Shown here: positions 1 through 34,135 of the stretch, one piece after another
Position numbering within the stretch: position 1 is the stretch's first letter
Layout of the letters: every line of letters begins with the position of its first letter
NCBI GenBank assembly: GCA_007571135.1
Contig: RKRY01000168.1
Coordinates: 1-34,135, forward strand
DNA from: Candidatus Nitrosopumilus sp.
GTDB lineage: Archaea > Thermoproteota > Nitrososphaeria > Nitrososphaerales > Nitrosopumilaceae
DNA: 34,135 nucleotides
Reading direction: 5' to 3'
Position numbers and translations under genes: made by a program
Notes under the pieces: generated by a model
The model's input: only the letters and a program-made list of their open reading frames with translations
Told to the model about the DNA's origin: nothing
Databases searched by the model: none

Positions 1-409
1 CTTGGTTTTTCACGGCATATCGGGAGGTGCCGTGGTCATGCCTTTCGATCAGTCTTTGTCGGCACAATGATAAGTGATTGTTAATCATAAACACTACGTG
101 GCCGGCCTTCAGGCGCGGTACAGCGACCGGCAGTGGAGCTAAAAGAGCACATATGGACCCAAGACAGGTGGCTGGTTGACCGTCCGATGTTGTTTTGAGT
201 AATTCCAAGTATTCAAACCATGCCGCCTAACTCCCCCTCGTTTCTGGAGTGCAGAAACCGGCAGATCTCAGGGTGCTAAAAAAGCTGTACGTATCACGTG
301 CCGGGTTCTGGCAGGCGTGATTTTCAAACTGCACGTGAGTTTGACAGTGCAGGTGGTTCCAGCCCATCCCATACCGACAAGGCAGGTTATCTGCCGTATG
401 AAGGAAAAA

Positions 410-540
410 TGATTTATCAGTTTGAACATAATTATCAAGAACCCAGATATTTTGCAAGTGGGCAGCAAGGAATAGACGCATTGATCAAAAAAGAGTTGAA
501 ACGGATAAAAAAATTAACAAAAAATCTGAGTCAAGAATAG
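410..540 (+). CDS. Possible small hypothetical protein or gene remnant (43 aa)
   Basis: A short reading frame starts with ATG at 410 and ends with TAG at 538-540. Its product is lysine-rich at the C-terminus and its codon use resembles the genuine genes of the window more than the surrounding debris does. The frame stays open upstream to about 298, but that part does not look like protein. I recognise no family. There is no clear TATA box or ribosome binding site. It lies in a gene-poor region with decayed transposase sequence, so it may be the 3' end of a broken gene. Low confidence that it is expressed. Confidence 0.2.
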
Positions 541-800
541 ATTGTGATAATACAGGCTATCTTGGCGCGATGTAACAACGCTACAGATAAGCGTATCCCG
601 GTATCCACTATTCTGCCAAATAATGTTTTTTTGGTAATGCTTTGTCATGTGAAATCCAAATTATTTGAAGGAGAAAAATATTGAGAGTATATGTCTATCC
701 ATGAAATGGTTTTCTTGGGTGGTGTGTTGAATTCCTTTGTAACTGACTTTGTTTTACGTCATAAAGTAATCCATATGTCAGCATCCTTTTGATCAACGAA
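541..800. other. Intergenic stretch with no recognisable gene
   Basis: No convincing reading frame, RNA gene or repeat was seen here. The minus strand near 740-830 may contain the very degraded 3' end of the transposase remnant that lies to the right, but I could not align it with confidence. Confidence 0.3.
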
Positions 801-993
801 TTACTGGTTCCAAGGTTTGACAAATCTAGCAAGTTACACAACAAGCCCCGTAAGATCTTGGTCTGAAACCGGACAACAGGACCAATGGCAATACTCCCAA
901 TGCAAACATGCCTACAGGCGGCGTTCTTGCAGACGAGTCTCGGCTTATTCTACGTACCGAAAATTACTGCAATCTGATTCTGTGAACTGTCGT

Positions 994-1040
994 CTTTTGT
1001 TTTTGTTTTTGTTTTTGTTTTTGTTTTTGTTTTTGTTTCT
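994..1040. repeat. GTTTTT hexanucleotide microsatellite
   Basis: About seven consecutive copies of the six-base unit GTTTTT run through this stretch, with the last unit interrupted (GTTTCT). On the minus strand it encodes a Thr-Lys repeat within the dead transposase frame. It probably arose by replication slippage in sequence no longer under selection. Confidence 0.85.
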
Positions 1041-1465
1041 GTCAGCAGATCTTCCACTGTGCCCAAAAGATCCCTTAGTATTAGAGAGTCACAGGTTCTG
1101 TCATCTGTAACTGTTACCTAGACTATTGCCTTTGTGTCCTTGTTTACAAGCAGGTGCAGCTTGACAAACCCGTGCCTTGTCTTCCATTTGTGTCGTATCC
1201 GTTTATTACGATAGCATTACTCAAGGCAGTAAAATCCGCAATCACTGTCATGTATTTGTTAGATCACTACCGGTCGCCACATGTTGCCGATGTCAATATC
1301 CAGCTTTTGAGCCCGCCTAAATGTGGGCATGGTCTGAAACGTCATGCCCTGCAACATTCCCTCAATAATTCCGGATAGTTGCATGTATGGAATCTAAAGT
1401 GTGGTTCTTATTGATGCAGACAGCATGATCATGGCATCTGTATATCAAAACGATGCACCTTCTGA

Positions 1466-1497
1466 AGCGGTTAATCTAACTGTGATCGTCTTTTCAT
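1466..1497 (+). repeat. 32-bp direct repeat, copy 1
   Basis: The sequence beginning AGCGGTTAATCTAACTGTGA is repeated at 1536-1567 with a single mismatch in 32 bases. The two copies are 70 bp apart, leaving 38 bp between them. The copies fall in the N-terminal part of the decayed transposase, which suggests a local duplication rather than a CRISPR array. Confidence 0.85.
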
Positions 1498-1535
1498 AGA
1501 GACAATTCCACTATTGTGTTTTATTGTATTGCTGG

Positions 1536-1567
1536 AGCGGTTAATCTAACTGTGATCGTCTTTCCAT
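1536..1567 (+). repeat. 32-bp direct repeat, copy 2
   Basis: This is the second copy of the repeat at 1466-1497, differing by one base near its end (TTTCCAT instead of TTTTCAT). The core GTTAATCTAAC has dyad symmetry (GTTA/TAAC), so an operator role is conceivable, but it lies about 170 bp upstream of the nearest gene. Confidence 0.85.
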
Positions 1568-1708
1568 GCTGGATCATACCTGATGACTAGCCCTTTCCCC
1601 GTTTTGCGTACTTGCGATTGTCAGTGTCTGCCACAGAATGTTTTGTCCCTGTTGAGAAATTTTGAACGGTCTTGGACGTGTTATGCAATAAACTACCATG
1701 TCCGCAAT

Positions 1709-1722
1709 CTTAAAATATATCG
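1709..1722 (+). promoter_or_regulatory. TATA box of the PadR gene
   Basis: The A/T-rich element CTTAAAATATAT lies about 25 bp before the ATG at 1740. This is the archaeal TATA-to-start distance expected of a leaderless transcript, and it supports the start at 1740 over the ATG at 1698, which lies upstream of the box. Confidence 0.55.
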
Positions 1723-1739
1723 CTAGTGATATTACTGTG

Positions 1740-2249
1740 ATGATTTCCGAATGGTTTCAAAGAGTAGGAAGCTCGGTTCCAAGAGGATTTTCAAGATACT
1801 TTATCTTAGAGTTGTTGAAGAAGAGATCTCATTCAGGAAAAGAGATCATCGATTATGCTGCAAAGCAGAGCAATGGAATTTGGAGACCGTCACCAGGACT
1901 GATCTATCCCCTGTTGGGCAGGTTACTTGATGAAGGATTGGTTGAGGAGGATGCAGGTGGAAAATATCGGCTAACCAAGAAAGGAAGAAAGACGGCAGAG
2001 GATGTTGACAGAGTAAGCGATATTGTAAGAAGACAGCTTGACGTCCTCTTTAGGCTGGGTAATGTGGGAAGATTTGTTGCAATGGATCTGATTGAAAGAA
2101 TCTCTTCTATGGGGGCAGTCCTAAGTTCAAACATTAGCAATATGACCGAAGGTGAGACAAAAAAATACAGGGATTTCCTTGAATCAGAATTAAAGAAGAT
2201 TCAGGAAAAAGGAGTAAAAACAAGGGGCAAGCAGATAAAGATCGACTAG
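1740..2249 (+). CDS. PadR family transcriptional regulator
   Basis: The 169-residue product is a winged-helix DNA-binding protein of the PadR type. Residues about 15-90 carry the family signature: GFSRYFILELL, then SGKEIIDY, PSPGLIYPLLGRLLDEGLVEE, and the wing GGKYRLTKKGRKTAED. The C-terminal half is helical and probably forms the dimer interface. An in-frame ATG at 1698 would add 14 residues, but the TATA box at 1709-1722 argues for ATG 1740 and a leaderless mRNA. PadR proteins usually repress their own promoter or a neighbouring gene in response to a small ligand; neither ligand nor target can be read here. The next gene has its own promoter, so the two are not clearly one operon. Confidence 0.88.
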   Translation: MISEWFQRVGSSVPRGFSRYFILELLKKRSHSGKEIIDYAAKQSNGIWRPSPGLIYPLLGRLLDEGLVEEDAGGKYRLTKKGRKTAEDVDRVSDIVRRQLDVLFRLGNVGRFVAMDLIERISSMGAVLSSNISNMTEGETKKYRDFLESELKKIQEKGVKTRGKQIKID

Positions 2250-2308
2250 GGCAATAGGAGATCCTCAGAGCCTCAAAATCATAAATAATTCAGTCAAGGA
2301 AAAGTACT

Positions 2309-3178
2309 ATGAAAAGTTTCAAAAAGATGTTAAAGGCAAAAAAACCTCTGGTCATACCAGGAGTTTATGACGCCTTGGGGGCAAAAATCGCTCAAAGGGT
2401 GGGATTTGAGGCAATGTTTCAGACAGGGTACGGAACTTCGGCTACATTGTTCGGAATGCCAGACTATGGGTTTATTGGAGCAACTGAAACCGTAGATAAT
2501 GCAAGGCGAATTTGTAAGGCAGTCACAGTTCCAGTAATTGTTGATTCAGATACCGGGTATGGAAACGCCCTTAGCGTTTGGAAATTAGTCAAAGAACTGG
2601 AGGCTGCAGGCGCATCTGGAATTTTCCTCGAGGATCAAAGGTGGCCAAAAAGATGCGGGCACATGCAAGGCAAGGAAGTAATCACACAAGAAGAGTATAC
2701 TGAGAAATTATCAGCTGCAATCGATGCCAAGGAAAACAAGGATTTCGCCATTGTTGCAAGAACGGATGCACGAGCTACTGAAGGATTAGACGCAGCCATT
2801 GAGAGAGGAAGACAAAACAGGAAAACGGGAGCAGATGCAGTTTTTGTTGAAGCACCCAGATCGATTGAGGAGATGAAAAGGATTGGGAGGGAGATCAATG
2901 CCCCGCTTGTTGCAAATATGATCGAGGGAGGAGCAACCCCATTAAGTTCTGCAGAAACCTTGAACAGGATGGGTTTTAAAATAATCCTATACCCATTGTC
3001 AGTACTATATGCAAATACGTTTGCAACAATGAGCATACTGACTGAGCTGAAGAAATCCGGCACAACATCAAAATTCAGACAAAAAGTTGTAAACTTTGAT
3101 CAGTTCAACGATCTTGTTGAGCTGTCAAAGTTCAGAAAAATGGAAAAAAGGTACGGCTTGCAAAAAAGGAATAAATAA
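2309..3178 (+). CDS. Isocitrate lyase/PEP mutase family protein
   Basis: The 289-residue TIM-barrel enzyme belongs to the isocitrate lyase/phosphoenolpyruvate mutase superfamily, which makes or breaks C-C or P-C bonds of 2-oxo acids with Mg2+. Visible signatures are PGVYDALGAKIA near residue 17, the metal-binding VDSDTGYG at 78-85, and EDQRWPKRCGH at 108-118 with the catalytic-loop Cys at 116. The length and KRCGH loop fit the methylisocitrate lyase/oxaloacetate decarboxylase-like branch rather than true isocitrate lyase. The actual substrate cannot be fixed from sequence. A TATA-like ATAAATAATT at about 2280-2289 precedes the ATG by about 25 bp, so the message is probably leaderless. Confidence 0.85.
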   Translation: MKSFKKMLKAKKPLVIPGVYDALGAKIAQRVGFEAMFQTGYGTSATLFGMPDYGFIGATETVDNARRICKAVTVPVIVDSDTGYGNALSVWKLVKELEAAGASGIFLEDQRWPKRCGHMQGKEVITQEEYTEKLSAAIDAKENKDFAIVARTDARATEGLDAAIERGRQNRKTGADAVFVEAPRSIEEMKRIGREINAPLVANMIEGGATPLSSAETLNRMGFKIILYPLSVLYANTFATMSILTELKKSGTTSKFRQKVVNFDQFNDLVELSKFRKMEKRYGLQKRNK

Positions 3179-3199
3179 AAAATTTCAAGTAAAGTGCAG

Positions 3200-3487
3200 C
3201 TATGCTGCGTTTCTCTTTACTTCAATTTCAATTGTTGAAACATTTCTGGTTCTACCGTCTTCTGACTCTAAAGATTCCGAGCCAATTCTGATATTTCCGA
3301 TAGAGTAACCGGCATTTTCTGTTTTGCGTGCAATGATTTGAGCTACGTCTACAGCACGTCCGATGCTGAGTCCTCTAGCTTTGATGTTGACTGCTGGTAA
3401 GTTTGCCAATTGAATTAGTGTTGATGTGACATATGCCATCAGTGGTTTCTTACCAATGAATACGGTGTCTCTTGCTTCGGTTGACAT
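3200..3487 (-). CDS. albA: DNA/RNA-binding chromatin protein Alba
   Basis: The 95-residue product matches Alba, a dimeric archaeal chromatin protein that coats DNA and RNA. It opens with the characteristic VFIGKKPLMAYVTSTLIQL, where the KKP lysines are the nucleic-acid-binding and acetylatable site in characterised Alba proteins. The GRAVDVAQIIA helix and the NIRIGSESL strand follow. It is transcribed alone, convergent with the PEP mutase-like gene. Its promoter contains CTTAGCTTTAAATTAT about 26 bp upstream of the ATG, almost the same box as in the two ferredoxin genes, which suggests strong expression. Confidence 0.93.
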   Translation of the reverse strand: MSTEARDTVFIGKKPLMAYVTSTLIQLANLPAVNIKARGLSIGRAVDVAQIIARKTENAGYSIGNIRIGSESLESEDGRTRNVSTIEIEVKRNAA

Positions 3488-3507
3488 GCAAAGTTTGGTA
3501 TTTAAGG

Positions 3508-3521
3508 ATAATTTAAAGCTA
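3508..3521 (-). promoter_or_regulatory. BRE/TATA promoter of albA
   Basis: On the minus strand this reads TAGCTTTAAATTAT, with the TATA part centred 26 bp before the albA start. The core TAGCTTTAAAT is shared with the two ferredoxin promoters at 17655-17673 and 18324-18342. Confidence 0.6.
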
Positions 3522-3598
3522 AGAGGATTTTTTCAAATCAATCAAAAAAATGGAAAATTTGAACTAATATTAACCAGAAAATATGATTTTATTTACAA

Positions 3599-4135
3599 TT
3601 GGAAGACATTGCCAAAGTTTTAGAAAATGGAAGTAATAAAGAAAAAATCCAGATTTTGGAAAGATTGGAATCGGCAAGCGAGCCGGAAATTTTAGATAAA
3701 ATTATCTCAAAATTAGACGATGATGACATCCAAGTTAGGGGAGAGGCGTTTAGTTCACTTGTGCTAAATAAAAACAAGATTTCAGACTCTTTGATAAGGA
3801 ATTTAAAATCCACAAGTAAAAACATCAGAGGTTTTTCGTTACTTGTCTTGGCAAACAGAAATGAGGTAGATGCAGTTCCAGAAATCATCAAACTAGTCGA
3901 AGATGAGCGTTCTATGGTACGAACATGCGCAATAGGAGCTCTGAATTTTCTTAAAGCCAAAGACGCAGAGGGGATTTTCTTGAAATCAATAAACGATAAA
4001 AATCTGGAAGTCAGAAGATGTGCAGTCAAAGCAATCATAGACCTCAAAATTCCAATAAAAGAAGATCAGATTAATGAAATTGTCACAGAAAGTGACAAAG
4101 AGATTGAGAAACTAATTTTGCAGTTAAAAGATTAG
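3599..4135 (+). CDS. HEAT-repeat protein
   Basis: The 178-residue product is made of about five helical pairs of the HEAT/PBS-lyase type. Examples are DIQVRGEAFSSLVL, KNIRGFSLLVLAN, RSMVRTCAIGALNFL and NLEVRRCAVKAIIDL, each with the buried Arg and small residues of these repeats. Such proteins are usually scaffolds for protein-protein contacts; no enzyme motif is present. The start is a TTG at 3599, preceded by an A/T-rich stretch (AAAATATGATTTTATTT); no ATG is available in frame near it. The stop TAG directly abuts the 3' end of tRNA-Ala on the opposite strand with no spacer. The partner and function are unknown. Confidence 0.75.
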   Translation: MEDIAKVLENGSNKEKIQILERLESASEPEILDKIISKLDDDDIQVRGEAFSSLVLNKNKISDSLIRNLKSTSKNIRGFSLLVLANRNEVDAVPEIIKLVEDERSMVRTCAIGALNFLKAKDAEGIFLKSINDKNLEVRRCAVKAIIDLKIPIKEDQINEIVTESDKEIEKLILQLKD

Positions 4136-4209
4136 TGGACCGGAAGGGATTTGAACCCTTGATCCGATGCATGCCATGCACCTATCCTACCAGGCTAGAC
4201 GACCGGCCC
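4136..4209 (-). tRNA. tRNA-Ala (anticodon GGC)
   Basis: The minus strand folds into a complete cloverleaf of 74 nt. The acceptor stem GGGCCGG/CCGGTCC contains the G3:U70 pair that identifies alanine tRNAs, and the discriminator base is A. The anticodon stem GGTGC/GCATC closes the loop ATGGCAT, giving anticodon GGC. The T arm contains GGTTCAAATCC. The 3' CCA is not encoded. No intron is visible. A TTTTAAGCC element on the minus strand at about 4233-4243 sits some 26 bp upstream and is the likely TATA box. Confidence 0.93.
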
Positions 4210-4328
4210 ATGATCAGAATGCTGATTGGTTAGGCTTAAAATTGGTTATTAACGTTTAGCGGTAACGCTGAAAATCCACTTTTAGATAACACAATATATT
4301 TAACCACCAGAATGGTTGTTGTGTCGTT

Positions 4329-5174
4329 ATGGTGGTAGACAACAAGGCAACTGTCACATATGTGCAATTGCTAAAAGAGGATCTTGTAATTATTAGACTG
4401 GTTCCAAAAGAAGGCGGAGTTCCGGAATACAAGGCCGGACAGTTTATCACGTTAGGACTGCCAAATCCAAACGAGGGAGGAAAAATTGTCAGAAGGGCAT
4501 ACTCGATTGCGTCACATCCTGAAAATAAGGACTATATTGAACTGGTTATACGGTGGGTTAGGAAACCCCTTCCAGGCAGGTTAACCACACAGTTATTCAA
4601 CACAAAGGAGGGTGATGAGATTCTATGGCTAAAGCCAGCAGGCAGGGCATTGCTGATTAACGATGAGTTGCCCAATGGCAAGAAGGACAATAGAAGGATT
4701 GTGTGTATCGGAGGCGGTACCGGTTTGGCCCCATTTGTCAGTTTTGCACAACATCTTCACGATATTGGGGATAAAAGAGAGATCATAGTATTGCACGGTG
4801 CAAGTTATGTCGATGAACTAAGTTACAAGGATCTCTTAACGAATCTAGAGAATGAAAGCATTGCCAGGGGTAGAGATATCTGGAATTTCAGATACAGAGC
4901 TACAATTAGCAGGCCCCAAGAATGGTTTAACAGGGCATGGGCAGGACAAGCAGGCAGAGTTGAAACGTTTCTCAGGCCAAGGGAGGGCGGGATGTCCCCA
5001 TTAGAAGAACTAGTGGGAGAAAAGATCACCAAGGAGAATACCATCTTCTATGTCTGTGGGTGGCAAGGAACCATTGACGGCGTGATGGACTTTTTAAAAC
5101 CAAGAGGATTCGTGACAGAACACGACAAACGTGAAGATGGAAGTTTTGAGATCAAATACGAGTCATACGGATAA
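4329..5174 (+). CDS. FAD-dependent ferredoxin/flavodoxin-NADP+ reductase family protein
   Basis: The 281-residue oxidoreductase has the two-domain ferredoxin-NADP+ reductase fold. The FAD domain is marked by RRAYSIAS at residues 55-62 (the RxYS flavin motif), the nicotinamide domain by GGGTGLAPF at 128-136, and the end by YVCGWQGTIDGVM around residue 241. It probably moves electrons between NADPH and a ferredoxin in the cytoplasm; the two zinc-type ferredoxins in this window are possible partners, though they are not adjacent. Only electron-transfer cofactor motifs are seen, with no iron-sulfur cysteines. A strong TATA box (ATATATTTAA at 4294-4303) stands shortly upstream of the ATG, so this is a short-leader or leaderless single gene. 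Confidence 0.87.
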   Translation: MVVDNKATVTYVQLLKEDLVIIRLVPKEGGVPEYKAGQFITLGLPNPNEGGKIVRRAYSIASHPENKDYIELVIRWVRKPLPGRLTTQLFNTKEGDEILWLKPAGRALLINDELPNGKKDNRRIVCIGGGTGLAPFVSFAQHLHDIGDKREIIVLHGASYVDELSYKDLLTNLENESIARGRDIWNFRYRATISRPQEWFNRAWAGQAGRVETFLRPREGGMSPLEELVGEKITKENTIFYVCGWQGTIDGVMDFLKPRGFVTEHDKREDGSFEIKYESYG

Positions 5175-5222
5175 AAGTCAGAAATCAACCATTGAAATAT
5201 GAGGTTTTGTTAGCAATGGCAG

Positions 5223-5831
5223 TTGATCACGGCACTGTACCTTGCACATCTAAATCCCGTAACTAATGCGCATGTAGAAATTATTTCAGATTTGGTCAAA
5301 GATGCAGACATTGTAAAAGTAATGCCCGTAGTCTTCAGAGACGGAAAAGATGAAATTAACAGTAAAAGTTTTCCATTTAATTTTGCCGCAAGGAAGAAAA
5401 TGTTGGAATCGGTATTTGGAGATTCAATTAGGATCACGGACGATTATGCGTTCTTTTCTCCTTTCAAAAGATACATTCCCCCATTGCTGACTCCCAGATC
5501 ATGGGAATTAAGAAAGCGGATTTTACGAGGAGTGGAAGGGGATTTTTTCTCATACACGGGAGACAGGGCCGAAGGAGCGATGCTGAAGATCTACAGGTTA
5601 AAACCCAGGGTGGGAGAGAGAAGGGCGCTATCTGCCGCATCAGTAAAGGAAAAGATCTACAGCGCTGTACGGGGCAACGATTCCCCATGGAAAGACGATG
5701 TCCCGGAAAGTATTGCAAAAGTCATTGAAGAAGAATGGGATACGGTAAAGAGGTTTGCCAATGCAGAGGACCTTACAGCTAGAGTGGCGGGAATGAAATT
5801 CCCCAAAGAGGGGTGGTCAAGAAAATCGTAG
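5223..5831 (+). CDS. Nucleotidyltransferase-fold (cytidylyl/adenylyltransferase-like) protein
   Basis: The 202-residue product begins with ITALYLAHLNPVTNAHVEII, which matches the first strand and helix of the HxGH nucleotidyltransferase superfamily (NMN adenylyltransferase, cytidylyltransferases). Here the usual G-H is A-H (His17), and the usual C-terminal ISSTxxR motif is replaced by LSAASVKEKIY, so the substrate is uncertain. The start is a TTG at 5223; an in-frame stop at 5211 excludes any longer form, and the ATG at 5216 is in another frame. The TAG stop at 5829-5831 coincides with the TA at the left edge of a family B miniature element. Weak promoter evidence; it may be read through from the reductase gene 48 bp upstream. 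Confidence 0.65.
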   Translation: MITALYLAHLNPVTNAHVEIISDLVKDADIVKVMPVVFRDGKDEINSKSFPFNFAARKKMLESVFGDSIRITDDYAFFSPFKRYIPPLLTPRSWELRKRILRGVEGDFFSYTGDRAEGAMLKIYRLKPRVGERRALSAASVKEKIYSAVRGNDSPWKDDVPESIAKVIEEEWDTVKRFANAEDLTARVAGMKFPKEGWSRKS

Positions 5832-5908
5832 TCTGTTATACAACCCTGCTCAGATTTGGATAATCCTGACCAAAAATGGCTTTGAGAAACATGGTGTGGA
5901 ACAGACTA
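5829..5908. mobile_element. Family B miniature inverted-repeat element, copy 1
   Basis: This 80-bp element starts TAGTCTGTT and ends AACAGACTA, so it has GTCTGTT inverted ends each flanked by TA. Its length and interior match the element at 25636-25713 in reverse orientation. The TA on each side suggests a TA target duplication of the Tc1/mariner-IS630 kind. It is inserted in the TAG stop of the upstream gene. Removing the element and one TA regenerates TAG, so the insertion did not change the protein. It separates that gene from the promoter of the aminotransferase operon. Confidence 0.7.
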
Positions 5909-5934
5909 GAATTGAAAATAGATTAATACGCACG

Positions 5935-5942
5935 TTATAAAA
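5935..5942 (+). promoter_or_regulatory. TATA-like element before the aminotransferase operon
   Basis: TTATAAAA lies 8 bp before the ATG at 5950 and about 24 bp before an in-frame TTG at 5962. If this is the TATA box, translation may start at 5962, four codons later than the ATG. Confidence 0.35.
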
Positions 5943-5949
5943 TGCATCT

Positions 5950-6870
5950 ATGAAACTTTTATTGTCAAAATACGTCTGGTTTGACGGAAGATACGCTTTA
6001 GCAGAAAAAGCAAACGTTCCAATAACGACACACGCCATCCATTACGGAACGTCAGTTTTTGAAGGCATTCGGGCATACTGGAATGGAGAGAATCTTCATG
6101 TATTCAGGCTAGACGAGCACGTAAAAAGATTCAGAAGATCAGGTCAATTCTATAATATTTCATTAAATTTTTCAGATGAGGAGATTTCAGGTGCCATCAC
6201 AGGCATTTGTAAAAAAAATAAATTAAAAAGATCATGTTATATCAGGCCATTTTATTTTGTTGGAGAGTACGGAATTGACCTACACGTAACTGAAAAGGCC
6301 CCTACAAATGTTGCTATTATCACATTTCCTTTCGGAGATCTATTTAGCAAAAATGGAATTACGGCTGGGGTGGTTTCCTGGAGAAAATTTTCAGACAGAT
6401 CCACGCCGCCCCAGGCAAAGATGGGCGGAAACTATCTTAACTCCATTATTGCCACACAGGAGGCAAAGCGGAACGGGGTTGATGAGGCAGTTTTGCTCGA
6501 TCATAATGGAAATGTAAGTGAAGCCTCAGGAGAGAACATATTCATAGTCAGGGGCGGTCAGTTGATAACGCCCACCTTAGCTTCATCGGCATTGAATGGA
6601 ATTACAAGGGACACAGTAATAAAAATCGCAGATAATTTAGGAATCAAAGTCGTTGAAAGGGACATTGCAAGAAGCGAGCTGGTCATCGCTAATGAAATAT
6701 TTCTGACAGGAACAGCGGCTGAGATCACGCCGATAATTTCAATGGACTCAAAAAAAATCGGGGACGGAAATCCCGGGGAGATCACAAAGAAGATGATGGA
6801 CAAGTATGCAAACATAGTAATGAACAGAGATGATGGCCGTTATTCCCATTGGCTAACGGCGGTGTACTAG
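5950..6870 (+). CDS. ilvE: Branched-chain amino acid aminotransferase family (class IV, IlvE-like)
   Basis: The 306-residue PLP enzyme is a fold-type IV aminotransferase. It should interconvert branched-chain 2-oxo acids and Leu, Ile and Val with glutamate as amino donor. Signatures include THAIHYGTSVFEGIRAY near residue 27, the PLP-binding Lys157 in PQAKMGGNYLNS, EASGENIF at 191-198 and FLTGTAAEITPI near the C-terminus. The full family length is present. It is the first gene of a tight operon: the next gene starts at the base after its stop. The nearby TATA-like box leaves open whether ATG 5950 or TTG 5962 is used. D-amino-acid or aminodeoxychorismate activity is a less likely alternative. 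Confidence 0.9.
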   Translation: MKLLLSKYVWFDGRYALAEKANVPITTHAIHYGTSVFEGIRAYWNGENLHVFRLDEHVKRFRRSGQFYNISLNFSDEEISGAITGICKKNKLKRSCYIRPFYFVGEYGIDLHVTEKAPTNVAIITFPFGDLFSKNGITAGVVSWRKFSDRSTPPQAKMGGNYLNSIIATQEAKRNGVDEAVLLDHNGNVSEASGENIFIVRGGQLITPTLASSALNGITRDTVIKIADNLGIKVVERDIARSELVIANEIFLTGTAAEITPIISMDSKKIGDGNPGEITKKMMDKYANIVMNRDDGRYSHWLTAVY

Positions 6871-7806
6871 ATGAAAATCATTCAGATTGGAACGGGGGGA
6901 TGGGGCAAGAACCATGTGCGAATCCTATCAAAATTAGGCGTACTTTCAGCAATTTGTGACATAGATGAAGAAAGAGGCAGAAGATACGGAAGGGAATATT
7001 CTGTAAATTATTATTCATCACTGGACAGCTTGTTGGGATCAGAGGAATTTGATGCGGCATTTGTTGTAACGCCGACATCCACACATTTACAAATTACAAA
7101 AATTCTACTGGATGCAAAAAAACACGTTTTTGTTGAAAAGCCGCTGACATACAAATCCCAAGATGGAGAAGAATTAGTCAGGCTTGCAGAAAAAAACAAA
7201 GTAATTCTGACATGTGGGTATATTGAAAGATTCAATCCCGCGGTAAAAATTGTAAAAAGGATGGTCAAAGAAAGGAGGCATGGCGATCTGATATTGTTAG
7301 AGTTTCACAGGGAAAACAGGATGCCATTGCACATCAAAGATGTTGGAATTATTAATGATACGTCCGTACATGACATTGATACTGCAAATTGGCTGTTTGA
7401 TGAGACGCCAAGTGTCGTTTTTGCCAAAGCGGGGAGGATAAAGCACGAACATGAAGATTTTGCCAGCATTATGCTAGGATATAAGAATGACAAGGTTGCA
7501 ATAATTACGTCTAATTGGATTGCTCCAAAAAAAGTAAGAAGGTTCAGCGCGGTTTGCACAGAGGCAATCATCTCTTCGGATTTCATAACACAGGAAATCA
7601 CCATCGAGAATAGCGACAAGTCAGAGTCACTTGAAAATGAGAAACAAGAGCCGCTACAATTAGAGATCAAAAGTTTTTTGAATGCAATTGAAGGAAAGGG
7701 CACACATATCGTAACTGCCAAGCAGGCAGTCAATGTAACAGAGATTGCCGAAGCGGCACTTTTATCTAGTCAAAAAGGAGTACCGATTTATCTGGAATTA
7801 AAATGA
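6871..7806 (+). CDS. Gfo/Idh/MocA family oxidoreductase
   Basis: The 311-residue product has an N-terminal Rossmann domain with GTGGWGKNH at residues 7-15, a TPTSTHLQI strand end near 68, and the hallmark FVEKPLTY with EKP at 89-91. It then has CGYIERFNPA near 115-124 and the DTSVHDID active-site region. These NAD(P)-dependent enzymes oxidise or reduce sugars and sugar nucleotides. Sequence alone does not fix the substrate. It directly follows the aminotransferase gene with no gap and overlaps the next by ATGA, so co-translation is likely. The hexapeptide acyltransferase two genes downstream suggests a nucleotide-sugar modification route for surface glycans. Confidence 0.88.
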   Translation: MKIIQIGTGGWGKNHVRILSKLGVLSAICDIDEERGRRYGREYSVNYYSSLDSLLGSEEFDAAFVVTPTSTHLQITKILLDAKKHVFVEKPLTYKSQDGEELVRLAEKNKVILTCGYIERFNPAVKIVKRMVKERRHGDLILLEFHRENRMPLHIKDVGIINDTSVHDIDTANWLFDETPSVVFAKAGRIKHEHEDFASIMLGYKNDKVAIITSNWIAPKKVRRFSAVCTEAIISSDFITQEITIENSDKSESLENEKQEPLQLEIKSFLNAIEGKGTHIVTAKQAVNVTEIAEAALLSSQKGVPIYLELK

Positions 7807-8072
7807 AAAGATCAATGCTCGATATTTTGGCCTGCCCAATTGACAAGAACCACCCCTTGGAACTATCCGAGATAAACGCCAAAAACGAGATAGTCTATGA
7901 AGGTACGCTGTTTTGTAGCAGGTGTTCAAGATTCTTCCCCATAATTGAAGAAATTCCAATAATGCTGCCCGACGAATTACGGGATAAAAAGCAAGAGATG
8001 GATTTTTTAAAAAGATTCAAAGACCGGCTTCCCGAAAAAATTGTCACGGGGGCAACCCCATGGCATTTGTAA
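7803..8072 (+). CDS. Trm112-like zinc-binding small protein
   Basis: The 89-residue protein begins RSMLDILACPIDKNHPLEL and continues with FCSRCSRFFPIIEEIPIMLP, the pattern of Trm112/YcaR proteins. The Cys at position 11 and the CSRC pair match the zinc ribbon, although the first half keeps only one Cys. Trm112 activates class I methyltransferases acting on tRNA and release factors. Here the gene is embedded in a sugar-type operon, overlapping the oxidoreductase by 4 bp and the acyltransferase by 13 bp, so it may instead serve a partner in that pathway. The C-terminal 30 residues are basic and helical and lie outside the Trm112 domain. Confidence 0.75.
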   Translation: MKRSMLDILACPIDKNHPLELSEINAKNEIVYEGTLFCSRCSRFFPIIEEIPIMLPDELRDKKQEMDFLKRFKDRLPEKIVTGATPWHL

Positions 8073-8551
8073 AAATGGTCACAAATCAAGTCTCCGATAA
8101 GGCAATAATTGGCCAAAACGTGAAGATCTGGCATTTTACTTATGTCGGAGACGGCGCTGAGATCGGAGACAATGTCTCAATTGGTTCTTTATCTCATATT
8201 GACTACAATGTAAAAATTGGAGAGAATTCTAGAATTGAAGGCCAGGTTTACCTGCCGCCACTATCAAGAATTGGAAAGAATGTTTTTATCGGACCGGCCG
8301 CAGTCCTGACAAATGATCCCTATCCGATGTGTGAGAAAATGGTCGGAGTGACAGTTGAAGATAATGCAGTGATCTGTGCGCGCGCAGTCATCAAGGCGGG
8401 GGTAACTGTTGGAAGAAATAGCGTTGTTGCAATGGGTGCCGTAGTAACCAGGGATGTCCCAGCAGACATGGTAGTCATCGGCTCTCCGGCCACACCCAGA
8501 TACACTAGGGAAGAGTACGACAAGAAACGAAAGGAATGGAAAGAGAGCTAG
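8060..8551 (+). CDS. Left-handed beta-helix (hexapeptide-repeat) acyltransferase
   Basis: The 163-residue product is built of hexapeptide repeats. Examples are IIGQNVKIWHFTYVGDGAEIGDNVSIG, VKIGENSRIEGQ and AVIKAGVTVGRNSVVAMGAVVT, ending VIGSPAT. That ending and the length match WbpD/WlbB-type UDP-sugar N-acetyltransferases, which use acetyl-CoA as trimers. Together with the Gfo/Idh oxidoreductase upstream it suggests an acetamido-sugar route, but no matching DegT-type aminotransferase is present. The ATG at 8060 overlaps the Trm112-like gene. Its TAG stop overlaps the stop of the convergent membrane protein gene (shared CTAG at 8548-8551). Confidence 0.85.
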   Translation: MAFVKMVTNQVSDKAIIGQNVKIWHFTYVGDGAEIGDNVSIGSLSHIDYNVKIGENSRIEGQVYLPPLSRIGKNVFIGPAAVLTNDPYPMCEKMVGVTVEDNAVICARAVIKAGVTVGRNSVVAMGAVVTRDVPADMVVIGSPATPRYTREEYDKKRKEWKES

Positions 8552-8778
8552 GATTTAATCTCTTTTCTGAAGATCCAATTTTTGAATGTTGATAAAATTA
8601 AAACCCAGATTACAACTAACATTACCGCAATAACAGCTTTGGCTCCAGAGTTAACAATCCCGTCAAGATCGCCAAAACCGGAAATGGAGATTGGTCCCAA
8701 TACCGTAACGACTAGCCAGCCGCCCATCAAGATTAAAACCCACATGCCAAACAAAAAGCCAGGAATTCCCGATTTCAT
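8548..8778 (-). CDS. Small two-helix membrane protein
   Basis: The 76-residue protein has two hydrophobic segments, about residues 6-28 (GFLFGMWVLILMGGWLVVTV) and 46-63 (AKAVIAVMLVVIWVLILS), separated by a short loop, and ends in a basic tail (KNWIFRKEIKS). I recognise no family. The ATG overlaps the stop of the upstream glycosyltransferase-family gene (ATGA), so the two are probably translated together and the protein may assist that membrane enzyme; this is inference. It is the last gene of the replication/glycosylation operon. Confidence 0.65.
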   Translation of the reverse strand: MKSGIPGFLFGMWVLILMGGWLVVTVLGPISISGFGDLDGIVNSGAKAVIAVMLVVIWVLILSTFKNWIFRKEIKS

Positions 8779-9767
8779 ATCTTTATCTCCATCATAAACG
8801 CAGTAATTACTGCCAAAATTCCAGAGAAGATGCCAAGCCTAAAAATTGCAAAACAGGCATGTTTTTCTGATAATGGTCTGCCTGCCAAGATTAGCCTCAG
8901 CAAAGTGACCGGTGCCGTCCTATCTTCCGTAGCCTTTAACTTGAAATCTTCTGTGTGCTCTACAGGTCTTACTTTGATTTGTCTGTGCTCTACGATTCTC
9001 TTTACGCTTGAGAGGAATAGAAACGAGTTAATTACGGCCGGAAGAAGGGCTACTGCTGCAATAACTTCCACGCTGCCCACTATTGCAAGTGTCCCATACA
9101 TTGCACCAAGTGCCAATGCGCCCGAGTCACCCGGGAAGATCCTGCTTGGAACTTTGTGATACTTGTAAAATGCAAGAGATACAAAGCCTAGCGGCAAGCT
9201 TGCAGCTGCAATCTCATAGTTTTGGACAATAATCAGGCACAGAGTCAGTGTAAAGCTGGCAATAACCATAAAGCCGCTGGCAACACCATTGAGTACATCA
9301 ATAGAGTTTATCGTGTTTCCGGTAATCGAGATCACCAAAACAATCAGTGCAAGATACAATACCGGAATTTGGACTGTTCCAAATAACGGAAACGCCAGGT
9401 CAGTATCATATGTGCCAAGCAGGATTATGGGAATTGCGGCAACAGCCAAGGTTACCGGTTTAAACCACCCCCCCATTACTTTTCTGTCATCTGCATAGCC
9501 GATGGCAAATGCGGCAACAGTGGTAATTAGGATTGCAAGGATTTCATTTAATTGTAAAAATGCATACAGGATGATTTCAGAAACCGCTATTCCAACAATA
9601 ATGGAGATGCCACCAGGTCTTGCAATCATGACATTCCCCTTTTTGTTTACGTCTTTGACTTGCATGCCGCGTTTGACAAGAAACCTGATGAGTGGGGGGG
9701 TCATCACCAGCACAACAACAAATCCCGCAACGCTGGAGGCCGCAGCAAGCATCACTAAATCAATCAA
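8775..9767 (-). CDS. Glycosyltransferase family 4 GlcNAc-1-phosphate transferase (Alg7/MraY-like)
   Basis: The 330-residue polytopic membrane protein transfers a HexNAc-1-phosphate from a UDP-sugar to a polyprenyl (dolichyl) phosphate, the first step of lipid-linked glycan assembly. Family signatures are DVNKKGNVMIARPGGI near residues 39-54, the Mg2+-binding ADDRK at 92-96, NTINSIDVLNG at 151-161 and FPGDSGAL at 211-218. About ten hydrophobic helices are visible. The start is probably TTG at 9767, which directly follows the stop of the helicase gene; GTG and ATG codons 5 and 6 are alternatives. It probably supports N-glycosylation of surface proteins. Sharing a transcript with replication genes is odd. 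Confidence 0.85.
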   Translation of the reverse strand: MIDLVMLAAASSVAGFVVVLVMTPPLIRFLVKRGMQVKDVNKKGNVMIARPGGISIIVGIAVSEIILYAFLQLNEILAILITTVAAFAIGYADDRKVMGGWFKPVTLAVAAIPIILLGTYDTDLAFPLFGTVQIPVLYLALIVLVISITGNTINSIDVLNGVASGFMVIASFTLTLCLIIVQNYEIAAASLPLGFVSLAFYKYHKVPSRIFPGDSGALALGAMYGTLAIVGSVEVIAAVALLPAVINSFLFLSSVKRIVEHRQIKVRPVEHTEDFKLKATEDRTAPVTLLRLILAGRPLSEKHACFAIFRLGIFSGILAVITAFMMEIKI

Positions 9768-11894
9768 TTACCTGATCCTTCGTAGTTCCGACTTGATGTT
9801 ATCTGCAATGGTTGAACCAATTTTATCAATTTCTGCCAATTTATTTACTGGAATCCTTTTCAAATCATCTACGGTCTTAATCCCGTGTCCGTATAGAATT
9901 CTGGCCCTGACTCTTCCGATGCCCTTTACTCTGACTAGATCAAGAAGATCCTCCCTGATTCCATAGACAATTCTATATCGCAGATCCCCCAACTCCCCAA
10001 GCAGATCAGCCCTTTCAACATGCTTTGAGATCTCTCTGAGGCAGTATGACAGCCAGTTAGCAGTCTCGGCCATCCTATGCATGTCGCCGGACTCTATGTC
10101 CAAACTGTCTGAAAGCGAGAGTTCCGAGGATTCGGTTATCCAAGAATGCAGGGCCAACAGGCTGCGTGAGCAGTCATACTCGGAGATCGGCTCCAACATT
10201 TCGGCGGAATTGTTCTCAATTAACAGGCTGGCAGTCTCATAGTCCTTGTTTCGTAAGGAAAACCTTGGGAAAAACTCCTCACATCTTGAGATTAGGTGTA
10301 AGAATCCAAATGTGTGTTTTCCTCCTTCAGAGGCATTTTCTATGGCATTCCTAAAGGAGGCTGCGGTAAGCGGATCAATGTAAAGCATCGATGTCTTTTT
10401 CCCAAACTCAGTTGCGGCGTATCTCTCCCCTTTTTTCACCAGGAGGTGCTGACTAGACAAAAATCTCAATGATATATCGATCGCAAACTTTATTGTGGGC
10501 TTTCTTGATTGCTGACCGCCTAACGTTTGTAGGAAAAATGTCAGGATCTCTTCTTTTTTGATTCCGGGATTTGCAACTACTACGCCAAGCACGTGGGTTC
10601 TCAGAGATCTGTCTTCTGTAATTTTTGATGCGATTGATTCAGGTTCCCCATTAATGTAATAGTCGATAAGAGCCTCGGCATTTCCATTTCCAACAATAAT
10701 TGATTCGCCATACTTGTCATACTGCGGCCGTCCAGCCCTTCCGCAAAGCTGCTTGTATTCTAAGATGCTAATAGGCCTGTTTGCGCCAACCTTGGCATTG
10801 TATCTATTTACATTAGAGATTACGACTCTTCTTGCCGGAAGATTGACGCCGGCAGCCAGGGTTGGCGTAGATGAAAGCAGTTTGATTGTTCCGTTACGAA
10901 ACTCAGTCTCAATTGCAGTTCGGCAGTTTTGATTCAATCCGGCATGATGAAAGGCAACCCCTTTTTTTACCAACAATGCCAGTGTCTTTACAAGTTCGGT
11001 GTGCTCATTTTGAGATAAAATTTTCCTTGATGTTCCTGCTAGTTTCTTGATGTCTTCTGTTTTTAGCATCGGATAGACTGCATCGGCGGCTTTTGTTGCA
11101 AGTGATCTGGAACGAGCCCTAGTCTCAGCAAACACTAGCGATTGGCCGCCATCCTGAACAGACTGCACGGCCAAATCGATGGGAGTTCCACGTATGCTAC
11201 GTGCAACCTCAAAGGTTTTGCCGTCATTCATAGTCACCCTGCCTGCATCACAAACCCCTTCAGACAACGGAACCGGCCGCCAGTCATTTTTTACCAGCTT
11301 GCATCCCAGCCAAGATGCAAGATCATCAGAATTTGTGATCGTGGCACTAAGACCGACAATTTGAGGCCTTGGTTCTAAGAGTTTTAGCTGTGTCAGAATC
11401 ATTTCAAGTGCAGGACCCCTGCTTTCATCGCCGATTAGGTGAATCTCATCTGCAATTACCAAACCAATCTCATCAATCCATTGGGTGCCATGACGGATGA
11501 TTGAGTCCATTTTTTCGTTTGTTAAAACCAAGATATTGCTTTTGCCCAGGTTCTTTTCGATATTTTCAAAATCCCCGGTAGATATTGCAGCCTTGATCGT
11601 GTTCCCTATTGAGAGCCTCTCTAATTTCTTAAACTCTAGGAATTTTTCAGATGCCAGGGCCCTTAAGGGGCTGAGGTAAATTACCTTGCCCGTGTTCTTT
11701 GAGAGATATCCAAGTATTGCAAGCATTGCAATCAGGGTTTTGCCGCTTGCAGTAGGGGCCGAGACGAGGAGGCTTTGTCCGTCAAGCAGGCCGGATTTTA
11801 CGCTATCAGCTTGGGGAGGATAGAGTTTCGCATAGCCCTGTGACTTTAAGAATCCAACTACAGATTCCGGAAGATCTAATTTCTCTATTTTCAT
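9768..11894 (-). CDS. hel308: ATP-dependent DNA helicase Hel308
   Basis: The 708-residue superfamily 2 helicase resembles Hel308/Hjm, a 3'-5' helicase that acts on stalled and branched replication forks. The Walker A APTASGKT is at residues 46-53, DEIH at 149-152, and motif VI appears in QLCGRAGRPQYDKYGE. The C-terminus carries the helix-hairpin-helix part of the ratchet/domain 5 region (LVRVKGIGRVRARILYGHGI and VDDLKRIPVNKL). The ATG overlaps the stop of mcm by 4 bp (ATGA at 11891-11894), indicating translational coupling. Its place next to MCM and GINS fits a role at the replication fork. Confidence 0.93.
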   Translation of the reverse strand: MKIEKLDLPESVVGFLKSQGYAKLYPPQADSVKSGLLDGQSLLVSAPTASGKTLIAMLAILGYLSKNTGKVIYLSPLRALASEKFLEFKKLERLSIGNTIKAAISTGDFENIEKNLGKSNILVLTNEKMDSIIRHGTQWIDEIGLVIADEIHLIGDESRGPALEMILTQLKLLEPRPQIVGLSATITNSDDLASWLGCKLVKNDWRPVPLSEGVCDAGRVTMNDGKTFEVARSIRGTPIDLAVQSVQDGGQSLVFAETRARSRSLATKAADAVYPMLKTEDIKKLAGTSRKILSQNEHTELVKTLALLVKKGVAFHHAGLNQNCRTAIETEFRNGTIKLLSSTPTLAAGVNLPARRVVISNVNRYNAKVGANRPISILEYKQLCGRAGRPQYDKYGESIIVGNGNAEALIDYYINGEPESIASKITEDRSLRTHVLGVVVANPGIKKEEILTFFLQTLGGQQSRKPTIKFAIDISLRFLSSQHLLVKKGERYAATEFGKKTSMLYIDPLTAASFRNAIENASEGGKHTFGFLHLISRCEEFFPRFSLRNKDYETASLLIENNSAEMLEPISEYDCSRSLLALHSWITESSELSLSDSLDIESGDMHRMAETANWLSYCLREISKHVERADLLGELGDLRYRIVYGIREDLLDLVRVKGIGRVRARILYGHGIKTVDDLKRIPVNKLAEIDKIGSTIADNIKSELRRIR

Positions 11895-13978
11895 ACTCGG
11901 TTATAGTGACCGGGTTTTGATTCATAAATAGATGCTTCTCTGAGCATTCTTCGAATGTAATTTCTTGCCTCTTCTTCTGTAAATTTCTCAGTCTTTTCTA
12001 GCTCCCTGACAAATTCCTTCTCTTCAACTGCCACCTTGTTGTCACCTTCCAACCCCTTGAGAACGTCCATAAACAGCTGCATCCTTGAAACCTCGCTTCT
12101 TGGTTTTCCTTGAAGGACGCCCATGTCTACCTTGCCAGTGTTTACGTCAACTCCTGCATCCTCAAGCATGCTTTGAAGGAGGAAGATGGCACGATCAGCA
12201 TCCTCCTCTTCGACCTTGTCTTTCATAAGCAGTCTGGCTCGAGCAGTAGAGAGCCTGATAATGCCTTCTAGTTGCCTAGGCGTAACTGTAATCATCTCTT
12301 CGGATTCGACATTTCTCATTTTAAGATAGTAATTAAGAATCTTTTCCTCAGCTTCCTTTGTCAAGTCGGGGGAGCCGTGTTTTGCATATGCAAGATACTT
12401 TGTAAGGAGGTCAACGTCAATTACAGAACGTCTGCCGGTGCCGTGAGGCGCATGCAATTTAATTATGTGCCTTGCAATCTGCTCATCACGTTCTTTTGTT
12501 GGGATGTCCCTTACAACAAAGATCAAGTCAAATCTGGTTAAAAGCGGAATTGGCAGGTTGACATTTTCTGTGATGTTTTTGAAGGGATCATATTTTCCGT
12601 ACATTGGGTTTGCGGCAGCCAAAATTGATGTTCTTGCATTAAGCGTTGCGACGATGCCGCCTTTTGCAATGCTTGCAGATTGCTGTTCCATGACCTCATG
12701 CAACGCGCTTCTATCCTCAGGCTTCATTTTATCAAATTCGTCAATACTGACTAAGCCCTGATCACCTAACACTACTGCACCAGCTTCAAGCATCATAATT
12801 CCTGTTTTGTCACGAACGACAGCCGCAGTAAGGCCCGCTGCAGTAGAACCCCGGCCAGACGTGTACAGTCCGCGCGGCGCAATTCTGGAACAAAACTTTA
12901 GCATCTCACTTTTTGCAGTGCCGGGATCGCCAACAAGAAAAACATTGATGTCCCCCCTAATCTTACTTCCATCGCCTAAAAGCCTTTGATTAGAGCCGAC
13001 TATCAATAACAAAATCGCTTCCTTGATAAGCGAATGGCCCTGAATGTGTGGTGCAAATGAATCAACCAACCTTTGATAGACATCCGGATTTTGTGCCAGT
13101 GCCTTGATCATCTTTTCCTCTTCAGGCGAAATCTCCTCTCTCTCAATTTTTCTGGATGTTTTGGAACCCCGGCCACCTAAAAATTCAATATTGTTTCCTT
13201 CTATTCTTAACCGGTATAGTCCGCTGTGCCCACGCGTGACGCCTGTAACCGATTCTTGTTCTACCCTTACGACCCCCGTTAGTACTACCCTGTCACCGGG
13301 ACGGGCGTTATCTACCAGATCCTGCCTAACGGTCACGTCAATATAGTGGGGAAGCTGTCCAGGCGGCAGGTCTTCAGGAAGTTCCTGCAGCCTCATAATT
13401 TGAAAATCGATGAACTTGCTTTCTTCTGGTTTAAGATCAAAATCTCGTTGCTTGCAATTCGGATTATCGCAGATTACCGGGACCTTTACATCCATTCCTT
13501 TAATTTGGACAACCTTGGTTTTGTGTTCATCAGGACAGACATAGACTAGTTCCTTTGCAAGGGGCTTTACCTCAGAGGCCCTGACTACCATTCCTGAAAC
13601 ACTGGTAATTGTGCCAATTGTTTCGGCATTGATTTGCCTGAGACTTCGTTCAGACGGATAGTTTACTAGCCTTACTCTGACGCTATCCTTTATTTTTTCA
13701 GCATAATCAGAAAATCTTGTTTGCAATACCTCTTTGATTGCTCTAGAGAATGCATCAAGGATCCTATCCGGAGATTCAGCAAACATTACCTCAATGTCTG
13801 GAACTAGAACCAAGTCATTGTAATCAACGATGATATACTTTGCATTCTTTGGCATCATCTCATCAATTGCATCTACGTACTTGTAGTTGCCATCTTTGTC
13901 TTTATAGCGTACCAAGAATTCTTTTACCTTGTCAGACAAGGCAGAATCTGTAAAGACACTAGTCTGAGCGCTACTCAT
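11891..13978 (-). CDS. mcm: Replicative DNA helicase MCM
   Basis: The 695-residue protein is the archaeal MCM, the hexameric 3'-5' helicase that unwinds DNA ahead of the fork. The N-terminal domain contains a zinc-binding set (Cys148, His152, Cys170, Cys175). The AAA+ domain has Walker A GDPGTAKS at about 350-357, Walker B VSIDEFDKM and the arginine finger LLTRFDLIF. A C-terminal winged helix follows. I chose the ATG at 13978 (MSSAQTSV), which overlaps the end of the GINS gene by 8 bp. A longer frame from 14023 would lie deep inside that gene and starts with unlikely sequence. No intein is seen. Confidence 0.95.
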   Translation of the reverse strand: MSSAQTSVFTDSALSDKVKEFLVRYKDKDGNYKYVDAIDEMMPKNAKYIIVDYNDLVLVPDIEVMFAESPDRILDAFSRAIKEVLQTRFSDYAEKIKDSVRVRLVNYPSERSLRQINAETIGTITSVSGMVVRASEVKPLAKELVYVCPDEHKTKVVQIKGMDVKVPVICDNPNCKQRDFDLKPEESKFIDFQIMRLQELPEDLPPGQLPHYIDVTVRQDLVDNARPGDRVVLTGVVRVEQESVTGVTRGHSGLYRLRIEGNNIEFLGGRGSKTSRKIEREEISPEEEKMIKALAQNPDVYQRLVDSFAPHIQGHSLIKEAILLLIVGSNQRLLGDGSKIRGDINVFLVGDPGTAKSEMLKFCSRIAPRGLYTSGRGSTAAGLTAAVVRDKTGIMMLEAGAVVLGDQGLVSIDEFDKMKPEDRSALHEVMEQQSASIAKGGIVATLNARTSILAAANPMYGKYDPFKNITENVNLPIPLLTRFDLIFVVRDIPTKERDEQIARHIIKLHAPHGTGRRSVIDVDLLTKYLAYAKHGSPDLTKEAEEKILNYYLKMRNVESEEMITVTPRQLEGIIRLSTARARLLMKDKVEEEDADRAIFLLQSMLEDAGVDVNTGKVDMGVLQGKPRSEVSRMQLFMDVLKGLEGDNKVAVEEKEFVRELEKTEKFTEEEARNYIRRMLREASIYESKPGHYNRV

Positions 13979-14492
13979 TTTTCTCACCTTTGATCTGTCT
14001 TTCAAATTCCACACTGTTGTCATGGATTGATTTGTAAAATACGGCTTCCTCTACGGTTAGTTTGCCGTACAAGTCGGAATTGAGCTTGATGGAATCGGCA
14101 AGTTTGACAAGTTTTCCTCGCCTCATTCTGAATAATTCAAGCATGATGCTTTCTACATGATCATAATCGTCTTTGTTTAGATCCTTCATCACCTCTTTTA
14201 GCTTAATGTAAAAGTGAGAGTCCAATGTTGATAGCTGGTATTCGCCTACCATCTTCTCTTTAGACAGGGCCTGCTTTAACTCGGTAACCATGTCCGGGGA
14301 ATCAAGATCTGCTAAATTTTTGTCAGCTAAAACTTTGCCTACCCATTGGGGAATGTTCAGTACCTCACCTTGTGTGCCTGAAATTTTCAGATCAGCCACG
14401 TCAATCTTGACGTCTTGATTCAGTGTGGTCTTGGCATCCTTTAGGCGATATCCTATCGAGTGCACTTTTTCTACAGTATCTATTTTCATCAC
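13971..14492 (-). CDS. GINS complex subunit (Gins23-like)
   Basis: The 173-residue protein is a GINS subunit, part of the CMG-like helicase complex that joins MCM to Cdc45/GAN and the polymerase. An N-terminal beta-rich B domain (DVADLKISGTQGEVLNIPQWVGKVL) is followed by the helical A domain. This is the B-A order of the Gins23 type. In the A domain, RMRRGKLVKLA and ELFRM match the family. The gene overlaps mcm by 8 bp. It is the first gene of the minus-strand replication operon and is divergent from the RFC small subunit gene. Start is ATG 14492 or the ATG one codon later. Confidence 0.85.
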   Translation of the reverse strand: MMKIDTVEKVHSIGYRLKDAKTTLNQDVKIDVADLKISGTQGEVLNIPQWVGKVLADKNLADLDSPDMVTELKQALSKEKMVGEYQLSTLDSHFYIKLKEVMKDLNKDDYDHVESIMLELFRMRRGKLVKLADSIKLNSDLYGKLTVEEAVFYKSIHDNSVEFERQIKGEKNE

Positions 14493-14551
14493 AGATCACT
14501 TATTCTCCAGAAGATCCTCAAGTATTTGATCGATCAATTCTGTTAACAATT

Positions 14552-14582
14552 TAGTGAGATCAATTGATCCTAACCGATCTCA
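14552..14582. promoter_or_regulatory. Inverted repeat in the GINS/RFC divergent intergenic region
   Basis: TGAGATC and GATCTCA form inverted arms around a 17-bp spacer that itself contains the palindrome AATT within GATCAATTGATC. The site lies between the divergently transcribed GINS and RFC genes, so it could be a regulatory site for both. This is only a sequence pattern; no known operator is recognised. Confidence 0.3.
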
Positions 14583-14646
14583 CGCTGATCGCAGAAGCTT
14601 AGGCATGATCTGATTTTAAGATGAGGCATATCACAATAACCAATTC

Positions 14647-14656
14647 GGTTTTATTG
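14647..14656 (+). promoter_or_regulatory. TATA box of the RFC small subunit gene
   Basis: GGTTTTATTG lies about 26 bp before the ATG at 14677 and is the best TATA candidate. The surrounding CCAAT and ATTGG form a short inverted repeat. Confidence 0.45.
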
Positions 14657-14676
14657 GTGATGATTCAACCCTACTC

Positions 14677-15627
14677 ATGACCGAATCTGGGATGTGGGTT
14701 GAAAAATATCGCCCCCAAAGACTGTCTGATGTTGTCAATCAGACTGAGATCATCGGGAGTTTGGAGGCGCTAATTAAAGATCCGACTGACATGCCGCATT
14801 TGTTGTTCTCAGGCTCAGCGGGTGTGGGAAAGACTACTACGGCACTCTGCGTTACCAGACAGATTCTAGGAGAGTATGCCAAAGACTATACGCTTGAGCT
14901 AAATGCGTCAGATGAAAGAGGAATTGAAATGGTCAGAGAAAAGGTCAAGAAATTTACAAAGATGGCAGGATTTGCAGACATTCCTTTCAAAATTGTCATT
15001 TTAGATGAAGCTGACGAGATGACTGGAAATGCTCAGACGGCACTTCGTCGAATAATCGAGGATGCTGCAGAGAATTGCAGGTTTATTCTCATTGCAAACA
15101 ATGTATCAAAGATCATTGAGCCAATCCAGAGTAGGTGTGCAACATTCAAGTTTACGTCAGTTTCTGAAGGCGACGTGACTTCCAGACTAGACGAGATAGC
15201 AAGAAAAGAGGGCGCAAAGGCAGACAAAAAAGGGCTCAAGGCAATATACGATTATTCAGAAGGTGACTTGCGTCATGCAATTAATTTGATGCAAGCAACT
15301 GCAAGTTTAGGTGCAATTTCAGACGAGAATGTAAAATCATCAGCTGGATTGACAAAGACAAGCGATGTTGACAAAGTTTTAAAAATTGCACTGTCCGGCA
15401 GGGTTACAGATGCAAGGGAGAAGATGATTGAATTAATCAGGGTTTATGGAATGTCGGAATCAGATTTTCTAAAGTATATCAATGCGGCTGCCTTCAAAAC
15501 AAAACATGACAGATTATCTGACATTCTAGAGGTTATTGCAAAATATGATTATAGAATTTTATCTGGTGCAAACTCAGAGATTCAATTATCAGCAATGCTT
15601 GCTGAACTAGCGAATTTGGAAAAGTAA
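14677..15627 (+). CDS. rfcS: Replication factor C small subunit
   Basis: The 316-residue AAA+ protein is the small subunit of the clamp loader that opens the PCNA ring on primed DNA. It begins MWVEKYRPQRLSDVV, the RFC box. The Walker A GSAGVGKT lies at residues 46-53, Walker B ILDEADEM around 108-115, and the Arg-finger SRC motif (IQSRCATFKF) near 150. The C-terminal collar domain is present and length is normal for RfcS. It lies divergent from the GINS-MCM-Hel308 operon, so fork helicase and clamp-loader genes share one intergenic region. The large subunit is not in the window. Confidence 0.94.
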   Translation: MTESGMWVEKYRPQRLSDVVNQTEIIGSLEALIKDPTDMPHLLFSGSAGVGKTTTALCVTRQILGEYAKDYTLELNASDERGIEMVREKVKKFTKMAGFADIPFKIVILDEADEMTGNAQTALRRIIEDAAENCRFILIANNVSKIIEPIQSRCATFKFTSVSEGDVTSRLDEIARKEGAKADKKGLKAIYDYSEGDLRHAINLMQATASLGAISDENVKSSAGLTKTSDVDKVLKIALSGRVTDAREKMIELIRVYGMSESDFLKYINAAAFKTKHDRLSDILEVIAKYDYRILSGANSEIQLSAMLAELANLEK

Positions 15628-15630
15628 AAG

Positions 15631-15714
15631 CGCAGAGAGAGGGATTTGAACCCCCGTATGCTTGCGCACACAGGCTCTCAAGGCCCGCGCCCTACCGAGC
15701 TAGGCGACCTCTGC
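15631..15714 (-). tRNA. tRNA-Ser (anticodon TGA)
   Basis: The minus strand folds into an 84-nt type II tRNA with a long variable arm (TGTGC/GCATA around a GCAA loop). The acceptor stem is GCAGAGG/TCTCTGC with discriminator G, the serine identity base. The anticodon stem CGGGC/GCCTG closes loop CTTGAGA, giving anticodon TGA. The T loop contains TTCAAAT. CCA is not encoded and no intron is visible. It ends 3 bp after the rfcS stop on the other strand and borders a stretch of mobile-element debris. Confidence 0.92.
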
Positions 15715-15807
15715 AAAAATTGTTGAAGGCAACTGATTAAAATTTGTTGGGAAATAATTAGTCTGTTGTGTAACTCCTCCCCATACACACCCATGGCTTT
15801 GATGAGT

Positions 15808-15828
15808 GGTGGTGGTGGTGGTGGGTGG
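15808..15828. repeat. GGT trinucleotide microsatellite
   Basis: About six consecutive GGT units lie here. On the minus strand they encode a run of prolines just downstream of the dead transposase's C-terminal block. This is probably slippage in non-functional sequence. Confidence 0.7.
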
Positions 15829-15869
15829 ACACTGCCGTTGTATGCCATATCAGTTCCACCCTCCATGTG

Positions 15870-16900
15870 CTGTAATCAGATTGCAGGCGGCAACTTTTGA
15901 CATGATCTCATGCACCGTGTTCTCCCACATGATGCCATGACTGACTCGCCAAATATTTCCTTAAACGCAGAGAAGGCGGCCCACATCCAACGCTTGCCAA
16001 ACTTGGATCGCTCCTTCCATCTCTCTGATTCTCCTTCTTTTGCTAGTAAGCGTACCTATAGCTTTTAGGCGATCTGCCAGATGGTCGCGTACGGCTTCCC
16101 CATGATCACCCTTCCTCTGCCCTTTGCAACAGAAGTGATCTTCAATCGTATGGATGTATGGATGGTGCCACGGTTTTGCACTCCTTGTGTATGCCACATG
16201 TAGCGTACGCCGCATCTTCCATGACATGCGCTGTGACATAATTTATGGAAGGTGTGCCAATAGCAGATGCACGAACATCTTCGAGTCGCCTGCGGCATCG
16301 TCGGTAGCCTTGAGTACATGAATAATTCGTGTCCGTTAGACGAGTACTGCATCTTGACAAATCGGCTACCGGCCTTCCACTTTTGGCGTATCTGCTTGCC
16401 GTGGCTGTCTACCTTGATACTGTGCTGTCAACAGGTAATCGGTTAAGTCACATAAAGGAACTTGTAAAAAATGAGAGTTCATAGTTTGCATATTCTATAT
16501 TTTTCAATAACTTGCTAGATTTTGCATGATTAGTTGACGTTATCAAGCCTAACTTAACCGATTACGTCAACAGCATGAAAGCGTGTCTTGAACCGTCTTT
16601 GTCTGATACCGTAACCTTTTGTCGATCGTCTGTGCGCTGGGATCTTGGATCCTTCTGAGCATCATAGTATGCAGGCACATGCATATAGACATCATTCCAA
16701 GGGCCATGCCGGCAAGCTGCCCATACGGAATCTCATGTACTGGATTATTGCAATGTAGGCAGACAACAAGTTTGCGTATAGAAATGGTGCATCGTTCTTG
16801 CGTTAGTTTGCCTCCTTTGCTCCTATTCCATCAGGCCGTTCGTGTAACACGGACATTTGCCACGGTCAACGTATTTTGCGCTGTCAATACGAGCCAACGA
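15870..16900 (-). pseudogene. Decayed IS5-group DDE transposase (remnant 2), split by a family A element
   Basis: On the minus strand, across several frames, the blocks of an IS5-type transposase appear in order. IDSAKYVDRGKC is near 16890-16855; VHEIPYGQLAGMALGMM near 16735. VDST, the first catalytic Asp, is near 16430. IKVDSHGKQIRQKWKAGSRFVKMQ follows in another frame near 16415-16340. GKRWMWAAFSAFKEIFGESVMA near 15990-15930 is the C-terminal block containing the catalytic Glu region. WENTVHEIMSKVAACNLI ends it near 15920-15870. Multiple stops and frameshifts make it non-functional. A 131-bp family A element with target duplication interrupts the VDS codons. The same motif order is seen in the remnant at 810-1650, so both derive from related insertion sequences. 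Confidence 0.7.
16435..16565 (+). mobile_element. Family A miniature inverted-repeat element, copy 1
   Basis: This 131-bp element has perfect 14-bp terminal inverted repeats (GTAATCGGTTAAGT at both ends). It is flanked by the 8-bp direct repeat GTCAACAG at 16427-16434 and 16566-16573. Its entire length aligns with the reverse complement of 24730-24859, with about 20 differences by eye. It carries no reading frame of note and so must have been moved by a transposase supplied elsewhere. GTAA ends with 8-bp duplications resemble IS66-type elements, but that assignment is only a suggestion. It sits inside the decayed transposase. Confidence 0.85.
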
Positions 16901-17099
16901 CACGTCTTAGGACGCCGATCCAAATGCGCCTTGGATGGAAACCCCTGTCCTGATGGCAAAATTGCAGCAACCCGTCATTTCTAGGCAGGGTTGCGCACAT
17001 ATGTAAAATCCCCCGGCGTTTGCAGCCTGGCAATCCATCAATAGTCTAGAAATAATGATACTGCTAGAATTTTAAAAATAAGAAAAAAGAGAGAGTTCT
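16900..17099. other. Intergenic debris between the transposase remnant and the ferredoxin gene
   Basis: No gene is supported here. The left part may be the 5' flank of the dead insertion sequence. The right end, about 17069-17090, is A-rich on the plus strand and acts as the probable terminator of the minus-strand ferredoxin gene. Confidence 0.35.
17069..17090 (-). terminator. T-tract terminator after the first ferredoxin gene
   Basis: Just downstream of the stop at 17100 the minus strand reads TCTTTTTTCTTATTTTTAAAA, a run of T tracts of the type that terminates archaeal transcription. No strong hairpin is needed or seen. Confidence 0.5.
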
Positions 17100-17636
17100 T
17101 TAATCGTGTGCGTGTGGATTCTCAGAACCGGATTCCATCAAGACGTATGTACCATTTGCTTTTTCATGGTATTCAATGTATGACGGTTCAATCAAGATTG
17201 CTTTTTCTGGACACGCCTCTTGGCAAGCCATGCATTGCGTACAATCGTGTTCTCTTATTGGTTGTGATTTATCTGTGTAATCTAGACGTTCATCCTGTTC
17301 GGTTAAACCAGTACCGTCAAAGGTCTCATCCAAGCAAGATGATGCGGGGATGTCTTTTTCAGTTCTGTACCACTGGAAAGTCTGTACTGGGCAAACACTC
17401 ATGCACGAGCCTTGTGCTGTACAGTCGTCCCAGTCAACTGCGACAGTAGTACCATGAATTCCAAGTGGAACCTGTTCTTCACCACGTGCTTCATATGCTG
17501 CTTTTACATCATCATTTGAAAATGCTGCGCCGTCAGCTTTGCCTTTACCCCAGATAAAGTGCTTGTTTTCACCGTCACTGTGGTTTGTTTTTCCAGCAAT
17601 CTCTAGATTTTCGACAAATTTCTCATCTATTGGCAT
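17100..17636 (-). CDS. Zinc-type dicluster ferredoxin (copy 1, His-bearing)
   Basis: The 178-residue protein resembles the Sulfolobus zinc-containing ferredoxins. These are small cytoplasmic electron carriers, for example for 2-oxoacid oxidoreductases. A long N-terminal extension carries His19, His26 and His61 (GIHGT). The first cluster motif is C72-x5-C78-x3-C82-P, where the canonical second Cys is Gln75, so a [3Fe-4S] cluster is likely. The second motif, C132-x2-C135-x2-C138-x3-C142-P, should bind [4Fe-4S]. At the position of the Sulfolobus zinc ligand Asp76 (ADPV) this copy has Gln125 (SQPI). The promoter box is identical to that of the neighbouring paralogue. It ends ENPHAHD, as does the paralogue. 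Confidence 0.88.
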   Translation of the reverse strand: MPIDEKFVENLEIAGKTNHSDGENKHFIWGKGKADGAAFSNDDVKAAYEARGEEQVPLGIHGTTVAVDWDDCTAQGSCMSVCPVQTFQWYRTEKDIPASSCLDETFDGTGLTEQDERLDYTDKSQPIREHDCTQCMACQEACPEKAILIEPSYIEYHEKANGTYVLMESGSENPHAHD

Positions 17637-17654
17637 GTTGGGATTAATTTTAAG

Positions 17655-17673
17655 ATGTTATTTAAAGCTAGAC
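17655..17673 (-). promoter_or_regulatory. BRE/TATA promoter of ferredoxin copy 1
   Basis: The minus strand reads GTCTAGCTTTAAATAACAT, identical over 19 bp to the box upstream of ferredoxin copy 2. The TATA part is centred about 27 bp before the ATG at 17636, implying a leaderless mRNA. Confidence 0.65.
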
Positions 17674-17730
17674 AAAATTAGTTGCAACTAAATCAAACAG
17701 ATCCCGATTTTTACGGTTGAATCCCAACAA

Positions 17731-17753
17731 ATAAAGAAAAGAAAATAATTTTT
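17731..17753 (-). terminator. T-rich terminator after the second ferredoxin gene
   Basis: Immediately after the stop at 17754 the minus strand runs through AAAAATTATTTTCTTTTC and further T tracts, consistent with an archaeal oligo-T terminator. It separates the transcript of copy 2 from the promoter of copy 1. Confidence 0.5.
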
Positions 17754-18342
<589 letters not shown>

Positions 18343-18425
18343 AGGTAAAACGCAAAATGCTATGGATCACTCAGGTAGGAATCTGATCCCTACGTTCATA
18401 ACGTTGGACGGACAATTCTGGGAAC

Positions 18426-19091
18426 ATGGACATTATCAAGTATGATGTGTATAGGGGACCGAATCTTGGCGTATATGTCAGGACTAACGATAGTGTGGTT
18501 TTGATTCCAATGGGGTTTGCCGAATCAAAGGCAAAAAAATTAGCTGAATACCTGGATGTAGACTATCATTATACCGCAATTGCAAATACCAGACTAATCG
18601 GTTCATTATCGGCAATGAACAACAAGGGGATGCTAATTCCTAGGACGGCTTTTGATAATGAGTATGAATTTTTAAAAAAAGAGACCAAACTGGAGATTGG
18701 CGTATTAGATTCTAAATTCACAGCTTTGGGAAACGTAATTTGTGCAAATGACAGGGGGGCCGTAGTCTCACCATGGTTATCAGATTCGGATTGCCAAGTA
18801 GTTTCAGATGTGTTGGGGGTTGAAGTTTTTCAGAAAAAAATTGCAGGCTTTAATCAAACAGGCGCAGTAATGGTTGCAAATAATTCAGGTGCTGTCATAC
18901 ACCCTGAGGCAGACGAAGAAGATATGAAGACGTTTGCAAATGTTTTAGGCGTGAAAGTTGAGCATAGTTCAGTTAACAATGGAGTTCCGTACGTGTCATC
19001 CGGGGTTTTAGCAAATAACAACAACCTGGTTGTGGGCTCACTTACAACCGGACCTGAAATAATGATGTTGACTAGGGCTTTTCTAAGCTAA
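18426..19091 (+). CDS. eif6: Translation initiation factor aIF6
   Basis: The 221-residue protein matches aIF6, which binds the large ribosomal subunit at L14/L24e and blocks premature joining with the small subunit. The five-fold pseudosymmetric repeats are visible. Examples are NLGVYVRTNDSVVLIPMG, AMNNKGMLIPRTA, ICANDRGAVVSPWLSD, VANNSGAVIHPEA and LANNNNLVVGSLTTGPE. The length is full. The ATG at 18426 is the first suitable start; no strong TATA box stands out upstream. The 3' end overlaps the convergent hisS gene by 20 bp. Confidence 0.95.
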   Translation: MDIIKYDVYRGPNLGVYVRTNDSVVLIPMGFAESKAKKLAEYLDVDYHYTAIANTRLIGSLSAMNNKGMLIPRTAFDNEYEFLKKETKLEIGVLDSKFTALGNVICANDRGAVVSPWLSDSDCQVVSDVLGVEVFQKKIAGFNQTGAVMVANNSGAVIHPEADEEDMKTFANVLGVKVEHSSVNNGVPYVSSGVLANNNNLVVGSLTTGPEIMMLTRAFLS

Positions 19092-20355
19092 GAACAGAGT
19101 TTGGATCTTCTGTGAGTCGTTCTAGAGAAATAGTCACCTCCTTTCCATCTTTCATGTCACGCAGCACAACATTTCCATGTTCAACTTCGTTTGGACCCAC
19201 GATTATTGAATGCCGGGCGTTTGAAGCTGCATCCATTTGTTTTTTGACATTTCTTCCAGATAAATCAATGTCGGTTGGAATCCTATTGAGTCTTAACAGC
19301 GATGCAATAGAAAATGCAACTTTTTGCATTTCGTCATTGACATAAATTACCGCAATTCTATTTCGGTCTGATTCCGGAATGATGTTTTGTTCTTGCATTG
19401 TTAGAATGATTCTCTCAACTCCTCCTGCAACGCCTGTCGCACAAAGATCATCCCTGCCAAATGCTCTAGTTAGCGTGTCATATCTTCCACCACCCGCCAA
19501 TGCCCCCAGTTTAGAATTTTTATCAAATACCTCAAAGACCATTCCAGAATAATAGTCCAGTCCTCTTACAACTCCAAAATTAATTCTGATATTTGATATG
19601 CCTCTACTTTCAAGTGACGAGAACAGTGATTTTAATTTATTCCATGATTCTAGTTGTGACGTGTCAAGTGTATTTTCAACATCTTGAATTGTTCCTTTAA
19701 TTTGTGAGAAATCCAACATTTCTTCTAGTTTTGATTTATCATATCCTTTTGATTCAAATTCTTTGAGAATTTCCTCTTTGGGTTTTTTTGAAATTTTATC
19801 AACTGCTCTAAGAATATCTTCTACTAGCCGGGGGTCTTTAGAATCAAATGTTTTGTTAATGAAGGATTCGACTAGATTTCGATGGTTAATATCAATTGTA
19901 ATATTTTTGAGAAGCAGCGAATCAAAAAGTCTGGATGTCAATTCAATTATCTCTGCTTCTGATTCTATGGTTGGTTTGCCATAAACCTCTGCATCCCACT
20001 GGTGAAAGTATCTGTACCTTCCCTTTTGCGGTTCATCATAACGAAAAACACCGCCAAACGCAGAGATTTTTGCTGGAAGTTTCATGGATTTTTGGGATGT
20101 GGCATACCTTGTCAAACCCATTGTAAAATCAAAACGTAAGGCAACTTCCCTATTGCCTTTGTCTTTGAAATAATAGATTTCATCACGAATTGCGGCGCCG
20201 GACTTTGTTTCAAGTGTTGCCAGGGATTCTAAGACCGATGGTTCCATGAATGAAAATCCATACAGATTTGATAACTGCTTGAAATGATATCTGATGTGTT
20301 CAATACTTGCATTCTCTTGAGCCTCAAAATCCTTCATTCCCCTAGGCAATTCCAA
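19072..20355 (-). CDS. hisS: Histidyl-tRNA synthetase
   Basis: The 427-residue class II synthetase charges tRNA-His. Motif 2 is in GVFRYDEPQKGRYRYFHQWDAEVYG. The histidine-specific RGLDYYSGMVFE and GGRYDTLTRAFG are present, as is GVAGGVERII near motif 3. The C-terminal anticodon-binding domain (IAVIYVNDE through ARHSIIVGPNEVEHGNVVLRDM) is complete. It begins MELPRGMKDF, a normal HisS start. On the minus strand GCTTAAATC at about 20379-20388 lies some 28 bp upstream as the TATA box. The gene is divergent from the membrane protein gene that follows and tail-to-tail with aIF6. Confidence 0.95.
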   Translation of the reverse strand: MELPRGMKDFEAQENASIEHIRYHFKQLSNLYGFSFMEPSVLESLATLETKSGAAIRDEIYYFKDKGNREVALRFDFTMGLTRYATSQKSMKLPAKISAFGGVFRYDEPQKGRYRYFHQWDAEVYGKPTIESEAEIIELTSRLFDSLLLKNITIDINHRNLVESFINKTFDSKDPRLVEDILRAVDKISKKPKEEILKEFESKGYDKSKLEEMLDFSQIKGTIQDVENTLDTSQLESWNKLKSLFSSLESRGISNIRINFGVVRGLDYYSGMVFEVFDKNSKLGALAGGGRYDTLTRAFGRDDLCATGVAGGVERIILTMQEQNIIPESDRNRIAVIYVNDEMQKVAFSIASLLRLNRIPTDIDLSGRNVKKQMDAASNARHSIIVGPNEVEHGNVVLRDMKDGKEVTISLERLTEDPNSVLSLEKP

Positions 20356-20420
20356 TTTAATGTTTGATTAGGATCTGGAGATTTAAGCATTAGTGCCAGA
20401 ATTATTTTGGCATTGGAGAT

Positions 20421-20427
20421 TTTTATA
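20421..20427 (+). promoter_or_regulatory. TATA box of the 20445 membrane protein gene
   Basis: TTTTATA lies about 22 bp before the ATG at 20445, giving an expected leaderless transcript. It is part of the short divergent region shared with hisS. Confidence 0.5.
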
Positions 20428-20444
20428 CAGCGAAAATATCTCAG

Positions 20445-21161
20445 ATGTGTTTGTCAGGCGGAGTGTTACCTTCAGATGATTCAGATTTTAGCTTGCCTGG
20501 AAGGGAGCAAGACAGCAATGTTGGACTTTTCAAGCCCGAGTCTGAAGCTGAAGAAAGGCCAAAAAACAAAGGTATTGTAATTGCTGGATTAATTTTTGCA
20601 GTAGTTGCCGCAGGATCTTTTTCATATTATTTTGTAAATCAGGAAAGAATTGACTCGGAAATTCTAGATGGCATTACATTTACAATTGAAGAAAGGATGA
20701 TTGAAAAATATAACGTTGGACACTTTGGAAGTGATCATGCACATGCTGCGATGGTGATGCATATTAAATCAGAAAGCCTAAATTTTGGTTTGCCTGCATT
20801 TCAGCTTCAAAGTAAGTACATACATTTTGAGAACCACAACCCTTATCAGATTCACAAGCATGCAAACAGAGTTCCCTTAGAAATGCTCTTTGTATCGTTT
20901 GGAATGCAAGTTGATTCCGGATGTATACTATTTGGAGAAAATCAGCTGTGTCAGGACGAGGATAATTCATTGAGATTTTTTATTAATGGAGACGAGGTTG
21001 GAGGGATTTCAGAATATGAGATAATGCACGGAGATAGAATCCTGATATTTTACGGGGATGATAGGTTAGTATCCAAACAACTATCATATCTTGATTCACT
21101 TGAAATTCATGATATTCCTAAACGTGACAAAGTGAATCAGGACAAGGAGATCTTCGTCTGA
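20445..21161 (+). CDS. Membrane-anchored protein with His-rich extracytoplasmic domain, unknown function
   Basis: The 238-residue protein has an acidic N-terminal tail of about 40 residues and one hydrophobic helix (KGIVIAGLIFAVVAAGSFSYYFV, about residues 43-65). The outer domain of about 170 residues contains histidine clusters: HFGSDHAHAAMVMHI, then YIHFENHNPYQIHKHANR. A Cys pair lies about 10 residues apart in SGCILFGENQLCQD. The end, HGDRILIFYGDD, resembles a beta-sandwich strand. The family appears to be of the kind found mainly in Thaumarchaeota; I do not recognise a named domain. The histidines could bind copper or another metal, which is inference. The short TATA-to-ATG distance supports this start. 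Confidence 0.7.
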   Translation: MCLSGGVLPSDDSDFSLPGREQDSNVGLFKPESEAEERPKNKGIVIAGLIFAVVAAGSFSYYFVNQERIDSEILDGITFTIEERMIEKYNVGHFGSDHAHAAMVMHIKSESLNFGLPAFQLQSKYIHFENHNPYQIHKHANRVPLEMLFVSFGMQVDSGCILFGENQLCQDEDNSLRFFINGDEVGGISEYEIMHGDRILIFYGDDRLVSKQLSYLDSLEIHDIPKRDKVNQDKEIFV

Positions 21162-21634
21162 GGGCATCAGCAGACGGATCTGTAATTCCATTTATGATGT
21201 CCTGTCTTCATTCTGACATGTCTCCGCTGGATTCAAGCACGGCGATCCCGTCGACAGATAAACGATTCGGACGTTACCGCTTTTTCCGAGAAACCTTTCA
21301 AGCACTGTCCTGTGTCCCGTGGTACGGGATTGAGTCACATCCTTTGGACCATCAATCCGCCCGCATCTGGCAGTCGGCACGAATAAAACCGCATTGATTG
21401 TAGTTCTGTTGTCGGTTCTCAGTCTTTCAGCTAAAATGGTCCTGGCAAGCGCGTGGTTGTACGCCATTCCGTTACAGGATAGATGATTCTTTAAGTACGA
21501 AGCTATAATCAACGCTGTTACAAATGAGCACGACGGCCACCGAAATTTGTCCAAATGGTTGGCTTTGGGATCAGCTCCACAGTTCTGACGCGAACCAATA
21601 GTATTTTTATTAAAAACATCTAGAAAGATTTCAA
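21162..21634. other. Intergenic stretch with mobile-element debris
   Basis: This 473-bp gap contains the minus-strand IS630-like remnant described separately and an A/T-rich end (GTATTTTTATTAAAA at 21601-21615) that probably holds the promoter of the glycosylase gene. No other gene is visible. Confidence 0.5.
21190..21554 (-). pseudogene. Probable IS630-family transposase remnant (C-terminal part)
   Basis: A minus-strand frame of about 120 codons ends with VLERFLGKSGNVRIVYLSTGSPCLNPAETC. This matches the last catalytic block of IS630/Tc1-mariner transposases (FL...V..IYLP..SP.LNP.EE.W), including Asn-Pro and the terminal Glu. Upstream, RTTINAVLFVPTARCGRIDG is consistent with the 'Y..GA' strand region. 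The ...EECW continuation is broken right after AETC, there is no complete DDE domain, and no flanking repeats were identified. It is most likely a dead fragment. TA duplications are typical of this family, so it could be related to whatever moved the family B elements. Confidence 0.5.
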
Positions 21635-22291
21635 TTGAATTCCATTACAACATTAAACAAGAAAATTAAAAATTGCAAAAAATGTCCCAGATTATCTGTT
21701 TACATTAGGGATGTGGCAAAAAACAAAGTCAGACGATTCAGAGATGAGAAATACTATGGAAGGCCATTATCAGGCTTTGGTGACATCAATGCAAAATTGC
21801 TAATTATAGGATTAGCGCCAGCTGCTCATGGAGGAAACAGAACAGGCAGAATGTTTACTGGTGACTCGTCTGGAGAGTGGCTAGCTAGAGCAATGCACAG
21901 GCATGGATTTGCATCGATTCCAACTAGTCAATCAAGAGATGACGGGTTGATCCTCAAAAACACATACATTACTGCGGCAGTTAGATGCGCGCCGCCCCAA
22001 AACAAACCAACAAAGGATGAAATTGACACATGCTTTCAGTATTTAGAGAAAGAAAAGGAGATTCTTTCGAAAGTAACTACAGTGCTTTGTTTGGGAAAAA
22101 TCGGGTATAACACAGCGTGCAAGTTGTTTGAGGTAAAACCAGAGAAATTTGGGCACAATAAATTGTTCAAATATGAAAAAATCCAAATTCTTACGTCCTA
22201 CCACCCTTCAAAACAAAATACCCAGACAGGAAGGCTGACCTGGCATCAATGGTCTTTAGTTTTTGCAAAAGCAAAAAGGCTGGCAAAGTAG
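21635..22291 (+). CDS. Uracil-DNA glycosylase family 5 (UDGb-like)
   Basis: The 218-residue DNA repair enzyme should remove uracil, and in family 5 also hypoxanthine or other deaminated bases, from DNA. Four cysteines fit the [4Fe-4S] cluster of family 4/5 enzymes: Cys14 and Cys17 (CKKCPRL), Cys118 (RCAPP) and Cys133. Motif 1 is GLAPAAHGGNRTGRMFTGD at about 59-77, which lacks the usual catalytic Asp/Asn and is diagnostic of family 5. Motif 2 is TSYHPSKQNTQTG. The start is TTG at 21635; no ATG is near. The gene ends 36 bp before the preferred start of the dehydrogenase gene, and the longer form of that gene would overlap it. Confidence 0.87.
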   Translation: MNSITTLNKKIKNCKKCPRLSVYIRDVAKNKVRRFRDEKYYGRPLSGFGDINAKLLIIGLAPAAHGGNRTGRMFTGDSSGEWLARAMHRHGFASIPTSQSRDDGLILKNTYITAAVRCAPPQNKPTKDEIDTCFQYLEKEKEILSKVTTVLCLGKIGYNTACKLFEVKPEKFGHNKLFKYEKIQILTSYHPSKQNTQTGRLTWHQWSLVFAKAKRLAK

Positions 22292-22326
22292 CAAACCTTT
22301 ATTGTAAAACCATCCTCAAATTATTT

Positions 22327-23814
22327 GTGAAAGGGTTTCTAATTTTTTTCTTTATAGTTGCAGCCATCCCACCTGCATTTAGCGAAGAATTTCCAGATTT
22401 GGGTGTAAAAGTTGAAACAGTAGCAGATAATCTAACAATTCCATGGAGTATTGATTGGCTTCCTAATGGAGATGCCATATTCACTGAGAGAAACGGGGAT
22501 CTAAGAATCATACAAGATGGGGAATTGCAAGACGCCCCATTACTATCACTTAGCGTGGCAGGTGTGGAAGGGGGGATGCTAGGAGTTGCAGTTGATCCAT
22601 ACTATTCTGAAAATAATTTCATCTATCTTTACTACACATACAATGAATTCTTGTCCACGCAAAACAAGCTTGTAAGATATTATTTCAGTGATGATACGCT
22701 AACTGAAAGCAAAGTTCTAGTGGATGGAATTCCGGGCGGGCCATTTCATGATGGGGGAAGAATTCAATTTGGACCTGACGAAAAATTATACATTACAACA
22801 GGAGATGCTGGGGATCCAAACTTATCACAAGATCTTGATTCGCTTGCAGGGAAAATTCTAAGAGTTAATTCAGATGGAACGATTCCAGAAGACAACCCAT
22901 GGAAAGATTCGCCAATCTATTCAATAGGCCACAGAAATCCACAGGGGATTGATTGGGACATCAATGGAAATTTGATTGCAACTGAGCATGGACCATCCGG
23001 ATGGAGGGGTAACGCTCATGACGAGCTAAACCTCATTACCCCAGGCTCAAATTATGGATGGCCAGACGTAATTGGAGGCGAGACCAAGATAGGACTGCAG
23101 AATCCGATTTTGCATACGGGAGATGACACTTGGGCACCATCAGGTGGAGAATTTTACGAGTGGGATAAAATTCCTCAATGGACGGGAAAATATTTCGTTG
23201 CCACGCTGAGAGGAAGTCATCTTCACATGGTTGATTTTGATCTACGAAACAATAAGGTGATTTCAAGCGAAAAATTATTTCAAGATGATTTTGGAAGATT
23301 ACGGGATGTACAAACAGGTCCTGACGGATATCTCTACATTCTTACAAGTAACCAAGATGGAAGAGGATCTCCCAATTTAGGCGATGATAAAATCCTGAGA
23401 ATCATGCCATTAAATCCTGCTAATGATTGCAGTGTAACTACAGAAAGCCCAATTGCAGTAGATGCAATTCCAGAAATACAGAATGGAACCACAAAAATCA
23501 AGGTAAGTGGATGCGTTGATGATACTGCAAAATTTAAACTAATCAATTTGGAGATTTTTGATCCCAATGGGGAGTTTGTAACAGGCGGTGTAGTCACACA
23601 AGAGGATGGCAAGTTTGAAAGAACTTTTGAAGGGAAAGTTTCAGTAAATGGAACTTATTTAGTGGTAGCTGATGCAAATGGAGAGTTTGCAGTGACAAAT
23701 ACATTTGTTGTTCCAGAGTTTGGCCAGACTTTAGTGGTAATTTTGATAATCGGTGTTGCTGCAGGATTGATTGGATCAACTAAATTATTTCCAAATATTC
23801 AATTACCGAAATAA
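22327..23814 (+). CDS. PQQ-type glucose/sorbosone dehydrogenase (GSDH) with PEFG sorting tail
   Basis: The secreted protein of 495 residues carries a six-bladed GSDH propeller. Landmarks are NLTIPWSIDWLPNGD, EGGMLGVAVDPYY, GGPFHDGGRIQFGPDEKLYI, SIGHRNPQGIDW, ATEHGP and RLRDVQTGPDGYLY. Soluble relatives oxidise aldose sugars with PQQ and Ca2+; whether this one does is unknown. A hydrophobic signal peptide (FLIFFFIVAAIPPAFS) opens it. After a beta-sandwich module the C-terminus is VVPEFGQTLVVILIIGVAAGL, a PEFG motif plus helix, the archaeal sorting signal for membrane processing. I prefer GTG 22327 because a TATA-like CTTTATTG lies about 25 bp upstream. The frame is open from an ATG at 22249, which is the alternative start. 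Confidence 0.82.
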   Translation: MKGFLIFFFIVAAIPPAFSEEFPDLGVKVETVADNLTIPWSIDWLPNGDAIFTERNGDLRIIQDGELQDAPLLSLSVAGVEGGMLGVAVDPYYSENNFIYLYYTYNEFLSTQNKLVRYYFSDDTLTESKVLVDGIPGGPFHDGGRIQFGPDEKLYITTGDAGDPNLSQDLDSLAGKILRVNSDGTIPEDNPWKDSPIYSIGHRNPQGIDWDINGNLIATEHGPSGWRGNAHDELNLITPGSNYGWPDVIGGETKIGLQNPILHTGDDTWAPSGGEFYEWDKIPQWTGKYFVATLRGSHLHMVDFDLRNNKVISSEKLFQDDFGRLRDVQTGPDGYLYILTSNQDGRGSPNLGDDKILRIMPLNPANDCSVTTESPIAVDAIPEIQNGTTKIKVSGCVDDTAKFKLINLEIFDPNGEFVTGGVVTQEDGKFERTFEGKVSVNGTYLVVADANGEFAVTNTFVVPEFGQTLVVILIIGVAAGLIGSTKLFPNIQLPK

Positions 23815-23815
23815 G

Positions 23816-24607
23816 ATGGAATATAAAATCGGATGTACGGGATGGAGTTATCAAGGTTGGTCTAGAACATTTTACCCAAAAAATCTCAAGAGTTCAGAGT
23901 GGTTAGGATACTATTCAAAGATTTTCGATATTACTGAAATCAACTCAACATTTTACAGAATTCCATCACAGGAGGTTGTACGAAGATGGAATGCAGATAC
24001 CCCCAGACATTTCCGATTTTCAGCCAAATTTCCATCAATAATTACACATGAAAAGAGGCTAGAAAATGTAAATTCTGAGATTTTTTCATTTTTGTCGTCT
24101 CTAGCACCAATCCATGAAAAAATTTCAGCCCTGGTTTTACAATTGCCTCCTTCGTTGTCGTTTGGTGAGTCAAAATCAAAACTAGATGGAATATTTGAAA
24201 TACTGCCAGATGATTTTCTCTATCCAATTGAAGGAAGACACGAATCGTGGTTTTCTGAAGAGGCAATCTCATTTTTAAAACAGAAAAATCATTGTCTAGT
24301 GTGGAGCGATATTGAAGGAGTAACAAACTCTATGCCAATTACATCAAACTATCTTTATATCAGATTAATCGGGGGCAGAATAATCCCGGATTCAGAATTT
24401 GGACAGATAGCGATTGACAAAAAAGAGCAAATCAAAAGATGGGCCAGAAAACTAGAAAGTATCTCCGATGTGCCACTTGCAATGGTTATGACAAACAATC
24501 ACTATGAGGGATTTGGTCCTGTAACTGCAAACTCTTTGAGAAAGAATCTTGGAATGAAAGAATTAATCTGGGAAGAAAAAAGGCAAAAAACTTTGCAAAG
24601 TTTCTAG
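23816..24607 (+). CDS. DUF72 family TIM-barrel protein
   Basis: The 263-residue protein belongs to the DUF72 (YecE-like) family, conserved TIM-barrel proteins of unknown function. Hallmarks are KIGCTGWSYQGW at the start, EINSTFYRIP, FRFSAKFPSIITH, VLQLPPSL and EGRHESWF, then YLYIRLIGG and MTNNHYEGFGPVTA. The ATG at 23816 follows the dehydrogenase stop by one base, so the two are probably co-transcribed. An upstream in-frame ATG at 23771 lies within that gene and is less likely. Some relatives are neighbours of repair genes; here a uracil-DNA glycosylase is two genes upstream, which may be chance. Confidence 0.87.
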   Translation: MEYKIGCTGWSYQGWSRTFYPKNLKSSEWLGYYSKIFDITEINSTFYRIPSQEVVRRWNADTPRHFRFSAKFPSIITHEKRLENVNSEIFSFLSSLAPIHEKISALVLQLPPSLSFGESKSKLDGIFEILPDDFLYPIEGRHESWFSEEAISFLKQKNHCLVWSDIEGVTNSMPITSNYLYIRLIGGRIIPDSEFGQIAIDKKEQIKRWARKLESISDVPLAMVMTNNHYEGFGPVTANSLRKNLGMKELIWEEKRQKTLQSF

Positions 24608-24729
24608 AGACATAGATTCTTCAATGGAAATGAGCACCGATCCTGCAAGCCGGTCAGCCAAACAAAAAGGCGATCAGGACATGCGTATGTGTATGTTGTC
24701 AATATTTAAGGCAAGGCAGTAGTTTTACT

Positions 24730-24859
24730 GTAATCGGTTAAGTCAGCTTTGACAATTTCAACAAATTATGCAAGATTTATCAAATTATTGAAAAATATAC
24801 AGTATGTAAGCTATGAACTCACATTTTTTAGAAGTTCCTTTATGTGACTAACCGATTAT
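24730..24859 (-). mobile_element. Family A miniature inverted-repeat element, copy 2
   Basis: This 130-bp element is the reverse-complement relative of 16435-16565. Its left end GTAATCGGTTAAGTC and right end GACTAACCGATTAT are imperfect inverted repeats. It is flanked by the 8-bp direct repeat GTTTTACT at 24722-24729 and 24860-24867. It carries no gene. The right terminal repeat supplies the TAA stop of the DedA gene on the minus strand. Removing the element and one duplication would extend that frame by Thr-Ala-Leu-Pro before a TAA, so the insertion clipped four residues. Confidence 0.85.
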
Positions 24860-25392
24860 GTTTTACTAGCTGCAAGACCAATAGATTCGCCAAAATAATA
24901 TCCGGCAAGAATTGTTCCTGTGGCCCAAATTAAAGAACCTGCAAATGTGTATAAAACAAATTTTGAAACTCTCATTTTTAACAATCCTGCAGGAATTGAA
25001 ATCATTTCCCTCATTACAGGAACCATCCTTCCTAGAAATACTGCCTTCTCACCGTACTTTGCAAACCAAATCTCAACACGTTCTAATTTTGATTCATGGA
25101 CCTTGACATATTTTAGATAGCGCAACAAAACAACCCTTCCAAGCTTTAGAGCAATCAAGTAAATTGCCGAAGTTCCAATGGTTGCGCCTATTGCTCCAAA
25201 AAGTATCATTGGGACAACACCGATCAGAGGAATTCCTTGTTGGTTGGCCAAGAATCCTGCAGTTGGAAAAACTGCTAATGTTGGTATAGGAGGAACGATG
25301 GTTTCAAGAAGGGCTGCAAGAAAGATCCCCTCATAAAGATGATTTCCTAGAAAATCAGAGATCCTTACTAAAAACGAGTCAAACGGTTCCAT
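24856..25392 (-). CDS. DedA/VTT-domain membrane protein
   Basis: The 178-residue membrane protein is of the DedA (SNARE-associated, VTT) family, linked in bacteria to lipid flipping and proton-dependent membrane homeostasis. The E-x-x-x-P-x-P-T stretch (LLETIVPPIPTLAVFPTAG) and the second motif (FLGRMVPVMREMISIPAGLLKM) are both present, with four to five hydrophobic segments. A TATA-like GTAATTTAGTAAG at about 25412-25424 on the minus strand is roughly 26 bp before the ATG. The last Thr codon and the stop run into the family A element, which trimmed the C-terminus. As only a short tail is lost, the protein is probably functional. Confidence 0.87.
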   Translation of the reverse strand: MEPFDSFLVRISDFLGNHLYEGIFLAALLETIVPPIPTLAVFPTAGFLANQQGIPLIGVVPMILFGAIGATIGTSAIYLIALKLGRVVLLRYLKYVKVHESKLERVEIWFAKYGEKAVFLGRMVPVMREMISIPAGLLKMRVSKFVLYTFAGSLIWATGTILAGYYFGESIGLAASKT

Positions 25393-25436
25393 TTGCTTCT
25401 GACTGCTAGATCTTACTAAATTACTTTACGAGTATG

Positions 25437-25470
25437 TATCTATTTTACAACCCTGCTCAGATTAGGATTA
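25437..25470 (+). mobile_element. Half copy of the family B element
   Basis: The segment containing ACAACCCTGCTCAGATTAGG matches the left half of the element at 5829-5908 over about 30 bp with few differences. The other half is absent here. Its inverted counterpart end lies at 25680-25713, so the whole 25437-25713 interval might be a longer element with a nested or rearranged interior. Confidence 0.5.
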
Positions 25471-25635
25471 CTGCAACAAGCAGGGGCTTTACCGGATGTT
25501 GGATGTCAACGGTCTGGAGGTGTCGTTGTAGACGCACGCCAACAACAAGTCCGCTGATACGACAGGAAAAAGACCCTGTCGCAAGTGGGACGGAGGGATG
25601 AGGTGAAATAAAAGTTACAACAGTCATGATAATGA

Positions 25636-25713
25636 TAGTCTGTTTTACAACTTGTTGTTTAAAGCTACCTTTGACCAAGGTCATCCTAATCCAGACAAGG
25701 TCGAAACAGACTA
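25636..25713 (-). mobile_element. Family B miniature inverted-repeat element, copy 2
   Basis: This 78-bp element begins TAGTCTGTTT and ends AAACAGACTA, with TA on both sides. Its reverse complement aligns along its length with 5829-5908. It contains TTTAAAGCTA at 25658-25667, the same core as the albA and ferredoxin promoters, pointing leftward out of the element. It carries no gene. Confidence 0.65.
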
Positions 25714-25724
25714 ACAGATGGCAC

Positions 25725-25734
25725 AAATTTATTT
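25725..25734 (+). promoter_or_regulatory. TATA box of the mutase gene
   Basis: AAATTTATTT is centred about 25 bp before the ATG at 25755. This favours that start over the longer frame opening at 25626, which would run through the family B element. Confidence 0.5.
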
Positions 25735-25754
25735 GTCCACCGTTGCAATACCAT

Positions 25755-27146
25755 ATGGCAAAATTTTTTGGAACAAATGGGATTCGCGGTGTATTTTCGG
25801 AAGATTTTACATTGGAATTTGTTCATGATATGACTTTGGCAATTGGAACTTTTTTTCAGAAAGGACCAATATTGGTTGGATATGACGGACGTCAATCGAG
25901 TCCTCTGATCTGTAAAGTTGTTTGTTCATCTCTCAATTCTGTTGGAATTGATTGTAAAGTTGCAGGAATTGTTCCAACTCCGTGTTTAGAATATGCTGTA
26001 AAGACTTTGAGATATTCTGGAGGAATAATGATTACCGCGTCTCACAATCCTCCACAATACAATGGAATCAAACCTGTAGCAAGTGATGGCGTTGAGGTTT
26101 CTAGAGAAGATGAACTGATAATTGAGGATATTTACTTACAAAATTGCTGGCTTCAAAATCCAACAAGATTGGGAACCACGGGAACAGAAGAACGCGCTAT
26201 TAAGGCATATCTTGCTGGAATAGCATCGCAGGTTGATTCCAAACTAATAGAATCAAAAAATTTCAAAGTTGTCTTGGATTTAGGCAATGGGGCCCAGGCT
26301 GTTTCCGCTCCCGAATTTGCCAAAATGATCAACTGCCAAACATTTCTAGTAAATGAAAAGGTGGACGGTAATTTCCCCGGGAGAGGCTCTGAACCAACTC
26401 TGCAAAACTTGTCGGAATTATCAAGAGCTGTGCAAGAAAATAACGCCGATATAGGGATTGCGTTTGATGGAGATGGAGATAGAAGCATCTTCTGTGACGA
26501 GAATGGAGAGATCCTAACCGGTGACAAGTCGGCACTAGTGTTAACAAAGCACATCTTGCAAAAAAACCCAAATTCTCTGGTTGTTACTTGCTTGAATTCT
26601 GGTTCAAATGTTGAAGTTTTAGCAGAAAAGTTTGGATCCAAAGTTATCCGAACAAAAGTTGGAAGCGTTGAAGTTTCTCGAAAGATGGTTCCAACTAACG
26701 CCCTGATAGGTTTTGAAGAAAATGGAGGGTTTATGTTTGGAAGACACGGCAAGGTCAGAGACGGATGCATGGCTTTGGCATTGATGTTGGAATTACTGGC
26801 TGCGTCTAGAACGTCTCTTTCAAATGAAATTCAAAGATTGCCTCCCTCATTTACTGCCAAAGATAAGGTTGTCTGCACTCCAGAAGACGTTCCAATCCTA
26901 ATTGCTGCCCTAAAGGAGGAATTTCCAGATTCTGATACCACTGATGGCATCAAAATTTCATCAGATCCGGAAAACTGGGTAATGATCAGGCCTAGTGGAA
27001 CAGAGCCAATTGTAAGAGTCTATGCTGAGGCTGAAAGTCAAGAAAAGCTAGATAGTTTGATGTCTGAGTATATCCAAAAAGTAAATTCCATATTGCCAGA
27101 TAACACTTTTAAAACCAAGCGAAAGGATGAAGGGAATGGAGAATGA
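25755..27146 (+). CDS. glmM: Phosphoglucosamine mutase/phosphomannomutase family protein
   Basis: The 463-residue enzyme belongs to the alpha-D-phosphohexomutases, which move phosphate between C6 and C1 of glucosamine, mannose or glucose for nucleotide-sugar synthesis. The phosphoserine loop TASHNPPQYNG has Ser96. The Mg2+ loop DGDGDR is at 238-243, the sugar-binding GFEENGG lies in domain 3, and RPSGTEPIVRVYAEA is near the C-terminus. The start MAKFFGTNGIRG is typical of archaeal GlmM/ManB, and a TATA box about 25 bp upstream confirms ATG 25755. Which sugar is used cannot be told from sequence; GlmM is the usual archaeal assignment. It ends 18 bp before the L7Ae gene. Confidence 0.88.
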   Translation: MAKFFGTNGIRGVFSEDFTLEFVHDMTLAIGTFFQKGPILVGYDGRQSSPLICKVVCSSLNSVGIDCKVAGIVPTPCLEYAVKTLRYSGGIMITASHNPPQYNGIKPVASDGVEVSREDELIIEDIYLQNCWLQNPTRLGTTGTEERAIKAYLAGIASQVDSKLIESKNFKVVLDLGNGAQAVSAPEFAKMINCQTFLVNEKVDGNFPGRGSEPTLQNLSELSRAVQENNADIGIAFDGDGDRSIFCDENGEILTGDKSALVLTKHILQKNPNSLVVTCLNSGSNVEVLAEKFGSKVIRTKVGSVEVSRKMVPTNALIGFEENGGFMFGRHGKVRDGCMALALMLELLAASRTSLSNEIQRLPPSFTAKDKVVCTPEDVPILIAALKEEFPDSDTTDGIKISSDPENWVMIRPSGTEPIVRVYAEAESQEKLDSLMSEYIQKVNSILPDNTFKTKRKDEGNGE

Positions 27147-27164
27147 ACCTTAGGGTGACGAAGT

Positions 27165-27551
27165 ATGGGAAAATCATATTATGTTAAATTTGAGACGCCA
27201 GAAGACCTCGTTAATCCAATCTTGGAGGCAGTCAGGATAGCTGCTACCAGCGGCAAAGTCAAGAAAGGAACCAACGAAGCAACCAAGGCAATCGAACGTG
27301 GTACCAGCAAACTAATTGTTATTGCCGAAGATGTTGAGCCGCCAGAGGTAGTAGCGCATCTTCCAATTCTGTGTGAGGAACAGGGTGCGGCATTTGCATT
27401 TGTTCCAAGCAAACAGGAATTAGGCAAGTCATTGGGAATCGACATTACTTCTGCCGCTGCAGCAATTTTGGATGCTGGTGATGCACAGCACATCGTAGAC
27501 CAGGTGGTATCATCAATTGCTAAAATTAAAGGCGGTAAGAGTGAAGATTGA
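27165..27551 (+). CDS. rpl7ae: 50S ribosomal protein L7Ae
   Basis: The 128-residue protein is L7Ae, which binds kink-turn RNA in the large ribosomal subunit, in box C/D and H/ACA guide RNPs and in archaeal RNase P. The central [39 protein letters not shown] and the following [14 protein letters not shown] match the family. It is the first of a conserved archaeal gene string L7Ae-S28e-L24e-Ndk-aIF5B. The stop TGA overlaps the TTG start of the S28e gene, so translation is coupled. Confidence 0.96.
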
Positions 27552-27760
27552 GTGCAACTACTGAAGAGATAATTCAGTCTGAAATTATTCAGATTGTTGG
27601 ACGTACCGGTATTGCCGGCGAAGTAATTCAAGTTAGAGTCAAAGTTCTTACAGGCAAGGATAAAGGAAGAATTCTTACACGAAACGTAAAGGGTTCTATT
27701 CGAATGGGAGAAATCCTGATGCTAAGAGAGACAGAAAGAGAAGCAAAGAAGATCAAGTAG
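27548..27760 (+). CDS. rps28e: 30S ribosomal protein S28e
   Basis: The 70-residue protein is S28e, a small OB-fold protein of the small-subunit head near the mRNA exit. [54 protein letters not shown] is the near-complete family sequence pattern, ending with the typical LRETEREA tail. It starts with TTG at 27548, overlapping the L7Ae stop (TTGA). This start is supported by correct length. Confidence 0.95.
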
Positions 27761-27773
27761 TGGGTGTTTAGAG

Positions 27774-27974
27774 ATGAGTCTTTTAGTCAAACCATGTAGT
27801 TTCTGTGACCGACCTGTCGCAAAAGGATCAGGAACAATGTTGGCAAAAAATGATGGTACTGTTCTGTGGTTCTGTTCTGCAAAATGCAAAAAAAACGCAT
27901 TGGAACTAAAACGTGATCCAAGAAGACTAAAGTGGACCAAAAAATACGTCAAAGGCGGAATCAGAAGAACGTAA
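27774..27974 (+). CDS. rpl24e: 50S ribosomal protein L24e
   Basis: The 66-residue zinc-binding ribosomal protein L24e has CSFCDRPV (Cys8, Cys11) and WFCSAKCKKN (Cys34, Cys38), the four metal ligands. It is followed by RDPRRLKWTKKYVKGG, the diagnostic RxLxWT motif. It is a neighbour of aIF6's ribosome binding site on the assembled subunit. The ATG lies 13 bp after the S28e stop; the Ndk start codon follows its stop directly. Confidence 0.96.
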   Translation: MSLLVKPCSFCDRPVAKGSGTMLAKNDGTVLWFCSAKCKKNALELKRDPRRLKWTKKYVKGGIRRT

Positions 27975-28376
27975 TTGGCCGAACAAACATTATTTATTGT
28001 AAAACCAGATGCGGTATACCGAAATCTAATTGGTGAAGTCATTTCTAGATTTGAGAAAAAAGGTTTTAGAATTTTAAAACTAAAAATGTTTACCTTTACA
28101 CAAGAGCAAGCAGAAAAATTCTATGATGTGCACAAAGGCAAACCATTCTTTGGGGAGTTAACATCATTTATCACTTCAGGTCCTGTAGTTGCCGCAATTA
28201 TTGAGGGAAATAACGCAATTGCAACGACAAGAATCATGATTGGTGCAACCAAATCATTTGAAGCAGTTCCCGGTTCCATTAGAGGTGACTTTGGACTTGG
28301 CTTTAGTGAAAACATCATTCATGCATCAGATTCCCAAGGGAGTTTTGATCACGAATCGAGGGTAGCATTTGAGTGA
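27975..28376 (+). CDS. ndk: Nucleoside diphosphate kinase
   Basis: The 133-residue enzyme transfers the gamma phosphate of ATP to nucleoside diphosphates through a phosphohistidine. It starts EQTLFIVKPDAVYRNLIGEVI. The nucleotide-binding RIMIGATKSFEAVPGSIRGDFG and the active-site His116 in NIIHASDS are present. The start is a TTG directly after the L24e stop. The family's usual length and residues are intact. Confidence 0.95.
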   Translation: MAEQTLFIVKPDAVYRNLIGEVISRFEKKGFRILKLKMFTFTQEQAEKFYDVHKGKPFFGELTSFITSGPVVAAIIEGNNAIATTRIMIGATKSFEAVPGSIRGDFGLGFSENIIHASDSQGSFDHESRVAFE

Positions 28377-28382
28377 TCTGAT

Positions 28383-30164
28383 TTGCAAATTCGTCAGCCC
28401 ATAGTGGCAGTCCTAGGTCACGTAGACTCTGGTAAAACATCTCTTTTAGATAGAATTCGTGGAACCGGCGTTCAAGGCAGGGAAGCCGGTGGAATCACCC
28501 AACATATTGGCGCTAGTTTTCTTCCAACTGAAACAATCAAGGAGACATGCGGTCTGTTATACAAGCAACTTGAAAAATCTGAAAACAAAGTTCCCGGAAT
28601 TTTAGTTATTGACACTCCAGGACACGAAGTTTTCACAAATCTTCGTTCACGGGGAGGTTCTGCAGCCGATATTGCAATTTTGGTTGTTGATGTAAATCGT
28701 GGATTCCAACCGCAAACTAATGAGAGTTTGAGAATTTTACAAAGCAGAAAAGTTCCATTTGTAGTGGCTCTAAACAAGTGCGATCAGATATCTGGATGGA
28801 GAAGATCCGATACACAATTCATTTCACAGGCAATAAAAAAGCAGGATGCCTCTATTCAAGCAGATCTTGATCAGAAAATCTATGATGTTGTAGGCACCCT
28901 GTCTATTCTGGGCTATCAATCTGAGGCCTTTTATCGCGTAAAGGATTTCAAATCTGAAATCGCCATCGTTCCAATTTCAGCTCGTTTAGGTGTTGGTATT
29001 CCTGAATTATTGAGCGTTCTAGTAGGACTGACCCAGCAATATCTCAAAAAACGACTAGATCAGGAGGAAAAGGAACCTAGAGGGATTGTTCTTGAGGTAA
29101 ATGACGAGGTAGGCTTGGGACAGACTGCAAACATTATTCTGATTGACGGCTCAATCAAAAAAGAGGATAGCATTGTTGTAGCAAAAAGGGATTCTATAAT
29201 CGTTGCAAAACCAAAAGCGCTACTGCTCCCAAAGCCTCTTGATGAGATGAGAGATCCCAGGGACAGGTTCAAACCGGTTCTTTGTGTAAACGCAGCTGCA
29301 GGATTAAAGATCGCATCACCGGAACTAGAGGGAGTTTTGCCTGGAAGTACTCTTTATGTTGCATCAAGCAACGAGGAGGTTGCAAAATACGCCAAACAAA
29401 TCGAGTCTGAAATAAAATCCGTCTTTGTGGATACTAAGGCCAACGGAATTACTCTCAAGTGCGATACGATAGGTTCGCTTGAAGCAATTGCTGAAATGCT
29501 AAGGCGTTCCCAGATTCCTGTTGCCAAAGCTGACATTGGTCCTGTTAACAGACATGATATTATGGAAGCCAAAGCAATCAAAGACAAAGATAGGCATCTT
29601 GGCGTGGTGTTGGCATTTAATGTAAAAATTTTGCCTGACGCAAAAGATGAATCAGAAGACAGTCGTATCAAAATCTTTGAAGATAAAGTAATCTACAGTT
29701 TAATTGATGACTACAATGCTTGGGTTGAGGAAGATTCAGCAAATGAAGAGGATGCAGTATTCTCTGAGCTAACGCCAATTTCCAAATTTACTTTTATGAA
29801 AGGGATGGTTTTTAGAAATAACAATCCCGCAGTTTTTGGTGTCAAAGTAGATGTTGGAACTTTGAAACAAAAAGTACCTTTTATGAATATGACAGGCAAA
29901 AAAGTCGGAATTGTCCATCAACTCCAGATGGATAAAAAAACCGTATCTTCAGCTAAAAGCGGGGACGAGGTTGCCTGTTCTGTTCATGATGCAACTATTG
30001 GAAGGCATCTTTTTGAAGAAGGTGTATACTATACATTTCCGCCATCACATGAGGTAAAATTACTGCTTGACAGATTCATGCACAAGCTTAGTTCAGAAGA
30101 ACATGAAGTTCTTAATGACATAGTTAGAATCCAAAGGAAGAAAGAGGCTGCCTACGGATATTAG
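28383..30164 (+). CDS. infB: Translation initiation factor aIF5B (IF-2 homologue)
   Basis: The 593-residue GTPase promotes ribosomal subunit joining and initiator tRNA positioning. G1 GHVDSGKT is at residues 12-19, G3 DTPGHE near 78, and G4 NKCDQISGW follows. Domain 2 (VLEVNDEVGLGQTANIILIDGSIK), domain 3 and the C-terminal domain 4 are complete, ending with IQRKKEAAYGY. There is no intein. It begins at TTG 28383, seven bases after the Ndk stop, and ends the translation operon one base before the convergent thioredoxin gene. Confidence 0.95.
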   Translation: MQIRQPIVAVLGHVDSGKTSLLDRIRGTGVQGREAGGITQHIGASFLPTETIKETCGLLYKQLEKSENKVPGILVIDTPGHEVFTNLRSRGGSAADIAILVVDVNRGFQPQTNESLRILQSRKVPFVVALNKCDQISGWRRSDTQFISQAIKKQDASIQADLDQKIYDVVGTLSILGYQSEAFYRVKDFKSEIAIVPISARLGVGIPELLSVLVGLTQQYLKKRLDQEEKEPRGIVLEVNDEVGLGQTANIILIDGSIKKEDSIVVAKRDSIIVAKPKALLLPKPLDEMRDPRDRFKPVLCVNAAAGLKIASPELEGVLPGSTLYVASSNEEVAKYAKQIESEIKSVFVDTKANGITLKCDTIGSLEAIAEMLRRSQIPVAKADIGPVNRHDIMEAKAIKDKDRHLGVVLAFNVKILPDAKDESEDSRIKIFEDKVIYSLIDDYNAWVEEDSANEEDAVFSELTPISKFTFMKGMVFRNNNPAVFGVKVDVGTLKQKVPFMNMTGKKVGIVHQLQMDKKTVSSAKSGDEVACSVHDATIGRHLFEEGVYYTFPPSHEVKLLLDRFMHKLSSEEHEVLNDIVRIQRKKEAAYGY

Positions 30165-30165
30165 A

Positions 30166-30570
30166 TCATTCTTTCGAGTGTTTTTTACATATCATATGGA
30201 TGCCTGGTGCTCCAACTGCCCCCATCATCTGATCAACTACCATACCTGCCTTAAACATGATAAATGTAGGAATTGACTGCACTCCGTATTTCATTGATAT
30301 GTTTTGGTTTTGATCGACATTTACCCTTGCAAATTTTATTTTAGGATATTTTTTATCTAGGCTCTCAAAAACTGGATGCATCATTTTACATGGCCCGCAC
30401 CATTCGGCCCAAAAATCTACCAGTGTCGGGGTTTCTGAAGAGATTGTTTGTTGAAAGTTTGAGTCGTTTAAATTTGCTATCCCAAGTTCCGTCTGTGGCT
30501 GATTTTGCTGTCTTAGCATCTCCTCTAATTTTCGTTGTTTGATTTTTTCAATTTCAGGATCATCAGACAT
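30166..30570 (-). CDS. Thioredoxin with PDCD5-like N-terminal helix
   Basis: The 134-residue protein contains a thioredoxin domain with the active site WCGPC at residues 57-61, the cis-Pro segment VQSIPTFIMF, and the GAVGA end. It should reduce protein disulfides in the cytosol. Ahead of the domain is a 25-residue charged helix, DDPEIEKIKQRKLEEMLRQQ, that closely resembles the N-terminus of archaeal PDCD5 (DNA-binding protein family). ATG 30570 is preferred: a T-rich TATA-like TTTTTTAG lies about 28 bp upstream on the minus strand. A GTG at 30594 would add eight residues. Confidence 0.87.
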   Translation of the reverse strand: MSDDPEIEKIKQRKLEEMLRQQNQPQTELGIANLNDSNFQQTISSETPTLVDFWAEWCGPCKMMHPVFESLDKKYPKIKFARVNVDQNQNISMKYGVQSIPTFIMFKAGMVVDQMMGAVGAPGIHMICKKHSKE

Positions 30571-30612
30571 TGAGGTAAGGGAATCTTTTTCCACTAAAAA
30601 ATCTATGTCGGA

Positions 30613-30768
30613 TTAATCTCCTTCGGTCTTGATTAGAACTGCTTCAAATCGTCTTGATTTACAGATGGGACACTGATCGATATACTTTGTAAAACTTACC
30701 GAAGTATATGATATTCCACAATCTCCACAAATTCTTAGATTCCTACTAAGCTTTCCCACGAAAATCAT
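30613..30768 (-). CDS. Small zinc-ribbon protein (51 aa)
   Basis: A 51-codon frame on the minus strand encodes a protein with ICGDCG and QCPICK, a CxxC-18-CxxC zinc ribbon of rubredoxin-like type, and a tail RRFEAVLIKTEGD. ATG 30768 is preceded by TTTTAATC about 20 bp upstream as a likely TATA box. The cysteine spacing and the compact fit between the two neighbouring genes argue that it is real. The stop lies 42 bp before the start of the thioredoxin gene, in the same direction. Zinc ribbons of this kind often act as RNA- or partner-binding modules, but no specific role can be given. Confidence 0.7.
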   Translation of the reverse strand: MIFVGKLSRNLRICGDCGISYTSVSFTKYIDQCPICKSRRFEAVLIKTEGD

Positions 30769-30805
30769 GGAAATGCGTTGTGATTAAAACTTAACTTTTA
30801 TTGGA

Positions 30806-33499
30806 TTACCAAAACTGCCACCATGGTTTTTGAACTGGCTTTGGGAAAATCGTGCAAACTCCATCAATTAGTTTGGTTCCTGGTCCGCAAAATCCAAATT
30901 TCTTTTCTGGTTCAGATTTCTTTGGCTCTAGCGTTTCCACTTTATGGTACTCTTCTGATGGTTCTTCTAATCCTACTGCCTGATAAATTGAATCATACTC
31001 TGAGTAATTATCATCAAACCAACCTTTGTAGCTTGCTTCATTGTTGTATCTGTCAACATAACTTTGTGGGTCCTTTGTTTCATCAACAAATGGTGCTAAT
31101 CCTAATTCTTCTTGTTCTTGGATAGGCTCCGGTTCTTGGATAGGCTCCGGTTCTTGGATAGGCTCCGGTTCTTGGATAGGCTCCGGTTCTTGGATAGGCT
31201 CCGGTTCTTGGATAGAGTTGTTTACAGTAATTGTAAGTGGCGTTGAGTCAAACAATCCATCTTTTTTTACTTCTACATCAAAGGTGTAGGTTTTTCCACC
31301 ATCAGTACTCGTTGGAGCCCATGTGAACATCCCGGTATTTGAAATAATTTTTGTGCCTGTAGGCGCGTTTCTTAGGCTAAAAACATGGTCTTTGATTGTG
31401 CTATCTGTTAATTTTACAGTAAATGACAATAATTTTCCTTCATCGACTGATAATTTCCCAACGGGGCTAATCTCCAATCCTGTAATTTTTGGAGTAGCGG
31501 TTGATTCATTTGACGGTTCGCTTGTTCCCGCTACATTAATTGCTGAAATTCTGTAGGTATATTTTGAATCCGTTACAAGGCCTGAATGAGTATAAATTCT
31601 TGATGTACTCTGGGTGTTCTCCACTATTGTACTAAAGGGACCATTGTTTTTTTTAGATTCAATTTTATAACCAACAACATCTGAATTTCCATCATCCACT
31701 GGTTCGCCCCATGTAAGCTTGATAGATTTTACAGATTCGGTTTCTGCGCGCAGTTTTATTGGAGGTGAAGACACCGTTACTTTAACTTCAGTTGAAGTTA
31801 TCGGCTCTTCTGATGTATCTGTAGAACTTTCTCTAGGTGTAGCAGATGCAGTGTTTGATTCTTCAGTTACGCCGAATCCAATGTTTGCTGCAACTGCATA
31901 AGTGTAAATATTGTCAATTGCCAAATTTGAAACAATAAATGTGGTAGTCTGTCCATTTGTATTTCCAACAATATCATAAACATCATCGCCTATTTTCCGT
32001 TTGATTTCATATCCGCTAATTGATTGACCAAATGTTTGAGATGGAGGTATCCATGACAACTTGATTTGACTGGGAGAAATTGCAGTCGCAGTAAGTGCAA
32101 CAGGTGTTGTAGTATGTTTTGGTTTTTCTGAAACCGATGGCGATGCGTCACTTGTCCCTTCAGAGTTTATTGAATAAACGCGATAATAGTATGTTTCAGT
32201 TTCCTCCAATCCATGATGAATAAACGAGGTGGTTTTGCTTGCAGAATTTTCTATTATTGTAGTGTAATCTTCAGAGCCAACTTTATACTCAATTTTATAT
32301 CCAGTAATTTCCGGAACAGATTCATCTAGTTTAGATTCATCCCAAGTAAGAATTATTGATGTTGGGGAGATCGCCATTGCTTTGAGATTTTCAGGTCTGC
32401 CAGGCGTCATCACAACAGGATCTGAACGAAGTGCCAAAGCCTGGATTCTATCATTTCCTGAATCTGCCACAAATAGCAGATCATTTGTCGAGTCTAATGA
32501 TATTCCTATTGGAGTATTAAACTGGCCATTCTTAGAACCAAAAGTTCCAAATTCTTCAACAAAACACACTCCGTCTGCAATCTCTTGTGCCCCACTTGGA
32601 CATAAAGTGTCATCTATGATCTCGAAGACTTGAATTCGATCATTGTCTGAATCTGCAATGTATAGTAAATCATTTGCATCATCAAATGCCAATCCAGCAG
32701 GATTGTCAAATTGTCCGTCCCCATCACCTGAAGAACCAAATTCCTTTACAAAACAAATACCATCAACTGATTTGACTGTGGCCCCTGGACATAAAGTTCC
32801 AGTTACAAGTTCAAACATAACAATTCTATCATTTCCAGAATCAGTAACAAAGAGAATATCATTGGAATTGTCAATTATCATGCTCGATGGATTTTTGAAT
32901 TTATCATTTCCATCAAAAGAATCAAAATCAAACTTAAAATTCCCTGCTGAGTTAAAAACTGAAATTGAATCTCTTTTTGAATTTGAGACAAAGATGTCTC
33001 TAGTTCTATCTTGAATTACTACTCCCTCTACACCTCCAAGGTATTCGTTATTTTTATTATCTGATGAACCAAATTTGAATCGAAATTTTCCGTTATCATT
33101 AAAAACTTGAATTCTTTCATTGTCTCCATCTACAACAAAATATTTTCCAAAAGCACCAAGAGCTATACTGGACGGATTGTCAAATTGTCCGTCCCCATCA
33201 TTGCTTGCTCCATCTGCATCATCATTGCAATTTTGAATTTGTGCTATGTCACAAAAAGATCCGTATTCAAAATCATGATCTCCATCATCGTCAAATACAT
33301 TTATTCTGTTGTTATCTTTGTCAACAACGTGAATTTCTTTTCCGTCACTACTAACTATGACATCAGTAGGATTGTCTAACTGATCGTCATTGGTTCCGAA
33401 TTCTCCAAACTTGAAATAAAACTCCATTTCTGCATAGGCCAATGGAATTGATACAATACACATTACAAAAAATATGCTCAAAATGATATTTCTCGCCAA
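30806..33499 (-). CDS. Large secreted protein: NHL propeller, three FN3 domains, Ig-like domain and PIQEPE repeat
   Basis: The 897-residue protein starts with a signal peptide (MARNIILSIFFVMCIVSIPLAYA). It then has about six NHL blades (for example DGQFDNPAGLAF...NDRIQVFE) and acidic D/N-rich insertions that could bind Ca2+. Three fibronectin type III domains begin near PENLKAMAISP, VALTATAISP and KLRAETESVKS. An Ig-like domain (ISPVGKLSVDEGK...GMFTWAP) follows. The PIQEPE tandem repeat comes next, then a C-terminal module (SYVDRYNNEASYKGWFDD, IYQAVGLEEP) and CGPGTKLIDGVC. That last module recurs in the next gene to the right. It is probably an extracellular or surface-attached adhesin-like protein. 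The start is TTG 33499, with an A/T-rich promoter at about 33513-33528. Confidence 0.82.
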   Translation of the reverse strand: MARNIILSIFFVMCIVSIPLAYAEMEFYFKFGEFGTNDDQLDNPTDVIVSSDGKEIHVVDKDNNRINVFDDDGDHDFEYGSFCDIAQIQNCNDDADGASNDGDGQFDNPSSIALGAFGKYFVVDGDNERIQVFNDNGKFRFKFGSSDNKNNEYLGGVEGVVIQDRTRDIFVSNSKRDSISVFNSAGNFKFDFDSFDGNDKFKNPSSMIIDNSNDILFVTDSGNDRIVMFELVTGTLCPGATVKSVDGICFVKEFGSSGDGDGQFDNPAGLAFDDANDLLYIADSDNDRIQVFEIIDDTLCPSGAQEIADGVCFVEEFGTFGSKNGQFNTPIGISLDSTNDLLFVADSGNDRIQALALRSDPVVMTPGRPENLKAMAISPTSIILTWDESKLDESVPEITGYKIEYKVGSEDYTTIIENSASKTTSFIHHGLEETETYYYRVYSINSEGTSDASPSVSEKPKHTTTPVALTATAISPSQIKLSWIPPSQTFGQSISGYEIKRKIGDDVYDIVGNTNGQTTTFIVSNLAIDNIYTYAVAANIGFGVTEESNTASATPRESSTDTSEEPITSTEVKVTVSSPPIKLRAETESVKSIKLTWGEPVDDGNSDVVGYKIESKKNNGPFSTIVENTQSTSRIYTHSGLVTDSKYTYRISAINVAGTSEPSNESTATPKITGLEISPVGKLSVDEGKLLSFTVKLTDSTIKDHVFSLRNAPTGTKIISNTGMFTWAPTSTDGGKTYTFDVEVKKDGLFDSTPLTITVNNSIQEPEPIQEPEPIQEPEPIQEPEPIQEPEPIQEQEELGLAPFVDETKDPQSYVDRYNNEASYKGWFDDNYSEYDSIYQAVGLEEPSEEYHKVETLEPKKSEPEKKFGFCGPGTKLIDGVCTIFPKPVQKPWWQFW
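31115..31216 (-). repeat. 18-bp tandem repeat encoding PIQEPE
   Basis: Five identical 18-bp units (TTCTTGGATAGGCTCCGG on the plus strand) and a partial sixth run in tandem. On the minus strand they encode the repeated peptide PIQEPE, an extended Pro/Glu linker between the Ig-like domain and the C-terminal module. The perfect DNA identity of the units implies recent expansion and likely length variation between strains. Confidence 0.9.
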
Positions 33500-33574
33500 T
33501 TCATATTACATTTGTGCATATTTTTATTAAATTAGAAAATAAATTTCATTACTCTTTTACTTAATTGACTTGAG

Positions 33575-34135
33575 CTAGTTTCTGAAGTGTTTTCTTACCT
33601 TAAATGCGATAAGGATGGGCGTTGCAATATACATTCCAAGATTCAATGCGACTACGGAAATTCCCAATCCCAATACCCCAATCTCTGAGCCATTTTCAGC
33701 TAGGGTCATGATTGAAAGGGTTGATACCATTGGAGTGATGAATGCCCTAACTGCTTCTTGGAACATTGGATTTTCTCTTTCCCAGTCGGCTATTGTTGGT
33801 GAGAACAAATAGTATAATTGATTAAACCCTGCCATGAATGCCACTCCATATGATGTGCTCATTACAGTGTTGTCCCTGACTTCTCTTAGGAACTGTATTT
33901 GGGGGGCAAGTTCTGTACCATATGCTGCAGTTGCAATAAGACAACCACCTCCATGTGAATCATCTACAATTACACATATACCATCAACCAAGTCTGTATT
34001 TGCTCCACATTCTCCAAATTCTGGTTCGTCTTTTAGTGGTTCTTCTAAGCCGACTGCCTGATAAATGGAATCGTAGTTAGGGTAGGACTTGTCAAACCAA
34101 TCTTTGTAGCCGGCCTCGTTGTTGTACCTGTCAAC
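33575..34135 (-). CDS. Surface protein with CFI-type (CLIATAAYG) box and C-terminal membrane helices (5' end outside the window)
   Basis: The frame is open to the window edge, so the N-terminus is missing; 186 residues are seen. It opens with VDRYNNEAGYKDWFDKSY and IYQAVGLEEPLKDEPEFG, then CGANTDLVDGIC. This is the same C-terminal module found in the large neighbour. It continues with GGGCLIATAAYGTELAPQIQFLREVRDN, the CFI-box typical of archaeal surface proteins. Hydrophobic segments follow (around YGVAFMAGFNQLYYLF, ITPMVSTLSIMTLA and GVLGLGISVVALNLGMYIATPILIAF) and a basic tail VRKHFRN. It is probably a membrane-anchored extracytoplasmic protein and paralogous in part to its neighbour. Confidence 0.75.
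   Translation of the reverse strand, partial: VDRYNNEAGYKDWFDKSYPNYDSIYQAVGLEEPLKDEPEFGECGANTDLVDGICVIVDDSHGGGCLIATAAYGTELAPQIQFLREVRDNTVMSTSYGVAFMAGFNQLYYLFSPTIADWERENPMFQEAVRAFITPMVSTLSIMTLAENGSEIGVLGLGISVVALNLGMYIATPILIAFKVRKHFRN

Follow-up and report, generated by a model that had tools for sequence, protein, structure and literature searches.

The window (the whole stretch of DNA analysed, 34,135 nucleotides) belongs to a fragmented metagenome assembly of a Nitrosopumilus species and carries, on its minus strand, the gene for a DedA/VTT-domain membrane protein (Table 1). The VTT domain match that places the protein in this family (PF09335) covers residues 38-165, leaving the C-terminal tail outside it. 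A convergent DUF72 gene lies downstream and marks the locus as orthologous; the arrangement is the same in each of the 31 loci of relatives at which the pair was found. Between the two genes, a MITE has entered the 3′ end of DedA.

Table 1. Features at the DedA locus and the second MITE copy in the window
Feature	Position	Strand	Details
Gene for the DedA/VTT-domain membrane protein, now 178 aa	24856..25392	-	PF09335, E=5.3e-21
DUF72 gene, convergent to DedA	23771..24607	+	PF01904, E=3.2e-50
Former DedA gene end, now stranded	24706..24721	-	TACTGCCTTGCCTTAA; joined-flank translation, alignment to relatives
Left target-site duplication	24722..24729		GTTTTACT; sequence, identical to 24860-24867
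MITE copy of 130 bp (131 bp in the family consensus)	24730..24859		own-genome matches, copies read, consensus
Left terminal inverted repeat	24730..24745	+	GTAATCGGTTAAGTCA
Right terminal inverted repeat	24845..24859	-	ATAATCGGTTAGTCA (inward), lacking one A of the family; on the plus strand, final T where the family has C; sequence, consensus
Present DedA stop codon (TAA), within the MITE terminal repeat	24856..24858	-	sequence, ORF list
Right target-site duplication	24860..24867		GTTTTACT; sequence
Second MITE copy, 131 bp	16435..16565	-	target-site duplication GTCAACAG

A 30-base stretch (TACAACCCTGCTCAGATT...) occurs in nearly identical form at 25439-25468 and at 5832-5861; it may be a further small repeat or a regulatory site common to both places.

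The MITE insertion and the former end of DedA

Read base for base, positions 24722-24867 consist of an 8-bp target-site duplication, the 130-bp element and a second 8-bp duplication. Identical flanking repeats had been claimed in the initial annotation, and the two copies of GTTTTACT match without a mismatch. Relative to the consensus, the element is missing one T in its right-hand terminal repeat. DedA now has 178 aa and ends ...AASKT. The codon of its last residue, ACA, is made of two bases of the duplication and the first base of the MITE, and the TAA that follows is MITE bases 2-4 counted from the minus-strand side, so that the stop after Ser-Lys-Thr does lie in the terminal repeat, as had been proposed. 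When the flanks are joined with a single duplication, a 182-aa frame ending AASKTTALP-TAA is recovered, followed by ATATTGACAAC and agreeing with the SKTTALP-stop end that the initial annotation had predicted for removal of the element and one duplication. In this translation the old stop is the TAA at 24706-24708; the MITE landed four codons short of the end and the net loss is four residues (TALP).

DedA orthologues in the genus (77-85% identity) are often 182 aa long and end in ITPLP, TPLP, TSLP, SSLP, TPSLP, PPLP or similar. After their stop codons come TAAATATTRAAAAC and, further on, TTTGTTTGGCTG, each of which has its counterpart in the alignment of the joined flanks. The MITE is absent from this site in every orthologue read among the relatives in the genus. 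Alignment to close relatives thus yielded what had been expected of it: the site is empty there, and the tail is TTALP-like and of the same length (182 aa).

The variable tails, and the closest relative (L116, 89%), whose DedA ends at residue 176, would also fit a gene that had always stopped here in this lineage, with the MITE merely downstream and the TTALP of the joined flanks a coincidence. We regard this as hardly credible: the TAA is inside the MITE, the duplication is inside the coding frame, and the joined flanks reproduce the relatives' tail length, LP ending, stop and next bases. L116 itself carries an in-frame TAA at codon 177 (near locus base 3529), a point stop behind which the old tail ITPLP-TAA (ATTACTCCCTTGCCTTAA) is still readable as a vestige. 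Barring an assembly error, the alignment to relatives refutes this alternative.

The tail loss in L116 is independent and occurred without any element, so the length of the DedA tail is not under strong constraint. In another relative (L173) the tail is frame-shifted, and the protein ranges from 173 to 186 aa among relatives. Tail trimming is therefore recurrent and probably near neutral. The suggestion that the insertion did little damage fits these data, because the tail is variable, lies outside the VTT match and was lost independently in L116. What sets the present case apart from the other tail losses is that a mobile element is the cause.

A second gene was rewritten by the same MITE family, the same event in the other frame. 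This gene, on contig C112 (L220:740-1573, minus strand), encodes 237 aa and ends RKKVVIG, its VIG and stop being supplied by GTAATCGGTTAA from the MITE. Joining its flanks gives RKKVL-TAA at residue 235, and in 16 of 16 relatives read the orthologue ends at residue 235 with RKKIL, RKKVL, RNKIL or similar. The empty site in relatives is thus seen at two loci, DedA and the C112 gene.

A lineage-specific MITE family

The family has a 131-bp consensus with 16-bp terminal repeats (GTAATCGGTTAAGTCA). Its members are short, well within the <600 bp that defines MITEs, have terminal inverted repeats and occur as many dispersed copies with target-site duplications, and at 130 bp the element is too small for a transposase gene and is thus a non-autonomous MITE. 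In a first aligned set of 45 copies, identity to the consensus was 86-95%. With 40 of 172 candidates scored, the source genome contains at least 41 matches to the element at E<=0.001; the terminal repeat matches 269 times, against 3 with a reversed control. Because some of the 269 belong to an IS66 parent and not to the MITE, copy number can only be estimated, at 110-130 copies or ~1% of the 1.47-Mb assembly.

Our duplication statistics rest on 90 distinct copies that were read. An 8-bp duplication is exact in 30 of these and has one mismatch in 13 (43 with 0-1 mismatch). The exact duplication at DedA is therefore not due to chance. The split is bimodal, with 44 of the 90 copies lacking an 8-bp duplication, and checking shifted registers in the latter recovered none. 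Such copies may have arisen by deletion, by inversion or through joins made in assembly. Reciprocal recombination is not supported as their source, since the 90 sampled copies gave only 4 cross-pairings, all around CCTAGGAC.

In 94 other genomes of the genus the family is absent, save for 2 single one-mismatch matches to the terminal repeat, and a search of 40 relatives for the element gave only one 22-base match, at chance level (in G014). The burst is therefore lineage-specific, the terminal repeat occurring in numbers in 1 of 95 genomes. An Rfam scan of the window returned only two tRNAs and nothing at the MITE. A literature search combining MITE and Nitrosopumilus found no report, and likewise none of the present family.

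IS66 as the probable mover

Pieces of an IS66 transposase (PF03050) are present on contigs C67, C79, C87 and C90 of the same genome. Many IS66 left ends start with GTAATCGGTTAAGTCACGCACAATG and then run into ATGGAAAACCCGGATGTC (MENPDVK...), while the right end encodes ...SEMLLRILVAT-stop with the stop within GCGACTTAACCGGGTAC. Single remnants (C90, C15, C59) carry both IS66 ends or both transposase ends, so that coding sequence from the N- and the C-terminus is found in one remnant. Because right ends with the same or almost the same protein sequence close five contigs (C84, C90, C108, C134, C153), the data suggest a multi-copy, recently active IS66 whose interior is missing from the assembly. 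An intact transposase was not found among the assembled contigs of this genome, which hold only pieces and contig-end fragments. MITE copies are also found nested in or joined to remnants of this presumed parent (L102, L104, L025, L248, L003, L010).

The MITE terminus and the IS66 left end are identical over 16 bases. The right ends are related, although two of the first eight bases of the IS66 right end (GTACCCGG) do not match the MITE termini. Reading showed no similarity farther in than ~17 bases from the ends, and we rejected an origin of the MITE by internal deletion of IS66; the unlike interior suggests that the MITE was mobilised by, and not simply deleted from, the IS66 of its own genome. 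Published IS66 elements begin with GTAA at their termini and are bordered by 8-bp repeats (PMC11946415, PMC12898284), and an IS66 element in a related genome (G261) is flanked on both sides by the 8-bp duplication ATCAAAAT. The MITE shares the terminal repeats, the 8-bp duplication and the GTAA start, matching the published IS66 start GTAAGCG only through GTAA. On these grounds the TnpC of IS66 is the probable mover.

Another transposase with 8-bp staggers might have made the same, real insertion, the IS66 match then reflecting convergence or end capture. The interior unlike IS66 past about 17 bases and the lack of an intact IS66 transposase among the sequences read would suit such a mover. 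We nevertheless consider it unlikely, given that the 16-base identical left terminus is tied to N- and C-terminal IS66 coding sequence in single remnants and that both the duplication length and the GTAA start are IS66 traits.

Very likely, then, the MITE was moved in trans by IS66 TnpC and inserted into the 3′ end of DedA, duplicating 8 bp. The exact duplication, the MITE family, the termini common to IS66 and the empty site in relatives are direct observations; the move by TnpC is inferred. Against this explanation are the absence of a duplication from about half of the copies (44/90), the two mismatches of the IS66 right end, the element-free tail loss in L116, the fragmented assembly and the lack of an intact IS66 transposase. 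In the proposed sequence of events, TnpC from an IS66-family element with the same terminal repeats would act in trans on the 131-bp MITE, which would enter DedA with duplication of 8 bp of target. In DedA the first TAA of the terminal repeat takes over from the original stop, dropping four residues of the variable tail. The insertion was presumably tolerated because these residues lie outside the conserved domain.

Gene ends, terminators and known systems

The MITE could alternatively be a domesticated bidirectional transcription terminator (a T6 tract on one strand and a T5 tract on the opposite one, plus a hairpin), with the DedA copy kept for that reason. The T tracts are conserved among copies and the predicted RNA fold of the MITE has z = -3.87, but the terminal repeats alone already explain the hairpin, and the family occurs in only one genome of 95. 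Nor is there a preference for gene ends: the 61 classified copies lie between convergent (13), divergent (14) and tandem (34) genes in numbers close to those of element-free gaps >=50 bp (10, 13 and 29). Because sites between convergent genes are not preferred among these 61 copies, a terminator role gains no support, and we give it very little credence.

The terminal repeat has TAA at positions 2-4 and 10-12 and closes two of three frames within 12 bases. Such portable gene ends, with a two-frame TAA and T tracts, might replace a stop and terminator with little harm and the copies be selected on that account, which we consider quite improbable. Nearly all other copies are intergenic and show no orientation preference. 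Across the 90 copies, 11 open reading frames of >=70 aa run into the element, but some belong to IS66 remnants or are probably spurious.

Gene ends supplied or altered by a MITE are already known from QMITE1 and QMITE2 of Coxiella burnetii, short MITEs that, as here, overlie gene 3′ ends and affect stops and C-termini (PMC5896051). QMITE2 has duplications of 7-11 nt and extends EnhC (PMC5896051), whereas in the present genome DedA has become shorter and the C112 gene longer, and the element families differ. MITECca01 of a Cardinium endosymbiont likewise represents a single MITE that multiplied in one lineage, to 169 copies; most are intergenic and some are nested in other mobile elements. Its parent, however, is of the IS982 family and its host a bacterium (PMC9769881). 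In the archaeon Haloquadratum walsbyi, MITEs also have only terminal bases in common with the transposon that moves them, but these belong to other transposon families and comprise 55 copies in five families (PMC3119063). The ISBst12 group of IS66, which includes ISDge4 (terminal inverted repeats GTGACTACTCAGCA/GTAACTGCTCAGCA, 8-bp duplication; PMC12898284), resembles the present system in its GTAA-type termini and 8-bp duplications, and the parent remnants here match PF03050. Unlike members of that group, the MITE has no transposase and shares only terminal bases, and its parent is present in pieces only. A survey of mobile elements in thaumarchaea from 2019 (PMC6563490) does not use the term IS66 in its main text.

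The DedA locus provides a base-level before-and-after view of a protein terminus rewritten by a mobile element in an archaeon, the C112 gene being another, independent case from this genome, and adds a lineage-specific MITE burst with its probable IS66 parent to the description of Nitrosopumilus, a marine ammonia-oxidising archaeon. For annotation, it means that a transposon can donate protein ends in this genome.

Other repeats were seen elsewhere in the window. A 36-base direct repeat (1462-1497 and 1532-1567) has 94% identity at a spacing of 70 bases. Two adjacent ferredoxin-like genes (17100-17636 and 17754-18308), about 70% identical across 204 bases, form a tandem duplication.

Follow-up and report, generated by a model that had tools for sequence, protein, structure and literature searches.

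Nitrosopumilaceae are among the most abundant archaea of the sea, and to our knowledge little is understood of what keeps their surface proteins on the cell. Two neighboring genes in a Candidatus Nitrosopumilus genome bear on this question. The original prediction was that the proteins they encode share a C-terminal module, which was taken to suggest a common binding partner or surface-anchoring route. What is this module, and why is it found in both genes? The pair lies in a stretch of 34,135 nucleotides (the window) that makes up all of contig C175; the genome comprises 1.47 Mb in 175 contigs.

The larger gene is on the minus strand (33499..30806) and encodes 897 amino acids from a TTG start, beginning with an N-terminal signal sequence, MARNIILSIFFVMCIVSIPLAYA. 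An NHL β-propeller region (32429..33427; PF01436, E = 5.2e-19) is followed by three fibronectin type III (FN3) domains (31496..32410; PF00041, E = 1.2e-34 over three stretches), the borders of both being approximate. Both exceed the Pfam cut-offs (67.7 and 118.8 bits, respectively), which places the protein among NHL/FN3 proteins. The proposed PIQEPE stalk (31114..31215) is present as an exact 18-bp tandem repeat of 5.7 copies with 100% match. Beyond it lie a module copy identified by profile match (FVDETKDPQSYVDRYNNEASYKGWFDDNYSEYDSIYQAVGLEEP, 30959..31090; three helices, block pLDDT 82–92), a two-cysteine loop read from the sequence and predicted to form a β hairpin (CGPGTKLIDGVC, 30854..30889), and the sequence KPWWQFW (30809..30829), which is followed by the stop codon and has no membrane helix. 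All of these features are on the minus strand. CP.GT...VDGVC-type loops between the blades of the NHL propeller (window 32429–33427) resemble the cysteine loop of the tail, so this loop is not specific to the tail.

The second gene is also on the minus strand, and its 3′ end is 75 bases from the NHL/FN3 gene. Its 5′ end lies off the contig, leaving the C-terminal 186 codons of a CFI-box protein (34135..33575). In order along the minus strand, these encode a partial module copy found by the profile (VDRYNNEAGYKDWFDKSYPNYDSIYQAVGLEEP, 34037..34135), a two-cysteine loop seen in the sequence (CGANTDLVDGIC, 33974..34009), a CFI-box-CTERM domain (33725..33943; NF041770, 70.9 bits against a cut-off of 40), and a C-terminal hydrophobic helix (IGVLGLGISVVALNLGMYIATPILIAF) with the basic tail KVRKHFRN (33602..33682). 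The helix is assigned from the sequence, the hydropathy of its class and the long helices in the model of a relative. Thus, a module of about 44 residues and a C..G...L[IV]DG[VI]C-type loop do occur in both frames, as had been proposed, and the CFI-box protein does run on, through its CFI-box, into a hydrophobic helix.

When the module profile was searched against all frames of the window, the pair matched at E = 1.3e-26 and 4.8e-18. Among the other real frames the best value was E = 3, and in 50 shuffles of all frames it was E = 0.34. The match is therefore not due to chance. The profile contains one window copy; independent support comes from the shuffles and from the copies in relatives. 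At the DNA level, the two window copies are 80% identical over 99 bp.

Since the window is a whole contig, the CFI-box protein was cut by the assembly, inside its module. Contig C151 ends in 54 bases that are the same as those opening the window's CFI-box frame, and its open frame (L056:1–831) encodes a signal sequence, Ig-like domains, a stalk and the start of a module. A single intact Nitrosopumilus protein (L104) aligns with both pieces, its N-terminal half with this frame (62%) and its C-terminal half with the window part (73%). By sequence, then, the rest of the CFI-box protein is probably on C151. The intact relative has three modules, so the copy number in the window's gene cannot be read from two contig ends. 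Contigs of several drafts stop inside the module (the window at 34135, L044, L045, L040, L072 and L063), as expected if near-identical copies break assembly, which suggests such copies as a candidate reason for the breaks in draft assemblies, the window included.

A 28-row module profile (A2) was used to establish the distribution of the module. Of 300 genomes searched in the order, 99 have it, and 98 of these belong to the Nitrosopumilaceae; in a phylum-wide sample it was confined to this family, and the profile search of that sample gave no match in other orders. Named genomes with the module include Nitrosopumilus, Nitrosarchaeum, Nitrosomaritimum and Marine Group I records. There is one match outside the family (G182, f8), and one record with the module is labeled Nitrososphaeraceae (L167); a misbinned contig may be the reason. 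The genome that contains the window has five matches in three proteins, namely the pair, with one copy split over C175 and C151, and a protein on contig C103 (L055:5080–6219) in which two tandem copies precede an IPxWIKNNAxWW repeat. This repeat has no match in Pfam or NCBIfam. Two tandem modules with IPxWIKNNAxWW repeats were also seen in L050, L057, L065, L066 and L068.

The module is therefore not limited to one gene pair: it occurs in 135 non-redundant proteins or fragments of several architectures. Nor do the proteins look cytoplasmic, as a hydrophobic N-terminus was found in 103 of the 112 for which the start was in hand, and most of the nine others are truncated or masked. Both proteins of the window are of an exported, surface type by their hydrophobic N-termini and architecture, in agreement with the original prediction; signal sequences and architecture likewise suggest a surface location for module proteins in general. 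The module is nearly always towards the C-terminus, the protein in L161, where it lies 595 residues from the end, being different. There are one to four copies per protein, and tandem copies are 49–50 residues apart. In the AlphaFold models each copy forms three short helices, predicted with high confidence, and the cysteine loop forms a β hairpin; confidence is low between them. In 28 diverse copies, P10, Y13, RY16–17, WF26–27 and I37 are invariant.

The module region has no match in Pfam, NCBIfam or PHROGs and no meaningful match among PDB sequences (best E = 0.69). A Foldseek search with the tail model gave no fold match in the PDB up to E = 10, and with the full protein of a relative the best matches were only to Ig- or cadherin-like structures, in the front half. 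The papers found on the CFI-box, on Nitrosopumilus NHL/FN3 surface proteins and on gene conversion in the genus do not describe the module.

In the first loci compared, module DNA of the NHL gene and of its neighbor, which encodes Ig-like domains and a CFI-box (the Ig gene), was 99.4% identical within a genome. When one and the same gene was compared between genomes, the identity was 85.6%; at third positions the values were 98.2% and 70.9%. In four loci the tract common to both genes is about 290–340 bp and covers the end of the stalk and the modules. The best NHL/Ig module identity averaged 0.979 in 17 genomes with linked genes and 0.788 in nine with unlinked genes (Mann-Whitney p = 3.6e-5, a value that is only indicative, as the genomes are related). 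Where the genes are linked, 28 of 29 NHL copies are nearest to the Ig gene of their own genome; where they are not, this is so for 2 of 13, and 10 of 13 are nearest to the NHL gene of another species. Seven of the nine unlinked genomes keep a pair of copies within the Ig gene at an identity of at least 0.95, so homogenization runs there too, but within linked DNA. Linkage is partly confounded with lineage, most linked genomes being of one genus; an unlinked genome of that genus (G111, 0.81) and the linked genomes G210 and Ww602 (0.93 and 0.97) point the same way. The comparison of linked with unlinked genomes amounts to a clean natural experiment on archaeal gene conversion, and it supports conversion between neighbors as the source of the near-identity. 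Among adjacent pairs, that of the window stands apart with its 80%; the only complete copy on its CFI side comes last in the array, and in relatives it is this last copy that diverges.

Conversion between neighbors partly explains why the module is shared. Since near-identity tracks linkage, it does not speak for a common partner. The two proteins may nevertheless have such a partner, or an anchoring route, in common, since all nine unlinked genomes examined keep the module in both genes. In its explicit form, this alternative has the module as a docking domain for one partner (an envelope protein, an S-layer component or a glycan) onto which both proteins are assembled. We give it somewhat less than an even chance. 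The residues invariant across diverse copies are in its favor, as is the joining of the module to many different front and end domains, which is often seen for binding domains; conversion accounts for the near-identity of the pair, and the Foldseek search of the PDB with the tail model offered no structural relative of known binding.

The modules could also be passive spacer repeats, spread and homogenized by recombination of repeated DNA and binding nothing specific. The variable copy number, the dependence of homogenization on linkage and the adjoining low-complexity stalk would all fit. However, the same positions are conserved across genera, and this holds between unlinked genes with only 63% third-position identity, which indicates that the protein sequence of the module is under selection. 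We regard passive spacing as unlikely.

The original prediction raised the question whether the module always precedes membrane helices, and the C-terminal ends do not bear this out. The 135 proteins and fragments comprise 54 with CFI-box and membrane helix, 40 ending in KPWW[QK]FW, 13 with the IPxWIKNNAxWW repeat, 4 with a membrane helix and a SHOCT-like end, 16 that are cut off and 8 others. A hydrophobic stretch of 19 residues is present in all 50 CFI tails tested and in none of the 40 KPWWxFW tails. The cysteine loop follows the last module in both classes (47 of 54 CFI tails and 36 of 40 KPWW tails). The SHOCT-like proteins (L051, L052, L058 and L061) match SHOCT at E = 0.024, below the cut-off.

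NHL and Ig fronts are each found with KPWW and with CFI ends. Ig proteins with KPWWQFW are common, and NHL proteins with the CFI-box and membrane helix occur in L041, L133, L148 and L150. In L041 the NHL and Ig genes match at 88% over a tract of 712 bp that takes in the CFI tail. A tree was made of 52 CFI tails, the L148 tail being too short for use. In it, the NHL tails of L041 and L150 group with the Ig tail of their own genome; the L133 NHL tail lies elsewhere, next to a masked L142 protein, perhaps an NHL protein as well, and three label changes are required by the starred branches. Two independent transfers of the CFI-box and membrane helix to an NHL protein are supported by these sequence comparisons. 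Two simpler ideas about the ends were rejected. KPWW[QK]FW is no general sorting signal, as it occurs at most once per genome and five times in total among 16 genomes, and the CFI-box and module do not form one unit, as there are CFI-box proteins without a module and 40 module proteins without a CFI-box. A plasmid search with the CFI-box tail returned only a distant CFI-box protein.

As none of the 40 KPWWxFW tails has a membrane helix, one might suppose that the NHL protein docks, through contacts between modules, on its membrane-anchored CFI-box neighbor. In all linked genomes that were compared, the adjacent genes keep one order and one orientation, which would fit such docking. Against it, unlinked pairs diverge, and either partner can be found alone: the sole module protein of one genome (G006, 98% complete) is of the CFI-box kind, another (G146, 99% complete) lacks a CFI-anchored module protein but has one that ends in KPWWQFW, and for G117 and G134 the matches listed include no NHL module protein. 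With only one kind in G006, in G146 and probably in G117 and G134, docking is unlikely to be the sole purpose of the module, and we consider the idea as a whole quite improbable.

The explanation that we prefer, and hold to be fairly probable, takes the module for a three-helix domain, restricted to this family and not described before, whose copies are homogenized by conversion. The domain would make up the membrane-proximal portion of an exchangeable C-terminal cassette for surface retention. In this cassette, a Pro/Glu stalk would be followed by between one and four modules in tandem, by the two-cysteine hairpin and by an interchangeable end (KPWWQFW, which is aromatic and helix-free, the CFI-box with membrane helix, or another). 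The protein would be exported through its signal sequence, the stalk would keep the outer domains (Ig/cadherin-like, or β-propeller with FN3) off the cell, and the cassette would retain the protein at the cell surface. The sequence comparisons support the view that repeated conversion over the stalk end and module array of adjacent genes maintains the near-identical copies within a species, and that tracts sometimes extend into the end and so give the NHL protein the anchor type of its neighbor. The conservation of KPWWQFW, and its replacement by a membrane anchor, lead us to infer that it does the job of the membrane helix for the proteins that carry it; the module, in turn, would bind a component of the envelope. 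Docking on a common partner is compatible with this retention cassette and would be its molecular basis. A bolder proposal, that the module array, cysteine loop and KPWWQFW together constitute a new helix-free retention on the Nitrosopumilaceae envelope, equivalent in function to the CFI-box anchor with which it is exchanged by conversion, is tentative and to our minds rather doubtful. By this recognizable, unnamed cassette, a few proteins in each genome can be singled out as candidates for a single route of retention.

The front domains of the window pair (NHL, FN3 and Ig-like) are ordinary. NHL and FN3 domains were noted earlier in Thaumarchaeota genomes (PMC7848895), and there are measurements of PEFG-CTERM proteins in Nitrosopumilus (PMC6593220); these passages do not mention the module. 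The front half of the large protein resembles known NHL and FN3 surface proteins; the modules, cysteine loop and KPWWQFW are not in any library searched. The CFI-box protein is a member of CFI_box_CTERM (NF041770; 73 bits in the genome search), of which the module is not a part: the genome has five CFI-box matches, and only one of those read has the module. The NHL/FN3 protein of the window does not match this family, but its relatives in L041, L133, L148 and L150 have the CFI-box. Elsewhere in the same genome, a CFI-box protein on contig C139 (L186) has a long PE repeat and a CG...LIDG.C loop and lacks the module.

Proteins with PEP-CTERM or PEFG-CTERM ends of the archaeosortase type are similar in being exported and in having a conserved C-terminal tail. 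The window's CFI-box protein, like several relatives, does have the letters PEFG ahead of its cysteine loop, but no membrane helix follows them. Tail models for PEFG/PEP-CTERM did not match the pair, the ScyF whole-protein model alone giving a score, far below its cut-off. The characteristic motif beside a C-terminal helix and basic end is likewise lacking in the helix-free KPWWxFW tails (0 of 40). Concerted evolution by gene conversion is similar in its near-identity within species, divergence between species and dependence on linkage. The difference is that conversion here acts between two genes which, for most of their length, are not related to each other, and that an anchor is sometimes transferred along with the module.
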